From Verrucomicrobiia bacterium (GTDB lineage: Bacteria > Verrucomicrobiota > Verrucomicrobiia > Verrucomicrobiales > Akkermansiaceae), in contig JAUIGV010000009.1 in assembly GCA_030432565.1 (NCBI GenBank), forward strand, positions 124,001-188,000: 64,000 nt of DNA, in the 5' to 3' direction. The first letter of the stretch is position 1; the number at the start of each line of letters is the position of its first letter. Positions 1 to 64,000 of the stretch are shown here, piece after piece. Made by a program: the position numbers and the translations under genes. The notes under the pieces were generated by a model that saw only the letters and a list, made by a program, of their open reading frames with translations, ran no database searches and had not been told where the DNA came from.

Positions 1-2150
1 GTGGTGTAGTAGAGATCACCATCGGTATGAGTGATGAGCAGTGGAAAGTCGGAGGGAATCTCTCCGCCGTTCTGATTGAATTCAGGAGCAGCAGTATCCG
101 GAAGAAAGCCAGCTGAACGCATTTGTCCCAGCACGATATCGGTGCGTGATACCGCATTGACATCGACAATCCAATCGACATAAGTCTGGAATAAGGCGGG
201 AGTGTAAAGTTGCTGCGCTTTGGTGCCCCATCTGGCTGACTCGGGAATAATCGTTCTGGATACTCTTTCCGCCAATTCGGTGATGTCCGATTGAACCCTT
301 TCTTGGGTGAGCATTCCACCATTGTAGAAATGCTTTTGGACGCGATCGGCAACCCGGGTTTTGAATTCCGGAAGCCTGATGAGGGTGCTCCACATGTTGC
401 CGGGACCACCGTTGTCTGTGGTATTTGCGGGCGAGGGGGTCGTCGAATTCCCGCCGCGACGAATGAGAAAGTCATTGTCCCACATGAAGAAGTTGAACTT
501 TCCTCCGTCCACCCGCCTGCGTCCCGCGACCCAGTTGTGTTGAGGATACCAATCGTGGTCATTTCCTCCGTAGAAGTTGAGGAGCATGTAGTCGATGTAG
601 CTATCGATGTTCATGTAGTCCTTCACGACTTCATAATTGTTCCTGTTCGCATTGAGAAAATTCCAGGCCGTGCCTTCGCCTTGGGAAACGAAGATGCCGC
701 TGCGGCCCTTCATAATGTCATATTCCTCCTCTTCCCCGCCGAGATGGGTTGCCATGAAATCGGCGTTGGGTCTCTCCATGAGGTGATGCTGGCCGTAGTA
801 AGTGCCGTTTAAATAGACGTGAACAAATTTACCTCTCATGGAAAGATGGCCGGCTTCGAGCTGGCGATCAAAGAAGTAACGATTGCGAAAATAAACTCCC
901 CGTGAATGAGAGTAATTGGTCGCGAAGAGGGAATCGTGACTTCCGTTTCGCAGAAGGATTTGATCAAAGCTTTCAACGGCGGTATCGCCCCCGTAGGGAG
1001 TGTCGCTGAATAGGTCGAATTTCAGCTTTTTCTTGCCATAGATTTCCTTGAAGCTGATGCGAAGCGCGTGCTTGTCATAAACGGTGTATTGCCCGCCAAA
1101 ACGTTCGGCTCCGGCGTCGAGCTGGAAGCCGTCGCGTCCATCCGGGAAGATCATCTCGATGGAGACCGGAATCTCCGGAGGGCTCATAATGGGCTGGGTT
1201 GGGATTGCTTCCTGGGTGACCAATGAAATTGTAGGAATCTCAAGAAGGGCATCGCGCATTTGCGGTCCCCAAACCGGGTGTTCGGTCACTGAAGTGGCCA
1301 TGGCCGGATTGCTGATGACCTCATCAAGGAAAAAGTAGGACTGGGTATCGGTGTTGGTCTTTTGAAATCCGGGTTTGGCAGCGTAGGCACGTACGATTGT
1401 GGTGGTGCCAACCTCCAATGAGAGAACGGGCGGACTGTTCGGATCCGGAGCGTCAACAGACGGGCTGGTCGGACCGGGATCCGATCCATCAGTGGTGTAG
1501 TAAATTGAAGCACCCGGAGTTGCCGAGGTGACTTCGAGTTGAAACGGCTCATCGAAGAAACCTCGCTTATGGCTAAACGAAGTATCTTTTACAAAGCCAA
1601 GGATCGAGTCGTTGTTCGCTTTGCCCGGAGTTGGAGTGGTGAAGTAGGCCGGTTCGGTTTGACCTGTGGCAATTCCAAAGGAGACATCGGTGAACTGTTC
1701 CGGGTAAGCGGGTGTAAAAGCCTGTTGGGCCATCTCTCCCTGTGGATTGACCAAGGCAAGAAACTCACCATCCTGACTCAGGCTGAAATTGGTGTGGAGC
1801 TCCTCGGCCGGATTGCGGAGGTCTTGCCCGCTGGCATAAATTAGAAGGTATCCTCCGGCCGGGATCGAAACGCCGGAAGGGAAACTCCATTTATCGAGGC
1901 TTCCTGCATTGTCGGAGAGGCTCCAACCGTCCAAATCGACACTTGCTGTGCCGGGATTATAGAGCTCGATCCAGTCCGGGCTCTCGCCATTATCGAGGAC
2001 GAGAGTTTCATCGTTGCCCGCCATGAACTCGCTGATGATGGGGGCTTCCTGTCCGTGTGCGAGGGCTCCGCCCACCAAGCAAACAAGGGTGGCGAGGTTC
2101 CGCGTTCGGTCGCGTGAAGGGCGGGCGGGGTCAGGAGACTTTTTGTGCAT
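1..2150 (-). CDS. Lamin-tail / CotH-kinase-like surface protein (partial, 3' end outside window)
   Basis: The reverse strand is open from an ATG at 2150 to the window edge, about 716 codons with no stop, so the C-terminus is missing. The N-terminus has a basic stretch and a hydrophobic segment ending in AHGQ, which looks like a signal peptide. Residues about 35-130 match a lamin-tail domain (ISEFMAGN, SPDWIELYNP, LDGWSLSDN). Next comes a chitobiase-C-terminal-like segment (YYTTDGSDPGP). A CotH-type domain follows (LRNGSHDS, GVYFRNRYF, HVYLNGTYYGQHHLMERP, FFMWDNDF). The last visible residues again look like the start of a TDGDLYYTT repeat. In Verrucomicrobiota and Planctomycetota such proteins are secreted or surface-attached; the CotH fold is kinase-like, but the substrate here is unknown. 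No clear Shine-Dalgarno sequence is visible. The family call is firm, the role is inferred. Confidence 0.85.
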   Translation of the reverse strand, partial: MHKKSPDPARPSRDRTRNLATLVCLVGGALAHGQEAPIISEFMAGNDETLVLDNGESPDWIELYNPGTASVDLDGWSLSDNAGSLDKWSFPSGVSIPAGGYLLIYASGQDLRNPAEELHTNFSLSQDGEFLALVNPQGEMAQQAFTPAYPEQFTDVSFGIATGQTEPAYFTTPTPGKANNDSILGFVKDTSFSHKRGFFDEPFQLEVTSATPGASIYYTTDGSDPGPTSPSVDAPDPNSPPVLSLEVGTTTIVRAYAAKPGFQKTNTDTQSYFFLDEVISNPAMATSVTEHPVWGPQMRDALLEIPTISLVTQEAIPTQPIMSPPEIPVSIEMIFPDGRDGFQLDAGAERFGGQYTVYDKHALRISFKEIYGKKKLKFDLFSDTPYGGDTAVESFDQILLRNGSHDSLFATNYSHSRGVYFRNRYFFDRQLEAGHLSMRGKFVHVYLNGTYYGQHHLMERPNADFMATHLGGEEEEYDIMKGRSGIFVSQGEGTAWNFLNANRNNYEVVKDYMNIDSYIDYMLLNFYGGNDHDWYPQHNWVAGRRRVDGGKFNFFMWDNDFLIRRGGNSTTPSPANTTDNGGPGNMWSTLIRLPEFKTRVADRVQKHFYNGGMLTQERVQSDITELAERVSRTIIPESARWGTKAQQLYTPALFQTYVDWIVDVNAVSRTDIVLGQMRSAGFLPDTAAPEFNQNGGEIPSDFPLLITHTDGDLYYT

Positions 2151-2282
2151 GGTTAAGGAGGTGTGAGTTGCTCGGGCTTGATTCTGTCAGTGATTCGGAG
2201 GATCGAAAGATCTAACAATCGAAGCGTCCAATGAAGGTCGCTCATCCGTCGCTTGTTGCATCTAAAATTGCTTTGATTCTCC

Positions 2283-2311
2283 AATAAAAAAGGCCACCCG
2301 AAGGTGACCTT
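2283..2311 (-). terminator. Rho-independent terminator with UUCG tetraloop
   Basis: On the minus strand a 9-bp stem (AAGGTCACC pairing with GGTGGCCTT, one G-U) is closed by a TTCG loop and followed by a T-rich tract. It lies about 25 nt after the TAA at 2337 and about 215 nt after the in-frame TGA at 2526. It therefore marks the distal TAA as the gene end. Confidence 0.8.
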
Positions 2312-2336
2312 GAAAGGGTAGGTTGTGTCGGTGGTA

Positions 2337-3104
2337 TTAATCGGTATCCTCGGACATCGCGAGGACCTTGTCGTTACTGGCACCGGTCTTGATGATTTCG
2401 CCGTTCACCTTGAGATGAACCACGAGGCCAAGAAGCTTGTCTCGATATTTGCTCTTGCCGCCTTTCACCATGATCGGAGGCTGGTTGAATGTTCCCCACA
2501 GACCGTAGGGATCTTCGGTGAAACATCATCCACCGCCGCCGCCGGTGGGCATCACGGGATTATCGCTCCACGATTCCAGATTGGCGCTCTTGGTCGTGAT
2601 CGTTTCGGTCCCGTTGGAAAGAACCAGATCAATGGTGTCGGAACCGCTGACTTTTTCGATCTTGTTTTGATATTCACGGCGATTGCGCTCGATAAAGAAG
2701 GTATACTCGACCGTCACATCCTTCAGCATCTCGTCGCGCTTGTTCTCAACGGTGACGATGTAGTTATGATCGTATTTTTCGAAATACCACTGACCCTGGG
2801 CGGGCTTGTTTTTTTCGGTTCGCTTACTGTAATGCTTGGTCTCAATCGAGAGCGCTTTTTTGGCCTGAACAATCGGACCTTGCTCCTCAACATACTTCTG
2901 GTCTTCCTTTGAGAGGACATCGATTGAGAAGGTGAGAACTTTCCCTCGTGCCATGCGCATCTTTGCTTTCTTTGTCGATGACTCATACTCAATGAGTTCA
3001 CCGCGGAAGGTCTTTTGACCATCCTTGCTGGTGTAGGTGCGCATCTCTCCAAACACCGCAGTGACGAGGAGGCACGCAATTAGCAATAACTGTCGTAACT
3101 TCAT
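2337..3104 (-). CDS. SHD1-like secreted protein with in-frame TGA; candidate selenoprotein
   Basis: The start is ATG at 3104, which gives a signal peptide (MKLRQLLLIACLLVTAVFGE). Residues about 20-75 resemble the SLA1-homology (SHD1) domain common in PVC secreted proteins (TYTSKDGQKTFRGEL, FSIDVLSKEDQKYV). A middle region about residues 90-185 is predicted beta-rich and unassigned. The frame then reads PTGGGGG and meets TGA at 2526-2528 (codon 193). The same frame continues TGT TTC (Cys-Phe) and runs 62 codons (EDPYGLWGTFNQPP, LLGLVVHLKVNGEI) to TAA at 2337. If TGA is read as selenocysteine the protein has 255 residues with a vicinal Sec-Cys pair after a flexible Gly run; if not, a 192-residue protein results. 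A SECIS-like hairpin follows the TGA, the terminator follows the TAA, and selA is encoded at 36.6 kb. A TGG-to-TGA mutation or base error is the main alternative. Confidence 0.55.
2493..2511 (-). promoter_or_regulatory. Candidate bacterial SECIS hairpin downstream of in-frame TGA
   Basis: Counting from the base after TGA, nt 15-33 on the minus strand fold into a 7-bp stem (U-A, three C-G, U-G, A-U, C-G) with apical loop GGUCU at nt 22-26. Bacterial SECIS elements lie immediately 3' of the Sec UGA and present a G-U in a small apical loop to SelB; E. coli fdhF has GGUC at about nt 19-22. The bulged U of the E. coli hairpin is not visible here. The fold was derived by eye. Confidence 0.5.
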
Positions 3105-3185
3105 GACTGATGGTACGTTGGACCGGGCTGATCCCATCTGACAATCAAAAAAGTGAATTGAGTGTGGTTTTAGCAATCCCGATCC

Positions 3186-5684
<2,499 letters not shown>

Positions 5685-5800
5685 AATGGAGTTACGGACG
5701 TTATTACGCCCCGCACTCTGCCGCCATTTCAAAAACCGTCCCGTAAAGAAAGGATTCTTATTTTTAGGCTCAGTCAGCAGGGAAGGTGGCCCCCCGCTTT

Positions 5801-8800
5801 CTATTTGTGTCCCTCGTCGGTCTTGTCTTTCTTGCAGGAAACGAGGAAGGCCACGAGGTCGCGGGCTTCTTGTTTGCTGAGGAGGGCGGTCATCGGTGGC
5901 ATGGCTGAAACCGGGGTGCTCTTCTTGGCAATGTCCGATTTCTTGATGATTTTGGTGGTTTCGGCGAAGTTTATCACGGCATTCCCGTCCTTATCGTCAG
6001 GCATGAAGTTTCCGCTGATTTCGGTGCCATCTTTCAGGGTGATGGTGCCGAGACCGTATCCGTCGGCGACTTCCGCTCCTGGATTGACGAGGGAGCGGAG
6101 GAGGTAAGTGGCATCGTGCTTTTTGCCGATGGCTCCGAGCTCGGGGCCGACGTCGCCCCCGACTCCGTGCATGGTGTGGCAACGCTGGCACTGCGCGGCT
6201 CCGTGTTCGTAAAAGACCTTCTTGCCAAGCTGAATATCTCCGCCGTCACGGCAGAGAAGATTCCACTCGGCGTTGGGATCGTCCTTGGCGAGTGAGGCGC
6301 GGAATTGATCAAGCGGGAGGCCGGCCTTTTCGGCGGCGGTGACGATGTCAAGGGCGAGACCGGAGTCCGCGTTTCGAGCGATCAGTTGGTCAAGGGCTGC
6401 CTGAATCATTTCCTTCGCTTTGGGTGTTTTAAGTTTGGTTAGGGTCTCCAGAGTGAGTTGTTTTTCTTTCAAGGTGGCCTCCTGACTGGAGAGGAGATTT
6501 CCGAGCTGCGCGGTGGCGCGGTCGGGGTCGACCTTGAAGAGAAGTTCACGTGCCATGCTGCGGACCTTGTCGCTTTTGTCGGTGAAGAGATCTTCAAGAC
6601 GTGAGGCCCACATGGCGTCATCTTTTTTCAGAGGGGCGAGGAGGGAGAGTGCCTTCACTCTGGTTTCCTCGGAGCATTTATCGCTTTTGAGATAGCGGAC
6701 CAAGCGGAACTCGCCGACCGGAATGTTGTCTTGTTCGGAGAGAGTGAGGGCGCGGGAGAGAAGTTTGATCGAATTTTCGTCCTGCCCGCCGAGGAGATCT
6801 CCAAGACTAGGGAGGATGGACGCGTCCAGCTTGATACGGTTGTCAGGAAGAGTTCGGGCAAAGCCGGTGACGGGATCGGGGACGGGCGGATTGTTCCACT
6901 CCATGAGGGCGATGAGGGCGTCCTTGCGAACGCGGAAGTCGAGGCCGGAATCGGAGGCAATTTGAGCGATCCTTTCGGCATCTTCTTTTTGTCCCAGAAC
7001 CCAGGCCGCAAAGATGGCGCGGCGCGCGGTGAGCGGATGCCATTTGATCTCCGGTGTGACTCGTTTGGCGATTTCGTGAGCCATGACTGAGAGAGCGGGG
7101 TAGGTCTCGCGGATGTCCATTTCATAGGCGGCCCGAATGGCTTCTTGGCGGACGAGTTCATCGGTGTCTCGGAAGAAGTGCTGGAGTAGAGGTGATTTCT
7201 GACGTCGAAGGGCTACCACAATTGCCCGACGGACTGCATTTTGATGAGTCTTCCCTGCTTCAACGAGCGTCGGAGATTCGGCACATTTTGCAAGAATCAT
7301 GATGCCGGCGTGGCGGACGACGACGTCCTTGTCGTTGTTCTTTTCAAGCATCGCGAGAGCCGGGGCGATGGCGTCCTTGTGGCCGTAGTTTGCGAGGGCG
7401 ATGGCGGCGAGGGAGGCCACGCGGGGCGAGGAATCCTCAAGCATGGCGATGAGGGCTTTTCGGAAGGGTGCAAGGTGTTTGCCGTGATTACCGAGAGTGC
7501 GGGCAAGATTGGCACGGACTTCCATTTCCTGGTCTCCGATCAGACTGGTGAGGGAGTTGAGCGCGGATGGGTTTTTCTGACCAAGCTGGCCGATGCCCCA
7601 GATTCCGTGGATGCGTCGCATGAGTGGCTGGTCTGGCTTGGTCGCCTTTTCAAGGAGTGGAAGTGAGTTGAGCTCCTGCTCGGCGAGGGCGAATTGACTC
7701 CGCAGGCGGACCCGTTGGTCGGGATGCGCGAGGAGGTCAAAGAGTTTGCCTGGTTCAAGGGATCGAATGCCTTTGGCAAAGATCTCCTTTACTTCTCTGA
7801 TTGCAGGGGTCTTGAGCTTTTCGGTGTCGGCGAGGGTGTAAACATTGCCCTTGCCGGATTTGGTCCAGCCGCCGCCGTAGTCGGCAATGTAGAGCTTGCC
7901 ATCGTAACCCCAGTCGAGGTCGGTGAGGGCGATTCCTTTGAGGAAGTTGGTCTGCTCGCCAAGTTTAAAATTTGCTCCTTCGGGGTTGAGGGTAAAGCGT
8001 TCGATGAGGCAGCGGTCGGGGCCGGCCACGTAGCTGGCAAAGAAGAAGTTGCGGTCGAATTTTTCGGGAAGTCCGACGATGCCGGGATTGTAGGCAAGCC
8101 CGCACGGTCCGTTCGCACTATAGGCGATGGGTGGGTTGATGTATGCGGGTTGGCGGTCGTGCCGGGTGTTCCAGAGACCTTCGTTCATCCACGCGTCAAT
8201 GTGATCTTCTTTGCGGGGAGGTTTTCCGCCGATATGGTTGTAAACGGTGCCACCAAAGGAGGTCATGGTTTGGTGCCCCATTTTCCAACCGGAGTCGCCG
8301 TGCTCGACGAGGTAAACAATACGCTCGCGGTCCCCTTGGTCGTAGTCGTTGTCGACCGTGAAGAGATTGCCGAATTCATCAAAGACGATCTCCTTGGGGT
8401 TGCGGAGGTTGATGTAAAATTCCTCGAACTCCGAGCCGTCGGGGTTGGCCCGGAAAACGCCGCCGGAATCGGGGCGCGCGAAGGTTTTGCCGTCTTGCTC
8501 GACATGATATCCGCGGTCGCCGATGGACCAGTAGATCTTGCCGTCGGGTCCCCAGGCGAAGCCATTGAGATCGTGGCCGGAGAAGCTGACGCGCACCCCG
8601 AAGCCGTTGACCAGGGTTTTGACCTCCTCGGCTTTCCCGTCGTTGTTGGTGTCCTTGAGGCTGTAAATCCCGGGAATCATCGCGAAGTAAACAGTGCCGT
8701 CTTTTTCGATGAGGCCACCGGAAGGGCCCGCGAGCGGATCGTTGAAGTCGCCGCGAAAAACGGTGGTTTTGTCCGAGACTCCGTCGCCATCGGTGTCCTC

Positions 8801-9181
8801 AAGCATTTTGATGACTTCGGAATCCTTCGTGAATTCCTCCCACGTCAGGAAGTCCTGTCCCTTGCCGGACCATTTTTGGTGGAAGGCGGTGCGGTCCTCG
8901 AGGGTCATGGAGGAAATGTCTCCGTTTACGCGGTCGCGCAGGAATTTCCCCCCGTGGCGGATGTCCTGAACCTGGACGCGCCAGCGATTGGTTTCAGCAA
9001 TGTAGACGCGGTTTTGGGCGTCGAGGCAGATCGCGGTGGCGTTCTGGACCTGGTTCTGGTCGGCGAAGCGCTTGAGTGTCAGCCCCTCGGGAATGGTGAT
9101 TTTCTTGTCGAGCTGGGAAGGGACGAGCTGGGCACCAAGGGGAAGGATGGCGGAGAGTGAAAGAAGAAGTGTGCGTGGCAT
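5801..9181 (-). CDS. PVC-type haem-binding CxxCH protein, long form
   Basis: ATG at 9181 gives a signal peptide (MPRTLLLSLSAILPLGAQ); 1126 residues. The order is an N-terminal propeller of the membrane-bound-dehydrogenase type (residues about 40-470; NATAICLDAQNRVYIAETNRWR, split by EDTDGDGVSDKTTVF and KDTNNDGKAEEVKT calcium-loop-like insertions), a long HEAT-repeat region (about 480-950) and a C-terminal cytochrome c domain with CQRCH near residue 998 and an SAMPPMTALL distal-ligand segment. It probably acts in the periplasm as a haem-containing dehydrogenase or electron-transfer scaffold; the substrate is unknown. It precedes the shorter PVC cytochrome on the same strand, about 115 bp apart, so the two may be co-transcribed. 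It diverges from the gene at 9274 across a 92-bp gap that must hold promoters for both. Confidence 0.85.
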   Translation of the reverse strand: MPRTLLLSLSAILPLGAQLVPSQLDKKITIPEGLTLKRFADQNQVQNATAICLDAQNRVYIAETNRWRVQVQDIRHGGKFLRDRVNGDISSMTLEDRTAFHQKWSGKGQDFLTWEEFTKDSEVIKMLEDTDGDGVSDKTTVFRGDFNDPLAGPSGGLIEKDGTVYFAMIPGIYSLKDTNNDGKAEEVKTLVNGFGVRVSFSGHDLNGFAWGPDGKIYWSIGDRGYHVEQDGKTFARPDSGGVFRANPDGSEFEEFYINLRNPKEIVFDEFGNLFTVDNDYDQGDRERIVYLVEHGDSGWKMGHQTMTSFGGTVYNHIGGKPPRKEDHIDAWMNEGLWNTRHDRQPAYINPPIAYSANGPCGLAYNPGIVGLPEKFDRNFFFASYVAGPDRCLIERFTLNPEGANFKLGEQTNFLKGIALTDLDWGYDGKLYIADYGGGWTKSGKGNVYTLADTEKLKTPAIREVKEIFAKGIRSLEPGKLFDLLAHPDQRVRLRSQFALAEQELNSLPLLEKATKPDQPLMRRIHGIWGIGQLGQKNPSALNSLTSLIGDQEMEVRANLARTLGNHGKHLAPFRKALIAMLEDSSPRVASLAAIALANYGHKDAIAPALAMLEKNNDKDVVVRHAGIMILAKCAESPTLVEAGKTHQNAVRRAIVVALRRQKSPLLQHFFRDTDELVRQEAIRAAYEMDIRETYPALSVMAHEIAKRVTPEIKWHPLTARRAIFAAWVLGQKEDAERIAQIASDSGLDFRVRKDALIALMEWNNPPVPDPVTGFARTLPDNRIKLDASILPSLGDLLGGQDENSIKLLSRALTLSEQDNIPVGEFRLVRYLKSDKCSEETRVKALSLLAPLKKDDAMWASRLEDLFTDKSDKVRSMARELLFKVDPDRATAQLGNLLSSQEATLKEKQLTLETLTKLKTPKAKEMIQAALDQLIARNADSGLALDIVTAAEKAGLPLDQFRASLAKDDPNAEWNLLCRDGGDIQLGKKVFYEHGAAQCQRCHTMHGVGGDVGPELGAIGKKHDATYLLRSLVNPGAEVADGYGLGTITLKDGTEISGNFMPDDKDGNAVINFAETTKIIKKSDIAKKSTPVSAMPPMTALLSKQEARDLVAFLVSCKKDKTDEGHK

Positions 9182-9273
9182 GGCTTTTTCGGAGCGTAAG
9201 CTACGGAAGGCGGGCTTGGGAAGTTTCAAGGGAGCTTGACAAGTGGTTGGGTCGTCCGTGGAGTGGCGGGGTC

Positions 9274-10179
9274 ATGAAACTTTGTCTTGCTGCCGTTCTT
9301 GTCGCTCTCATTCCGCTTCCATCGTCGGCCCAAGAGCTTGCTGGGGCGAAGGAATATGTCCTCGCTTCCGAGGATCCACCGATGCCGATCGGGGCAACCC
9401 ATCAGGTGACCGACAATTCAAATATGACGAACTGCAAGTTGAAGATGACGGTGGGCGAGCAGGATCTTGGCGGTGAGATGAGCAAAAATTCCAAAGAGGT
9501 CCAGATCTTCGAGTATTTGGCCGGGGACAAGATTAAGGTTACCTATTTGAAGAACCGGGCATTCGAGAAATCGACGATCATGGGGCAGGCGAAGGCCGAG
9601 GAGGAAGTCAGTGCGATCGAAGGCCGGGTGGTATTGCTTCAAAAAGCCGGAAAAAAGTGGGTTGGCAAATTACAGGGCGATCCTGTCGAGCCGGTTGATC
9701 ATGAAAATGTGGATGACGAGATCAAAAGTCTGGTGAGAAGCTTGAATAACAGCACTGCGGAGTCAGTTGAAATTTATGGCACCGGGCCTCGCAAGGTTGG
9801 CGATACCTGGGAAGTTGATCCCAAAAATGTTCCGGGTATGGACGAGTTCAAAATCGTGAAAGGAGCGATGGCGATGACTTTTGTGGAGGTGAAGGAACTG
9901 AACGGGGAGCCTTGCGCGATTCTGAAGGCAACCTTTACGATCAATGGTCTTCCGACTGATGAAAAGATGGCTGGAATGGACGCCCGGGTGTCCGGTGAGA
10001 TGCGGATCGCCCGTTCCTTGAAATATTTCATGGACTATAAAGTCGAGGGTGACATGAAAATGGCGGTGAGCGGCGTGATGGAGCCACAGGCTGGAGTCGT
10101 GATTGACTTTGCCATGGCTGGTGACCTCAAAGCCAAGCGATTGACCGCTGTCCTGCCTCCCAAAAAAGACGCCGAGTAG
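9274..10179 (+). CDS. Secreted protein of unknown function, paralog of next gene
   Basis: ATG at 9274 is chosen because it begins a signal peptide (MKLCLAAVLVALIPLPSSAQ); the frame is open further upstream but without secretion features. The mature part is about 280 residues with no cysteine-rich or catalytic motif that I recognise. The C-terminal half (RKVGDTWEVDPKNVPG, MTFVEVKELNGEPCAIL) aligns by eye with the next gene (RKVGESWKVANPRLPW, VTFEKVEKVNGDPAAFL), so the two are tandem paralogs. They share orientation and are 36 bp apart, followed by a lipoprotein; the three look like one operon. The predicted fold is beta-rich. No function can be assigned. Confidence 0.75.
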   Translation: MKLCLAAVLVALIPLPSSAQELAGAKEYVLASEDPPMPIGATHQVTDNSNMTNCKLKMTVGEQDLGGEMSKNSKEVQIFEYLAGDKIKVTYLKNRAFEKSTIMGQAKAEEEVSAIEGRVVLLQKAGKKWVGKLQGDPVEPVDHENVDDEIKSLVRSLNNSTAESVEIYGTGPRKVGDTWEVDPKNVPGMDEFKIVKGAMAMTFVEVKELNGEPCAILKATFTINGLPTDEKMAGMDARVSGEMRIARSLKYFMDYKVEGDMKMAVSGVMEPQAGVVIDFAMAGDLKAKRLTAVLPPKKDAE

Positions 10180-10215
10180 TGCTGGTATTGACCGATTCCA
10201 CAAAAACCAATTTCC

Positions 10216-11082
10216 ATGATGACACGTTGTTTGGCTTTCGTTTGTTTTTCTTCGTCCCTTTTGATGGCGGAGCCGGGGGAGGGACACATCCTGTCCCAGA
10301 AAACCTGGGGGCCTCCGGCAGGAATGACCCTGACGCTGGACTCAAAGAGTTCCTTGTTTAATGGGAAGGTCAAGGCGGTGAACAGCGGAAGTTGGTCCAT
10401 CGGAACCACCCGATATCTTGGTGGGCAGTTGCTAGGTGCAAAATGGATTGATGAGAACACTCTTGAAGTCGATTTTAAGAAGAGAGGTGGAACTTACCGG
10501 CGCTTTTTGAACGATCAGCGGACCAACGAAACCCAGCCGTCGCCTCTTGAGGGCACCATCACCCGGTTGACGAAAGATGGAGGAAAATGGAGTGCCAAAG
10601 TTGTCAAAGGAGAGAAAGAAGATGCCGATGCCACACAGCTCGAGAGGGAGTTGAAGGAGATCGAGATTTCGATGGAAAGCGATTATTCAATCAACCTTTT
10701 TGGCGAACAGGCCCGCAAGGTTGGCGAGAGCTGGAAGGTGGCGAATCCGAGGTTGCCCTGGTTCAACGACGAGAAGGTCTTGAGTGGGGAAGCAACGGTG
10801 ACCTTCGAAAAGGTGGAGAAGGTGAATGGTGATCCTGCTGCTTTCCTGAGTTGGTCGGCGACAGTTCGGTCTGAGAGGCCCGGAGATCAGAAGATGGTGA
10901 TCGATTTTGAAGGGAAGGGGCGGGTTGTCCGGTCGTTGAAGCACCTCGTCGATTACGAGGTGAATGGCCTTGGTAAAGTCGACATGACGGTGAAAACCGG
11001 TGAAGGTTCTTATATCGAGACTGTTGGGAAATACGAGCTTGTGCGAAAGATCGAGCTGTTTCCAATCGAAGAGAAGGAATGA
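10216..11082 (+). CDS. Secreted protein of unknown function, paralog of previous gene
   Basis: 288 residues, beginning MMTRCLAFVCFSSSLLMAEP, a plausible signal peptide. The body has an N-terminal beta segment (TWGPPAGMTLTLDSKSS) and a C-terminal half homologous by eye to the upstream gene (ARKVGESWKV, EATVTFEKVEKVNGDP). A charged central stretch (KGEKEDADATQLERELKEIE) probably forms a helix. Its end overlaps the start of the following lipoprotein gene by an ATGA, indicating translational coupling. There is no catalytic motif and the function is unknown. Confidence 0.75.
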   Translation: MMTRCLAFVCFSSSLLMAEPGEGHILSQKTWGPPAGMTLTLDSKSSLFNGKVKAVNSGSWSIGTTRYLGGQLLGAKWIDENTLEVDFKKRGGTYRRFLNDQRTNETQPSPLEGTITRLTKDGGKWSAKVVKGEKEDADATQLERELKEIEISMESDYSINLFGEQARKVGESWKVANPRLPWFNDEKVLSGEATVTFEKVEKVNGDPAAFLSWSATVRSERPGDQKMVIDFEGKGRVVRSLKHLVDYEVNGLGKVDMTVKTGEGSYIETVGKYELVRKIELFPIEEKE

Positions 11083-11741
11083 AAGTAGCGGTTTTGGCTT
11101 TGGCGGGGATTTCTCTCGTAGGATGTGATTGTCAAAAGACAACGGCTTCTTTAGCGGGCGGAGACACTCCTAATGTGGATGTCAGGGAGCTCCGATGGAT
11201 CGTGCCCAAAGAGGCCGACTGGAATGAGATCCAGTTCGGTGGAGAAGGTTCCGCGCAATGGTCCAACGGACTTCTCCATCTGGAGGCCGGGGTGGAGCTA
11301 ACCGGGACGCAGTTCAGCGGAGATTTGCCGGAGATGCCCTACGAGCTTGAACTGGATGCCCGCAAGGTGGCGGGGTCGGATTTTTTCTGTGGCTTAACCT
11401 TTCCGGTTTCCTCGAAGGATGAATGCCTCACTTTTATCATCGGAGGTTGGGGCGGTGGAACCGTCGGTATTTCTTCGATCGATGGGATGGACGCTTCCGA
11501 GAACGAAACGACAACTTACGGTAACTTCGAGGACGGTCGCTGGTATGCGGTCAGAGTGGTTGTGGAGAAAGGGAAGCTTTCGGCCTTCATTGATGGGAAG
11601 CAAGTGGTGAATGTCGCGACCGAAGGCCGCAAATTGGGGCTTCGACCCGGGGTGATCGAGTATTGCGCTCCCATGGGTATTGCGGCGTGGCAAACCGAGT
11701 CCGAGGTGAAGAATTTTAGGTGGCGTTCTCTTGCTGATTAG
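11079..11741 (+). CDS. DUF1080-like (3-keto-disaccharide hydrolase fold) lipoprotein
   Basis: 220 residues. The N-terminus MKVAVLALAGISLVGCDC carries a lipobox (LVGC), so the mature protein is probably a lipoprotein attached at Cys16. The rest resembles the jelly-roll DUF1080 / 3-keto-disaccharide hydrolase domain (WNEIQFGGEGSAQWSNGLL, YELELDARKVAGSDFFCGL, FEDGRWYAVRVVVEKGKLSAF, KNFRWRSL). The start overlaps the end of the upstream gene. DUF1080 proteins are abundant in PVC bacteria and act on or bind sugars; the activity here is not shown. The same domain type recurs at the N-terminus of the fusion at 43026. Confidence 0.75.
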   Translation: MKVAVLALAGISLVGCDCQKTTASLAGGDTPNVDVRELRWIVPKEADWNEIQFGGEGSAQWSNGLLHLEAGVELTGTQFSGDLPEMPYELELDARKVAGSDFFCGLTFPVSSKDECLTFIIGGWGGGTVGISSIDGMDASENETTTYGNFEDGRWYAVRVVVEKGKLSAFIDGKQVVNVATEGRKLGLRPGVIEYCAPMGIAAWQTESEVKNFRWRSLAD

Positions 11742-11855
11742 GGCTTGTTTTTTCCAGCGGGGCACGTTAACGAACCTCTCAACAACTTCTGACGATCGTT
11801 TGGAGTGGGTTTTCAAACCCGCTCTTTTTGGTCTCAGGGAACCACGAATCTGGAA

Positions 11856-13202
11856 ATGACCACCGACATTGTTGCCCTCATCGAGTTTTACGAAAAAGAA
11901 AAGGCCATCGACCGCGAACGCGTTGTCGAGGCCCTCGAGTATGCTTTCTGCTCAGCCTATCGCAAGATGGTCCCGGGAGCTGATGCCATTGAGACTCTGC
12001 GTGCGGAGATCAATGAAAAAAAGGGTGATACCCGTATCTTTGCAAGCCTCGAGGTGGTTGCGGATGATGACTATATCGACAAGTTCAACGAGGTTCCGGT
12101 TGGAATCGCCCAGAAGAAAGACGCCACCGCTGAAATTGGTTCGCGTCTCGATTTTGATGTCACCCCGAAAAACTTTGGGCGTATCGCGGTTCAAACGGCC
12201 AAGCAGACCATGATGCAGCGTTTGCGCCAGGCCGAAAAGGAGAAGATTTACGACGAATTCAAGGACCGGGCCGGTGATATTGTGAGTGGATCCGTTCGCC
12301 GTTTTGAAAAGAGCGACGTCATGGTCGATCTCGGGAAATTTGAAGCCCGCATGCCCTCCAAGGAGCGCGTCGGCACCGAGGATTATTCGGTTGGAGACCG
12401 GATTCGTTGCTACGTTGTCTCGGTTGACAACGAGGGGCGTGGACCGGAAATCATCCTTTCCCGCAGCCATCCCAACTTTGTCCGCCGCCTCTTCGAATCG
12501 GAGGTCGCTGAAATCTCAGACCGGACCGTCGAACTTCGTGCGGTCGCCCGTGAAGCGGGATATCGAACCAAAGTAGCGGTTTACACCCACGACGATAAGG
12601 TCGACCCGGTGGGCGCTTGTGTTGGTCTCCGCGGCGCGCGCGTCAAAAACATCGTTCGCGAACTCAACAACGAACGCGTTGATATCATCCGCTGGAACGA
12701 TGACGTTGCCGAGTTTGTCACCGAAGCTCTCAAGCCTGCCGTCGTTCGCAGTCTCAGTCTCGACGAGGAGAACCGCGTGGTGAATGTCACCGTTGATGAG
12801 GAAGACCTTTCCAAGGCCATCGGCCGCCGGGGCCAGAATGCCCGTCTGACATCCAAGTTGACTGGTTGGGATGTCCAGGTCCGAAAGGATGAGAGTCAGC
12901 ATGAGCAATTTGTGGCTCGCGTCGATGACGCCGCCACCCATCTCGCCGGGGATCTTGGAATTGACCCGGCGATTGCGGGCAAATTGTTCCGTGCAGGCGG
13001 TGTTACCGTCGACATGGTGGCTCAAATGCCTGCCGAATATATTTCTTCCGAAATCGGAGTTGAGCTTGAGGAAGCGATCCGCATTCTCAACGCTGCCAAG
13101 GGCGAGGACGCTGCTCCGGAGGCTGCCGAGGCGCCCGCTGAAGTATCTGAAGAGGCTCCGGCTGAGACCGAAGCCCCCGCCGAAGAGACTACTGAAGGAT
13201 AA
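11856..13202 (+). CDS. nusA: Transcription termination/antitermination factor NusA
   Basis: 448 residues from ATG 11856, with GGAA just upstream; the frame is open further 5' without NusA-like sequence. The N-terminal RNA-polymerase-binding domain (ALIEFYEKEKAIDRERVVEA) is followed by an S1 domain around residues 130-200 (GDIVSGSVRRFEKSDVMVDL) and KH domains (DPVGACVGLRGARVKNIVRE; LSKAIGRRGQNARLTSKLTG). The C-terminus is an acidic Ala/Glu-rich tail. It modulates pausing, termination and antitermination with RNA polymerase. It begins the nusA-infB-rbfA operon; rimP, the usual first gene, is not next to it here. Confidence 0.97.
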   Translation: MTTDIVALIEFYEKEKAIDRERVVEALEYAFCSAYRKMVPGADAIETLRAEINEKKGDTRIFASLEVVADDDYIDKFNEVPVGIAQKKDATAEIGSRLDFDVTPKNFGRIAVQTAKQTMMQRLRQAEKEKIYDEFKDRAGDIVSGSVRRFEKSDVMVDLGKFEARMPSKERVGTEDYSVGDRIRCYVVSVDNEGRGPEIILSRSHPNFVRRLFESEVAEISDRTVELRAVAREAGYRTKVAVYTHDDKVDPVGACVGLRGARVKNIVRELNNERVDIIRWNDDVAEFVTEALKPAVVRSLSLDEENRVVNVTVDEEDLSKAIGRRGQNARLTSKLTGWDVQVRKDESQHEQFVARVDDAATHLAGDLGIDPAIAGKLFRAGGVTVDMVAQMPAEYISSEIGVELEEAIRILNAAKGEDAAPEAAEAPAEVSEEAPAETEAPAEETTEG

Positions 13203-13267
13203 AAAAGGGAGATTTCCCACGTTTGATAGACAAACACCCCCTGACCCACCGAAAGAACCGCATTAGC

Positions 13268-15391
13268 ATGGCCGACGACAAAGAAAAAAAAGACTCCAAG
13301 AAAGACGAAGTTCTCGATCTCTTGAGCGAGAAGCCCAAGCCATCGCGTCGCGAACGGCAACGTCAGGAGGCGGCCAAGGTGCAAACCGTGGACGACAAGA
13401 AAAAGGCTGCCCTCGATCTCGGGATTGATGATGACAAGCCCAAGAAAAGTCGTGTTCGCAAAACGGAGAATTCGGGGAAGGACATCCTTCCAAGCATCTC
13501 CAATCGTCTTGATGACAAGCCTGACCCGGATTTTGTAAAAGCTCCCGCTGAAGAGCCCGTCGCGGCTGCGGAAGGTGCTTCCGGTGACGAAGATGGTGAG
13601 GGTGAGGTCGATGGCAACGTCATTAGCATCAAGCCCCCGATTATCGTCAGTGATCTGGCTGAAAAGATGGGCAAAATGGCTTTCGAGATCATGGCTGATC
13701 TCATCAAACTCGAGGTTTTTGTGGCCCCAACCCAGGCCATCGAGCCCGATATTGCCGAGAAAGTTTGCGAAGCCCACGGGTTTGTTTTTGAACGTGAAAA
13801 GCGCGAAAAAGGGGGCGGGGTCCACAAGGAGGAGGAAGTTTTCGAAGAGCCGGAGCCGGAAGAAGAGGAACCCGAAGAGCAGCTCGCTTATCGCGCGCCT
13901 ATTATCACCTTCATGGGCCACGTGGACCACGGAAAGACTTCCTTGCTCGACTACATCCGCGAGAGTCGCGTCGCCAAAGGCGAGGCCGGAGGCATTACCC
14001 AGCACGTCGGTGCCTACAGTGTGCAACACGGTGATCGCAGGATCACATTCCTCGATACTCCCGGCCACGCCATCTTTTCCAAGATGCGTTCACGGGGTGC
14101 CGATGTCACTGACATCGTGGTCGTGGTTGTCGCAGCGGATGATGGCATTATGCCGCAGACCGAAGAGGCAATCAAACACGCCAAGGCTGCCGGGAAAACC
14201 ATTATTGTAGCGATCAACAAGATCGACCTTCCTGCCGCCGACCCAATGCGGGTCATGACCCAGCTCATGGAGCACGAGCTCGTTCCTTCCGAGATGGGGG
14301 GCGATACCGAGTGTGTCAAAGTTTCAGCCCAGACTGGTGACGGAATCGACGAGCTGCTCGAACTCATGGCCTTGCAGGCCGAGGTTTTGGAGCTGCGTGC
14401 CAACCCGAAGGCCAACGTTCGTGCTGCGGTCATCGAAGCCAGTGTCAAAGCCGGCCGCGGGGCAACTGCGACCGTGATTGTCGAAAGCGGCACTCTCAAG
14501 AAGGGTCAACCGTTTATCTGCGGACCTTTCGCCGGAAAGGTGAAGGACTTGATCGACGATCAAGGAAATTCCGTTAAGGAAGCCGGCCCCTCGACTCCGG
14601 TGGAAGTTCTCGGTTTCGCGGAGCTACCGAACGTGGGCGACTCGCTTGTGGGAATGGATTCCGATCGTGCTGCCAAGAAGCTTTCCGAAGAGCGTCTCGT
14701 CGAGCGCCGCAAGGACCGCCTTGTCCAGCCGAAGAAGAGCCGTCTTGAGGATATGCTTCAAACCGTTTCCGGAGCAGGAAAGGCCAAGCTGAATTTGATC
14801 CTTCGTTCCGATGTGCAGGGCACTGCCGAGGCCATCAAGAACGCCATCATGGAGATTGAGTCCGAGAAGGTGGAAGCCAACTTTATTATCGCCGGAGCCG
14901 GAGCAATTAACGAATCGGACGTTCTTATGGCCAGCTCTGCCGATGCCATCATCCTCGGCTTCAACGTCAAGGTGGACGGCAAGGCGGTTAAAGCGGCCAA
15001 GGCAGAGGGTGTGCAGGTGAAGCTCTACTCCATCGTTTACGAGCTGATTGATCAGGTGAAGGAATCCATGCTCGGAATGCTCGATCCCGAGATTCGCGAG
15101 ACTGTTATCGGTCGCGCCAGCGTCAAGCAGGTCTTCAAAGTCAACGGGGGACGCGCTGCCGGTTGTGTCATTAAGAGTGGCAAGGTCATCCGGTCCGCAC
15201 ATGCCCGTGTTCTTCGCGGAAAGCAGCCCGTCTTTGATGGCAAGATGTCGACTCTTCGACGTCACCAGGACGAGGTTGACGAGGTCAAACAAGGCATCGA
15301 GTGCGGTATCCGCCTCGGCTCCTTCAATGAATACGAGGAAGGCGATGTCATCGAGTGCTACACGCTCGATAAGATCGACCAGACTCTCTAA
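13268..15391 (+). CDS. infB: Translation initiation factor IF-2
   Basis: 707 residues from ATG 13268, 65 bp after nusA; an upstream in-frame ATG at 13223 exists but would add an atypical leader. The N-terminus is charged and lysine-rich (ADDKEKKDSKKDEV). An IF2-N-like segment is near residues 130-190, then the GTPase domain with GHVDHGKT (G1), DTPGH (G3) and NKID (G4), then the beta-barrel and C-terminal fMet-tRNA-binding domains (RSAHARVLRGKQPVFDGKM). IF-2 places fMet-tRNA on the 30S subunit. It is shorter than E. coli IF-2 because the N-terminal region is compact. Confidence 0.97.
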   Translation: MADDKEKKDSKKDEVLDLLSEKPKPSRRERQRQEAAKVQTVDDKKKAALDLGIDDDKPKKSRVRKTENSGKDILPSISNRLDDKPDPDFVKAPAEEPVAAAEGASGDEDGEGEVDGNVISIKPPIIVSDLAEKMGKMAFEIMADLIKLEVFVAPTQAIEPDIAEKVCEAHGFVFEREKREKGGGVHKEEEVFEEPEPEEEEPEEQLAYRAPIITFMGHVDHGKTSLLDYIRESRVAKGEAGGITQHVGAYSVQHGDRRITFLDTPGHAIFSKMRSRGADVTDIVVVVVAADDGIMPQTEEAIKHAKAAGKTIIVAINKIDLPAADPMRVMTQLMEHELVPSEMGGDTECVKVSAQTGDGIDELLELMALQAEVLELRANPKANVRAAVIEASVKAGRGATATVIVESGTLKKGQPFICGPFAGKVKDLIDDQGNSVKEAGPSTPVEVLGFAELPNVGDSLVGMDSDRAAKKLSEERLVERRKDRLVQPKKSRLEDMLQTVSGAGKAKLNLILRSDVQGTAEAIKNAIMEIESEKVEANFIIAGAGAINESDVLMASSADAIILGFNVKVDGKAVKAAKAEGVQVKLYSIVYELIDQVKESMLGMLDPEIRETVIGRASVKQVFKVNGGRAAGCVIKSGKVIRSAHARVLRGKQPVFDGKMSTLRRHQDEVDEVKQGIECGIRLGSFNEYEEGDVIECYTLDKIDQTL

Positions 15392-15402
15392 GTCACATCG
15401 GA

Positions 15403-15765
15403 ATGGCAAAGCGACTGGATCGGGTTAACGAATTGCTGCGGCGTGAAATCAGCGCCGTGGTCCAGCGGGATTTTGAGTGGAACAACGCCCTCGTCACGGT
15501 GAGTGAGGTGGACGTGACTCAGGATCTCAAGGAAGCCAAGGTTTTCGTGAGTATTCTCGGAGGATCGGCACCCGGAATTCTTGATCAACTCGAACGCAAG
15601 CGTGGCTTTATCCAGAGTAAGGTGTCAAAGCGGGTGGTTCTTCGGAATACCCCGGTTCTGATGTTTCGTCAGGACAAGTCAGCGGTTCGGGGTGTCGATG
15701 TGGTCAACTTGCTTGACGAAGTGGCCCGGCTTCCGACGGCCCCACCGGAGGACGAGGAAGAGTAG
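15403..15765 (+). CDS. rbfA: 30S ribosome-binding factor RbfA
   Basis: 120 residues, starting 11 bp after infB. It has the KH-like RbfA fold signatures (RLDRVNELLRREISAVVQRD, LVTVSEVDVTQDLKEAKVFV, LRNTPVLMFRQDKS) and a short acidic tail. It assists late maturation of the 30S subunit and 16S rRNA 5' processing. The gene order nusA-infB-rbfA is the usual bacterial one. I see no obvious terminator directly after it. Confidence 0.95.
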   Translation: MAKRLDRVNELLRREISAVVQRDFEWNNALVTVSEVDVTQDLKEAKVFVSILGGSAPGILDQLERKRGFIQSKVSKRVVLRNTPVLMFRQDKSAVRGVDVVNLLDEVARLPTAPPEDEEE

Positions 15766-16112
15766 AGCTCTTTTCCGGTGCCCTCCTGGTTTGCCCGGGG
15801 CTAGCAGTTCCACGATTTCCCCGGTAGTCTTTTGGTGAGAGTGGTCCTGCGGAATTTTTTGGCTGCCGGATTGATTTGATGGTTCCGGTATGATCAGCCT
15901 TAGGTTTGCGGAGACTTCAACATTGATCTCGATTTGGATCTCCAAGGTTCCAATCGATCTCTGAGACTTATCGTTTTTGCCCACCGGGAGATTGGGCCAA
16001 CTCGTGGATTGGGGTGGGTCTGAGAAATGATGAGGCTTGTTGAGATTGGATAATCTCGTTTGGGCGAGAATATCGCTTGTTGAACGGTTTTGGGGATGGT
16101 AAGGATCTTCAT
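15766..16112. other. Intergenic region after rbfA, no gene seen
   Basis: About 350 bp between rbfA and the PEP-CTERM gene. Both strands are interrupted by frequent stops and I find no tRNA-like or terminator-like structure that I would defend. It probably holds the 3' end of the rbfA transcript and the promoter of the PEP-CTERM gene. Confidence 0.4.
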
Positions 16113-16126
16113 TGCAATAAATTGCA
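16113..16126. promoter_or_regulatory. Perfect palindrome upstream of PEP-CTERM gene
   Basis: TGCAAT-AA-ATTGCA is a perfect inverted repeat with a 2-nt spacer, 12 bp before the ATG of the PEP-CTERM gene, in an AT-rich stretch. It could be an operator or the flank of a start region; no regulator is assigned. Confidence 0.3.
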
Positions 16127-16138
16127 TTAAAAATATTC

Positions 16139-16777
16139 ATGAAAACAATAAGCAAGAAGCTGCTGGTTTTTGGAGGAGTGGTTGTCTCGTCAGCGACCTC
16201 CGGAGCAGCAACAATAAGCAACGGGGGATTTGAGACTCCTCTCGCTGGTGATGGAGGTCCACCATTCTCCGGTCGCTGGACTGCCTTTGCGGGGAGCGCA
16301 AATGCCTCTGCGATAACCTCGACGACTAATCCTCACACTGGTTCCAGCAGTCTGGCTTTGAGTATTCAAGGAGACGATAACTCGTTTGCCGGAGCGTTTC
16401 AGGATTTAGCGATCGTTCCGGGGCAATCAATCAGCCTGTCTGGAATGTATAGCGCAATCGATCCCCAGGGAGTTACCCTTGAGATGCGTATTGAGTGGCG
16501 CGATGCTGCCGGAAACGAGTTTGCCCGGGTCGAGCAAAACGGAGGTCAGCCTGGAGCTGTCTATTCGATGTTTAATCTTGAAAGTGGAGAGGCGCCAACC
16601 GGTGCCGTTGCCGGACGCGTGGTGTTTGCCGTTCAGACCTTTGGGGGAGAGCCACTTCCCGGAAACACTGGGACAATTTATTTTGATGATGTCGCTGCCT
16701 CGACTATTCCCGAGCCCGGTTCTTCACTTCTGGCTCTTCTCGGTGTGCTTGGCTTCGCAGCCCGTCGTAGCCGATAG
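16139..16777 (+). CDS. PEP-CTERM sorted exoprotein
   Basis: 212 residues. It has a signal peptide (MKTISKKLLVFGGVVVSSATSGA). The body is a single beta-sandwich, carbohydrate-binding-like domain (ISNGGFETPL, FSGRWTAFAGSANASA, LSIQGDDNSFAGAFQDLAI). The C-terminus carries the sorting signal PEPGSSLLALLGVLGFAARRSR: Pro-Glu-Pro, a hydrophobic helix and an Arg cluster. PEP-CTERM proteins are recognised by exosortase and released or anchored outside the cell; no exosortase gene lies in this window. The domain resembles CBM4/9-like or DUF642-like modules, so binding to polysaccharide is plausible but not shown. Confidence 0.88.
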   Translation: MKTISKKLLVFGGVVVSSATSGAATISNGGFETPLAGDGGPPFSGRWTAFAGSANASAITSTTNPHTGSSSLALSIQGDDNSFAGAFQDLAIVPGQSISLSGMYSAIDPQGVTLEMRIEWRDAAGNEFARVEQNGGQPGAVYSMFNLESGEAPTGAVAGRVVFAVQTFGGEPLPGNTGTIYFDDVAASTIPEPGSSLLALLGVLGFAARRSR

Positions 16778-16805
16778 GAAAGATTCTACGCACGCAAACC
16801 AATTC

Positions 16806-16842
16806 AAAGGGCGGTGACCAGAAATGGTCCCGCCCCTTTCTT
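16806..16842 (+). terminator. Rho-independent terminator after PEP-CTERM gene
   Basis: The inverted repeat AAAGGGCGG-tg-ACC / GGT-CCCGCCCCTTT is followed by TCTTGT. It lies about 30 nt after the PEP-CTERM stop. Confidence 0.6.
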
Positions 16843-16959
16843 GTCACGGCGGGAATTTCAGTGAAACGAGTCCCATTCAAAAAGATAAATCACGAAGATA
16901 AATCACGACTTTTGAATTTTAATTGGGCATCTGACCATGAAAATTATAGTAGGCGGGGG

Positions 16960-18399
16960 ATGTCAAAAATATTCAAAGTGATTACGTCGACGGGCAGGCA
17001 ACGTGGTATGTCTTTCCGGGAATTGGGATTCTCCCTAATTTGCGGGGTGATCACCGCCAGCACTTTTGGGACTGCCGCTGCAGCTCCGGCAATTTCCTCC
17101 AAGGCGCTCGGCGCAAAGCCAAGCCCGGAGGTGCCGAAGTATGTTTCCACGGTCAAGGAGTGGGGAGAGCGCTACAATTTCACACAATCGACGGAGGAAC
17201 TTGATTGGCTTCTTCTTGGATTTCAGACGCGTGTGCGGGTTGAGAACTTTAATAACTTTTACCGGCGCCCCGAACTACCCTCGGACGGAGGTTCATTTTA
17301 CCGGCAGTGGTTTTATCTTGGGATCAAGGACATCATCGATCCGCTGAGGTTCACGCTCGAGCTCGAGGATTCCCGCCGTGAGGATTTTGATAATTTCCCG
17401 TTCAGTGCGCGACAGGACAATCATTTCGATTTCTTGCAAGCCTACGCAGAGCTTTATTTCGACGACGGGCTTTTTGGACAACCGACCAGCTTTCAAGTGG
17501 GTCGATTTTCCTTTGATGCTGTCGATCGTCGCCTGATAGCAAGAAATCGTTTCCGGAACTCGGCAAACACTTTTGATGGAGTGAGACTGAGATTTGGTGA
17601 CGATAAGACGCCTTGGACGGCAACTGTTTTTGCAACCCGTCCGGTCGAAGCGCGAGGTGGTTCTTTTGATGATCGCTCAAGAGAAGAACGGTCTTTCTAT
17701 GGGGGGTATGCCACCATTCGGACGAATTCCCCGGCGCTGGTGATCGAGCCTTACTACTTTTATTTGGACGATGAACGCAATCCTGCCAGAGAGCGGAAAT
17801 TGCATACTGCCGGAGCTCACGTTTTCGGGCAGTTTGGAGACGGCTACGACTACGATTTTACCGGAACGGCGCAGTGGGGTGACCTCAATGGTCTCGACCA
17901 CTTTGCCTATTTCTTCCACGCGGAAGTTGGTCGTACCTTTGATCATCCCTGGAAGCCCCGGCTTTCTGCTTGGTTAAACTACGGCAGTGGTGATAAGGAT
18001 GCCAACGACGGTGACAGCGGACGCTTTACCGAATTGTTTGGCGCTCCGTTTGGTCTTTATGGTTTTACCCGCTACTTTACCGCGGAGAACACCATCAGCC
18101 CGGTTCTTGGTCTCTCATTTAAACCGACCGATGATGTGAAAGTCGAACTCTACCTGAGGAGTCATTCCCTCGCGAGTGATAACGATGCCTGGGTGAGAGG
18201 TGCGGGACGCATCGACACCGCCGGTGATAGTGGCCGCCACATTGGAGAAGAGATCGATCTTCGGATTCGCTGGCAAGCAACTCCGAGACTGCTCTTCAAC
18301 ACTGGTGTTGCTCACTTCATGCCCGGCAGCTTTGTGGATGAGACAGGTCTCTCTGAAAACAGCACCCTGGTTTACTTCCAGGGGAGATTTGATTTCTAG
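16960..18399 (+). CDS. Alginate-export-like outer-membrane beta-barrel porin
   Basis: About 479 residues from ATG 16960; other possible starts are GTG 16861 and ATG 17008. The last puts the signal peptide (MSFRELGFSLICGVITASTF) right at the N-terminus and is equally plausible. Mature sequence features match the alginate_exp porin family: FGFQTRVR-type opening (LLLGFQTRVRVENFNNFYRR), AYAELYF, QVGRFSF, RNSANTFDGVRLRFGD, LSAWLNYGSGDKDA, and a final aromatic strand ending YFQGRFDF, as expected for a BamA-inserted barrel. It probably forms an outer-membrane channel for a polysaccharide or oligosaccharide. It faces the sugar operon at 18522-22391 convergently. Confidence 0.75.
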   Translation: MSKIFKVITSTGRQRGMSFRELGFSLICGVITASTFGTAAAAPAISSKALGAKPSPEVPKYVSTVKEWGERYNFTQSTEELDWLLLGFQTRVRVENFNNFYRRPELPSDGGSFYRQWFYLGIKDIIDPLRFTLELEDSRREDFDNFPFSARQDNHFDFLQAYAELYFDDGLFGQPTSFQVGRFSFDAVDRRLIARNRFRNSANTFDGVRLRFGDDKTPWTATVFATRPVEARGGSFDDRSREERSFYGGYATIRTNSPALVIEPYYFYLDDERNPARERKLHTAGAHVFGQFGDGYDYDFTGTAQWGDLNGLDHFAYFFHAEVGRTFDHPWKPRLSAWLNYGSGDKDANDGDSGRFTELFGAPFGLYGFTRYFTAENTISPVLGLSFKPTDDVKVELYLRSHSLASDNDAWVRGAGRIDTAGDSGRHIGEEIDLRIRWQATPRLLFNTGVAHFMPGSFVDETGLSENSTLVYFQGRFDF

Positions 18400-18466
18400 G
18401 AGCTTCGCTCTCGGTTTTGGATTGTCTCAGGAGAGGCCGGAGTAGGGATTGTCTTTTTAGCAACCC

Positions 18467-18496
18467 AAAACGGCTCCGGGAAACCGGAACCGTTTT
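18467..18496. terminator. Bidirectional terminator between porin and sugar operon
   Basis: AAAACGG-ct-CCGG, a GAAA loop, CCGG-aa-CCGTTTT: an 11-bp stem in two blocks with A and T tracts on either side. It lies between convergent genes ending at 18399 (+) and 18522 (-), so it can serve both. Confidence 0.8.
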
Positions 18497-18521
18497 AATG
18501 GATCATTGTCGAGCGGTCCCT

Positions 18522-19772
18522 TTAGACGAAGAGCGGTTTCATATGGCGCTCCAGCAAATTACCGGTGACGCACCTGGAAATGACTTCCTCGTTCGCCTTG
18601 AGAGCGTCGAGGTAGCGGTCGCCCATTTGCGCCGCGATCTTGAAACCAACGTGAAGGAGCTGACGAACGTTGGCATTGTAGCCTGGATTGCTCTGGTCGT
18701 GTGTCAAAGCGCTGACATATTGCTCGCTGGTCCAACCGTTGACCTCTTCGGCGCTTGGGAGTTGTGAGTGGTCAATGTCGATGACGGTTGCGTAAGGTTC
18801 ACAGAGAGCTTCTTTTTTATCGAGAGCCTTGGCGTAGATTTCCTTGGCGAGATCGAGAGCCTCTCCTCCTGCGGTGGCGAGGCCGATCACTTCTTCCAGC
18901 CAGTTGGTGCCGGCGGTCTTGATGTGAAGGCCGGCTCCGGTGCGGGCAATCGCTTTTTTGATGGGTTCGTAGATGGAGAATTTGTCCGATCCCGAATGTA
19001 CGGAGAGTTTCAGAGTTTCGGGCAGTCCATAAGCTTTCACGGCGTGGGCGAGGACGGCGAGGTCATCGTTGAACTCCTGCTCGAACTGCGCGACGTCACC
19101 GACGTAATCGACTCCTTTGTTAAAGCGACCAGTGAATTTTGGCGCGATGGTTTGGATGGGAATGCCCTGGTCGGCAATCGCGGCGAGGATGATAAGCATC
19201 TCGGCGGGGACCTGCGGGTTGTCGGTTTCGTCCATCGAGACTTCAGTCACGAAGTCATCGGTTCCACCTTTGGCGGCGACAATATGATCGTAGATTGCCT
19301 TGGCTTTTTGCGTGGCCTTGAGGAATTGGTTGGCGGTTTGCTCAACGAGCTCGCGGGAGATTTCAAGAGGAGTCTCGATTCCTTCGATGGTCACTGAACC
19401 GATGAGTTCGGGGTGCTTGGCGATGAAGGCTTCGACGTCAGCGGGGTCTGCCGCTTCGCCAATGTCATCGGCGACGTCGAGAGTGAAGAAGTTACAGGGA
19501 GCGACAAAGCGGTCGACAGTGCTCAAGTTGATGTGGTCCGCGTCGAGGAGATACTCTCCGGACCATCCGAGATCAGCAACGGCTTTGTCGGCGGCATCGC
19601 GGGTGGTCTGCGGTTCGGAGCCGATGATTTCGTGTTCGCGGTTGGACTTGTTCCAGGTGGGGCAGATATCGACGCCGAGTTTTTTGGCGGCGATGAAGGC
19701 CTGGAGTTGAGCATGTGCTCCGTGGGCGAAACGATCGCCAACACCGAAGGTGAATTTAGGACAGGTTTTCAT
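18522..19772 (-). CDS. uxaE: Tagaturonate 3-epimerase family protein (UxaE)
   Basis: 416 residues. The sequence matches the tagaturonate epimerase family (KFTFGVGDRFAHGAHAQL, LDADHINLSTVDRF, LKLSVHSGSDKFSIYEPIKK, GLHIKTAGTNWLEEVIGLA). UxaE interconverts D-tagaturonate and D-fructuronate in the cytoplasm, the step that links galacturonate or L-galactonate oxidation to the hexuronate/KDG route. It is the last gene of a minus-strand operon with a lipoprotein, an LgoD-like dehydrogenase and an L-galactose-dehydrogenase-like reductase, which fits a substrate arriving as D-tagaturonate. The N-terminus shows no signal peptide. The family call is from sequence memory, the pathway is inferred. Confidence 0.8.
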   Translation of the reverse strand: MKTCPKFTFGVGDRFAHGAHAQLQAFIAAKKLGVDICPTWNKSNREHEIIGSEPQTTRDAADKAVADLGWSGEYLLDADHINLSTVDRFVAPCNFFTLDVADDIGEAADPADVEAFIAKHPELIGSVTIEGIETPLEISRELVEQTANQFLKATQKAKAIYDHIVAAKGGTDDFVTEVSMDETDNPQVPAEMLIILAAIADQGIPIQTIAPKFTGRFNKGVDYVGDVAQFEQEFNDDLAVLAHAVKAYGLPETLKLSVHSGSDKFSIYEPIKKAIARTGAGLHIKTAGTNWLEEVIGLATAGGEALDLAKEIYAKALDKKEALCEPYATVIDIDHSQLPSAEEVNGWTSEQYVSALTHDQSNPGYNANVRQLLHVGFKIAAQMGDRYLDALKANEEVISRCVTGNLLERHMKPLFV

Positions 19773-19802
19773 GAATGGTGTGAGGTGGTTGGTTGAGGTT
19801 TT

Positions 19803-20279
19803 TTATTCCGGAACGCGAAATTTGTGGTCCTTGTTGGAATCTTTTGGATCACGAACGAGGCTGCCTTTAGGGATGCCGCGGACATCAACTTCTCCGTTGG
19901 TCCACGGATTGAAAACGAAGCCGGCACGCCCGGGAACCCGCTCGGCGGTTTTGTATTTCGGTGGTGCTGGTTCTCCCTGCGGGGTGCTTGGCACCCGCGG
20001 TTGAGGAGTGGGGCGTGGAATTGAGCTTGGAGAAGAGTCTTTGTCGCCAATGACCCTGGAGATGGATTCGGAAGGGACAGATGGCTTGCGGCTTGATCCG
20101 GAAGCGGACGGTTCACCTTCAGATGACCTTGGGTAAGTGACAAGGTCAGGAGTTTTAGCTTCTGGTTCAGGCAGGGCTGTTTCTGGTTTTGCTGGGGGCT
20201 GCTCTTCGCTGGAAGTTTTCTTCTCGTCGGAATGACAGGAAATCAAAACAAGAGCGGAGAGGAGGGATATGGTTTTCAT
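19803..20279 (-). CDS. Small proline-rich lipoprotein of unknown function
   Basis: 158 residues from ATG 20279; the frame is open upstream but that part lies inside the dehydrogenase gene in another frame. MKTISLLSALVLISCHSDEK has a lipobox (LISC) and the mature N-terminus is Ser/Asp, compatible with outer-membrane sorting. A Pro/Glu/Ser-rich linker (residues about 20-105) leads to a short conserved-looking C-terminal block (ERVPGRAGFVFNPWTNGEVD, RGIPKGSLVRDP). It is the third gene of the operon, 7 bp after the dehydrogenase and 30 bp before uxaE. The C-terminal block recurs in PVC lipoproteins in my recollection; the function is unknown. Confidence 0.7.
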   Translation of the reverse strand: MKTISLLSALVLISCHSDEKKTSSEEQPPAKPETALPEPEAKTPDLVTYPRSSEGEPSASGSSRKPSVPSESISRVIGDKDSSPSSIPRPTPQPRVPSTPQGEPAPPKYKTAERVPGRAGFVFNPWTNGEVDVRGIPKGSLVRDPKDSNKDHKFRVPE

Positions 20280-20286
20280 GGGGAGT

Positions 20287-21327
20287 CTAGTCGTTAACGT
20301 TGATGACGGCTTTGATGGCGCCAAGTTTGGGGTCGGTGAATTTGTCGAATTCGGTGGGGACCTCTTCGATGTCGAGGCGGTGGGTGATCCAGACCTTGGT
20401 GTCGATTTCTCCGGCTTCGATAATCTTGATGATCTCGCCGAAGTCTGCGGGCAGGGCGTTGCGTGAGGCGAGGAGAGTTTGCTCGCGACGGTGGAAGACG
20501 GGCGCGTGGGGAAAGGTGAGGTTTTCAGTGGTGATGCCGACGTAAACGATGCGCGAGGTAAAGCCCCCGTATTCGAAGCAGGTCGACATCGATTTGACCG
20601 ATCCTGTGGCATCGATGACGACGTCGGCGAGGTTGCTGGAAGTCATTTCTTCGAGCTTGGAGAGGTGGGAGCCATCCACGCTGAACTGGATTCCATTCTT
20701 GATTCCGAGATTGTCAGCGCAAAAATCCAGTCGGCTCTGAACCATGTCCATGACGATGACATTGACGTCTGGCATGAGCTTGAGGAATTCGAGACAGGAA
20801 AGACCGATGGGGCCGGCTCCGATGACGAGAACGGTCTCGCCCGGTTGGGGATTTCCGCGGTGCACGGCGTGGTAGCCGATGGCGAGAGTTTCGACGAGGG
20901 CGAGCTCGTCGTAGGAAAGATTGTTGCCCGCATGGAGCTTTCGGGCCGGGACGATCCAGTTGGCTTTGCGTAGCCCGCCGGGACCATGGACACCAATGAC
21001 CTGAACGCTTGGGCAGCAGTTGCTGTTTCCCTTCTTGGAAGTCGGAGTATCAGGATCGTTAACGTAAGGCTCGAGTGAGCATTTGTCGCCGACTTTGACA
21101 TTTGTGACGCCTTCGCCGATGGCAACGACTTCGAGACCCAGCTCGTGGCCGGGGGTGCGGGGGTAGTCGAAGAAAGGAAATTTGCCGAGATAGCAGGACA
21201 AATCGGTGCCGCAAATGCCCATGCGGTGGGTCTTAACCAAGGCTTCGCCCGGGCCGGGGGCGTTTTCGTCGGCGAGCTCGATGGGAGTGATCTTTTTGGG
21301 CTCGGTGAATTCAATTGCGTAGGACAT
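20287..21327 (-). CDS. Zinc-dependent alcohol dehydrogenase, L-galactonate oxidoreductase-like
   Basis: 346 residues of the MDR family. It has a catalytic zinc site (GICGTD; GHE), a segment SNCCPSVQVIGVHGPGGLRK and a Rossmann motif (VLVIGAGPIGLSC). Compared from memory with E. coli LgoD/YjjN it shares PFFxYPRxxGHE, NCC-x4-VIGVH-x-GG and the SRNA-x-P-x-DF block (ASRNALPADFGEI). LgoD oxidises L-galactonate to D-tagaturonate with NAD. The neighbouring UxaE would use that product, which supports the assignment. Other polyol or sugar-acid substrates cannot be excluded. The cysteines of the usual structural zinc loop appear replaced (PDTPTSKKGNSNCC). Confidence 0.75.
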   Translation of the reverse strand: MSYAIEFTEPKKITPIELADENAPGPGEALVKTHRMGICGTDLSCYLGKFPFFDYPRTPGHELGLEVVAIGEGVTNVKVGDKCSLEPYVNDPDTPTSKKGNSNCCPSVQVIGVHGPGGLRKANWIVPARKLHAGNNLSYDELALVETLAIGYHAVHRGNPQPGETVLVIGAGPIGLSCLEFLKLMPDVNVIVMDMVQSRLDFCADNLGIKNGIQFSVDGSHLSKLEEMTSSNLADVVIDATGSVKSMSTCFEYGGFTSRIVYVGITTENLTFPHAPVFHRREQTLLASRNALPADFGEIIKIIEAGEIDTKVWITHRLDIEEVPTEFDKFTDPKLGAIKAVINVND

Positions 21328-21452
21328 TGGGAAAATGGGTAAACCTGATTTTTGGATTGGTCGCGGAGGTTGAAGAAATGAAGCAGTGGCGGAAAGAATG
21401 AAAAAAGGGAATCGGGCTCCGGGCCTCCCCGGAGATTTGGAGGATTTAGCGA

Positions 21453-22391
21453 TTAGTTGTTTTCGGGGAGTCCCTCCAGGTGACCCAGATTTTTTACCGG
21501 AGCGAAGATATCCTGAACCTGGGCGAGGAGATCACGGTCGATGGGCTCAGCGAGCCATTTGTCCCACTTCCTGATGTTCTTGGGGTTTGCCGATCCGGCG
21601 ACTGTCGAAGCGATATCCTCGTATTCGCAAGAAAATTGAAGGGCGAGCTGTGCAATATCGACACCATTTTCATTACAAAGCTTCGCGGCGGCGCGGGCGG
21701 CTTCCTTGACCTCCTCGGGCTCTTTGAGCCAATCGGGGAGAGGCGCGTTGGTGAGGAGCCTGGCAGAGAAGGGACCGGCATTGATGGCTCCAATGTCTTT
21801 TTCCTTGAGCCGGGGGAGGAGATCCTCGGCGAAGACGGTGTTTTGAAGGGTGTATTGATTGTAGGACAGGACACAGTCGCAGGTGTCTTCGATGTGATCG
21901 AGGACCGTATTGAAGGTTTTCATGGGGTAACACGAAAAGCCGATGGCGCGGACCTTGCCTTGTTCCCTGGCCTTTATCATGGCCGGCCAGGTTTCCTCCC
22001 AAATCTGTGCTAATTCCACAAACTCGACATCGTGCATAAGGAGGACGTCGAGATGATCGGTACCGAGGCGCTGTAGCGAAATGTGGATGGATTCCTCCAC
22101 CCGCCGGGCTGAGAAATCGAAGTGGATATCGGAGTAGCGACCGAGCTTGGTTCCAAGGAGGTAAGAGTCCCGCGGAATCCCTTTGAGTCCCTGGCCGAGC
22201 ATGACCTCGGACATCCCGCGACCGTAGAATGGGGAGGTGTCGATGAAGTTCATCCCCAGATCCAGAGCTGTGGTCGTTGACTCCATAACTTCGTTCAGAT
22301 TGACAGAGCGAAATTCCGCTCCCAATGAAGACGCTCCGAAGGAAAGAATAGGGAGTTCGATGCCGGTTTTACCGAGTGGTCTGGTTTTCAT
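21453..22391 (-). CDS. Aldo/keto reductase, L-galactose dehydrogenase-like
   Basis: 312 residues. It has the AKR barrel motifs (NFIDTSPFYGRGMSEVMLGQ, LLGTKLGRY, MHDVEF). The pattern GASSLG, LGMNFIDTSPFYG, FDFSARRVEESIHISLQRLG and the C-terminal APVKNLGHLEG resembles plant L-galactose dehydrogenase more than generic AKRs. That enzyme oxidises L-galactose at C1 to the lactone with NAD. As first gene of the operon with LgoD-like and UxaE-like proteins it would start an L-galactose to D-fructuronate route. L-fucose is an alternative substrate because the two sugars share configuration. A lactonase is not seen nearby. Confidence 0.75.
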   Translation of the reverse strand: MKTRPLGKTGIELPILSFGASSLGAEFRSVNLNEVMESTTTALDLGMNFIDTSPFYGRGMSEVMLGQGLKGIPRDSYLLGTKLGRYSDIHFDFSARRVEESIHISLQRLGTDHLDVLLMHDVEFVELAQIWEETWPAMIKAREQGKVRAIGFSCYPMKTFNTVLDHIEDTCDCVLSYNQYTLQNTVFAEDLLPRLKEKDIGAINAGPFSARLLTNAPLPDWLKEPEEVKEAARAAAKLCNENGVDIAQLALQFSCEYEDIASTVAGSANPKNIRKWDKWLAEPIDRDLLAQVQDIFAPVKNLGHLEGLPENN

Positions 22392-22544
22392 GGTATTGAG
22401 AAAAATCTTGGCAGTTCAAATCCTGCAGGAAATTTGTCCGACTAATTTCTATTGGGGAAGGAAAATCAGGAGCATTTTCACAGGTAGGTTCAATGAGATT
22501 TTTTCCCTGTCCAAGATCGGGCGATTTGGATAGATCTATTGATA

Positions 22545-23225
22545 ATGTCGGATAAAGATATTTTGCCGTGGGAGAAGGTGGGCAAGCAATACCGCTTGAA
22601 CTATAAAAGGGCCGGGATGCTGGTCGACTTGGACCGTTGTATCGGTTGTCACTCGTGTTCAGTGTCTTGCAAGACCGAGAACGACGTTCCTTTGGGGAAT
22701 TTTAGGATGCGGGTGAGGTATTTGGAGCAGCCGGATAACAAGCAAATCTCATTTACCCCGCTCATCTGTATGCACTGCGTGGATGCTCCCTGTCTGAAAG
22801 CCTGTCCTTCGAAGGCGATTCGACGCGAGGATGACGGGCGTGTCTTTATCGACGAAAGCCGATGCGATCTCGAAAAGGAATGTGTCGAGGCCTGCCCTTA
22901 CGGGGCAATTTCGATCAACGTTGAAAAGGAAGTGGCCGAGAAATGTGATTTCTGCACCCACCGGACCGAAGTCGGACTAGATCCGGCCTGTGTTTCGAAT
23001 TGCCCGACTGATGCGTTGGTTTTTGGCGACCTGGATGATCCTGAGTCCCGGATCTCAAAGTTGGCGGAAAAGAAGCAAGCCAAAGCCTGGAAGGCAGAGG
23101 AGAAAACGAATCCTTCGGTCCTCTATGTGAGCCACGAAAAGTGGATGGAAAAAAAAGCCAATACCGGGGTGCAACTCGACTCGAAGGACGAGGATGTCAC
23201 TTACGAGCAAAACAATCTCAAATAG
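22545..23225 (+). CDS. 4Fe-4S ferredoxin subunit of a molybdopterin oxidoreductase (DmsB/PsrB-like)
   Basis: 226 residues from ATG 22545 (a TTG is 6 bp upstream). Four Cys groups are visible: CIGCHSCSVSC, CMHCVDAPCLKACP, CDLEKECVEACP and CDFCTHRTEVGLDPACVSNC, as expected for the electron-transfer subunit of complex iron-sulfur molybdoenzymes with four clusters. There is no signal peptide, so it would be exported together with the Tat-bearing catalytic subunit, which follows 15 bp downstream. The N-terminal extension (ILPWEKVGKQYRLNYKRAG) precedes the first cluster. It passes electrons between the Mo subunit and an unidentified partner. Confidence 0.88.
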   Translation: MSDKDILPWEKVGKQYRLNYKRAGMLVDLDRCIGCHSCSVSCKTENDVPLGNFRMRVRYLEQPDNKQISFTPLICMHCVDAPCLKACPSKAIRREDDGRVFIDESRCDLEKECVEACPYGAISINVEKEVAEKCDFCTHRTEVGLDPACVSNCPTDALVFGDLDDPESRISKLAEKKQAKAWKAEEKTNPSVLYVSHEKWMEKKANTGVQLDSKDEDVTYEQNNLK

Positions 23226-23240
23226 TAACCTGATTTCCAA

Positions 23241-25910
23241 ATGTCTGATCTGACCCGTCGCTCCATTCTCAAGCTTGGCTCCGCTCTTATTGCGGGTGGC
23301 CTTTCTCCGCTGAGAGTTTCTGCTCAAAACGCCACTTCCGGAAAAACCTTCGGGGTTCTTGGCCGCCTCGATTACTCGAAGGCCAAAGCCACTCCGACCA
23401 TCTGCTTTGCCTGCACCAATCACTGTGGTGTCATCGGCTGGGTTCAGGATGGCGTGGTTCGTAAAATCGATGGCAACCCGCTTGATCCCAACACCGAGGG
23501 CAATCTGTGCTCGAAGGCCCAGGGGATGATTTCCTACACGTATTACCCCGAGCGCATTCTTTACCCACTTCGTCGCGTGGGCAAACGTGGGGAAGGGAAG
23601 TGGAAGCGCATCACATGGGATGAAGCATACACCGAGCTGGCTGACAAGATGCGGCCGCTCCGCGAAAATGGCACTCCGGAGGAATTCGTCTTCCATTATG
23701 GCCGGGACAAAACGAAGGGCTACACCAAGCATTTTACAAACGCCTTTGGAACTCCGCACCGGCTGAACCGCCGCTCGATTTGTTCGTCGAATCGTCGCGC
23801 GCCGCTCATGTCCTTTTATGGACGGGAATTCGAATGGGAGACCCAGGATCTGGCCAACACGAAGTATGTCATCAACTGGGGAGGTAATCCGTTTGAGGCT
23901 TATCAAGGCGGGCTTTTCATGGCGCATCGACTTCAGAGTGCCCGAGTCGATCACGGGGCCAAGCTGGTGACTTTCGAGGTCCGCCCGTCTGCCACCGCAA
24001 GCAAGTCGGATGAGTTCTATACGGTGATGCCGGGCACTGATGGGGCAGTGGCCTTTGCGATGATCCACACGATTTTGAAAGAGGGCCTGGAGAACAAAGA
24101 GTTCTGGAATCGGTGGGCCAACATCCCGCTCGACGATGTCAGAGAGTCGGTGAAGGACTACACTCCGGAGTGGGCTGAAAAGGTCTCCGGTGTTCCCGCG
24201 GCCGATATCAAGCGCATCGCGATCGAGTTTGCCAAAGCAGCTCCGGCTTGTTGTACGATGTCAAATCGTGGGTCCGCCAAGCACTACAACGGAATGCAGG
24301 CCGACCGAGCCATTCGCACGCTCGATGTGCTAGTCGGCAATGTCGGCAAACCAGGTGGTTACTGTCTCTCGTCCCTTCGCGGCTGGTCGGGCAAGTATGG
24401 TCAGGAAGGTTTGCCAAATCTCAAGATGCCCGAGCCCAAAGCTTCCGATCCCAAGCCGTGGGGAATGGGCGAAGGTTTCAACGAGACGGCCTTTAAAAAG
24501 CTACCGAAGGAAGTGCAGGATCGCGTAAACAATTTCCCCGACAAGTGGCGTAAGAAGTATTTTGGCGAGCTTGCGACTCCAAGCGAGTATCCACTGGCCT
24601 GGCATTGGTATCAGATGCGGGTGGGGCAGCTTGTGTATCCTTATATCAAGGAGGGAAGACAGAAGGTTTCGGTATACATGTCCTTCACTCTGGGAGCGGC
24701 CTTCGGCTATCCCGAGGCCAATGCGGCGCGCGAAGTCTTGCTGGATGAGAAGCTGATTCCTTTTCATGTAGCGGTCGATATCGGATATGGTGAGCAAACC
24801 GCCCTGGCGGATATGATCCTCCCCGAGGCAACCAGCTTGGAGCGCTGGGATTATCACTCCACGAACAATTACGGGCTCGTGCCTTATACAGGCTTGCGTC
24901 AGCCGCTGATCGCCCCGCAGGGCGAATCCAAGTCAATTCAAGTCATCCTCCGTGAACTCGCTCATAAAATCGGAGGCGGTATGGAGAAACACTTCACTTA
25001 CAAGGACGACGAGTCGCTATACAAGGACTGGTATAAGGAGCTTCCGATTTCCTGGGAGGAATTTAAGCGCCGGGGAATTTGGCAGGAGAAAGACCGGCCC
25101 AAGGATTACGAACTCTATGAGCGTCCGCTCACCGAAGCTGAATTGGCCGGAACGAATTTCGAGGCCGGCAAGCTGGCTGAAGGAGCGCTCGTCGAGAAAG
25201 ACGGCAAGGCAGTTGGAATCATCAAGGACGGGAAGCCGGTGCGTGGATTCCCGACTCCAAATCGCGTCATTAATGTCTACGATGAGATCTTCCCTGAAGC
25301 CGCGAAAGCGGTGGGACTTCCTCTCACCGATGGTAACGCCAGTCCGCTGGCTGTCTGGCACGAGGTTCCCGAGCACGTTGATCTGCCCGAGGACCGCTTC
25401 ATTTTCTCGACCTTCAAGTGGAACGTGCACACACAGGGTCGTTCCGGTCACTGGAAGTATGCTGCGGAGATCATCCACACCAATCCGGTCTTCATGCACC
25501 CCGATACCGGCAAAGCCCTGGGCGTAACCGAAGGCGATGAGGTGGAGGTTTCCGTCTATCGTCCGACCGGCTTTACCTACCGCTCCGGTGAAAAAGGAGT
25601 GATGGGAAGCTTCAAGAATCACGTTCGATTTCTGAAGGGGATGCACCCGCGGGTCGTGATGTGTTCCCACCACGTGGGGCACTTCGAGCATGGAATCGTC
25701 GGCGAATCAAAAACTACTGAAACCTCACCGGCCGAAGGTAAAAGTGACAAACTTGCCGATAAGGGGCTTAAGGATGGCGTCTGGTGGGCCAGGAAACGAG
25801 GTGGCATTGGCGGGGGGGTGCATATCAATGATGCTCTTCCCATCAATCCGGCTCCGCTTATCGGAGGGCAGAATTGGTACGATAATGTTTGCTCGATCGA
25901 AAAAGTCTAA
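23241..25910 (+). CDS. Tat-exported molybdopterin oxidoreductase, catalytic subunit
   Basis: 889 residues. It has a Tat signal (TRRSILKLGSALIAGG). The [4Fe-4S] motif is C55-x2-C58-x3-C62-x27-C90. NRRSIC places Cys181 as the likely Mo ligand, so it is a Cys-type, not a Sec-type, enzyme. Middle segments fit the bis-MGD binding folds (VGNVGKPGGYCLSS) and the C-terminus has the HTQGRSGHWKYA block and a molydopterin-dinucleotide-binding barrel. It belongs to the DMSO-reductase superfamily near polysulfide/thiosulfate/arsenate/sulfite enzymes; I cannot name the substrate. It lies between the FeS subunit and a TorD-like chaperone. No NrfD or PsrC anchor gene is present, which is unusual. Confidence 0.88.
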   Translation: MSDLTRRSILKLGSALIAGGLSPLRVSAQNATSGKTFGVLGRLDYSKAKATPTICFACTNHCGVIGWVQDGVVRKIDGNPLDPNTEGNLCSKAQGMISYTYYPERILYPLRRVGKRGEGKWKRITWDEAYTELADKMRPLRENGTPEEFVFHYGRDKTKGYTKHFTNAFGTPHRLNRRSICSSNRRAPLMSFYGREFEWETQDLANTKYVINWGGNPFEAYQGGLFMAHRLQSARVDHGAKLVTFEVRPSATASKSDEFYTVMPGTDGAVAFAMIHTILKEGLENKEFWNRWANIPLDDVRESVKDYTPEWAEKVSGVPAADIKRIAIEFAKAAPACCTMSNRGSAKHYNGMQADRAIRTLDVLVGNVGKPGGYCLSSLRGWSGKYGQEGLPNLKMPEPKASDPKPWGMGEGFNETAFKKLPKEVQDRVNNFPDKWRKKYFGELATPSEYPLAWHWYQMRVGQLVYPYIKEGRQKVSVYMSFTLGAAFGYPEANAAREVLLDEKLIPFHVAVDIGYGEQTALADMILPEATSLERWDYHSTNNYGLVPYTGLRQPLIAPQGESKSIQVILRELAHKIGGGMEKHFTYKDDESLYKDWYKELPISWEEFKRRGIWQEKDRPKDYELYERPLTEAELAGTNFEAGKLAEGALVEKDGKAVGIIKDGKPVRGFPTPNRVINVYDEIFPEAAKAVGLPLTDGNASPLAVWHEVPEHVDLPEDRFIFSTFKWNVHTQGRSGHWKYAAEIIHTNPVFMHPDTGKALGVTEGDEVEVSVYRPTGFTYRSGEKGVMGSFKNHVRFLKGMHPRVVMCSHHVGHFEHGIVGESKTTETSPAEGKSDKLADKGLKDGVWWARKRGGIGGGVHINDALPINPAPLIGGQNWYDNVCSIEKV

Positions 25911-25922
25911 TAGGTCTCGTAC

Positions 25923-26426
25923 ATGACTCCCGAAGCCGCCGTGGCCCAACTCGCGGCATCACTTCTCGCGCACGAGATTGATGCCTCCTTGCTCGCATCC
26001 CTGCAGCAACCGGAAACGGCTGCCATTCTCAGGCAAATCGAGCCCTCGGTGGCTCCCTTGCTGGAAAAGGAATGGACACCGCAAGAGTTTGAAGACGCGG
26101 CAGTGGAATTCTGCCGGCTCTTTATTCTGAATCCGGTGGCCCCAGCCCGCGCAGCGGCCTACGAGGAGAAGGACTCACTCGAGGTCGCTGGTCGGATCCA
26201 GTTCATGCTCGATTCGGGGTTTCTCGAGTTGCCTGAACGCTTCAAGACCCTTGCTCCGGATCATGTCGCGCTCCTGCTACTGGTTTACAGTTCGCTGGAG
26301 GGCGATGACTCCATTCAGTTCAAAAGTGATAATCTGGGCTGGCTCCCTGATTTTTCCGAGCTCCTTGAGGAGAAGAGCCGGCATGGGCTCTATCTTCTTG
26401 CAGCAAAAATCTTGAAGGTCGTTTGA
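25923..26426 (+). CDS. TorD/DmsD-like molybdoenzyme chaperone
   Basis: 167 residues, all-helical in appearance, starting 12 bp after the catalytic subunit. Features of the TorD family are the FxxLFxx-type segment (AVEFCRLFILNPVAPARAAA) and a helical C-terminal half (LDSGFLELPERFKTLAPDHV, LLLVYSSLE). These cytoplasmic chaperones bind the Tat signal and apoenzyme until the Mo cofactor is inserted. Placement at the end of the molybdoenzyme operon is the main support. Sequence similarity within this family is low, so the subgroup is open. Confidence 0.75.
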   Translation: MTPEAAVAQLAASLLAHEIDASLLASLQQPETAAILRQIEPSVAPLLEKEWTPQEFEDAAVEFCRLFILNPVAPARAAAYEEKDSLEVAGRIQFMLDSGFLELPERFKTLAPDHVALLLLVYSSLEGDDSIQFKSDNLGWLPDFSELLEEKSRHGLYLLAAKILKVV

Positions 26427-26463
26427 AGGTAGCCGAGAGCTCCTTCTCCCGGTTCTTCGGATT

Positions 26464-26483
26464 CCAAAAGCCGGAGCTTTTGG
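26464..26483. terminator. Hairpin terminator between convergent genes
   Basis: CCAAAAGC, a CGGA loop, GCTTTTGG: an 8-bp stem with A/T runs built into it, between convergent genes ending at 26426 and 26495. Confidence 0.55.
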
Positions 26484-26494
26484 CTATGTGATGA

Positions 26495-27307
26495 CTAGGC
26501 GAGGGCTGCGCGGATTGCTTTGATTTCCTGGGCGGCGCAGGCGTCCGCGTCCGGCTTGGGAAAGACCTCGGCTGAGAGGTAGCCGGTGTAGCCGACTTGC
26601 TTCAGCGCGGCAATGATGGGTGCGGCGTCGGTGTGGCCAAAGCCCATTGCGGAGCGGTTGGAGTCTGCAAAGTGCACGTGGCCGGTGTGCCGGCCGGCAT
26701 CAATGATGGCTTGGGCGACGTCGCTTTCCTCGATGTTCATGTGGAAGAGGTCGGCAAGGAGGACAATATTATCGAGGTTGTGGTCTTCGATGTATTTTGC
26801 GCCTTCCGCGAGATGGTTGATAAGATTGGTCTCGTAGCGGTTGAGAGGCTCGTAAATGAAGGGGACATGATGCTTTGCGGCGGCGTCTCCGGCTACCTTG
26901 AGAGCCCCGGCGAGCCAGATCAGGGCTTGCTCGCGGGAAATATCGCCACCCCATTTTCCCTGCATGGAACCGAGGATGGCCGGAGCACCGAGTTGACCGC
27001 CGAAGTCGATCATTTTGATGATAAAGTCGAGGGCAGCTTCGCGTCTCGAGGCATCGGGATCGGTGAGGGAGAGTCCGTGCTTCACCATGCCTGCTCCGGT
27101 TCCGACCGCGGCGATGCCAAGGTCATGTTCGGCGGCGAGTGCCTTCACTTCCCCGGCGGTGATAAAATCGGGGCCGGGAAAAAAAAGTTCAACGGAGTCG
27201 TAACCGTGTTTTTTTGCGGCGGCGAAACCCTCCGCGAGAGGTTGGTGAAAAACAAAGGGGCCGGCGGCGGCTTCGGGAACTTGAGAGAGGGTGATGGCGG
27301 ATTTCAT
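26495..27307 (-). CDS. Sugar phosphate isomerase/epimerase (AP endonuclease 2 fold TIM barrel)
   Basis: 270 residues. It has the TIM-barrel metal-site pattern of the hydroxypyruvate isomerase / xylose-isomerase-like family: DSVELFFPGP, FIYEPLNRYETNLINHL (Glu ligand), VLLADLFHMNIEE (Asp and His), VHFADSNR and YLSAEVFPKP. There is no signal peptide, so it is cytoplasmic, unlike the Tat-tagged relative at 54054. It is 56 bp downstream of an RbsD/FucU-like gene on the same strand. It probably isomerises or epimerises a keto sugar; the substrate is unknown. Confidence 0.8.
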   Translation of the reverse strand: MKSAITLSQVPEAAAGPFVFHQPLAEGFAAAKKHGYDSVELFFPGPDFITAGEVKALAAEHDLGIAAVGTGAGMVKHGLSLTDPDASRREAALDFIIKMIDFGGQLGAPAILGSMQGKWGGDISREQALIWLAGALKVAGDAAAKHHVPFIYEPLNRYETNLINHLAEGAKYIEDHNLDNIVLLADLFHMNIEESDVAQAIIDAGRHTGHVHFADSNRSAMGFGHTDAAPIIAALKQVGYTGYLSAEVFPKPDADACAAQEIKAIRAALA

Positions 27308-27363
27308 GGAAAAGGTTGCAGTGCTTGTTTTGAGGATGGTTGGATCGCCCTTTCGGGGCTCGT

Positions 27364-27774
27364 CTAGACGGATTCGAGGATCACATTGCCGTAGGCAGTG
27401 GGGTCACCGGTGCGGATGAGACCGATTGCATTCGGGACGAGCTTCTTGAAGTCGTTGTGGGCGAGGCGGGTCACTTTTACCTCGGAATAGAGGCCTTTGA
27501 AGCCGTCGAACTTCGAGTCGTAGTTTGCTATGACCTCCCCGGGGTTGGTGGCGAGGAATTCCTCGGCCTGCCAAATGTGGCCGACCTTGAAGTTGTCCTT
27601 GAGGACTTCAAGCAGATCGGTGATGAGGGGAATGCCTTTGGTGAGGGAGAGATCGACAACCTCGATTTCATTCCAGTAGGGAAATGCCCAGTCCGCGATG
27701 ACCAGGGTGTTGGTGTGACGGATTCGGGAGAGGAGATCGTTGACAGCCGGATTGAGAATTCCTTCTTGAAGCAT
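27364..27774 (-). CDS. RbsD/FucU family sugar mutarotase-like protein
   Basis: 136 residues. It contains the family pattern: N-terminal helix, RHTN with the conserved His, ADWAFP with Asp, and the C-terminal RTGDPTAYGNVIL matching RTGE-x-TPYANVIL of ribose pyranase. Family members speed anomer conversion of ribose, fucose or related sugars. The following gene encodes a sugar-isomerase-like TIM barrel, which suggests a small sugar-processing pair. The exact sugar is unknown. The long insertion NDFKKLVPNAIGL lies near the C-terminal active-site strand. Confidence 0.78.
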   Translation of the reverse strand: MLQEGILNPAVNDLLSRIRHTNTLVIADWAFPYWNEIEVVDLSLTKGIPLITDLLEVLKDNFKVGHIWQAEEFLATNPGEVIANYDSKFDGFKGLYSEVKVTRLAHNDFKKLVPNAIGLIRTGDPTAYGNVILESV

Positions 27775-27818
27775 AACGGGGAGGAATTTGTCAGACTGAT
27801 TTCGGATGACCAGCAGAT

Positions 27819-28886
27819 TTAGTCGAGGTCGGGATAGGAGCCCAGAATTTTGACCAGGGAACAGTGGGTTTCGAGGGAGTCGAGGGCCTCTCTGACTTCA
27901 GGGTCTTCGCAGTGGCCGGCGAGGTCGACATAGAAAATATACTCCCAGTCCTTTTGTTTGGACGGACGGGATTCAATTTTTGACATGTTGATGGCGAATG
28001 AGTCGAAGGCCTGAAGTGCCTTGACGAGCGAGCCGGGGCGATCGTGAACGGCGAAAAGGATGCTGGTGCGGTCTTTGCCAGTGGATGGGCAGGTTTTTTC
28101 CCCGATGACCAGAAAACGGGTGGTGTTGGTGGCGCGATCCTGAATGGCGGTGTCGAGCATTTTGAGTCCGGCCATTTCCGCGGAAAGTGGGCCTCCCATC
28201 GCTGCTGCGCCGTCACTCGCATATTTTTTTGCGAGATGTGCGGCCTTGGTGGTCGACGAGCATTCGACAAGGTCGGCATCAGGGAAATTGCGGAGGATCC
28301 AGTTGCGGCACTGCCCAAAGACCTGGGGGTGCGAGTAGAGGGTTTTGATTTCCTCGCGTGGAATGGCGGCCATGAGGCCGTTTTCGATACGCATGAGGAT
28401 CTGCGCACAAATGCGGAGGGGGGAATCGACAAAAAGATCGAGGGTGGACGATACCGCCCCTTCGGTGGAGTTTTCGATGGGAACCACTCCGTAGCTGGAA
28501 TGTCGGCGGGTGACGTGGTCAAAAACCTCGGCGAAGTTGGGCTGCGCGGTGTATTCAACCGAATGGCCAAACTTGGAAATCGCAGCTTGGTGGGTCCAAG
28601 TGCCTTCGGGGCCGAGGAAGGCAATCTTAAGGTTGTCTTCGAGCGCCAGAGCGGCCGACATGATCTCGCGGTAGATGGCGCGGATCGATTTTTCGGGGAG
28701 ACGGCCCTGATTTTTGGCAGCGAGAGACTTGAGAAGGGCATCCTCGCGCTCGGGAGCGTAGATTTGAAGGCCTTCCTTTTTTTTGATTTCGCCGACTTCG
28801 TGGACGGCATCGGCCCGCTGCGAGAGGAGGTCGAGCAGTTGGGTGTCGATCGCGTCGATCGTTTTGCGGATTTCGTCGAGTGGCAT
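27819..28886 (-). CDS. pheA: Bifunctional chorismate mutase / prephenate dehydratase
   Basis: 355 residues. Residues 1-85 are an AroQ chorismate mutase (LDEIRKTIDAIDTQLLDLLS, REDALL). About 88-265 are prephenate dehydratase (IAFLGPEGTWTHQAA, YGVVPIENSTEGAV, SHPQVFGQC, TRFLVIG). About 275-355 are an ACT domain with the phenylalanine-binding ESRP (KIESRPSKQKDWEYIF). It converts chorismate to phenylpyruvate and is expected to be feedback-inhibited by phenylalanine through the ACT domain. It lies 12 bp after scpB on the same strand. Confidence 0.95.
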   Translation of the reverse strand: MPLDEIRKTIDAIDTQLLDLLSQRADAVHEVGEIKKKEGLQIYAPEREDALLKSLAAKNQGRLPEKSIRAIYREIMSAALALEDNLKIAFLGPEGTWTHQAAISKFGHSVEYTAQPNFAEVFDHVTRRHSSYGVVPIENSTEGAVSSTLDLFVDSPLRICAQILMRIENGLMAAIPREEIKTLYSHPQVFGQCRNWILRNFPDADLVECSSTTKAAHLAKKYASDGAAAMGGPLSAEMAGLKMLDTAIQDRATNTTRFLVIGEKTCPSTGKDRTSILFAVHDRPGSLVKALQAFDSFAINMSKIESRPSKQKDWEYIFYVDLAGHCEDPEVREALDSLETHCSLVKILGSYPDLD

Positions 28887-28898
28887 GGAATCAGGGAT

Positions 28899-29693
28899 TT
28901 ATTCTTCGCTGGAGTCGGAATCTTCAGATGGCGGCTCCTCTGCTTCACCTTGGGATGGTTCGGCGGTCTTGTTCGACGGCTTTTCAACGGCGGAGAGGGC
29001 CAGTTGGGTCTCGGCGTCTTCGGCTGAGGTGGTTTCCTGCTTTTTCTCCTCTTCGTCTTCTGTTCCGTCGGGAAGCTCGACCTTACGGAGTTCTCCGATG
29101 TTGGGAAGGTCTTCGATGTCGGTGATGCCGAAGTGCTCAAGGAACAGTTCGGTGGTGGCGTAGAGAAGCGGGCGGCCCGGAAGGTCGGCGCGGCCCGAGA
29201 TTTTAACGAGTTCGCGGTCGAGCAATTTTTGCAACATGCCGTCACAAGAAACGCCGCGAACGGCCTCCAGGGCGGATTTGGTTACCGGTTGGCGGTAGGC
29301 GATGATCGCAAGGGTCTCCATCGCGGGAGGGCTGAGGCGCTCGGGCTTGCGCCCCGGGAAGAGGAGCTTCACAAATCCGGCGAAATCAGCACGAGTGTAG
29401 ATTTTCCAGCCTTTTGAGCGTTCGGCGACCACGAAGGAACGGCCGCTTTTTTCGTAGATTTCGTTGAGCTCTGCGAGTGCCGCCTTTACTTCATCTTCGC
29501 CAATTTCGGCCAGAGCATTGAGATCGAGCACCCGCTCGGGACTGTCCGGAGCCGGCGCATTTTCCGGATTTTCGGTGATGGAATCTTCGGAAAATTCCGC
29601 GGCACGGGCGCGAACGAGGCGGGCCAGTTCGGGTGACGGAAGGGGGGATTCCGAGGCGACGAGCAGGGATTCAAGAATTGAAGGAAGATCCAT
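28899..29693 (-). CDS. scpB: Segregation and condensation protein B
   Basis: 264 residues. It has two winged-helix domains typical of ScpB (LPSILESLLVASESPLP at the start; METLAIIAYRQPVTKSALEA; RADLPGRPLLYATTELFLEH) and the FGITDIEDLPNI block. After residue about 205 there is an acidic, low-complexity tail (EDEEEKKQETTSAEDAE, EEPPSEDSDSSEE) longer than usual. ScpB binds ScpA and SMC in chromosome condensation; scpA is not adjacent in this window. It is followed closely by pheA. Confidence 0.92.
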   Translation of the reverse strand: MDLPSILESLLVASESPLPSPELARLVRARAAEFSEDSITENPENAPAPDSPERVLDLNALAEIGEDEVKAALAELNEIYEKSGRSFVVAERSKGWKIYTRADFAGFVKLLFPGRKPERLSPPAMETLAIIAYRQPVTKSALEAVRGVSCDGMLQKLLDRELVKISGRADLPGRPLLYATTELFLEHFGITDIEDLPNIGELRKVELPDGTEDEEEKKQETTSAEDAETQLALSAVEKPSNKTAEPSQGEAEEPPSEDSDSSEE

Positions 29694-29881
29694 AGAGCGG
29701 GGCGCAGACTAGAAGGCTCGGGCAGGATTTCAAGAGCATGGTGGAAAGATCATGAATTGGATGTGGAAAATCAGCTTGCGCCCTGCTCTCAAAACAACTA
29801 AAGGTCCCGACCTTTTCCATCCTCTGACTTCTTTTTAGGAGAAAGACTTGGATCAGATTTCCAGTCCCAACCCATTGATTT

Positions 29882-30919
29882 ATGGCTAAAAAAGTTGCTA
29901 AGAAGAAGACTGCCACGAAAGCGGCCAAAAAGGTTGCTGCCAAGAAAGCGGTAAAAAAGGTCGCGAAGAAGACCGTCAAAAAGAGTCCGGCCAAGAAGGC
30001 GGTCAAAAAGACCACCGTGAAAAAGACGGCCAAAAAGGCAGCGAAGAAAGCCGCGGTCAAGAAAACGGCCAAAAAGGTAGCGAAGAAAGCCGCGGTCAAG
30101 AAAACGGCCAAAAAGGCAGCGAAGAAAGCCGCGGTTAAGAAAACGGCCAAAAAGGCAGCGAAGAAAGCCGCGGTCAAGAAAACGGCCAAAAAGGCAGCGA
30201 AGAAAGCCGCGGTCAAGAAAACGGCCAAAAAGGCAGCGAAGAAAGCCGCGGTTAAGAAAACGGCCAAAAAGGTAGCGAAGAAAGCCGCGGTTAAGAAAAC
30301 GGCAAAGGAGGTCGTAAAAAAAGCGGCCCTCAAAAAGACCTCAAAGAAAGTGACGAAGAAGGTTGCTGCGACAGCAAAGGCCAAGCCCGAGGGAGTCGTC
30401 AAGAAAGTGGTCAAGAAAGCGACAAAGCGCGCCAAGAAAAAGGTCGTGGAGGTGGAAGAATTACCTCCCGTTGTTGTGAAACGCCGTTACGTGAAGCCTG
30501 AAAAAGTCGCAAAGCTCAACGTTTTCGAGAAAAAGCAGCGCCAGCGCCTTTTGGATCTCCGTGATCAGATCACCGATGTGATGTATGGCATTCAGAGCGA
30601 TACCATCAAGAATGGATCGGAAGGAAGTGATGCCAGCGGGTCGGGAATGCACCAAGGGGATGCCGGGTCCGACGCCTACGACCGTGATTTCGCGCTCACC
30701 ATGCTCTCAAAAGAAGCGAATGCCTTGGGGGAAATTGAAGAAGCCCTGCAACGCCTTGAGCTTGGAACCTACGGAATTTGCGAGGAATCAGGTCAAAAAA
30801 TCCCAAATCCTCGTCTTGAGGCGATGCCTTTTGCCCGCCTCACGGTGGAGCGGCAGGCCGCCAAAGAGAGGGAAAATTCAACCCGCGATTTCTCAAGTCG
30901 CGAGTTCGGCTTCAATTAG
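29882..30919 (+). CDS. Histone-H1-like lysine/alanine-rich tail fused to a DksA/TraR-type domain
   Basis: 345 residues. Residues 1-205 are almost only Lys, Ala, Val and Thr, with eight tandem units of VKKTAKKAAKKAA (39 bp each at DNA level) resembling histone H1 and bacterial Hc1-like tails. Residues about 225-345 are a DksA/TraR-like coiled coil and zinc-finger region (QRQRLLDLRDQITDVMYGIQ, SKEANALGEIEEALQRLELG, YGICEESGQKIPNPRLEAMP). Only one of the four zinc cysteines remains (CEES, then TVERQ in place of a Cys pair), so zinc binding is doubtful. It probably binds DNA through the tail and contacts RNA polymerase or DNA otherwise. A strong terminator follows. Confidence 0.85.
   Translation: MAKKVAKKKTATKAAKKVAAKKAVKKVAKKTVKKSPAKKAVKKTTVKKTAKKAAKKAAVKKTAKKVAKKAAVKKTAKKAAKKAAVKKTAKKAAKKAAVKKTAKKAAKKAAVKKTAKKAAKKAAVKKTAKKVAKKAAVKKTAKEVVKKAALKKTSKKVTKKVAATAKAKPEGVVKKVVKKATKRAKKKVVEVEELPPVVVKRRYVKPEKVAKLNVFEKKQRQRLLDLRDQITDVMYGIQSDTIKNGSEGSDASGSGMHQGDAGSDAYDRDFALTMLSKEANALGEIEEALQRLELGTYGICEESGQKIPNPRLEAMPFARLTVERQAAKERENSTRDFSSREFGFN
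30017..30328 (+). repeat. 39-bp in-frame tandem repeat, eight units
   Basis: Eight near-identical 39-bp units, each encoding VKKTAKKAAKKAA with A/V exchanges (the last is TAKEVVKKAA). They sit inside the coding frame of the DksA/H1-like gene. High identity at DNA level suggests recent slippage or unequal crossing-over, so unit number may differ between strains. Confidence 0.85.
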
Positions 30920-30938
30920 ATTCGATTAAGTCAAGACG

Positions 30939-30974
30939 CCCGCGTCCGATTTTTTTGGGACGCGGGTTTGTTTT
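30939..30974 (+). terminator. Rho-independent terminator after DksA-like gene
   Basis: CCCGCGTCC pairs with GGACGCGGG across a T-rich loop and is followed by TTTGTTTT, 20 bp after the stop at 30919. Confidence 0.8.
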
Positions 30975-31005
30975 ATCAACTTAAGAGACTAACATCTTTC
31001 CAGTT

Positions 31006-32364
31006 ATGAAACATTTACTTCCAATCGCTGCTTCGTGTCTCCTGGCCGGTGGCGCCATCGGTTACATCGTAGGCAATAGTGGCGACGAAAGCGCAGCCGC
31101 TGAAAATGTCGCGGAAAAGGAAAAGTCCCGTGTAACGGGGAGTTCACGCTCGGTTGGACGTTCAGGTTCCGGAACAGGTTCCGCGTCCCCCCAGAACCCG
31201 GGCTCGGGCAAACCGCAAAGCTACGGGGACGTTTCGAATGTTCCAGGCCAGACGGCGCGGGTTCAGGCCTTGGTTGACCTTTACTCCAATATGAGCAGTG
31301 AAGAGCTTGCGGAAGAGGCCGAGAGGCTGAAGGACCTGCCCATGGGGGAGCGCTTCCTGGCAGGATCATTGCTCTACGCGGCTTGGGCCGAGGTTTCACC
31401 ATACGACGCCATGGATCACGCCAACGGACAGCGGGGGTGGGAATCGATGATGATCAAGCCCGGGATTCTCCAGAGTTGGGCCGCCAGCGATCCGAAAGGG
31501 GCCGCGGATTATTACGCAACCAATAAATCCCAATTTGCGGGGATGGGCATGATGGGCCGCATGGGGGGGGGAACCGGTGGGGCAACCATCGCCAAGGAAT
31601 GGGCAAAGCAGGATCCGGAAGGAGCCCTTGCCTGGGCCAAAACCCTTGAAGGCCGGGATGGGAATGATGCGACGGCAAAGGTTCTGGCACAAATTGCAAG
31701 CAGCGATCCGGAGCGCGCCGCTGGATTGACCTCCGGACTCGACGGAGATGCGCTTTCCAAGGCAAACGTCACAATCGCGAAGGAATGGGCAAAGGCCGAC
31801 TGGAACGAGGCCGAAGCCTTCATCAATGGTCTTCCTGCCGATCAGCGTGGTGATGCACTCGGCGCTGCTGTTCGTTCCCTGGCTGATGAGAATCCAACTT
31901 TGGCGGCCAAGAAGGCTCTGGAAATTCCGGAAGGTGATTCCCGCGACGGGGCGATCGAAAGTGTTGCTGAATCAATGTCTCGCGAGAACCCGGCGGAGGC
32001 AGCGGCATGGGTTGTTGCCAATGGATCTGAAAAGGCCCAGCGCGACTCGATGCGAAACGTGATTGGGAACTGGGTGGACCAGGATCCGGCGGCCGCAAAA
32101 TCGTGGGCGGTGGGGCAACCCGAGGGAGCTCTCCGGGATTCCGCTGTTTCATCCTATGTGATGAGCGACAACAATGGTTCTCCCCAGGAAAACATCCAGC
32201 TTGCCGAAACGATCACCGACGAACGCTCACGAGGCTGGTCAATCGGAATGACGACCATGCGGTGGATGGGTGAAGATCCGGAGGCCGCCTCAAATTATCT
32301 CGAAACCTCTGAATTTATCGACGAGGGGATGAAGAAGCGGATTCTCGGTCGTGGTGGACGATAG
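31006..32364 (+). CDS. Secreted helical-repeat protein of the verrucomicrobial WA-repeat type
   Basis: 452 residues. The N-terminus (MKHLLPIAASCLLAGGAIGY) is a signal or anchor, followed by a Gly/Ser-rich linker to about residue 75. The rest consists of repeating about 30-residue helical units with the pattern DPxxAxxWA (ASDPKGAADYYA, KQDPEGALAWAKTL, SSDPERAAGL, RENPAEAAAWV, DQDPAAAKSWA, GEDPEAASNYL). Such proteins are common and multiplied in Verrucomicrobiota; they resemble HEAT/TPR-like solenoids and probably mediate protein contacts at the cell envelope. No enzymatic motif is seen. Confidence 0.7.
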   Translation: MKHLLPIAASCLLAGGAIGYIVGNSGDESAAAENVAEKEKSRVTGSSRSVGRSGSGTGSASPQNPGSGKPQSYGDVSNVPGQTARVQALVDLYSNMSSEELAEEAERLKDLPMGERFLAGSLLYAAWAEVSPYDAMDHANGQRGWESMMIKPGILQSWAASDPKGAADYYATNKSQFAGMGMMGRMGGGTGGATIAKEWAKQDPEGALAWAKTLEGRDGNDATAKVLAQIASSDPERAAGLTSGLDGDALSKANVTIAKEWAKADWNEAEAFINGLPADQRGDALGAAVRSLADENPTLAAKKALEIPEGDSRDGAIESVAESMSRENPAEAAAWVVANGSEKAQRDSMRNVIGNWVDQDPAAAKSWAVGQPEGALRDSAVSSYVMSDNNGSPQENIQLAETITDERSRGWSIGMTTMRWMGEDPEAASNYLETSEFIDEGMKKRILGRGGR

Positions 32365-32417
32365 CAGCCGGGGCGATTTGACAAGCCCTGGAAGCATCGG
32401 CACCTTTCCCGGAGCCG

Positions 32418-32855
32418 ATGGCTTCTTCAGATGACAATTACGCTTTGGCGCGGATCGACCTGCCGGGGGCAAGCACCCACGGCTGGCAGGTCCGTCTTCA
32501 ACGCAGAGGTGTTAAATACGCCAAATTTTTTGGGGACCGGGTCTATGGTGGGCCCACACGATCGCTTTCTGTTGCCCGCCAATGGCGGGAGCAATTGCTC
32601 CGGGAGCTGGAGGAAAGTGAACAGGCCCGGATTTGTGCCCGCTCTCCCAGAAATCGCTCCGGTGTGGTTGGGGTGTCCAAAGTTACCGTGACGACGAACG
32701 GCAGCAGTTACGAATTCTGGCAGGCGACATGGTCTCCGAGTCCAGGTCGTCGACGTTGTGTGAAATTTTCGATCCGGCGTTATGGCGACCGCGAGGCCTT
32801 TCGCCTGGCCGTGATTGCACGGGAAGATGGGGTGGGCGAGTCAGGCGGGGATTGA
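32418..32855 (+). CDS. AP2-like DNA-binding domain protein, two repeats
   Basis: 145 residues. The C-terminal half has an AP2/ERF-like three-strand plus helix pattern (RSGVVGVSKV, FWQATWSPSPGRRRCVKFSI, RRYGDREAFRLAVIARE). The N-terminal half (GWQVRLQRRGVKYAKFFGD, GPTRSLSVARQWREQLLREL) looks like a second, divergent copy of the same strand-helix module. Bacterial AP2 domains occur in homing endonucleases and small DNA-binding proteins; there is no endonuclease domain here, so it may be a regulator. A related small protein lies at 49786-50049. The call is by pattern only. Confidence 0.6.
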   Translation: MASSDDNYALARIDLPGASTHGWQVRLQRRGVKYAKFFGDRVYGGPTRSLSVARQWREQLLRELEESEQARICARSPRNRSGVVGVSKVTVTTNGSSYEFWQATWSPSPGRRRCVKFSIRRYGDREAFRLAVIAREDGVGESGGD

Positions 32856-32913
32856 TTCTTCAATCACGGGCCTTGCAAGTCTTCTGGAGAGTTGTTTCTC
32901 TTGTCTTCAGCAT

Positions 32914-33780
32914 ATGTTGAGTTCTTCCGAAGTGATTTGTCGTCCGACCAAGTGGTTTATTTGGCGAGCCGTTTTGATGTTGGTGATGTTTGGTGGCTTT
33001 GGGGCCTATTTCCTCTACGACTGGAAAATTGGGTATCCAAAAAAGAACTATGTCGTAGCAAATTATGTTGCGTTCAACAAAGCGGGAGAAGCTTGGACGG
33101 TCGACGAAAACCGGGCCAGCCCTGAAGTCTGGAACGCCTTTGTCGAGAAGCAGACCATTCCTTTTGACGAGGATCGGTCAATCTATCCCGCCAACACAGA
33201 TTTTGAGGAAAAGTGGCCTGAAATTCTCAAGGAAATGGATAATCACAAGAGTGATGATCTCTGGATGGACTACAGCGGGGAGAAGGGCTGGCCTCAAAAA
33301 GTAAATGTCGAAGATGACCCGAAAACGGCAGGACAGATTCGGGAGCAGTTGTATGCGGCGTGTGTCTGTTTTGCGCTCACGGCCATCGCCCTGTTCTTTC
33401 TAATTCGGACCAAGGGCCGGGCCATGAAAGTTGACGAAAAAGGCTACTATCCTCCGGGCGGCGATTTAATCCCTTTTTCAGCCATGAAGACGCTGGATAA
33501 GCGGAAATGGGAGACCAAGGGGCTGGCAACGTTGACCTATGAGGCCGACGGGGAGGAGAAGAAGGCCAAAATTGATGGAATGGTCTACGGCCAGTTCAAG
33601 GAGGAAGATGGGGCTCCGGCGGAGGCATTGTTCCAAAAAGTCCTCGAAAACTTCGAAGGTGAGCTCATTGAGCTCGTGGACGAAGATGAAGACGACGAAG
33701 CCGATGACGAGGCCCCGGAAGACGAGGACAAGGGATCTGCATCGGGGGGCGACTCTGACGATTCTGTTGAAAACGAGTGA
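32914..33780 (+). CDS. Membrane protein with two transmembrane segments and acidic tail
   Basis: 288 residues from ATG 32914. One transmembrane helix near the N-terminus ([20 protein letters not shown]) and a second around residues 147-167 ([17 protein letters not shown]) bracket an extracytoplasmic loop of about 110 residues ([30 protein letters not shown]). The cytoplasmic part has a small folded region ([20 protein letters not shown]) and ends in an Asp/Glu-rich tail. I do not recognise the family. It precedes acpP by 47 bp on the same strand. Confidence 0.7.
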
Positions 33781-33827
33781 ATTTTAGGAGTTGCCAATTG
33801 CGTGGACTCCCATTAATCCAAAAGGCC

Positions 33828-34067
33828 ATGGCAGAAAACATCCAAGAAAAAGTCACCGAAATCATCGTGGAGCAACTCGGCGTTAGCGCTGATCAAGTGA
33901 AGCCCGAGTCCAAAATGATCGAAGATCTTGGCGCCGATTCCCTTGATGCAGTTGAGCTCGTTATGGCTGTTGAAGAGGAGTTCGGTATCGAGGTCCCTGA
34001 CGAAGAGGCCGAGAAGCTCATCAGCGTAGGCGACATTATCTCTCACGTTGAGAAAGCTCAGGCCTAG
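33828..34067 (+). CDS. acpP: Acyl carrier protein
   Basis: 79 residues from ATG 33828; AAAAGG lies just upstream. The phosphopantetheine attachment site is the Ser in [12 protein letters not shown]; the protein is small and acidic ([20 protein letters not shown]). It carries growing acyl chains in fatty acid synthesis in the cytoplasm. The usual fab neighbours are absent; accA is 1.5 kb downstream. It is followed by a strong terminator. Confidence 0.97.
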
Positions 34068-34099
34068 TTCCGACTTCGGTTGGTTCGAAGCAATTTTTC

Positions 34100-34133
34100 A
34101 AATGGCAGGTTCCCGCGTGGAACCTGCCATTTT
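34100..34133 (+). terminator. Rho-independent terminator after acpP
   Basis: A 13- to 14-bp near-perfect stem (AAATGGCAGGTTCC / GGAACCTGCCATTT) with a short CGCGT loop, followed by TTC, 33 bp after the acpP stop. Confidence 0.85.
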
Positions 34134-34175
34134 CATTGGCCAGTCTGCCCATGATGGGCGATACTTCTCCCGAAG

Positions 34176-34700
34176 ATGCTCACTCCAGATGATTTCCAAT
34201 ACGCGATGGAGACGACCCGGGTCATTCATGAACCGGATCGTCGCATTGAGACGTTTGGTGCGACCCGCTTTGAATTCGAAATCCTCAGCGAGCCCATGGA
34301 TAGCGTCGGCAAGGTGTGCATCCGCCGCGGAGAAGTTGAGGCCCAAAAACCGCAGTTAATCAAGCCGGCGGGTTTCAACGAAATCGAGCTGGAGGGCTTT
34401 GACCCTAAAGTTCTTCGCGTCATCGAGCACTTTAAGGAGCAGGGGATCGATCTCAGTTTTTTACAATACGGATTTCAGTTCAAGCGATCCGATGTCTCAA
34501 AGGAGCTCGTCCACGATCGACTTGAGAGTGTGAGTGAAAAGGCCCTCGAAGCGGTAAGATTTTCCGGTAATCCTTCTCTCGCGATCATCCAAAGTGTTGA
34601 TGACGCCTGGGAGGTTGGGATTATGAAATTCACGCTCGACATGATCATGAAGTCACAAGATATCAACCGCTTCGATCTAAAGCGGCGCGGCCTGCTCTAG
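34176..34700 (+). CDS. Conserved hypothetical cytoplasmic protein
   Basis: 174 residues, no signal peptide or membrane segment. The sequence is mixed alpha/beta (LTPDDFQYAMETTRVIHEPD, TFGATRFEFEILSEPMDSVG, VCIRRGEVEAQKPQLIKPAG, IEHFKEQGIDLSFLQYGFQF). I do not recognise the family. It is 13 bp upstream of the LysM protein and 0.9 kb upstream of accA on the same strand, so it is likely part of that operon. Confidence 0.7.
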   Translation: MLTPDDFQYAMETTRVIHEPDRRIETFGATRFEFEILSEPMDSVGKVCIRRGEVEAQKPQLIKPAGFNEIELEGFDPKVLRVIEHFKEQGIDLSFLQYGFQFKRSDVSKELVHDRLESVSEKALEAVRFSGNPSLAIIQSVDDAWEVGIMKFTLDMIMKSQDINRFDLKRRGLL

Positions 34701-34713
34701 GTTCGGTTTTCAA

Positions 34714-35604
34714 ATGAATGGGATCGTCACCATCATCAAGATTTTTGCGGTCCTCTTTGTGGTCGGGATCATCGGGACCCTCGTGCTTTTCCTGAAAAAA
34801 TTTCAGGAGGATTTCAGCGATCCGAAGGAGGTGGCGAGGAAGCCTCTGGAGGAAATTATTGAGGAGAACGAGCAAATCAATTTTGAAGCCGGACAATACG
34901 AATTCAACCGGGCGCTCGAACTCATCGCGCTGGATGATATTGAGGAAGCAAAGGAAAAGCTAAACCTGATTGAGAATCTTTACCCGGACTCCAATCATGC
35001 TCCCGAAGCCCGGCGCATTCTGGGGGAGATCAATTTGGATGAGATTCTTTCCATCGAGAACATGGAGAACAAAAAGATCCATCGCGTTTCGCCCGGAGAA
35101 GGATATCTCAAGATTGCCACCGAGAACAAAACCACTCTGGACAGCATGATGTTCCTCAACGGGTTGACCGAATTTGGCAATTTGCATGCCGGTGATGAAC
35201 TGGTGGTGATGCCTCTGGACTTTAAGTTGGTGGTCAATCTGCCCAAGATGCGGGTCGAGCTCTTCCACCGGGATCAGGAGAAGAAGGAGCATTTGTTTGC
35301 CAAGGATTATCCCATTCGCAAACTGGAGCTTGGGAGGATGGGTTCCGGTCATCATCAGGCCAGGATTACCCGCAAGCACGGATATCTGGAGGGAAAGACC
35401 TACCCGCCAACCCACCAAAGCTACCGTCACGCCCGCAAGATTCTGGGACTAAAAGTGGGGCGTTCGACGATTGAGCTGCGCCCTCTTTCCGGAGACGAGA
35501 ATCTTGATTCCGGCCCCGGTATCTTTCTGGCCCCGCCCGACATGGAGGAATTGTCGATGTTGATTCGGGTCGGAAATGAGGTGGAAGTCAGAATCACCGG
35601 ATGA
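34714..35604 (+). CDS. Membrane-anchored LysM protein with YkuD-like C-terminal region
   Basis: 296 residues. It has one N-terminal transmembrane helix (IIKIFAVLFVVGIIGTLVLF), a TPR-like helical segment (residues about 55-105: FNRALELIALDDIEEAKEKL), a LysM-like domain (KIHRVSPGEGYLKIATENKT, MFLNGLTEFGNLHAGDELVV) and a C-terminal beta-rich part. The last part aligns loosely with L,D-transpeptidase (YkuD) domains but lacks the HGT and SHGC catalytic blocks, so it may be non-catalytic. It probably binds peptidoglycan. It is followed 24 bp later by accA. Confidence 0.65.
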   Translation: MNGIVTIIKIFAVLFVVGIIGTLVLFLKKFQEDFSDPKEVARKPLEEIIEENEQINFEAGQYEFNRALELIALDDIEEAKEKLNLIENLYPDSNHAPEARRILGEINLDEILSIENMENKKIHRVSPGEGYLKIATENKTTLDSMMFLNGLTEFGNLHAGDELVVMPLDFKLVVNLPKMRVELFHRDQEKKEHLFAKDYPIRKLELGRMGSGHHQARITRKHGYLEGKTYPPTHQSYRHARKILGLKVGRSTIELRPLSGDENLDSGPGIFLAPPDMEELSMLIRVGNEVEVRITG

Positions 35605-35628
35605 TAGAATCCCCACGCCGCACAAATT

Positions 35629-36582
35629 ATGGAACTGCTTGAATTTGAAAAGCCAATCGCCGAATTGGAGAAGGAAATGGACTTGCTCCAGAACAAATCC
35701 CGATCGCAAAACATTGACCTCAGTGCGGAAATTTCGGCAATCGAAGGGAAACTGGTGGAAACCCGTCGCCATATCTACGAGAATCTCACTCCGTGGCAGC
35801 GCGTTCAAATTGCCCGTCACACCAAGCGTCCCTACATGTTGGATTATATTGCCAGAGCATTCACCGATTTTTCCGAGTTACACGGCGATCGCATCGTAGG
35901 CGACGATCATGCCATGCCGGGAGGGTTTGCCACCATCGACGGCCAAAAATGTGTTGTGATCGGTCACCAAAAAGGGCGTGATCTTAAAGAAAATCTCAAG
36001 CGCAACTTCGGAAGCGCGCATCCCGAGGGATATCGCAAGAGCCTACGCCTAATGGAGTTGGCCGATAAATTCTCATTGCCCATCGTGGCGCTCATCGATA
36101 CCCCCGGAGCCTTTCCCGGTATTGGGGCCGAGGAACGAAACATTGCTGAGGCCATCGCCCGCAATCTCCGCGAAATGATGTTGCTCGAAGTTCCCGTTGT
36201 CGCGGTCGTGCTGGGTGAGGGTGGCTCCGGTGGGGCTTTGGGAATCGGCGTGGCCGATAGAGTCCTCATGATGGAGAACGCCTACTATTCGGTGATTAGT
36301 CCCGAAGGTTGTGCCGCGATTCTCTGGAAGCACCGCAAGCACGCGCCCGAGGCTGCGGATGCCATGAAAATCGCCGCTCCGGATCTTGCCAGGCTGGGCC
36401 TGATCGATGGCGTGATTCCCGAGGTCCCGGGAGGCGCTCACCACGATCCCGATGCCGCCGCTGATGCTCTGCGCGAAATCGTTTCCAAGAATCTCAAAGA
36501 GCTTTTGGCGCTTTCAAAGAAGGATCTTAAAGCCAAACGCTACGAGAAATTCCGTCGCTTTGGCGAGTGGGGGCAAATTTAG
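35629..36582 (+). CDS. accA: Acetyl-CoA carboxylase carboxyltransferase subunit alpha
   Basis: 317 residues, the usual length. Family signatures are visible: LEFEKPIAELEKEMDLLQNK, GDRIVGDDHAMPGGFATIDG, HPEGYRKSLRLMELADKF, LIDTPGAFPGIGAEERN, GEGGSGGALGIGVADRVLM and YYSVISPEGCAAILWK. With AccD it transfers CO2 from biotin to acetyl-CoA, the first step of fatty acid synthesis. Its stop codon overlaps that of the convergent selA gene within TTAG at 36579-36582. Confidence 0.97.
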   Translation: MELLEFEKPIAELEKEMDLLQNKSRSQNIDLSAEISAIEGKLVETRRHIYENLTPWQRVQIARHTKRPYMLDYIARAFTDFSELHGDRIVGDDHAMPGGFATIDGQKCVVIGHQKGRDLKENLKRNFGSAHPEGYRKSLRLMELADKFSLPIVALIDTPGAFPGIGAEERNIAEAIARNLREMMLLEVPVVAVVLGEGGSGGALGIGVADRVLMMENAYYSVISPEGCAAILWKHRKHAPEAADAMKIAAPDLARLGLIDGVIPEVPGGAHHDPDAAADALREIVSKNLKELLALSKKDLKAKRYEKFRRFGEWGQI

Positions 36583-37952
36583 GCCAGGGCTGCTTCCAGA
36601 GCTGTTTGAACCTGTCCATCGGTCTCAGGAAAAATAGTCCGAAGATCGAGGTAAAGCGCGTCGTCGGTTGTGTAGCCGACGATCGCCGTTGCTCCGAGAC
36701 GGAGTTTACTAGCGAGTTTCGGCACCGATTGGGTCTTTGGCGCCAGCTTGATCGCGATGGAAGGGAATTCGCTCCGGGGCATTGTTCCGCCGCCGGGGCG
36801 GGCGGTGGTTTCTTCGATGGAGATCTTTGTGTGCTCGGTGCCAAGGTTCGCGATGATCTGTTCGGCGCGCTGTCGGAGCTCATCAACTGAAGTGCGGAGA
36901 AACTTCAAGACAGGGACATCGGCCTTTGTAGGATCCGCTTTCGTTTCGAGATACTGATCGATCGATTCCTGCAAGGTGGTCAGGATGAGCTTGTCGCAGC
37001 GGACAGCCCGAAAAAAGGGTTCTTTTTTGATCTTTGCCACCAAGTCGGCACGGCCTCCGATGATCCCGGATTGCGGGCCGCCAAGGAGTTTGTCCCCGGA
37101 AAAAATGACGAGATCGATGCCGCGACGCAGGCATTCCTGGGGAGTCGGCTCGTGTTCGATTGGTGCCAGTTCTTCGGTATTCATCATCGCTCCCGAGCCA
37201 AGGTCTTCAACGAGCGGAAGCCCGTGGTCGTGGGCCAATCTGGCAATCTCAGGGATTTCGGGTTCGCCGGTGAAACCATCAATGTAGAAGTTCGAACGGT
37301 GGACTTTGAGAATGAGCGCGGTTTGAGGCGTGATCGCTTTTTCGTAATCGTAAAGGTGCGTTTTATTGGTCGCTCCCACCTCCACGAGCTTCGCTCCGGA
37401 GGTTTCAAGAATTTCCGGAATCCGGAATCCGCCACCGATTTCCACGAGCTCGGATCGTGAAACGATGACTTCGTTTTTCCCTTCTTCGACGAGAGTCCGC
37501 AAGGTAAGCACGAGGGCGGCGGCGCAATTGTTGACGGCGGTCGCGGCTTCGGTTTCGAGCAGACAGGCGAGGGCGGTTTCGAGATAGCCGGCCCGTTTCC
37601 CGCGAGCGCCGGAGGGGAGATCAAACTCCAGGTTCGAGTAGCCGGTCGCAATTTTTTCAAGAGCTTTCGCGGCGCGCGGACCCAGCGGTGAGCGTCCGAG
37701 GTTGGTGTGAATGAGGACGCCGGTGGCATTGATGACGGGTTGGAGCCTTGAGTTGGCAAACTCGATCAATCCCTGTCTGGTCGCTTTCTCGATCTCTTCC
37801 CGGTTATGGTCCCCACCGGCGAGGAGGAGCTGGCGGAAGCGGTCGATTTCCCGGCGTACAAAGAGATTGACCAACGGTCGCGGAAGCGACACCTCCCGGG
37901 CAAGTGAAGAGGCCAGTTTTTCGACGGAGGGAAGGGCGGCGAGGTTACTCAT
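36579..37952 (-). CDS. selA: L-seryl-tRNA(Sec) selenium transferase
   Basis: 457 residues from ATG 37952, or 463 from ATG 37970, the length of E. coli SelA. Signatures are NATGVLIHTNLGRSPLG, the NNCAAALVL block, SRSELVEIGGGFRIPEI, VGATNKTHLYDY, KVHRSNFYIDGFTG and the PLP-binding lysine in FSGDKLLGGPQSG. It converts Ser-tRNA(Sec) to Sec-tRNA(Sec) using selenophosphate. This shows that the organism very likely decodes some UGA codons as selenocysteine; selB, selC and selD are not in this window. It may be co-transcribed with the CvfB-like gene 60 bp upstream. Confidence 0.95.
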   Translation of the reverse strand: MSNLAALPSVEKLASSLAREVSLPRPLVNLFVRREIDRFRQLLLAGGDHNREEIEKATRQGLIEFANSRLQPVINATGVLIHTNLGRSPLGPRAAKALEKIATGYSNLEFDLPSGARGKRAGYLETALACLLETEAATAVNNCAAALVLTLRTLVEEGKNEVIVSRSELVEIGGGFRIPEILETSGAKLVEVGATNKTHLYDYEKAITPQTALILKVHRSNFYIDGFTGEPEIPEIARLAHDHGLPLVEDLGSGAMMNTEELAPIEHEPTPQECLRRGIDLVIFSGDKLLGGPQSGIIGGRADLVAKIKKEPFFRAVRCDKLILTTLQESIDQYLETKADPTKADVPVLKFLRTSVDELRQRAEQIIANLGTEHTKISIEETTARPGGGTMPRSEFPSIAIKLAPKTQSVPKLASKLRLGATAIVGYTTDDALYLDLRTIFPETDGQVQTALEAALA

Positions 37953-38012
37953 ATTCTTGAGGAGGATCATGGTGCCGGATCGCTCACGGGTAAAGCCGGA
38001 GTCTGCTCCAAC

Positions 38013-38840
38013 CTAACCAATCCAACGGATGCCTCCGTCTTCGAAAGCGATTTTGCGCTTTTTGAAGAGAGCACCGGTTGCTTTCTTGAAAACCTTTTTA
38101 CTAACTCCGAGTTCAAGGTTAATCGTTTCGGGCGAGGACTTGTCATCGATGGCCCAGAAGCCCCCACGTGAGTTGAGTTCCCGTTCCAGACGGGTCTCGA
38201 GGTCCTCGACCTTGGCATTGCCGGGTGCGTAAAGGGAGAGGTCAACTTTGCGATCGTTCCGGACCTGGGTGACGTATCCCTTGATTTCATCGGCATAGAA
38301 GAGTTCTTCAAAAACCTGATTCTTAAACAAGAGGCCGGAGTATTTTCCATCGACGATCGCCTTGTAGCCCATGTCGGTCCTGCCAAAAATGATCATATCG
38401 ACCTCGGCACCCTCCGGATAGTCCGGGGTATCGGTCGAGAAGTGCCGGGAAATTCGCTGGGAGGCCACCAGACGCTTGCTTTTGGGATCGAGATAAACGT
38501 AAACGACAACCGCTTGACCGACTTTCGGCGGGTTGCGTTGCTCGCTGTAGGGGAGAAGGAGATCTTTGCTGAGCCCCCAGTCGAGGAAGGCTCCGGTGTT
38601 GTTCGAGGCCAGAACCCGCAACACGCCGAAGTTTCCCGGGGTGACTTTTGGGGCTTTTTGCGTGGCGATTGGAAGGTCCTCGGAGTCCCGATAAATGAAA
38701 ACGTCGACCAATTCGCGCTCGTCATTCATGCGCTCTCCCTTTGGCAGAAGAATTTCACCAAGTTCTCCACCGTCCAAAAAAGAACCTGCACCAACTTCTC
38801 TGAGGTAGGGAAGTTTTGCCCGTTCGCCAATCTTTGCCAT
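38013..38840 (-). CDS. CvfB-like S1 RNA-binding protein
   Basis: 275 residues. The order fits CvfB/YitL: an N-terminal S1-like domain (GAGSFLDGGELGEILLP), S1 domains (FGVLRVLASNNTGAFLDWGL, LLPYSEQR; YKAIVDGKYSGLLFKNQVFE) and a C-terminal winged helix (LNSRGGFWAIDDKSSPETIN, LGVSKKVFKKATGALFKKRK). Family members bind RNA and affect virulence-factor expression in Staphylococcus; the role here is unknown. It is 60 bp upstream of selA and 9 bp downstream of the next gene on the same strand. Confidence 0.85.
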   Translation of the reverse strand: MAKIGERAKLPYLREVGAGSFLDGGELGEILLPKGERMNDERELVDVFIYRDSEDLPIATQKAPKVTPGNFGVLRVLASNNTGAFLDWGLSKDLLLPYSEQRNPPKVGQAVVVYVYLDPKSKRLVASQRISRHFSTDTPDYPEGAEVDMIIFGRTDMGYKAIVDGKYSGLLFKNQVFEELFYADEIKGYVTQVRNDRKVDLSLYAPGNAKVEDLETRLERELNSRGGFWAIDDKSSPETINLELGVSKKVFKKATGALFKKRKIAFEDGGIRWIG

Positions 38841-38849
38841 GGCAGGAGC

Positions 38850-39581
38850 TTATCGGGCTTTCGTCGCCACGTAAACCGTGCTCTCAAACTCCTCGTCCTG
38901 AATTGGATTGTGAAAGGGGACGATGTGCGACTCGACTTTGGCGAAAACCTCGTTCAGAGATTCGAGAAATGAGGCCTCGGGCGGATCATCGGACCAGAGG
39001 CCGAAAATTCCTCCCGGTTTCATGCGCCCGGCGAATTTCCCCAGTCCTTCGGTCGAGTAAAAGCGGGCGTTGTCCCGGGTCAGGAGATGGGCGGGGGAGT
39101 GGTCAATATCCAGAAGGATGGCATGGTGGGTAGTCGCCTCTGATTGATAGCCGTCGCCCAGCGACAGTTCAAAAAAATCACCGTGGACATATTGGCAGCG
39201 GGGATCGTCGTTGAGGCCTTTCCCGAGAGGAACGAGTTCCTTTTCGTGCCACTCGATGACCGGCTTGAGGTAATCGACGATCTGGAGCGAGCCTACTTCC
39301 TCGAATTCGAGCGCAGCTCTCGCGGTGTAGCCGAGCCCAAGTCCACCGACCACCACGTCGAGCTTTTCACCGGGAAAGCTCTCCATGGCTGCTTTGAGGC
39401 CGAATCGTGAGAGTTCTTGTTCGACCACCGTGAACATCGACGACATGAGAAAAGCGTTTCCGAGGATGATTTCGTAGATTTCCTCGTTCTCGAGAGAGAG
39501 AACAGTCCTTTTCCGGAGAATCAGCTCCCCGAGAGGGGTCTTTTGGTAATCAATTTCCTCGAATCGGGGAATGTGGGCCAT
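38850..39581 (-). CDS. Spermidine-synthase-like SAM-dependent methyltransferase
   Basis: 243 residues. The Rossmann-fold motif VVGGLGLGYTARAALEF and the acidic end of strand 2 (LQIVDYLKPVIEWHE) fit the spermidine synthase/class I methyltransferase fold; DIDHSP and DFFELSLGDG correspond to later strands. The polyamine gatekeeper residues are not evident, so methyl transfer or aminopropyl transfer cannot be told apart. It is first in the minus-strand group with cvfB-like and selA and ends 9 bp before the next gene. Confidence 0.75.
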   Translation of the reverse strand: MAHIPRFEEIDYQKTPLGELILRKRTVLSLENEEIYEIILGNAFLMSSMFTVVEQELSRFGLKAAMESFPGEKLDVVVGGLGLGYTARAALEFEEVGSLQIVDYLKPVIEWHEKELVPLGKGLNDDPRCQYVHGDFFELSLGDGYQSEATTHHAILLDIDHSPAHLLTRDNARFYSTEGLGKFAGRMKPGGIFGLWSDDPPEASFLESLNEVFAKVESHIVPFHNPIQDEEFESTVYVATKAR

Positions 39582-39693
39582 GTCGTAGGTTTATCGGGGA
39601 CAAGGATTGAGAGCGAGTTTGAAAAAAGTTCAAAAACCTTCTTGCCTCAATCGTCTGGCGAATATACTTCCCCGCCGTCCGCAACGACAAAAC

Positions 39694-39768
39694 GACCCGT
39701 TCGTCTAATGGTTAGGACTCCGCCCTTTCACGGCGGCAATAGGGGTTCGAATCCCCTACGGGTTGCCA
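39694..39768 (+). tRNA. tRNA-Glu (anticodon UUC), CCA encoded
   Basis: The cloverleaf can be read by eye: acceptor GACCCGT / ACGGGTT (with G1-U72), D arm TCGTCTAATGGTTAGGA, anticodon arm CCGCCCTTTCACGGCGG with anticodon TTC, T arm AGGGGTTCGAATCCCCT, G73 and an encoded CCA. The length is 75 nt. It is very close to other bacterial tRNA-Glu sequences. Confidence 0.95.
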
Positions 39769-39805
39769 AAAGGCCTCACCAACTCATGAGTTGGTGAGGC
39801 CTTTT
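39768..39805 (+). terminator. Strong terminator directly after tRNA-Glu
   Basis: AAAAGGCCTCACCAACTC / ATGAGTTGGTGAGGCCTTTT: an almost perfect 18-bp stem flush with the tRNA CCA, followed by GTGTT. The symmetry lets it work in both directions. Confidence 0.9.
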
Positions 39806-39952
39806 GTGTTGGGTCCGATTGGCGTCCGAAGGTGTGAGGGCGGAATATCGCTCTCCGTCGAATTTTTTAACCGCGTTGAGGTTATCCTCGTTGATCATCA
39901 TTTCGCGGTCGTCCATCTCATGGGCCTGTCTGCGCCAGGTTGAGGGTCCCAT
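39776..39952 (-). CDS. Possible 58-residue protein overlapping the tRNA terminator (doubtful)
   Basis: On the minus strand an ATG at 39952 opens 58 codons (MGPSTWRRQAHEMDDREMMI, NEDNLNAVKKFDGERYSALT) to TGA at 39776. The amino-acid make-up of the first 40 residues looks coding, but the end runs through the terminator hairpin. It may be a fragment of a larger gene destroyed by rearrangement. No family is recognised. Confidence 0.25.
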   Translation of the reverse strand: MGPSTWRRQAHEMDDREMMINEDNLNAVKKFDGERYSALTPSDANRTQHKRPHQLMSW

Positions 39953-40248
39953 CCACGCGATAGTTCAAAATCATCGATTTGTTCGTCTGAGCAATAAAAA
40001 ATCACTGCTTCACTTCTCCAATTGAGCAACACAACTACACTGTCAAGATGTTTTAAACAGTACTATTGATCTCTTTGATGTTATCGACTTTTAAGTAAGC
40101 TTATTGGTCCGCATCTTCAAACAAACAATCGATAAGTCACTACCCATAAGAATCCTGAAAAATCCCTTTTCCCCAATAGGGTCTCGGCTTAGCATTTGAA
40201 TCTGGGGAGAAATTCTACGAATAAAACTGTTCGGCTCGGAAAATTGGA
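39953..40248. other. Non-coding stretch downstream of tRNA-Glu
   Basis: About 300 bp, locally AT-rich, with many stops on both strands. I see no gene or structured RNA. It begins the accessory segment that extends to about 43.0 kb and presumably includes the promoter of the gene at 40249. Confidence 0.4.
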
Positions 40249-40620
40249 ATGACCACGAAGCGCAAATTCACAGTCGGACTTCTGCTAGCATTCGTGGTGC
40301 TGGCTGGATTCGCAGTGACAGAGGTTCTTCGTGGCCCTCGCAGCTTCATTGCTGGTTTTGATCGAGGCATGCACGCCAACTACGAAAAGATTACTAATGG
40401 AGAGACTAAGAGTTCGGTCGTTGACGCGCTCGGGGAGCCCCGAGCTAAGACCGATGAATTTAATCTTCCGCAGAGGCACGGATTTGAGGATCAGTTCAAC
40501 GCTGCCGCGAGATCTTCCGCTGTTGAATACTATCAATGGATCAACGGAACGAATTGGTATTACTGCATCGGATTCGATTCTTCCGGAGCAATGGTTATCA
40601 AAGGGGAAGGTCACTCGTGA
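40249..40620 (+). CDS. Small membrane-anchored protein, BamE/SmpA-like pattern
   Basis: 123 residues. An N-terminal hydrophobic anchor (FTVGLLLAFVVLAGFAVTEV) precedes a compact domain: ITNGETKSSVVDALGEPRAK followed by YYQWINGTNWYYCIGFDSSG. The order small helix, G-x-s-x-x-V-x-x-x-LGEP, then a beta-hairpin is that of SmpA/OmlA (BamE-like) folds, a resemblance only. It is an accessory gene in the segment after tRNA-Glu. An attC-like hairpin starts 24 bp after its stop. Confidence 0.6.
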   Translation: MTTKRKFTVGLLLAFVVLAGFAVTEVLRGPRSFIAGFDRGMHANYEKITNGETKSSVVDALGEPRAKTDEFNLPQRHGFEDQFNAAARSSAVEYYQWINGTNWYYCIGFDSSGAMVIKGEGHS

Positions 40621-40643
40621 CAACCCAAAAGCCGAACAATAAA

Positions 40644-40684
40644 GGGTGTAGCGAAGTCGAGGGACGAGACCTTCGACTTCACCC
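40644..40684 (+). repeat. attC-like imperfect hairpin after small gene
   Basis: An 11-bp stem (GAAGTCGAGGG / cCTTCGACTTC with a G-T) sits on a second 4-bp stem (GGGT / ACCC) separated by a 5-nt bulge. It is preceded by CCGAACAAT at 40632-40640. Position after a small orphan gene and the bulged two-block stem resemble integron attC sites. The conserved R-box pair was not identified, so this is tentative. Confidence 0.3.
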
Positions 40685-40821
40685 CTGGAACAAGCCGTCG
40701 ATCTCAACACCTGACCCTTGGAGAGTCGAAAGCATCATGACCAGTCAACCACTAACTCAGAAGTCGGAGTCCACCCTCGGTCAGGTGTGAGATGACTCGG
40801 ACGTTGTGCCAAGGAGGTCTC

Positions 40822-41217
40822 GTGAAGGCCGGAACTAAATCGTTTCTAAAATCATCAGCAATTCTGATGCTTGTCTTTGTCTCTTACTGTGCCGCGGCTG
40901 CCATCTATCGGTCCTCGTTTTCCCCGGATGAGGGTGTTAATACGTTTGCAGGGTTGAAAACGCAGAATGTTCCGTTGACCGAAGCGAGAAGAATCTCGAA
41001 TCCAGCAGGTCACATCTGTATTTTTGGTGATGTCGATTCTGTGATGTGGACGCTACCTTCTGGACCTCCCGCTTACCTTTTTGATGATTCGGGAAGGCTA
41101 GTTGATTTCACTCTCGATGTTGGGGATAGCACCAAGTTCCAAGATGAATACTCGGTATACTCTGGCACGAAGGTGACGCTAGCTGAGGTTGAAGCTCAGT
41201 TCGAATCTGCCCAATGA
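40822..41217 (+). CDS. Small membrane-anchored hypothetical protein
   Basis: 131 residues from GTG 40822, chosen because AAGGAGG lies 4 nt upstream, a stronger Shine-Dalgarno than most genes here. A hydrophobic segment near the N-terminus (SSAILMLVFVSYCAAAAIY) anchors or exports it. The rest (FAGLKTQNVPLTEARRISNP, HICIFGDVDSVMWTLPSGPP, YLFDDSGRLVDFTLDVGDS) suggests a small beta-rich extracytoplasmic domain. No family is recognised. It is an accessory gene in the segment after tRNA-Glu. Confidence 0.6.
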   Translation: MKAGTKSFLKSSAILMLVFVSYCAAAAIYRSSFSPDEGVNTFAGLKTQNVPLTEARRISNPAGHICIFGDVDSVMWTLPSGPPAYLFDDSGRLVDFTLDVGDSTKFQDEYSVYSGTKVTLAEVEAQFESAQ

Positions 41218-41372
41218 AAACAACCGGGCATAGCAAGACATCGATCCCAATCCATGACCCGCTCTTGAGTTCCTCCGGGCTTTCTGTAGCTTGGGAGTGT
41301 ATTCACATTTCAACATCATCAGGCAATACTGGTCATGGATGGTAAGATTTCGACGATAGCCCAAGAAATTAA

Positions 41373-41735
41373 ATGAAGACCCCGCGTCCCAATCTGACGG
41401 TGATTCGCTGCGAGGACGTGGAGGTATCGGCCGGGTTTTATCGCATCGACGGCCTCGAATTCGAGAAGCACAGACACGGATCGGGAACGGAGCATTATGC
41501 GGCTTCGGACGGCATTTGGACTTTCGAACTTTATCCGGCATCGACGAAGTTTCCCGCGAGCAGTTCGACCCGCATCGGATTTGCTGTCAGTTCATGTGAT
41601 CATACTGCCGACCGACTGAGAGCAGCTGGATTCTCCCTTGATGCGGCACCTGCCGATTCTCCGTGGGGCAGGCGAGCCGTGGCCATAGACCCCGACGGCC
41701 ATCGGGTCGAGCTTTCCTCCCCGCTCACAACATGA
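41373..41735 (+). CDS. VOC-family (glyoxalase/bleomycin-resistance fold) protein
   Basis: 120 residues. It has the beta-alpha-beta-beta-beta VOC module pattern: LTVIRCEDVEVSAGFYRIDG, TEHYAASDGIWTFELYPAS, RIGFAVSSCDHTADRLRAAG and RRAVAIDPDGHRVELSS, with the final Asp-Pro-Asp-Gly-His and Glu typical of metal-binding strands. It may be a lyase, dioxygenase or antibiotic-binding protein; the substrate is unknown. Single-gene VOC proteins are common in mobile cassettes, which fits the surrounding accessory segment. Confidence 0.75.
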   Translation: MKTPRPNLTVIRCEDVEVSAGFYRIDGLEFEKHRHGSGTEHYAASDGIWTFELYPASTKFPASSSTRIGFAVSSCDHTADRLRAAGFSLDAAPADSPWGRRAVAIDPDGHRVELSSPLTT

Positions 41736-42238
41736 AGAGGGCTATCAAGTCGCTGGTGGACGACCCCTATCAGCGGCTTTGTTGCGTGCTTGCCGCCAGC
41801 ATCGGATGCTGCTTGATTGTTCGTGGCCTTTGCGGTGCGTGATCAGGGCGCCAGAGCCTCGACCTTGATATGGTTTCAGGTTTGTCAATGGGCAAAGTTT
41901 GAGTGTGTTCACTTTTAATTCGAGTGAGTTCTGCAATTTCGAAAACCGTAAAGGAGAAGTGAGGGATACTGGGCGTGGTGTGCTATTTCGCGCAGACTGG
42001 TATGCAACAAAGCGCAGCTTTTTAGACAGAGCAAAGCGATGCCCGGAGGATGAAGGCCGGAAGGATGACGGACTGAATCAAAGATGCGTGAGCCATTCCT
42101 ATGATAGGTATCGTACTTGGAGGTCACAGTGTTCGTCTTCACCGATGGCCTTCTCCTTTATCTAGACTCGCGTGCTCATCTGCTTTCGCGGACTTAACGC
42201 TGAACGTCATCAAGTGCCGGCTTTGCGCCTGGTGATGA
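41736..42238. other. Accessory non-coding stretch with hairpins
   Basis: About 500 bp without a convincing gene. On the minus strand 41816-41823 repeats CGAACAAT, next to the palindrome CAGCATC-G-GATGCTG (41797-41811). Around 42210-42238 there is another weak hairpin (CATCA / TGATG). These echo the motif after the gene at 40249 and may be cassette boundaries or remnants. Confidence 0.3.
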
Positions 42239-42268
42239 GGTCTGATCCCTCACTTCACTTTTGCAGTC

Positions 42269-42445
42269 TTGGTTGTGTTTTTCCTGGTGCTAGTGGACAT
42301 CGTGCCGATCTTGGTCAGTTCATCCAGATCCCAACCACTTTACGGAACTTTCGATATGGGAATGAAGTGCATGGGCGGTCACGAGATATTTCTCTGCCTT
42401 GCTGAGGATGAAGCTTCGAGCACTGTCCAGGTCATCGCGACATGA
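42269..42445 (+). CDS. Possible small membrane protein (TTG or GTG start), doubtful
   Basis: The frame is open from 42239 to TGA at 42443-42445 and encodes a clear hydrophobic helix (LVVFFLVLVDIVPILV) followed by MKCMGGHEIFLCLAEDEASS. There is no ATG before the helix; TTG 42269 or GTG 42275 could start it. The end overlaps the next frame by ATGA. The hydrophobic pattern suggests real coding or a decayed gene. Confidence 0.3.
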   Translation: MVVFFLVLVDIVPILVSSSRSQPLYGTFDMGMKCMGGHEIFLCLAEDEASSTVQVIAT

Positions 42446-42693
42446 GTCTGATGGGGCGTATTGAGCGCGACGGAAACTCGGTGGCAATTCATAGGAAGCA
42501 CGATGACGCACCTTGGTGTCGCGTGGATCTTGACGGCTCAGGTCACTCTATTGTCTTCCTCGACGATTCTTCTCGTCACGACCTCCCGCAAGTAAACAGC
42601 CCGTGGAGAACATGGTCCCCGCGACTACTCCCTGAACACCAAGCTACACCCAGAAATGAAGACGCAGAAAAAGATGCTGCGATGAAAGATTGA
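42442..42693 (+). CDS. Possible small protein coupled to preceding frame, doubtful
   Basis: 83 residues starting in an ATGA overlap with the preceding small frame (MSLMGRIERDGNSVAIHRKH, CRVDLDGSGHSIVFLDDSS). The first 50 residues look coding; the end (EHQATPRNEDAEKDAAMKD) does not resemble anything known. It may be a small cassette protein or a decayed gene. Confidence 0.3.
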   Translation: MSLMGRIERDGNSVAIHRKHDDAPWCRVDLDGSGHSIVFLDDSSRHDLPQVNSPWRTWSPRLLPEHQATPRNEDAEKDAAMKD

Positions 42694-42724
42694 CGCAGAA
42701 GTGAGTGATTTTTCCTCTTGATTT

Positions 42725-42952
42725 TTAAGCTTTGACTTGGATGAAGAAGCCTCTTTTTTCGTCATTGTAAGGCTCTCGGGATTCTAGGATTCCGTAGAAT
42801 CAGTGGAGTAGTTTCCGCATGATCACGACGATGATTTGCTCGTGCTTTTTGGTGATCCGCTGCAGGGCTCGTTCGAACGCGTGGTGGGTGGCTGCGATTG
42901 CGATCGGAATGGATCCCGGTCCGTTGCGGGAGAATTGTCCAGGATTGTCGGA
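42725..42952 (-). pseudogene. IS110-family-like transposase C-terminal remnant
   Basis: Reading the minus strand from 42952 gives DNPGQFSRNGPGSIPIAIAA, THHAFERALQRITKKHEQII, VVIMRKLLH, then an in-frame TGA at 42800-42802, then FYGILESREPYNDE and TAA at 42725. The helix with a Lys-Lys pair followed by MRKLL and a short aromatic tail is the typical C-terminus of IS110/IS1111-type transposases. The N-terminal DEDD domain is absent and the TGA interrupts it, so it is a dead fragment. It marks mobile-element activity in the accessory segment. Confidence 0.5.
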
Positions 42953-43025
42953 TCATGATAAGACAGGAAGTTAGATTGACATCCTGCCTCGAGGTCGGGG
43001 TATGGTGGCCCAAGAAACAAACACG

Positions 43026-46000
43026 ATGATTGTAAGTAATTTATTAATGAGGGCCGCAGCGATTGTCGTGCTGGGGTGTGGGAGTGTGATGGCTGCCGAA
43101 GGTGAGTTCCAAAGTCTCTTCAATGGAAGGAACCTTGACGGCTGGGGCGGTAATCCTGAGATTTGGTCGGTGCACGACGGTGTAATCATCGGGAAGTCGG
43201 AAGGGCCTTCCCGGCTGAAGTACAATCAGTTTCTGATTTGGCGTGGCGGAGAAGTGGAGAACTTCGAGTTTCGGGCCCAAATGAAGATCATTGGCGATAA
43301 TTCCGGGATTCAGTATCGGAGCAAGGAATTACCAGCGGTCGGCAAGTGGGCGGTGGGTGGTTACCAATGTGATGTTCATGTGAATTCCCCCTATCACGCC
43401 ATGCTCTATGAAGAGCGGGGGCGGGGGATTACCGCGCTGAATGGGCAGGGAGTGGTCACCGATCCGGAGGGGACGCGTTGGCTGACGGATCGCCATGAGA
43501 CGGTGAAAGCCGAGTTTGGAACCTGGAATGAATACACCATCATAGCGAAGGGAAATCACATCATCCACAAGTTGAACGGGAAGAAGACGGCGGAGTTTCA
43601 TGACTTTGAGAAGGGCCGGCGTTCTCTTAAGGGGCTCCTCGCTTTTCAAATCTCGAGCGGTAAGCCGATGACGGTCATGGTCAAGGAGGCCAAGCTAAAG
43701 ACGCTCCCGAAAGGTGGTGTGATTGACTATAAGGACTTCGCGATTCCGAGTGATGCCCAGGTCATTGAAAAAAGAAAACCTGCTCCGAAAAAGAAAGACG
43801 GTGAGAAACCGAAGAAGTCCGCGGGGGGCGGGAATAGTGCCACGCCCGTTGCCAATATCACCAAGCCCGATGGTTTCGAAGTGGAGTTGCTGTATTCGGT
43901 GCCAGGTGCCAGGCAGGGTTCGTGGGTGAATCTCTGCAATGACGACAAGGGACGGATTTATGCGAGTGATCAATATGGCGGACTTTATCGATTTTCTCCT
44001 CCCGCACCCGGGAAAGAGTTGGCCGAGGCTGAGATTCAAAAACTGCCACTCGAGATCCGTGCCATCAACGGGATGCTTTTTGCCTTCGATGCGCTTTATG
44101 TCGCGGTGAATGACTACGAGCGGAAAATCGAAAGCGGCCTTTATCGCATCACCGATAGCGATGGAGATGATGAGTTGGACAAGGTCGAGAAGCTTCGTGG
44201 GATGACTGCGCGGGGTGACCACGGGGTGCATGCCATCGTTCTCACTCCCGATGAAAAAGGACTCTACCTAATCTGCGGCAACAATGTTGATCCGACGGAA
44301 GCGGCTGCGACTTCACCTTTAAAACCGCTTTGGGATGACGATCATCTCCTGGCGCGCATGCCCGATGGAAGGGGGCACAATCGTGACCGCCTTGCTCCGG
44401 GGGGCATCATTTATCGTGTCGACCCCGAGGGCAAACACTTCGAGGTTTTTGCCAACGGATTCCGCAATATTTTCGACGCCGGCCTAAATCACAACGGTGA
44501 TCTCTTCACTTACGATGCTGACATGGAGTATGACTTTAATACGCCATGGTATCGTCCCACCCGTATCAACCATGTTGTCAGTGGTGGCGAGTATGGTTGG
44601 CGTAATGGAGCTGGCAAATATCCCGAGTTTTACTTCGATAATCTGCCGGCGACGCTGAACATCGGACCGGGATCGCCGACCGGAACGACCTTCGGCTACG
44701 GGGCCAGGTTTCCGGCCAAGTATCAGAACGCTTTTTATGCTCTCGATTGGAGTTGGGGGAAAATTTACGCGGTGCATTTGGAGCCGGACGGAGCGAGCTA
44801 TGCCGCGACCAAAGAAGAGTTCATTACGGGAGGTCCGCTTCCGGTGACAGATGCCATCATTCATCCGGATGGCGCGATGTATTTCGCGATTGGCGGGCGT
44901 CGCGTTCAGTCCGGGCTTTACCGGGTGACCTACACGGGAAAGGAAAGCACTGCTCCGGCCAAGGCGGTTGCCGTCAAATTGCCGCTTCACGAACTGCGCA
45001 AAAAAATCGAGGTCTTTCACGGCAAGGCCGATCCCAAGGCGGTTGAATCGGTTTGGCCACATTTGGGACATGAAGATCGTTTCATCCGGGCGGCGGCGCG
45101 CACCGCGCTGGAGCACCAGGAAGTATCGACCTGGAAGGTAAAAGCCTTTAATGAGAGCGATGCCATGGCCCAACTTGAGGCGCTGCTCGCGCTGGTCCGG
45201 GTCGAGGGAGAAGACAAGGACGATCTTTTTCGCGATGCGATTTTTCAGATCCTGCTCAGGCGCGATTACGGCAAGCTCTCCACCGAGGAGCGACTGGCTT
45301 ATGTGCGCTTGATTCAGATTGCTCTGAATCGTTTGGGCGATCCGGACAAGGCAACTCTGAATGCGATTGCGGCCAAGCTTGATGCCTCCTATCCGGCCGA
45401 CACTTTCGAGGAGAACTGGCTCCTGACCGAGACGCTCGCTTACCTGCAGTCTCCGAATACTGCCGCGAAAGCGATTGCCTTGATTGAAGCGGCACCGAGT
45501 CAGGAGCCGCAGATGGAATACGCCCGGAGTATCCGCTTTTTGAAGACCGGCTGGACGAGTGATCTTCGCAAACGTCAGCTGGAGTGGTTTCTCAAAGCCG
45601 CCAACTACAACGGGGGGGCGAGCTTCGCCAAGTTCATCGAGTTTATCCGGAACGATTCACTTGCCACCTATAGCGATGCCGAGAAAAAGGAGCACGCTGC
45701 GCTCATCGCGAAGAAACCGGAGCGCAAGAGTGCGATCGAGCTCTCGGGAGCGATCTTCGCGGGCCGGACTCCCACGATGTGGAAACTCGAAGATTTGAGC
45801 GAAGCGGCCCGGAACGGCATGAAAGGACGTGATTTTGTGCAGGGAAAGAAGATGTTTGCGGCATCGGCCTGCTATGCCTGTCACCGTTTTGGGAATGCCG
45901 GAGGCATGACCGGGCCTGACCTCACGGGAGCCGGGGGACGCTACAGCCCCCACGACTTGCTCGACCAAATTATCAATCCAAGTAAAGAGATCAATGAGCA

Positions 46001-46274
46001 GTTTGCACCCATCGTGGTCACCCAGAAAGACGGGAAGACCCTGACTGGCGTGGTGGTGAACCTGAGTGGTGATAATGTCACCATCAACACCGATCTCAGC
46101 GATCCCAACCAGCGGGTCAATGTCGATCGCAAGAAAGTGGAGAGCATCGAGCCCAGTAAGATATCCATGATGCCTCCCAACTTGCTCATGATGCTGAAAA
46201 AGGAGGAAATTCTCGATCTCGTCGCCTATATTCTGAGCGGTGGGAATGAGAATCATGCCGCTTTCAAGAAATAG
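43026..46274 (+). CDS. DUF1080 - PVC haem-binding cytochrome fusion protein
   Basis: 1082 residues from ATG 43026 (ATG 43002 also possible); signal peptide LLMRAAAIVVLGCGSVMAAE. Residues about 28-225 are a DUF1080 / 3-keto-disaccharide hydrolase domain (FQSLFNGRNLDGWGG, FEFRAQMKIIGDNSGIQYRS, LKGLLAFQISSGKPM). After a Lys/Pro linker (KKKDGEKPKKSAGGG) a propeller (YASDQYGGLYRFSPPAPGKE, DADMEYDFNTPWYRPTRINH), HEAT region and C-terminal cytochrome c (ACYACHRFGNAGGMTGPDLT) follow. The propeller-to-cytochrome part is a paralog of 3186-5684. Joining the two modules suggests combined oxidation and cleavage of a sugar; the substrate is unknown. Confidence 0.85.
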   Translation: MIVSNLLMRAAAIVVLGCGSVMAAEGEFQSLFNGRNLDGWGGNPEIWSVHDGVIIGKSEGPSRLKYNQFLIWRGGEVENFEFRAQMKIIGDNSGIQYRSKELPAVGKWAVGGYQCDVHVNSPYHAMLYEERGRGITALNGQGVVTDPEGTRWLTDRHETVKAEFGTWNEYTIIAKGNHIIHKLNGKKTAEFHDFEKGRRSLKGLLAFQISSGKPMTVMVKEAKLKTLPKGGVIDYKDFAIPSDAQVIEKRKPAPKKKDGEKPKKSAGGGNSATPVANITKPDGFEVELLYSVPGARQGSWVNLCNDDKGRIYASDQYGGLYRFSPPAPGKELAEAEIQKLPLEIRAINGMLFAFDALYVAVNDYERKIESGLYRITDSDGDDELDKVEKLRGMTARGDHGVHAIVLTPDEKGLYLICGNNVDPTEAAATSPLKPLWDDDHLLARMPDGRGHNRDRLAPGGIIYRVDPEGKHFEVFANGFRNIFDAGLNHNGDLFTYDADMEYDFNTPWYRPTRINHVVSGGEYGWRNGAGKYPEFYFDNLPATLNIGPGSPTGTTFGYGARFPAKYQNAFYALDWSWGKIYAVHLEPDGASYAATKEEFITGGPLPVTDAIIHPDGAMYFAIGGRRVQSGLYRVTYTGKESTAPAKAVAVKLPLHELRKKIEVFHGKADPKAVESVWPHLGHEDRFIRAAARTALEHQEVSTWKVKAFNESDAMAQLEALLALVRVEGEDKDDLFRDAIFQILLRRDYGKLSTEERLAYVRLIQIALNRLGDPDKATLNAIAAKLDASYPADTFEENWLLTETLAYLQSPNTAAKAIALIEAAPSQEPQMEYARSIRFLKTGWTSDLRKRQLEWFLKAANYNGGASFAKFIEFIRNDSLATYSDAEKKEHAALIAKKPERKSAIELSGAIFAGRTPTMWKLEDLSEAARNGMKGRDFVQGKKMFAASACYACHRFGNAGGMTGPDLTGAGGRYSPHDLLDQIINPSKEINEQFAPIVVTQKDGKTLTGVVVNLSGDNVTINTDLSDPNQRVNVDRKKVESIEPSKISMMPPNLLMMLKKEEILDLVAYILSGGNENHAAFKK

Positions 46275-46402
46275 GTGTGATGAATTGATTTTTGAACGGA
46301 TGACGTTTGGGGAGGCGTATTAGCCTCGACGACAATGGGACACTTGTTTTCGGGCTTTGCAGATTGCCTCGGAGGCATTCTGGAACTAGATTTGCGAAGA
46401 TC

Positions 46403-47380
46403 ATGAAATTTGAAACGATTTTGATGGCGACTTGTTTCGCCTTCGGGACTTTGGTTCACGCCGACCGGCCCGATTTTAACGACAAGGAAGCTCCCCAGAC
46501 TCTCGGTGATTTTCGCGAGATCCAGAGTGCTTTGCAATCCCATCTCGAGCGCGCCCGCTCTGCAACGGTTTGCCTGCAAATGGGCGGAGGTTCCGGGAGT
46601 GCGGTGATTATCAGCAAAGATGGTTTGGTTCTGACTGCGGCTCACGTCACGAGCAAGGTCGACGAGGAAATCAAGGTGATCATGGAAGATGGTCGCGAGT
46701 TTAAGGGGCGTTCCCTCGGGCTCAATTCCGAGACTGATTCGGCAATGTTACAAATTGAGGGTGATGGGCCGTTTCCGTTCGTGGAAGTGGATCTCGATGA
46801 TACGACCGAGTTGGGCGACTGGGTTTTTTCTCTCGGGCACTCGGGCGGATTTGACAAAGCCCGCGGGGTAAATGTCCGGGTGGGGCGCTTGGTCCGGACG
46901 GCACCAACCACGATTCAATCTGATTGCATGCTGATCGGTGGTGACTCGGGTGGCCCGCTCTTCAACATGGCCGGTGAGCTGATCGGAATTCACAGCCGGG
47001 TGGGAGCATCTCGCGAAGAGAGTATGCATGTACCGATCCGCGAGTTTCAGGCCCACTGGGACGAGCTGAAGGAAGGGAAGTTTATTGGAGAAGGTGGCTT
47101 TGCCCGGAAGAGCAAACCGGGTAGCGGCTTTCTGGGCGTTGTGACCGAGGAATCGGACGAAGGTGGATTAAAGGTGGCCGAAATTTGGGAGGATGGCGTT
47201 GCGGACAAGGCTGGTCTCAAAGTGGGTGATCTCATCATCGAAATTGAGGGTGAGAAGGCGACCAAGGAGCTGATGACGAACAAGCTCGCCGAACTGGGAG
47301 CGGGAGACAAATTGAAGCTTAAGTGGAAGAGCGGAGCTGAAACCAAAGAGGAAACAATCAAACTCGGAGAACGACCATGA
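46403..47380 (+). CDS. HtrA/DegP-like serine protease with PDZ domain
   Basis: 325 residues from ATG 46403, which gives a signal peptide (MKFETILMATCFAFGTLVHA); the longer frame upstream has no secretion signal. The trypsin-like triad is complete: His81 in LTAAHV, Asp112 in TDSAML and Ser182 in GGDSGGP. A PDZ domain covers about residues 245-325 (GFLGVVTEE, IWEDGVADKAGLKVGDLIIE). It probably acts in periplasmic protein quality control. The stop overlaps the start of the next gene by ATGA, which encodes a catalytically dead relative. Confidence 0.88.
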   Translation: MKFETILMATCFAFGTLVHADRPDFNDKEAPQTLGDFREIQSALQSHLERARSATVCLQMGGGSGSAVIISKDGLVLTAAHVTSKVDEEIKVIMEDGREFKGRSLGLNSETDSAMLQIEGDGPFPFVEVDLDDTTELGDWVFSLGHSGGFDKARGVNVRVGRLVRTAPTTIQSDCMLIGGDSGGPLFNMAGELIGIHSRVGASREESMHVPIREFQAHWDELKEGKFIGEGGFARKSKPGSGFLGVVTEESDEGGLKVAEIWEDGVADKAGLKVGDLIIEIEGEKATKELMTNKLAELGAGDKLKLKWKSGAETKEETIKLGERP

Positions 47381-48372
47381 AGATCATCACTTTCCTGCTG
47401 GCAGTATCATTGCCTCTCGCTGCCAATTCACTTCCTTCGGAAAAGCGGAAAAATGGACCGTTGGTCCAGGATGCCCTTTCTCCGGTTCAAGTTTCCCTTC
47501 AGGAGAGCAGCGCGGTCTTTTACAGCAACGAAACTTCGAAAGCTTTTCTTTATGGAACGGTCGTGTCCGACGATGGCCTGATCATGACGAAAGCCAGTGA
47601 AATCGAGGAAGTAGAAAGCTACTACGTGCGCGTCGGGACCAAGAAGTTCAGGGATCCGGTCGTTGTTGCGAGAAACGACATTTGGGATGTCATGATGATA
47701 AAAATCGATGCTGAAGGCTTGAAGCCAGTGGATTTTTCCCAAGCCAGGGATTTGGCCCATGGAACCTGGGTCGTATCCAATGGGGCTACCGAGCGCCGGT
47801 TTCGGCGTCCCCGGGCCGGCATCATTAGCGCCAACAAACGTGAGATTCCCGGTGGTTCACCGGCAGTTTTGGGAGTGGGGCTTAAGGAGGAGGGCGGTAA
47901 TCTGCTCGTTGGTGAAATTACCGAAGATTCCGGGGCAGCCAAGGCTGGTTTGAAGGAAGGGGACAAACTGCTCAAAGTGGATGGCTCAGACATCAAGGAT
48001 CGCGACGGTTTGATCGCCTACCTCAAAGACAAGTCCCCGGGTGATAAAATCAAGCTTACTTTAACCCGGGGTGAAGAAGAACTGACCCTTGAGGTCGAGT
48101 TGATGGCGCGTCACAAACTTTACGGACAGGGTAAGACCCGGAATGACCAGCTGAGCGGGGGTGAAGCCCAGCAATCAGCGCGAAGAACCGGCTTTCCCAT
48201 GGTTTTGCAGCACGAGACGATGCTGAATCGCAACACCGTCGGTGGTCCTGTTTTCACCCTGGACAATCAGTTTGTCGGAATGAACATCGCGGCCGTGAAT
48301 CGGGTCGAGGCCTTCGCTATTCCCGGGAAAGAACTTTCCGAGATCGTGGCCGAGCTGAAGAAGTCGCTGTGA
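47377..48372 (+). CDS. HtrA-like pseudoprotease with PDZ domain
   Basis: 331 residues; signal peptide MKIITFLLAVSLPLAANS. The trypsin-like fold can be traced (LYGTVVSDDGLIMTKASEI, DIWDVMMIKID, TVGGPVFTLDNQFVGMNIAA) but the His is missing (TKASEI where TAAHV is expected) and the Ser is replaced (NTVGGPV where NSGGP is expected). A PDZ-like segment (GEITEDSGAAKAGLKEGDKL) lies in the middle, inserted between the two barrel halves, unlike the C-terminal PDZ of its neighbour. It is translationally coupled to the active protease and may act as its regulator or adaptor. Confidence 0.8.
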   Translation: MKIITFLLAVSLPLAANSLPSEKRKNGPLVQDALSPVQVSLQESSAVFYSNETSKAFLYGTVVSDDGLIMTKASEIEEVESYYVRVGTKKFRDPVVVARNDIWDVMMIKIDAEGLKPVDFSQARDLAHGTWVVSNGATERRFRRPRAGIISANKREIPGGSPAVLGVGLKEEGGNLLVGEITEDSGAAKAGLKEGDKLLKVDGSDIKDRDGLIAYLKDKSPGDKIKLTLTRGEEELTLEVELMARHKLYGQGKTRNDQLSGGEAQQSARRTGFPMVLQHETMLNRNTVGGPVFTLDNQFVGMNIAAVNRVEAFAIPGKELSEIVAELKKSL

Positions 48373-48398
48373 GTTGATCCCGGTTCAGCCGGTTGCCG

Positions 48399-49778
48399 CT
48401 ACTGCTGTTGAGACCGGTGTTTCTTGAAAATTTCCAAGGTCCGTTTCCGCTCATCGCTGTGGTCAAGGATAGGGGCGGGGTAACCCTCGGCCAATGATTT
48501 GCCATCTGCGGGAGGATCCTGAAATTTCTTCGGGGCAATGGATTCAAGCTCGGGAACCCAGCGTTTGATATACTCGCCCTTGGGGTCAAATCGCTTGGTC
48601 TGGGACCATGGGTTTTGTATCCGGAAGTAGGGCGCGGCGTCGGCCCCGGTGCCGGCACTCCATTGCCACCCTCCGTTGTTCGAGGCAATTTCGCCATCCA
48701 AAAGGTGCTGTGCGAAAAATTGTTCTCCAAGCCTCCAGTCGATGTGCAGGTCCTTGGTTAAAAACATGGCGACAATCATGCGCACACGGTTGTGCATGAA
48801 ACCTGTTTTCAAAAGCTCCCGAATTCCCGCATCGATGATTGGGAAACCCGTTTGTCCGGATTTCCAGGCTTCGAATTTTTCACCCGGCTCATCCCAGGGA
48901 AGTCCACGCCAGTCCGGATTGAATTCATCTTTCAGCACGTCGGGAAAATGGTGAAGAATCTGGAAGTAAAATTCACGCCATCCCAGCTCTTTGAGATACT
49001 GCTCCGATCCCAGTTTGGCCGCTTTTTGGTAAAGTTCCCGAATCGAGACGGTTCCCCAGCGTAAATCTTGCGAGAGCCGGCTCGTCCCCGGGATCGATGG
49101 AATGTCGCGGGTGTCGTCATACTGCGGGATCCTTCGGTCGAGGGCTTCCTTCATACGCTCGCGGGCGGCCTTCTCACCACCTTTGGGCAGCTCCCATCCT
49201 CCTTCCTCGAGACCCCAGGTGGCAAGAGTGGGGAGGGGGAGCGAATCAAGATTTTTGGGAGTCTTGACCGACTCAGGGCGGCCCGCAGGAGATCGCTTTT
49301 CGACTGGAAGCCACTGCTTCGAAAACGGAGTGTAGACGCGGTATGGAGTTCCGTCGCCTTTCAGAATGTCGGTTGGTCCGTGAAGCGAGGCATCTTGAAA
49401 GCTGTGGACGGGAACCGGGGATTGTTCTTTGAGTCTGGCTTCCACGGCCTGGCCGAAGAGATCGACGTCCTCGTTGTAAAAAACGGCGTCGATCTCAGCC
49501 TCTTTGATGAGACGAAGAATCTCAGAAACAGCATCTCCCTGGCGAATGATCAACCTGCCACCAAGATGTTCAAGGTTTCCGGAAAGCGATGACAGGCACT
49601 CGCAGAGAAATTTTTGGCGCTTTGGGCCGGTCCAGGAGTGATCGCCCGTCCAGTCGCTTAGGACGTAGACCGGAACCATCTCTACTCCCGATGAATTTGC
49701 CTCCAGAAGGGCGGTGTTGTCAGTAAGTCGTAAGTCGCGGCGAAACCAGTGGAGGACCCGACGATATTCTTTAGCCAT
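48399..49778 (-). CDS. phrB: Deoxyribodipyrimidine photolyase
   Basis: 459 residues. It has an N-terminal antenna-binding alpha/beta domain (LHWFRRDLRLTDNTALLEAN) and a C-terminal FAD domain (STSRLSQDLRWG-like segment, LGWREFYFQILHHFP, GFPIIDAGIRELLKTGFMHN, NNGGWQWSAGTGADAAPYFR). The length and the NGGWQW and RIQNPWSQ blocks fit class I CPD photolyases. It repairs UV pyrimidine dimers with blue light, as expected for a surface-water organism. A cryptochrome role is possible but less likely. Confidence 0.92.
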   Translation of the reverse strand: MAKEYRRVLHWFRRDLRLTDNTALLEANSSGVEMVPVYVLSDWTGDHSWTGPKRQKFLCECLSSLSGNLEHLGGRLIIRQGDAVSEILRLIKEAEIDAVFYNEDVDLFGQAVEARLKEQSPVPVHSFQDASLHGPTDILKGDGTPYRVYTPFSKQWLPVEKRSPAGRPESVKTPKNLDSLPLPTLATWGLEEGGWELPKGGEKAARERMKEALDRRIPQYDDTRDIPSIPGTSRLSQDLRWGTVSIRELYQKAAKLGSEQYLKELGWREFYFQILHHFPDVLKDEFNPDWRGLPWDEPGEKFEAWKSGQTGFPIIDAGIRELLKTGFMHNRVRMIVAMFLTKDLHIDWRLGEQFFAQHLLDGEIASNNGGWQWSAGTGADAAPYFRIQNPWSQTKRFDPKGEYIKRWVPELESIAPKKFQDPPADGKSLAEGYPAPILDHSDERKRTLEIFKKHRSQQQ

Positions 49779-49785
49779 GGTAAAA

Positions 49786-50049
49786 CTAGGACGCCTTCAG
49801 AATTTGGTGGGCTTTCTCGATCGTCGCCTTACTGAGCTTGCCATTGATGCGGCGGGAGTTATCGATCAATTTGAGCAATTTCGTCCGGGCATGCTCGGCA
49901 GCGCGCAAAGACTCACGGCCACTCCCGTAGTTCTTGTCCGAGAAGTACTTCGTGAAGGTTGTTCCAGCCCTGCTGACACAAAGGCGCCAGCCTTCAAAGG
50001 CGGTCGTTTCGTAAGTGAAACGGGTCAGGTTTTTGCGGGATTTCAACAT
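49786..50049 (-). CDS. Small AP2-like protein
   Basis: 87 residues from ATG 50049 (TTG at 50079 is an alternative). The core (TAFEGWRLCVSRAGTTFTKY, FSDKNYGSGRESLRAAEHAR) resembles the N-terminal half of the AP2-like protein at 32418-32855 (GWQVRLQRRGVKYAKFFGD, RSLSVARQWREQLLREL): three short strands then an amphipathic helix. It is probably DNA-binding. It is 7 bp upstream of the photolyase gene on the same strand, so it may be co-transcribed. The function is unknown. Confidence 0.6.
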   Translation of the reverse strand: MLKSRKNLTRFTYETTAFEGWRLCVSRAGTTFTKYFSDKNYGSGRESLRAAEHARTKLLKLIDNSRRINGKLSKATIEKAHQILKAS

Positions 50050-50207
50050 GGCTTCTTGGTTTGGGCATAGATAATCCAACTTTGCGGGATTTCACCTGAA
50101 AATCGGGGCTTTAAGGACGATTCTTTGGTAAACCGAAGCAAAAAAGGATTGCATCGGACCCGCTAAGCTGGTTTTTTCCGCGCCCGCGAGTCTTTAAAAC
50201 CGTCGTA

Positions 50208-50254
50208 GGTCCTCTGGAGTTCCGTCACCGGAACTGCTCGCTCAGAGGGAAACC
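50208..50254 (+). promoter_or_regulatory. Structured leader hairpin upstream of rpoA
   Basis: Two stacked stems, CCTCTG/CAGAGG and AGTTCC/GGAACT (apical loop GTCACC), with a GGT/ACC outer pair and an asymmetric internal loop. It ends 18 bp before the rpoA ATG. The position suggests control of rpoA-rplQ by a ribosomal protein or another factor; no known motif was matched. Confidence 0.4.
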
Positions 50255-50272
50255 CGACAAACCAACAAAATA

Positions 50273-51391
<1,119 letters not shown>

Positions 51392-51430
51392 GGGTCGCCT
51401 TAACCTTGCAATTTAGAAAGAAACAATCTG

Positions 51431-51847
51431 ATGAGACATCGTCGTAAAACAGTAAGACTCCAGCGCAAAGACGGCCACCGCCGTTCTCTGCTTGCCAACC
51501 AAGCCTGCGCTCTCATCGAGCACGGTCGTATTCGCACCACTCTGGCCAAGGCCAAGGCGCTTCGCCCCATCGCTGAAAAGCTGATCACCCTGACCAAGAA
51601 GGAAGACGGTGTTCACGCCCGCCGCATGGCATTCCGTTTCCTTCGTCAGAAGGACAGCGTAAAGCGTCTCTTTGATACCGTGGCTCCTGCTGTCGGTGAT
51701 CGCCCGGGTGGTTTCTGCCGGATTACCAAGCTCGGACCTCGTCCCAGCGATTCCGCTCCGATGGCATTCATTGAGTGGGTTGATCTTGAGAACCTCGCCG
51801 ATGACGACATTGACATCGAGGATACCGCCGCAGAGGGCGAGGAGTAA
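51431..51847 (+). CDS. rplQ: 50S ribosomal protein L17
   Basis: 138 residues starting 39 bp after rpoA. L17 signatures are MRHRRKTVRLQRKDGHRRSL, LANQACALIEHGRIRTTLAK, AKALRPIAEKLITL and the GGFCRITKLGPRPSDSAPMA block. The C-terminus adds an acidic tail (DDDIDIEDTAAEGEE) beyond the E. coli length. It is a structural component of the large subunit. A strong terminator follows. Confidence 0.97.
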   Translation: MRHRRKTVRLQRKDGHRRSLLANQACALIEHGRIRTTLAKAKALRPIAEKLITLTKKEDGVHARRMAFRFLRQKDSVKRLFDTVAPAVGDRPGGFCRITKLGPRPSDSAPMAFIEWVDLENLADDDIDIEDTAAEGEE

Positions 51848-51871
51848 AACTCCGTTCCTCAACTGAATCAC

Positions 51872-51907
51872 AACGGCTGGCTCCCGAAAGGAGGCCAGCC
51901 GTTTTTT
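51872..51907 (+). terminator. Rho-independent terminator after rplQ
   Basis: AACGGCTGG-CTCC, loop CGAAA, GGAG-G-CCAGCCGTT, then TTTT, 24 bp after the rplQ stop. It ends the rpoA-rplQ operon. Confidence 0.9.
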
Positions 51908-51946
51908 CGTTGCTCAAGTCGTCCCTTTCCGCAATCTCCCTCCGGC

Positions 51947-52504
51947 ATGATCCACAAATTAAACTTCGTTTCCTTCGCCGCTGCCCTTTGCTTCTTCTTT
52001 CTCCCCTGGCTTGACTTCCAGTGTTCCGGGAAATCAATGATAACCCAGTCCGGATTTCAAACTGTAACAGGTGGGGGTAGTTTGGGAGAGGATACAAAAT
52101 CGATGGCCGAAAGTAAGAAGAATGAGGAAAACCAGGATGGCTTTGGAGTGGCCCTCTTCGTCGCGGTCGCCTTGGGTTGCGTGGCCCTGGGTTTGCTCCT
52201 TGCCTTTATCGGGCTTCTCGGTGGCGGACCACCATCTCCCGCCTTGCCGGCGCTGGCTGCCGTGGCGCTCATTTTGATCGGGTTACAGATGAAGCTTGGT
52301 TTCCCCATGGAGCAAAAAATCGCCGAGTCGTTCCAAAAGCCCGGTGCTGAAGAGGAAAATGCACTCGCTGATGTGGGCAAATTATTCGCCCAAATGAACA
52401 TTCGGATTGTCTATCGCCCTTGGATTTATGCCGAATTGGGAAGTCTTTTCCTCCCGGTCGGCATCGCATTCTTTGCGATGAAGCCGAGGGGAAGCCATGG
52501 CTAG
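51947..52504 (+). CDS. Membrane protein of unknown function
   Basis: 185 residues with four predicted membrane segments (FVSFAAALCFFFLPWLDF, GVALFVAVALGCVALGLLLA, PALPALAAVALILIGLQM, WIYAELGSLFLPVGIAFFAM) and a periplasmic or cytoplasmic loop between the first two (SMAESKKNEENQDG). I do not recognise a family. Its stop is 5 bp from the end of the convergent sulfatase gene. Confidence 0.65.
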   Translation: MIHKLNFVSFAAALCFFFLPWLDFQCSGKSMITQSGFQTVTGGGSLGEDTKSMAESKKNEENQDGFGVALFVAVALGCVALGLLLAFIGLLGGGPPSPALPALAAVALILIGLQMKLGFPMEQKIAESFQKPGAEEENALADVGKLFAQMNIRIVYRPWIYAELGSLFLPVGIAFFAMKPRGSHG

Positions 52505-52509
52505 CTTCC

Positions 52510-54039
52510 TTATCTACCATCCCCGGTGTAAATAATCTTCCCGTCTTTTGGCGCCTGAGGCCACGGAGTCGTTCCGGGTGCCCATTCCTTTGGTTGGGTG
52601 TTTCGGATTTTTTGGACTTCCTGTTTCACCCAGTTCGGAACAGTGGTGTTTTCCTTCTGTCCGTATACCCAAGGGAGAGCGGGTGACATGAGACGATCAA
52701 TTCCGGTCAGCGGCGGGCGCTCTTTGCCAACGGAGGTGACCCGGTCGGTGAGTTGTTTGACGATTTTCGGGTTCTTGGCCGCGATGTCTGTTTTTTCAGA
52801 GGGGTCGGCTTCAAGGTCATAAAGTTCTTTCCCGACCAATTTGTATTTCCCTTTGCGAATCGCGGGGAAGCGGACGCTCCCGGAGACTTCGAAGATGATT
52901 TCATCACGAGGGCTTTTCGAATCACCGAAGAGGGCGTCGGTCATGTTCTTACCGTCGAGAGGGCGCTCTTGATCGAGCGAGGCCCCGGCGAGCGTGGCGA
53001 AGGTGCTGAAGAGATCGGTAACGTGCATCATGCCGTCATTTGTGGAATTGGCTTTGATCTTTTCGGGCCAACGCAACACGCAGGGAACCCGGACGCCGCC
53101 CTCGTAGTTTGTGTTTTTGGTGCCACGATAAGGTGCGTTCATTTCCTCTCGAAGTCCTCCGTTGTCGTTGGCAAAGATCACGAGGGTGCTGTTTCCAAAG
53201 CCACTCTGATCGACGGCATTCACGATCAGGCCGACGGCATCGTCGAGGCATTTCAAGGCGGCGTAACGTTTCCCATGCTCCTCGACATAGCGGGGGATTT
53301 CTTCAAGCGGACCGTGGACTGCGTTGAAGGCGACATACATGAACAACGGTTGCTCCTGTCGCTCCATGCGGTGTTCGGCAATCACGCGGACGGCTTCGTT
53401 GGCAATGAGGTCCGTGCTATAACCGGGTTCGAAGACTGGTTTCTGGTTGCGATGCCAATCATAAACCGCAAAGCGCGCGGGCGCGTTGTGCGGAATCGTT
53501 TTATTATTGTAGTCGATTCCCCAACCATAGTGACCGTATTGGTGATCGAAGCCCTGACCCATCGGGAGTTGGCCCGGGAGCCATTCTCCGCAATGCCATT
53601 TGCCGGCAATCGAAGTAAAGTAGCCTTGTTCTTTCAGGGCTTCGGCAATGGTGCGCTCTTCGGTGGCAACCCCGTGAATTCGGCGGGTTTCGTCGCCCTC
53701 CTTGTTTTTCACCAACTCCATCCCAAGCTTCGCAAGGTAGCTGGGTTTACCAAAGTCTTCCGAGCGCCAATCACTCCAGGTTCGGAAGGCATACCGTCCG
53801 GTGAGGAAGGCAGCGCGGGTCGGGGCGCAGACCGCGTGAACGTAAAATTGGTCCAAGCTGACTCCTTGTGATCGGAGCTTGGTGAGGTGTGGAGTGAGCT
53901 TGGCATCGCCGCCATTGAAGGCGGGTTCGTTCCAGCCCATGTCGTCCGACAGAATGAGAATGATGTTTGGTTTTGAGCCATCGACCGGGGAGGCGTTGGC
54001 CAGATTGAGTGAAGCGAGAAAGAGGATGAGTTTTTTCAT
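52510..54039 (-). CDS. Secreted type I sulfatase
   Basis: 509 residues from ATG 54039, which begins a signal peptide (MKKLILFLASLNLANAS). Sulfatase hallmarks are ILILSDDMGWN (metal Asp32/33), the formylglycine motif C71-A-P-T-R followed by AAFLTGR, SIAGKWHCGEW, and IFANDNGG for the second metal pair. The active-site Cys would need conversion to formylglycine by FGE, which is not in this window. It probably removes sulfate from algal polysaccharides in the periplasm. It is the last gene of a three-gene minus-strand operon. Confidence 0.93.
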   Translation of the reverse strand: MKKLILFLASLNLANASPVDGSKPNIILILSDDMGWNEPAFNGGDAKLTPHLTKLRSQGVSLDQFYVHAVCAPTRAAFLTGRYAFRTWSDWRSEDFGKPSYLAKLGMELVKNKEGDETRRIHGVATEERTIAEALKEQGYFTSIAGKWHCGEWLPGQLPMGQGFDHQYGHYGWGIDYNNKTIPHNAPARFAVYDWHRNQKPVFEPGYSTDLIANEAVRVIAEHRMERQEQPLFMYVAFNAVHGPLEEIPRYVEEHGKRYAALKCLDDAVGLIVNAVDQSGFGNSTLVIFANDNGGLREEMNAPYRGTKNTNYEGGVRVPCVLRWPEKIKANSTNDGMMHVTDLFSTFATLAGASLDQERPLDGKNMTDALFGDSKSPRDEIIFEVSGSVRFPAIRKGKYKLVGKELYDLEADPSEKTDIAAKNPKIVKQLTDRVTSVGKERPPLTGIDRLMSPALPWVYGQKENTTVPNWVKQEVQKIRNTQPKEWAPGTTPWPQAPKDGKIIYTGDGR

Positions 54040-54053
54040 GGGTGAGGTGCTGC

Positions 54054-54941
54054 CTAGATGTCGCAAATTGAGATGGCTTCTTCGAGGCCTTTGAGCGGGT
54101 CGCCGGTGGGAATCCATTCGTGGCCGACGTAGCCGGAGTAGTTGATTTTGAGGAGGGCCTTCATAAGGCCGCGGTAATTGATTTCCTGGTTGTCGCCGAT
54201 TTCTCCGCGTCCGGGATTCCCGGCGATTTGAACGTGGCCGATGAATTCGTGATGGTGTTCGATCCGCCGGATGAGATCGCCGTCCATAATTTGCACATGA
54301 TAGGCGTCGAAAAGAACTTTGAAGGCCGGGGAGGAGACCGCCTTGACGATCTCAACGCAGTTATCGATGTGGTCGCCTTGATATCCGGGGTGGCCTTTCA
54401 TCTTCTCATCGACCTTTGAGTTGAGTGGTTCGAGGACCAGGGTAACCTTATGCTTCTCGGCAACCGCGGCCATTTTCTTAAAGCCCTCGATGCAGTTTTT
54501 GGTTCCTTCTTCAACCGAAACACAACTGCCATTTTCATGGTGAGTGGTGTCGAGCAAGCCGGTAAAAGTCATGACGTTTGGAAAACCCGCCGCTCCGGTG
54601 GCGGCAATTGTCTTTTCCAAAATGGCAAAGACCTCTGGGTGGTGGCCTTTGTTGTTCATCCCGCGTTCGAAGTTGTGGGATTTGGTCGCGGCGCAAACCA
54701 ATCCGGTGTCTTTCAAAAGAGGAAGCTGTTCAGCGGAAAAGAGCTCGATTCCGGCGACGCCGAGTTGTTTGGCGTGTTTGATGACATCCTGTGGAGTCCA
54801 TTTCGCTGCGACAATAAAGGGCCAGGCAGCGATGACCTGCTTGATCCGACCATTGCGGGCGATACTCTCTTGGGCAAGAACGGGAGAAGTGAACGCGGCG
54901 GCACCAAGGCCTGTCAGGAAATTTCTTCTGGATGGAGTCAT
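54054..54941 (-). CDS. Tat-exported sugar isomerase/epimerase-like TIM barrel protein
   Basis: 295 residues. It has a Tat-type signal (SRRNFLTGLGAAAFTSPVLA). The barrel belongs to the AP endonuclease 2 / hydroxypyruvate isomerase family: VAGIELFSAEQ, TLVLEPLNSKVDEKMKGHPG (Glu ligand), FKVLFDAYHVQIMDG (Asp, His), GHVQIAGNPGRGEIGDNQEI and YVGHEWIPTGD. It lies between two sulfatase genes with gaps of 1 and 14 bp, so all three are probably transcribed together. A periplasmic position suggests action on sugars freed after desulfation; the substrate is unknown. Confidence 0.85.
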   Translation of the reverse strand: MTPSRRNFLTGLGAAAFTSPVLAQESIARNGRIKQVIAAWPFIVAAKWTPQDVIKHAKQLGVAGIELFSAEQLPLLKDTGLVCAATKSHNFERGMNNKGHHPEVFAILEKTIAATGAAGFPNVMTFTGLLDTTHHENGSCVSVEEGTKNCIEGFKKMAAVAEKHKVTLVLEPLNSKVDEKMKGHPGYQGDHIDNCVEIVKAVSSPAFKVLFDAYHVQIMDGDLIRRIEHHHEFIGHVQIAGNPGRGEIGDNQEINYRGLMKALLKINYSGYVGHEWIPTGDPLKGLEEAISICDI

Positions 54942-54942
54942 C

Positions 54943-56358
54943 TTATTTGAGGTGTCGGTGTGGTGTGTTTTTCACGGCTTCCAATTTTTCAGAGAGACGT
55001 AGTACGATTTCGGGGTGTTCCAAAAAAAGGTTGTTGGTTTCACCGGGATCTTTTCCGAGATGGTAGAGCTGACCGGTGGGGCCGTCTGCTTCAGGTTTAA
55101 CATTTTTTGGTTTACTAAAACCTCCCGAGCCGAGCGCGGTGATCAGCTTCCAGTCGCCTTCACGAACGGTCATCACTTGGGCGCTTCCGGCACGCATGAC
55201 GAAGCTGTCTCGTGAGGAGGGTTCGCCTTTGAGTGAGGGCAGAAAACTAAAGCTATCGGGACCAGCTTCTTTTGGGATTTCAGTTCCCATGAGGTCGGCG
55301 AAGGTTGCGAGGAAATCAGTAAAGCAGATCAGTTGCTCGCTGGTGGAGCCGGCCTTGGCTACCCCGGGCCAGCGTGCCACGAAGGGCATGCGGTGGCCTG
55401 CTTCCCAGGCGTCCGCTTTCATGCCGCGAAGATGACCTTGGGAGTCGTGGCCATATTTTTTAACGTCCTTGTCATACCAGCAGGGGCCGTTGTCGGAGGT
55501 GAAGATGACCAAAGTGTCTTTATCCATTTTCGCTTCTTCGAGAGCGGCGAGGACCTTGCCGACTTGTGCGTCCACCATCATGACAAAATCGCCATAGATG
55601 CCGACCTTGCTCTTGCCGAGAAATTCCTCCGAGGGAAGCCACGGAGTGTGCGGGGCAGGGTAGGCGAGGTAGAGCATGAGAGGGGCTTCTTTCTTGTGGC
55701 TTTTAATGATCTCAACGGCTTCCTCGGTGAAGTTTGGAAGAACGTCATCGATGTTCATGTCGGGCGAGATTCCTCCGGCCCGGCGCATGCGGCCTTGAAT
55801 GGCATTCCACCCGGTTTCTTCCGGCGAGAGTTCTTTTTCGATATGGCCGGTGGGCGGTTGAACCGCCTTGTCATCCCGAATGTAAAAGTAGGGGGGAATA
55901 TCAGTGGAGGCACGAATGCCAAAGTAGGAGTCAAAGCCGCGATCAACCGGACCTCCGGGAAGAGGTTTGTCATAGCCATTTTCTTTGAATCCAACGTGCC
56001 ATTTGCCGACCATGGCGGTTTTGTATCCTTGTGATTTTGAAAGGGAAGCGATGGTCATTTGCCCTTCCTCAATCAACGGGTGCTTTGGCCAGCGCCCGAC
56101 GTCGGTGCGGAAGGGATAGCGTCCGGTGAGTAAACCATAACGCGACATGTGACAAAGCGGGCCGGGCGCGTGGGCATCGGTAAATTTCATCCCGTCACGC
56201 GCCAGCGAATCAATATGCGGAGTCGCGATCTTCGAATTAGGGTTGAAGCAACCCGGATCTCCGTAGCCCATGTCGTCGACGAGAATGATAACGATGTTGG
56301 GTCTGGCCAAGCACGTCATCGAAAGAAGGAAGGAAAGGAACAGCAGTTTCAACGACAT
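54943..56358 (-). CDS. Secreted type I sulfatase with atypical CHMSR motif
   Basis: 471 residues from ATG 56358 with signal peptide MSLKLLFLSFLLSMTCLA. Metal and fold motifs are present (IILVDDMGYGDPG, MVGKWHVGF, FTSDNGPCWY). At the formylglycine site the sequence is C69-H-M-S-R then YGLLTGRYPF: the third position is Met instead of the usual Pro or Ala. The cysteine is still placed correctly, so activation is possible but uncertain. It is the first gene of the operon, followed 1 bp later by the isomerase-like gene. Confidence 0.9.
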   Translation of the reverse strand: MSLKLLFLSFLLSMTCLARPNIVIILVDDMGYGDPGCFNPNSKIATPHIDSLARDGMKFTDAHAPGPLCHMSRYGLLTGRYPFRTDVGRWPKHPLIEEGQMTIASLSKSQGYKTAMVGKWHVGFKENGYDKPLPGGPVDRGFDSYFGIRASTDIPPYFYIRDDKAVQPPTGHIEKELSPEETGWNAIQGRMRRAGGISPDMNIDDVLPNFTEEAVEIIKSHKKEAPLMLYLAYPAPHTPWLPSEEFLGKSKVGIYGDFVMMVDAQVGKVLAALEEAKMDKDTLVIFTSDNGPCWYDKDVKKYGHDSQGHLRGMKADAWEAGHRMPFVARWPGVAKAGSTSEQLICFTDFLATFADLMGTEIPKEAGPDSFSFLPSLKGEPSSRDSFVMRAGSAQVMTVREGDWKLITALGSGGFSKPKNVKPEADGPTGQLYHLGKDPGETNNLFLEHPEIVLRLSEKLEAVKNTPHRHLK

Positions 56359-56492
56359 GGATGTCAGGATATGAGGTGCAAAGTGTCTCGAAAAGGAGGA
56401 AAAGGCCGGAGTTTGGAATTCCACTGTCACCTTTTCTGGCGAAAGATCGTAGGCTTAAGGGAAATTAAGACTATGGAAGGGAACACGTTGAA

Positions 56493-56987
56493 ATGATCAT
56501 GGCTGATGTCCTGTTGTGGACTTTTGTAATTTTGGGATTTTTTGTCATTACGATTGCCTACTGGGTGGCGGCGGTGGGGCTGGCTCCGGAGCTGGTCGAG
56601 CAAAGTTGCGAACGATTCGGGAACTCGCCCTGGAAATCTTTTTTGATTGGAGCGGCAATCGGAGTGCCCGGGATGGGGATTGGTTTGGCGATCGCCAATG
56701 GCGGGCCGCCGGCCATCAAGGTGTTTGGTATTCTTATTGTGCTTTTGGTCTTCTTGCTGGGCCTTTGCGGGTCGGCCGGCTTATGTCTGAGGATCGGGAA
56801 GGGGCTTGTGAATCCGCTCGATGAAGCGCAGCCGTGGTTGCGGGTGAAGCGGGGCGGCATTGTCCTTGGTTTGATGATTATCTTTCCGGTGCTGGGATGG
56901 TTTTTTGTTTTGCCGGTCGCCATCCTTTCGGGGATTGGTGCGGCGTTTTTGGGCTGGCGTGATGGCAAGAAGGCTCAAGCCGAATGA
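56493..56987 (+). CDS. Membrane protein of unknown function
   Basis: 164 residues with four hydrophobic segments (LLWTFVILGFFVITIAYWVA, FLIGAAIGVPGMGIGLAIAN, IKVFGILIVLLVFLLGLCGS, GIVLGLMIIFPVLGWFFVLP). There is no known domain. The stop overlaps the start of the DUF1800 gene by ATGA, so it is coupled to the DUF1800/DUF1501 pair and may anchor or export that system. Confidence 0.65.
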   Translation: MIMADVLLWTFVILGFFVITIAYWVAAVGLAPELVEQSCERFGNSPWKSFLIGAAIGVPGMGIGLAIANGGPPAIKVFGILIVLLVFLLGLCGSAGLCLRIGKGLVNPLDEAQPWLRVKRGGIVLGLMIIFPVLGWFFVLPVAILSGIGAAFLGWRDGKKAQAE

Positions 56988-58468
56988 AGACCAGGCTGTC
57001 AGATGATCTTTCGCGCCGCACCTTTTTGCGAGGGACCGCCGGAGTTGCGCTCTTTGCGACTTCGGGTTGTGAGAAGATAGAGGACTGGCTTGGAATGGGA
57101 CCGAAGGAAGGCCCGGTGCTACCGCCCTCCGGGGAAGGGGTTGATTTAATTTCGCATGTGCTGAATCGGGTGACCTTTGGTCCCGATCCATCGGAGTATG
57201 CACGGGTGAAGGGGTTGGCCGGAGATGAGAAATCGGCGGTTGCGGCCTTTCTGGAAGAGCAGCTTGAGCCAGACGGGATTGAAGACAAACGAGCCCAGCG
57301 GGCGGTGCGAAGGCTTGAGGCCATTCATGCTCCGCTTGGTGAACTGTATGAATACAAGGAAGCTCATCTGCTGGAGCAATTGACAAGGGCCACTTTGATT
57401 CGTGCGACGCGAAGCAAGCGTCAGCTCTTTGAAGTGATGGCCCATTTTTGGAGTGATCATTTTAACATCGATATTTCAAAAAAGGAATGTCGCTGGCTCA
57501 AAGCGGCTGATGATCGCGAGGTCATTCGAAAGCACGCGATGGGGAGTTTTTCCGATCTTGTGAGAGCATCGGCGCTCAGTCCGGCGATGCTTTGGTATCT
57601 TGATGGAAGAGAGAACCGAAAGCGCGATGAGAGTGAGAAGCCCAATGAAAACTATGCCCGGGAGTTGCTGGAACTACATACCCTGGGAGTCGGAGGCGGA
57701 TACACACAGCAGGACGTCATGGAGGTGGCAAGATGCCTGAGCGGGTGGACCGTGAGAGGGAAGGATCGTTTTTTTAAAGGGAAAGTGGAGTTTCATGCCG
57801 ATGCACATGATGATGGGGCTAAGATCGTTCTCGGTAATGAGATTGCTTCGGGTGGCGGAGAGAAGGATCTCGATGATGTCCTGGAGATTGTTTGCAGTCA
57901 TCCTTCGACCGCCCGTTATCTGGGCGAAAAACTTTGTATCCGGTTTATCGCTGACGAGCCGTCGCAAGAGTCAATTTCGGAAGTTGCCGGTGCTTTCTTG
58001 TCCAGCAATGGTGATATCAAGTCGACCTTGCGGGCGGTTTTTGCAACGACGGAATTCTTGGAGGGACCGCGGGCCCAAAAGTTAAAACGGCCTTTCGAGT
58101 TTATCGTTTCAGCCCTGCGGGGATCGCGGGCCAGGGTTTCGTCCGAGATGGATTTGGTGGATTATCTGGTCCGAATGGGGCACGCGCCCTTCCAGTATCC
58201 GACGCCGGATGGCTATCCCGATGTCGCTTCGCCATGGACCGGGACTTTGCTCTGGCGCTGGCACTTCGCGATCGCCTTGTCGCGAAATGAAGTGAGTGAA
58301 GACATTCAAGTCGAAGAAAAAACCTTAATCAAGAAAGCCGGAAACGTTGAAGGGTTGGCGGCTTGTTTGTTGGGACGGGCTCCGTCGGAAGAAGAAAGAA
58401 CAGCTATGGAACGGAGCGGAGAGCCTCTGGCGCTCTTGATGGCTTCACCAGGATTCCAGTGGAGATGA
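56984..58468 (+). CDS. DUF1800 family protein
   Basis: 494 residues. A Tat signal (SRRTFLRGTAGVALFATSGC) ends at a Cys that could be lipidated. DUF1800 features follow: HVLNRVTFGPDPSEYARVKG, VMAHFWSDHFNIDISKKECR, NENYARELLELHTLGVGGGY, ARCLSGWTV and the C-terminal YPTPDGYPDVASPWTGTLLW. DUF1800 and DUF1501 genes are paired in many Planctomycetota and Verrucomicrobiota; function unknown, possibly oxidative or polysaccharide-related. Its stop overlaps the start of the DUF1501 gene by 4 bp. Confidence 0.88.
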   Translation: MKTRLSDDLSRRTFLRGTAGVALFATSGCEKIEDWLGMGPKEGPVLPPSGEGVDLISHVLNRVTFGPDPSEYARVKGLAGDEKSAVAAFLEEQLEPDGIEDKRAQRAVRRLEAIHAPLGELYEYKEAHLLEQLTRATLIRATRSKRQLFEVMAHFWSDHFNIDISKKECRWLKAADDREVIRKHAMGSFSDLVRASALSPAMLWYLDGRENRKRDESEKPNENYARELLELHTLGVGGGYTQQDVMEVARCLSGWTVRGKDRFFKGKVEFHADAHDDGAKIVLGNEIASGGGEKDLDDVLEIVCSHPSTARYLGEKLCIRFIADEPSQESISEVAGAFLSSNGDIKSTLRAVFATTEFLEGPRAQKLKRPFEFIVSALRGSRARVSSEMDLVDYLVRMGHAPFQYPTPDGYPDVASPWTGTLLWRWHFAIALSRNEVSEDIQVEEKTLIKKAGNVEGLAACLLGRAPSEEERTAMERSGEPLALLMASPGFQWR

Positions 58469-59568
58469 AAGGGACCGGAATTATCTCAGGCAACGGTGAC
58501 GAGCAACGAACTCTTGTTGTTGTTTTTCTGCGAGGTGGTGCCGACGGGTTGACCTTGGTTCCTCCCGTGGGGAACAGCGACTATTACAAAGTTCGGCCAA
58601 CCTTGGCTGTCCCGGAAGGTGAGATTCTAAAGCTGGGTGACTCGAACTGCGGGCTGAATCCGGCGCTTTCCGGTCTGCATGAAATCTATCGCGATGGCGG
58701 GCTTACGGTTGCGCCTGCGGTGGGGTCAAATGACGACACCCGCTCTCACTTTTATGCCCAGGATCTCATGGAGCATGGTGGTCAGTTGGCTGGTGGTTGG
58801 TTGGGTCGATTTTTGCGATATCGTGAGGGACGGCCGCCCAGTGCTTTGTCGGCGGTGGCGCTGAGCAAGGCGATGCCGGAGGTTTTGCGCGGTGCACCGG
58901 CGGCGACGGTGATGGAGTCGCTTGATACTTTTTCTCTGGGGAGTGGTTCCGGATCAACGGCGACTTTACAGGCAGAGTTGGGCACTCTTTATGGTTCCCA
59001 GGAAAATATTCTGGGTCCGGCTGCACGGGACACCCTGCAGGCATTGGAAAGGGTTGAAAAGTTGCGCAGCGAAGATCTTCCTCCGGAAAATGGCGCGGAC
59101 TACGGGGATGATTCCTTCTCGCGTGGCCTGCGCCAAACCGCTCGTCTGATCCGCGCCCGGGTCGGGCTGGAAGCGGTATCGCTGGATCTCGACGGATGGG
59201 ATTCCCACTTTGCGCAGGAAGCGCTGATCACGCCTCTAATGACTCGGCTTTCTGACGGGCTTGCGGCATTTTATCGCGATCTCGGGAAGCTGATGAGATC
59301 GGTGACGGTCGTGGTGATGACGGAGTTCGGGAGGCGCGTGGCTGAGAACTCCTCGTTTGGAACCGACCATGGTCGCGGCGGAACAATGCTGGTGATGGGA
59401 GGAGGAGAACGTGGGAATGTCCTCGGCGAAATGCCAAAACTGGAGACCGGGATTTTGGTGGGGCCGGGAGATATTCCGGTGGTGACCGATTATCGCGACG
59501 TGTTGAAGCCGATTCTAACCCGGCATGGTGCCGGGAAAGCGATGGGCGAGATCTTTCCTGAAAATTAG
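58465..59568 (+). CDS. DUF1501 family protein
   Basis: 367 residues from ATG 58465, placed by the ATGA overlap with the DUF1800 stop. Conserved blocks are VVVFLRGGADGLTLVPPVGN, LHEIYRDGGLTVAPAVGSND, LDLDGWDSHFAQEA, VVVMTEFGRRVAENSSFGTD and HGRGGTMLVMGGG. These correspond to the alkaline-phosphatase-superfamily-like metal sites of DUF1501. There is no own signal peptide, so it could be exported bound to the Tat-tagged DUF1800 partner (inference). The function is unknown. Confidence 0.88.
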   Translation: MKGTGIISGNGDEQRTLVVVFLRGGADGLTLVPPVGNSDYYKVRPTLAVPEGEILKLGDSNCGLNPALSGLHEIYRDGGLTVAPAVGSNDDTRSHFYAQDLMEHGGQLAGGWLGRFLRYREGRPPSALSAVALSKAMPEVLRGAPAATVMESLDTFSLGSGSGSTATLQAELGTLYGSQENILGPAARDTLQALERVEKLRSEDLPPENGADYGDDSFSRGLRQTARLIRARVGLEAVSLDLDGWDSHFAQEALITPLMTRLSDGLAAFYRDLGKLMRSVTVVVMTEFGRRVAENSSFGTDHGRGGTMLVMGGGERGNVLGEMPKLETGILVGPGDIPVVTDYRDVLKPILTRHGAGKAMGEIFPEN

Positions 59569-59569
59569 A

Positions 59570-61726
59570 TCACCGAACCGGAATGGCGCGGGGGATTTCA
59601 TCGTCTTCGACTGGGATGGCGCGGGGAATGACATCTTCGACTGGTTCAACAATCAACTCGCGACCTGGAGCGATGGGGCCGTTTTTGATGTTCGGAAGTC
59701 GATCGGCACCTTTCATGATGTCGACCCAGATTGGGAGTGCAAGGCTGGCTCCGGAGCTGCCCCTGAGGATGGTTTCGCCTCGATCCATGCCGACCCAAAC
59801 CGCGCAGGTCAAAGCCGAGGTGTAACCGGCATACCATCCATCGGTCGGGCCATTGGTGGTCCCGGTCTTACCTCCGGACGGAGCCCGGAATCCATAAGTT
59901 GAGCGAATGGACCGTCCGGTTCCGGATTTGTTCACATCCTCGAGAATTCGGGAGACTTCCCAGGCAGATCTTTCATCGGCAGCCTGATAGGCAATGGGGC
60001 CGTTTTTCCAGAGGACTTCACCGGAGCGATCCTTGATGGCCTGAATGTAGTAGGGGCGAAATCGGGTTCCGCCATTTGGGAAGATGGTGTAAGCGCTGGC
60101 GACGGCCTCAGGGGAAGCACCCCACGACCCGAGGAAGGAAGAGGGAACCAGGGGGATGTTACTGATATCAAAGCCCGATGACCGAGCGACCGCGACGATA
60201 TTCCCCATCCCAGCTGCGGCTGCAACTCGAATGGCCGAAGTGTTACGCGACTGAATGAGAGCTGTTCTGACCCGGATCTCTTTGTAGTATTTTCCATCGG
60301 AATTGGCGGGCCTCCAGTCGGGGCTTCCTCCGGGGATTTCTCCGGGCCTGATGGGCGCATCGCTGATCAGATCGTATGGTTTGATGCCTTGATCAAATGC
60401 GGCAAGGAACATGAATGGTTTGAAAAGAGAACCGATCTGTCGCTCGGACTGGAGAGCGCGATTGAACTGGGACTCGTTGGCATTTCGCCCCCCGACGATT
60501 GCGAGGACTCCACCGGTTTCGTTGTCGATAACGACGGCCGCTCCCTGCAAGTAATTGGGATCGCCCCGACCATTCCATTCAGATCTTTTTTGGTGGGGGA
60601 AGCCACGTCGTTGTTCGACTTGAGCAAGACGTTTTTCCACCGAGCGTTCGGCGAGCTCCTGAATGTTGGGGTCGAGGGTGGTTTCGATAATGAGGCCTCC
60701 ATCGCGGATATTTTCCTTCTCAAGAATCCGTTTCAAGTCGCGGCGAATGGCGTCGAGCGCGTAGCTTCCTTCTCGAAGATTGTTCGGCGAGGCGATTTTA
60801 AGCGATTTCTCGCGAGCGGCGTCGGCTTCATCCTGGGTGATGGCCTTGTTTTCTACCATTTTTTCGAGAACCCAATCCCGCTGCAGTTCGGCTTTCTCGG
60901 GATGACGGAAGGGTGAGAACTTGTTGGGAGCGCGGATGATGCCCACCAAAAGGGCGGCTTCCTCCAGGGTGAGTTCTTTGGCTGATTTGTTGAAGTAGGT
61001 ATGAGCTGCCACTTCAACGCCTCGCACCGAGCCTCCCCAAAAAATTCGATTCATGTAGTGCTCTAGAATTTCATTCTTCTCGAAGTTGGACTCGATGCGG
61101 ACCGCAATGAAGGTTTCGAGGATTTTTCGATGAATTCCGCCAAGGATTCCTTCGTCCCGCTTTTTGAGTGCGTAGCTATTGCGGGCAAGCTGCATGCTGA
61201 GTGTCCCGCCACCTTCCAGTTTTCCTCGGGTCAGGGCCCGCCAGGCAACCCGGGCCATCGAGCGGAAGTCAACAGCACCGTGGCTGCGAAAGCGCTTGTC
61301 CTCCTGGGCGATGAGGGCGTCGACGAAGTGGGAGGGAACATCCTCGTAGCTGACAATACGTCGATTTTTCCCGTGTAGGAACCCGATTTCCTGTCCGGCC
61401 GAGTTCTTCAGGATATGACCTTCGCGGTCCTGGATTTCAGTTCGGGCAGGCATTTGGACTACGTCCTCGAGGTCGTAGGTGCAGGCGATAATGTAGTAAA
61501 CAAGCGAGAGGAATGCGCCGAAGATCGCCCCAACAAAAGCTCCCGAAAGACCAACCCGGGCCGGCCACTTGAGCCAAGCGGGAAGCTTTGAGGTTAAAAG
61601 CACAATGAGGCGAAAGGGGGCCAAAAAGAAATCGCGGGCGGCGAAGTTGAACTTCACAGCCTTCTTTTTCTTATTTGCCGACTTTTTGCGGGCAACTTTT
61701 TTGCGGGCCTTCTTTTTTGGGGGCAT
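59570..61726 (-). CDS. Penicillin-binding protein 1A-type transglycosylase/transpeptidase
   Basis: 718 residues. The cytoplasmic N-terminus is strongly basic (about 25 residues, mostly Lys and Arg), followed by one transmembrane helix (VGLSGAFVGAIFGAFLSLVY). Residues about 95-290 are the GT51 transglycosylase (ALIAQEDKRFRSHGAVDFRS, GGGTLSMQLARN, EILEHYMNRIFWGG). About 380-690 are the transpeptidase with SxxK in IGSLFKP, SxN in SRN and KTG in GKTGTT. The C-terminus has a short proline repeat (IPRAIPVEDDEIPRAIPV). It polymerises and crosslinks peptidoglycan. It ends 1 bp from the DUF1501 stop, convergently. Confidence 0.95.
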   Translation of the reverse strand: MPPKKKARKKVARKKSANKKKKAVKFNFAARDFFLAPFRLIVLLTSKLPAWLKWPARVGLSGAFVGAIFGAFLSLVYYIIACTYDLEDVVQMPARTEIQDREGHILKNSAGQEIGFLHGKNRRIVSYEDVPSHFVDALIAQEDKRFRSHGAVDFRSMARVAWRALTRGKLEGGGTLSMQLARNSYALKKRDEGILGGIHRKILETFIAVRIESNFEKNEILEHYMNRIFWGGSVRGVEVAAHTYFNKSAKELTLEEAALLVGIIRAPNKFSPFRHPEKAELQRDWVLEKMVENKAITQDEADAAREKSLKIASPNNLREGSYALDAIRRDLKRILEKENIRDGGLIIETTLDPNIQELAERSVEKRLAQVEQRRGFPHQKRSEWNGRGDPNYLQGAAVVIDNETGGVLAIVGGRNANESQFNRALQSERQIGSLFKPFMFLAAFDQGIKPYDLISDAPIRPGEIPGGSPDWRPANSDGKYYKEIRVRTALIQSRNTSAIRVAAAAGMGNIVAVARSSGFDISNIPLVPSSFLGSWGASPEAVASAYTIFPNGGTRFRPYYIQAIKDRSGEVLWKNGPIAYQAADERSAWEVSRILEDVNKSGTGRSIRSTYGFRAPSGGKTGTTNGPTDGWYAGYTSALTCAVWVGMDRGETILRGSSGASLALPIWVDIMKGADRLPNIKNGPIAPGRELIVEPVEDVIPRAIPVEDDEIPRAIPVR

Positions 61727-61937
61727 CTTGTCTTGGACCGACCTTACGTTTCAACGAGCGAAGGCCAAGGCCTCATTTGCTTCGCAAACAATCCGGAAGG
61801 AGTGGAAGGAAGGTCGTCTTTTTTTGTGATTCGATCGGGAAGTTTTGCCAACCGGGGCTTGAGGCCGGTAAACCGATTGTGATATCTCCATGTAGGATTG
61901 CTGATAAATCATCTCACATTTTACTACTATTTTCGTC

Positions 61938-64000
61938 ATGCGTTTGTTTTTTGTTTTTTTGTTTCTGATTTGTTCGGCGGTCTTCGGGCAGTTGCTTCCG
62001 CAATCGGAGCCGCAGGGTGACTATTGGCTTCGGTTGAATGGGTTTGGCCGGTGGGAGTGGGATGCCGATCACGATGGTGACGGGCTTTCTTTGCGCGCGG
62101 AGTATTTCGGGGGGACCGATCCGCGCGATGCGAATTCCCGGATATCTCCGGGGCTGAGCAATGATGCCGATGGATTTGAACTCTCGTGGAACTCGGCGGT
62201 TTGGGCGCGGTATCAAATTCTTTCTTCGCCGACTCTTCGGGATTTCCAGGGCGATGCGGACTCGATTTTTTTTACGACCGGCCCTGGTTTTTCGGTGGGA
62301 GTTGAGACTGTGAACCCGAAGGAGTTTTTTGTGATCCAGCCGCTTCCTTCGCTCGATACTGATAATGACGGGCTGACAGATCGGGAGGAGGCAATTTTGG
62401 GGACCGACTATCAGGACGATGATACGGACGATGATTCTCTTCCCGATGGCTCGGAAATTTTCGAAAGTTTTACCAACCCGTTGGTGCCCGATCCGCCGGG
62501 TGGGGTTATTGAGGGCACGGTTTTTGTGACCGAGACCTTGGAGATGGATCTGGCGAATGCAGTTCCGCTCGCGGAGACGACGGTGTTTCTTGATCTGAAT
62601 TTCAACGGGCTTCTCGACGACGGAGAGCCGAGGCAATTGACGGATGAAAATGGCGGCTACCGTTTTACCCGCCTTCGTCCCGGGATTTACGAGGTGCGTC
62701 AGGTGCTGCGTCGGGGTGATACCCAGACCATTCCGGCAGAGGTCACGCCGGTGGTTCAAAATGGTCTTGCAGATGAGATTCTTGATTATACCCATGCTGC
62801 GGGAGCTCTTCCGGGGCCTTACGGCTATGCGCCGTTGGATGATTATCCGGCCCTCGACGTGGTGATTTTGGGCAGGGAGATTGCCGAGGTGGATCCGGCG
62901 CTGCTGCTGTTGCCGATCGGGGCGCGCCCGGTGAATCCGCCGATTGGGTCCTATCCGCGGGCCCATCATTTGGCCCTGCCTCTGGGAGCGTCGGTCACGG
63001 TGCGCTTTGATGAGACCATTGTTGATCTGGAAGGGCCGGATTTTGTGGTGGCGATTCCACGGCAGGGAAATAGGGCCGGGGGCGGAGAGCCGGCGACTTA
63101 CTTTATTGGGCCGAGTGAGGAAGAGCTGGTGGAGTTTGATCAAGCTGTGCTCCTCGGGGACTCGCAAGGGAGTATCATCGAGGTCGATCTCGCCGATTTT
63201 CCGGAAGTTCCTTTTGTGCGGGTCATCCGGGTGGTGTCCGGAACAACGGGAGAAGCGGTTTCGCAAAATGTCGACGGCGGGTATGGCTTGGCGGGCTTCC
63301 AGGCTCTCAATTACCTCTCGTTGAATTCCTCGGCCTATCGGGTGGAGATTCTCGGAACGGAAACGGTGACGCGCGATTTTGGCCGGTTTTTTCAGGACCT
63401 CCCTCCGCAGGTTTTGCTGCAGGGCAGTTCGCAACCGCAGGTCGGCCAGCCGGTAACGCTGACCTTTATTCCGACCGACGACCTCGGTGTTCCGGATTTG
63501 GCGGTCACGGTGAATGGAGCTCCCGCAGTGCTGGATCAAAACAATTCGGTGGTCGTGAATCCGGCCTTTCCGGGAGAGTTGCGATTCAGTGCGACGGTGA
63601 CTGATCGCAGCGGTCAGGCGACGACGGAAAGTTGGACCTACATTGTCCTGACAGAAGAGGGGGATCTTCCATACGATCCGGATTCGCTTGCAGAGGAGCA
63701 AGGGGTCGGCTTGACGACTTTGCGGATTTTCTCACCGGAGCCTGGTGAGGTGCCGGGTGAAAATCAAACGGTGGTGGGGTCGGTCATCCCGGACAGCGGG
63801 CAGGCGGTTAATTGGACCCTCGACATCGCGCCCATCGCTGACATTGACCCGGATGAGCTTACGACGGCTGATCCCGATTACGTCACGCTGGGTTCGGGAA
63901 GCACCGCGGTCTATTCGGATGCGCTGGGGGAGCTGGATCTTTCGGGCTTCACGCCGGGAATCTATTTTATGCGTCTGAGTGCCACGCCGGCCGGAGGCGG
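61938..64000 (+). CDS. Secreted modular surface protein with calcium-loop and SdrD-B-like domains (partial)
   Basis: The frame is open from ATG 61938 to the window end (687 codons, no stop), so the C-terminus is missing. Signal peptide MRLFFVFLFLICSAVFGQ. A DxDxDG calcium loop is near the start (WDADHDGDGLSLRAEYFGGT) and thrombospondin-3-like loops around residues 135-180 (DTDNDGLTDREEAILGTDY, DDDTDDDSLPDGSE). An SdrD-B/Cna-B-like domain follows at about 190-260 (TVFLDLNFNGLLDDGEPRQL, TDENGGYRFTRLRPGIYEVR), then beta-sandwich modules (PPQVLLQGSSQPQVGQPVTL). It is probably a cell-surface or secreted adhesion protein. Confidence 0.85.
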   Translation, partial: MRLFFVFLFLICSAVFGQLLPQSEPQGDYWLRLNGFGRWEWDADHDGDGLSLRAEYFGGTDPRDANSRISPGLSNDADGFELSWNSAVWARYQILSSPTLRDFQGDADSIFFTTGPGFSVGVETVNPKEFFVIQPLPSLDTDNDGLTDREEAILGTDYQDDDTDDDSLPDGSEIFESFTNPLVPDPPGGVIEGTVFVTETLEMDLANAVPLAETTVFLDLNFNGLLDDGEPRQLTDENGGYRFTRLRPGIYEVRQVLRRGDTQTIPAEVTPVVQNGLADEILDYTHAAGALPGPYGYAPLDDYPALDVVILGREIAEVDPALLLLPIGARPVNPPIGSYPRAHHLALPLGASVTVRFDETIVDLEGPDFVVAIPRQGNRAGGGEPATYFIGPSEEELVEFDQAVLLGDSQGSIIEVDLADFPEVPFVRVIRVVSGTTGEAVSQNVDGGYGLAGFQALNYLSLNSSAYRVEILGTETVTRDFGRFFQDLPPQVLLQGSSQPQVGQPVTLTFIPTDDLGVPDLAVTVNGAPAVLDQNNSVVVNPAFPGELRFSATVTDRSGQATTESWTYIVLTEEGDLPYDPDSLAEEQGVGLTTLRIFSPEPGEVPGENQTVVGSVIPDSGQAVNWTLDIAPIADIDPDELTTADPDYVTLGSGSTAVYSDALGELDLSGFTPGIYFMRLSATPAGG

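Follow-up and report, generated by a model that had tools for sequence, protein, structure and literature searches.

The window, i.e. the whole stretch of 64,000 nucleotides analysed here, carries on its minus strand a gene whose reading frame is interrupted by a single TGA. The main features of the gene are:

2337 to 3104, minus strand: predicted selenoprotein coding sequence of 255 residues with Sec193, from ATG (3104-3102) to the stop TAA (2337-2339), based on frame, orthologues and selection
2526 to 2528, minus strand: TGA, codon 193, the putative Sec codon, kept in 9 orthologues and, among 76 distinct full-length proteins of the family, in 55
2290 to 2311, minus strand: terminator-like hairpin 3' of the TAA, 9 pairs followed by TTTTATT

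Directly upstream and in the same direction are two large cytochrome-c proteins (3186-5732 and 5801-9229, minus strand), one of them with DUF7133 and HEAT repeats, and downstream is a CotH-type protein with a lamin tail domain (3-2150, minus strand), which runs off the edge of the window. As to a hint at the substrate, no cluster of neighbours was present in more than two of eleven 9-kb regions, and genes with the CxxCH heme motif were recognised nearby, by eye, in 2 of the 11. The scan used for terminators detected no promoter-like site on the strand of the gene, and a search of the 64-kb window with Rfam at gathering scores returned one ordinary tRNA and nothing else.

Codons 1-192 end in five glycine codons, the TGA follows, and the frame continues with Cys-Phe through 62 sense codons (194-255) between the TGA and the TAA; both the coordinates and the Cys-Phe start given in an earlier note on this DNA are borne out by the translation. 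That note had also placed the terminator after the TAA and not after the TGA. The hairpin at 2311-2290 agrees with this placement. Another terminator-like match, at 2548-2530, covers the glycine codons directly before the TGA and has a poorer tail (ATGATGTTTC). Given that the same scan found four terminator-like matches against 1.3 (sd 1.2) expected, the match at 2548-2530 is no proof either way. It would suit a protein that ends at the TGA, with the frame downstream left by chance or decayed, and so would the length of the frame, as an open run of 62 codons after a stop is expected by chance in about one case in twenty ((1-3/64)^62, about 5%, assuming equal codon use) and is thus by itself weak evidence.

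Orthologues are more informative on this point. Nine close orthologues, with identities of 69-100% and including the one of the own genome, were found in 58 genomes searched, and each of the nine matches spans the site with exactly one TGA inside. Distant full-length members also have a TGA in the same glycine-rich place when their best matches are read in frame; L022 and L023 were listed without a stop, their matches having stopped short of the TGA. Taxonomy was recorded for six loci, which belong to metagenome assemblies of Verrucomicrobiota, Akkermansiaceae or Verrucomicrobiales. A one-off sequencing error is untenable, since nine assemblies of the genus share the TGA and distant homologues have it too.

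Comparison of the eight full-length orthologues gave a pN/pS of 0.116 for codons 194-255 versus 0.147 for codons 1-192, and the variable sites of the extension are mostly at third positions (12, 7 and 39 for the three codon positions). The extension is under purifying selection, and on the strength of this selection and of the conservation of the site chance readthrough and a pseudogene are rejected. The silent sites are unevenly distributed, pS being 0.059 in codons 194-206, 0.51 in codons 207-255 and 0.58 upstream of the TGA; that they are frozen only in the 39 nt past the TGA fits the prediction of an overlapping SECIS element. The low pN/pS, the frozen silent sites past the TGA, the distant homologues which keep both the TGA and the strands following it, and the Cys forms described below, which read straight through, all argue against a protein ending at the TGA, for which we see hardly any chance.

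In order to define the breadth of the family 288 genomes of the order Verrucomicrobiales were searched with a 15-member profile, 40 further stretches were taken and the loci were read in frame. Homologues within the order with only 17-29% identity keep the TGA in the glycine-rich loop; of the 76 distinct full-length proteins examined 55 have Sec and 21 lack it. Out of these 21, six carry Cys at the aligned place (L072, L083, L085, L086, L087 and L088; the alignment is clear for L072 and less certain for the other five) and fifteen carry neither. The earlier note had proposed an inspection of codon 193 in homologues, and TGA or Cys was indeed found there; no protein among the 76 has Trp at this site. 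The first 58 genomes had suggested a family existing only with Sec, which is ruled out by the Cys forms. In a tree of 74 rows the Cys form L072 is sister to the Sec form L019 with support of 99/97, and the three states of the site need 6 changes as compared to 19.6 in shuffles; the Sec form L118 groups, with weak support, with non-Sec members, which counts against the present reading of the gene. A paralogue clade (L080, L081, L082 and L084), present in genomes both with and without SelB, has the Sec loop replaced by a short segment devoid of Cys and Sec. A search of 194 genomes of the phylum with a 30-row profile (E<=1e-15) matched 14 genomes, and among the matches listed a TGA was present in the window's own gene only, so that all Sec forms known from this analysis are from the order Verrucomicrobiales.

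The genes for selenocysteine insertion, of which the earlier note had named selB, selC and selD for checking, are all present in the own genome, and selA is present too. The tRNA-Sec scores 54.4 bits (cut-off 47) and is called by ARAGORN as SeC with anticodon tca, SelB scores 315.6 bits, and selD (L137, G000:C73:16415-17344) has one in-frame TGA, for which reason SelD is probably itself a selenoprotein. The selA gene lies within the window:

36579 to 37970, minus strand: selA, L-seryl-tRNA(Sec) selenium transferase (TIGR00474, 489 bits; PF03841, E 1.4e-123), on the same contig as the gene described here

Co-occurrence was counted by hand on the matches listed by the searches for SelB and for the family and on the loci read in frame. 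A tRNA-Sec over cut-off was detected in 40 of 58 genomes among the matches listed, some of them at 47-50 bits in genomes that have no SelB, and because of these SelB was used for the co-occurrence. Among the matches listed, SelB is over cut-off in 43 of the 52 genomes with a verified Sec form, and it is found in all 34 of those which are at least 90% complete. The nine others (G005, G137, G183, G200, G205, G208, G232, G241 and G259) count against the association in being without SelB over cut-off among the matches listed, and their completeness is 54-85%. One genome (G250), with a partial TGA match, no SelB over cut-off and 58% completeness, was left out of the 52. Conversely, among the matches listed, five of the six Cys-form genomes are without SelB (G155, G266, G267, G274 and G299), the sixth (G124) having SelB and thus counting against, and no TGA form occurs in the 41 genomes at least 90% complete and without SelB. 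In two genomes (G077 and G189) the family gene is within about 2 kb of selB.

These data bear on the possibility that the UGA is read without selenium, either through suppression by an ordinary tRNA (that for Trp or another near-cognate one) or under an altered code, which would likewise conserve the frame. In the window TGA serves also as an ordinary stop, ending 9 of the 36 other large ORFs picked, and since in addition the residue replacing Sec is Cys, an altered code with UGA as Trp is rejected. The replacement by Cys in six proteins and by Trp in none of 76, the SelB in every near-complete Sec-form genome and a SECIS-like hairpin next to the UGA leave readthrough of this kind as very improbable, and favour decoding as selenocysteine.

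The hairpin and the stretch of frozen silent sites are located as follows:

2493 to 2511 (loop 2500-2504), minus strand: predicted SECIS apical hairpin, 7 bp with a GGUCU loop, -10.4 kcal/mol
2487 to 2525, minus strand: codons 194-206, silent sites nearly frozen

The five-nucleotide GGUCU loop begins 21 nt past the UGA, and the hairpin agrees with the bacterial SECIS model as set out in the available part of PMC13188914. The lowest-energy fold of the 40-nt stretch in the window is a longer alternative (-14.1 versus -10.4 kcal/mol), which counts against the hairpin; in L016 and L017 this alternative is broken by non-canonical pairs, and the fold of lowest energy there includes the GGUCU hairpin. 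Taking the best hairpin per site, and likewise for the background, a G[G/U] loop on a stem scoring at least 14 was found at 89% of 56 distinct TGA sites versus 4.8% of other codon positions in the same genes. This is a fairer control than shuffling of the arms, where 159 of 175 pairs formed against a shuffled mean of 79, a figure biased upwards, since the loop had been selected by its pairing. Among the hairpins that have an NGT loop (35 distinct ones), 31 form every one of the first five pairs, and each position shows three or more standard pair types. The four which lack some of these pairs are those at the first TGA of the two-TGA genes L028, L115 and L116 and the one of L114, and at four more sites, the first TGA of L019, L110 and L112 and the TGA of L077, an NGT loop is absent in the range. 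Two in-frame TGAs are present in L019, L028, L110, L112, L115 and L116, and in these genes a strong hairpin at the usual distance follows the second TGA only. The apical N-G-T is mostly one whole codon (27 of 35 distinct sites, including L018, L022, L023 and L030), and it encodes a Gly, Ser or Arg within motifs (GGRR, ASSR or RGSR, for example), so that protein and RNA signal use the same bases.

The domain structure of the protein, as predicted from its sequence and from a model, is the following:

3048 to 3104, minus strand: residues 1-19, probable signal peptide as judged by eye from the sequence
2877 to 3044, minus strand: predicted SH3-like (SHD1-like) barrel, residues 21-76, with weak PF03983 matches in 4 of 30 members and, in the model, strands at 21-60 and a helix at 66-84
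2556 to 2861, minus strand: predicted Ig-like beta-sandwich, main part, residues 82-183 (model; Z 11.4 to the Ig-like domain of a GH2 enzyme)
2454 to 2555, minus strand: glycine-rich mobile loop with Sec193-Cys194, residues 184-217 (pLDDT <50 over 185-217)
2373 to 2441, minus strand: final two sandwich strands, residues 222-244 (model)

The AlphaFold2 model was built from seven sequences (the window protein and L044-L049) and has a mean pLDDT of 65 and a pTM of 0.52. It shows a small barrel plus helix at residues 21-84, a beta-sandwich made up of residues 85-183 and 223-242, and between the two parts of the sandwich the Sec-bearing loop (185-217). Aligned by VIA-align to Ig-like domains of GH2 enzymes, residues 81-244 of this model of mean pLDDT 65 gave as best match a Z of 11.4 with an rmsd of 3.2 over 105 aligned residues. 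The Ig-like fold is a common one and shows no function. In this moderate-confidence model termination at the UGA would cost the protein its last two strands and leave the second domain incomplete. The label SHD1-like, used in the earlier note, is less well founded than it was put there: PF03983 misses the window protein at E<=1 and its gathering score is reached neither by this protein nor by the 30 members, but four of the 30 have weak matches, the best with E 0.0017. In a profile search of PDB sequences no solved relative was better than the SHD1 of yeast SLA1 (PF03983; PDB 2hbp), with E 0.08 for the N-terminal barrel; this likeness is below the Pfam cut-off and concerns the N-terminal third alone. 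The top Foldseek rows, arrestins, were discarded as relatives in view of TM-scores near 0.2 and rmsd values of about 20-30. Amuc_1102 of Akkermansia muciniphila (PDB 7dsz), from the same bacterial family, was matched with a Foldseek probability of 1.00 and E 8.6e-4; it differs in that the TM-score is 0.25-0.31 and the rmsd 8.9, the profile search of PDB sequences does not return it at E<=1, and no link to selenium was seen. Two members tried against PHROGs gave no match.

The vicinal Sec-Cys pair pointed out in the earlier note is present in the window protein, but it is one of several arrangements of the partner residue in the family. In 37 of 39 representatives the last Sec has a second Cys or Sec no more than eight residues away, as Cys at -5 (n=15), +1 (n=12), +5 (n=3), -1 (n=2) or -3 (n=1) or as Sec at -6 to -8 (n=4); of the remaining two, one has Sec at -10 and the other, L118, has no partner. 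Elsewhere after residue 20, Cys and Sec together account for 0.2% of positions (16 of 7560 residues). The case for a redox pair rests mainly on Sec being nearly always partnered while other thiols are almost absent; on the evidence of these residues a redox role is likely.

Thioredoxin reductase carries a C-terminal Gly-Cys-Sec-Gly arm. The likeness lies in a Sec beside a Cys on a flexible, glycine-flanked segment, and L023 and L074 even read G-C-U-G. The family differs by the absence of FAD and NADPH domains in Pfam searches, by an internal Sec (residue 193 of 255) and by another fold; the comparison with the reductase arm made in the earlier note needs correction in that the Sec is placed in a loop inside a predicted beta-sandwich and not on a C-terminal arm.

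The protein may be a selenoprotein in which the Sec-Cys loop is a site for a soft metal (copper, mercury or similar) and no catalytic redox pair. The loose position of the partner (-8 to +5) is what a flexible binding loop would allow, and several selenoproteins catalogued in the part of Table 1 of PMC13188914 available here bind metal. In contrast, the alignment of 30 rows shows neither a conserved His nor an additional Cys next to the pair, and no metal-transport gene was recognised by eye among the neighbours, though these observations do not decide the matter. We regard a metal site as unlikely, and prefer the redox pair.

The window protein has no NCBIfam family over cut-off, and its best Pfam match is Thy1 with E 0.11. 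For the 30 members the matches to Pfam and NCBIfam are scattered and weak, including the RimP SH3 domain in three, SHD1 in four and TraI_TIGR in one (3.5e-5). DUF1573 is a beta-sandwich domain. Its selenoprotein (PF07610, UGC motif), listed in Table 1 of the accessible part of PMC13188914, is also a predicted one with a Sec-Cys pair; it differs from the family described here, as PF07610 matches neither the window protein nor the 30 members and the Sec motif and the architecture are unlike. The TlpA and thioredoxin-like selenoproteins in the same table (UxxC or UGC), as far as its accessible part goes, resemble the family in being exported and of thiol-type redox chemistry, and differ by their thioredoxin domain, which is absent here. 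A combination of an SHD1-like domain with a thioredoxin fold occurs in L027, L032, L034, L035, L036, L037 and L038, whose active site contains an in-frame TGA (WUGPC; WUPPC in L032); going by their sequences, these fusions are a second kind of predicted exported selenoprotein in these bacteria.

The 2026 review PMC13188914 gives 119 selenoprotein families and subfamilies, and in the portion consulted none has the present architecture and the terms SHD1, SLA1 and Verrucomicrobi are absent from the text. None of the nine new families of PMC12013277 is the present one by name, and SHD1 goes unmentioned in PMC5029168 and PMC4807772, again within the available parts of these papers. Full-text searches for SHD1 together with selenocysteine found nothing, and those on selenoproteins or selenocysteine in Verrucomicrobia or Verrucomicrobiota, on selenoprotein families, on the SLA1 homology domain and on structure found no description of the family, in a literature whose coverage leaves most subscription papers and preprints outside. 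The family is undescribed in the sources searched, while the decoding of Sec is of the ordinary bacterial kind.

The reading as a selenoprotein made in the earlier note is thus supported by homologues with TGA or Cys, by selection on the extension and by the presence of selA, selB, selC and selD. Short of an experiment Sec at codon 193 is near certain; the parts needed for its insertion are seen in the sequence, from which we infer the insertion itself. The gene very probably encodes an exported selenoprotein of an undescribed family, in which a SECIS-directed Sec193 and its Cys neighbour form a redox pair, carried by a mobile loop of an SH3-like and Ig-like protein. SelB and tRNA-Sec would read the UGA at 2526-2528 as selenocysteine, directed by the SECIS hairpin that lies a short way downstream within the coding sequence. 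The product would be exported by its probable signal peptide, which is followed by the predicted SH3-like (SHD1-like) barrel and the Ig-like beta-sandwich, and would present the Sec and the adjacent Cys on the flexible loop of glycines that precedes the final two strands of the sandwich. Sec may make the nucleophilic attack and be resolved by the nearby Cys, or in some relatives by the second Sec, with a selenenylsulfide formed in a redox reaction of the periplasm or the cell surface, e.g. thiol-disulfide exchange or peroxide reduction.

With rather more reserve, and leaning slightly towards doubt, we suggest that this is an old family of exported Ig-fold selenoproteins across the Verrucomicrobiales, a redox enzyme on a non-thioredoxin scaffold, in which Sec is fixed on one glycine loop and the partner wanders (Cys at -5, -3, -1, +1 or +5, or Sec at -6 to -10), and that together with the WUGPC thioredoxin fusions it may form a selenium redox system of the outer cell.

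Selenoproteins are misannotated since the Sec codon resembles a stop, and in this case an annotation ending at the UGA drops the end of the second domain. The frozen silent sites are a clean footprint of a SECIS element within coding sequence, and a fixed Sec with a moving partner amounts to a natural experiment on the evolution of the selenenylsulfide pair. With Sec forms verified in 52 genomes, all from a single order, the family would add a non-thioredoxin scaffold to the catalogue of selenoproteins and would suggest that in these bacteria selenium chemistry takes place outside the cytoplasm.
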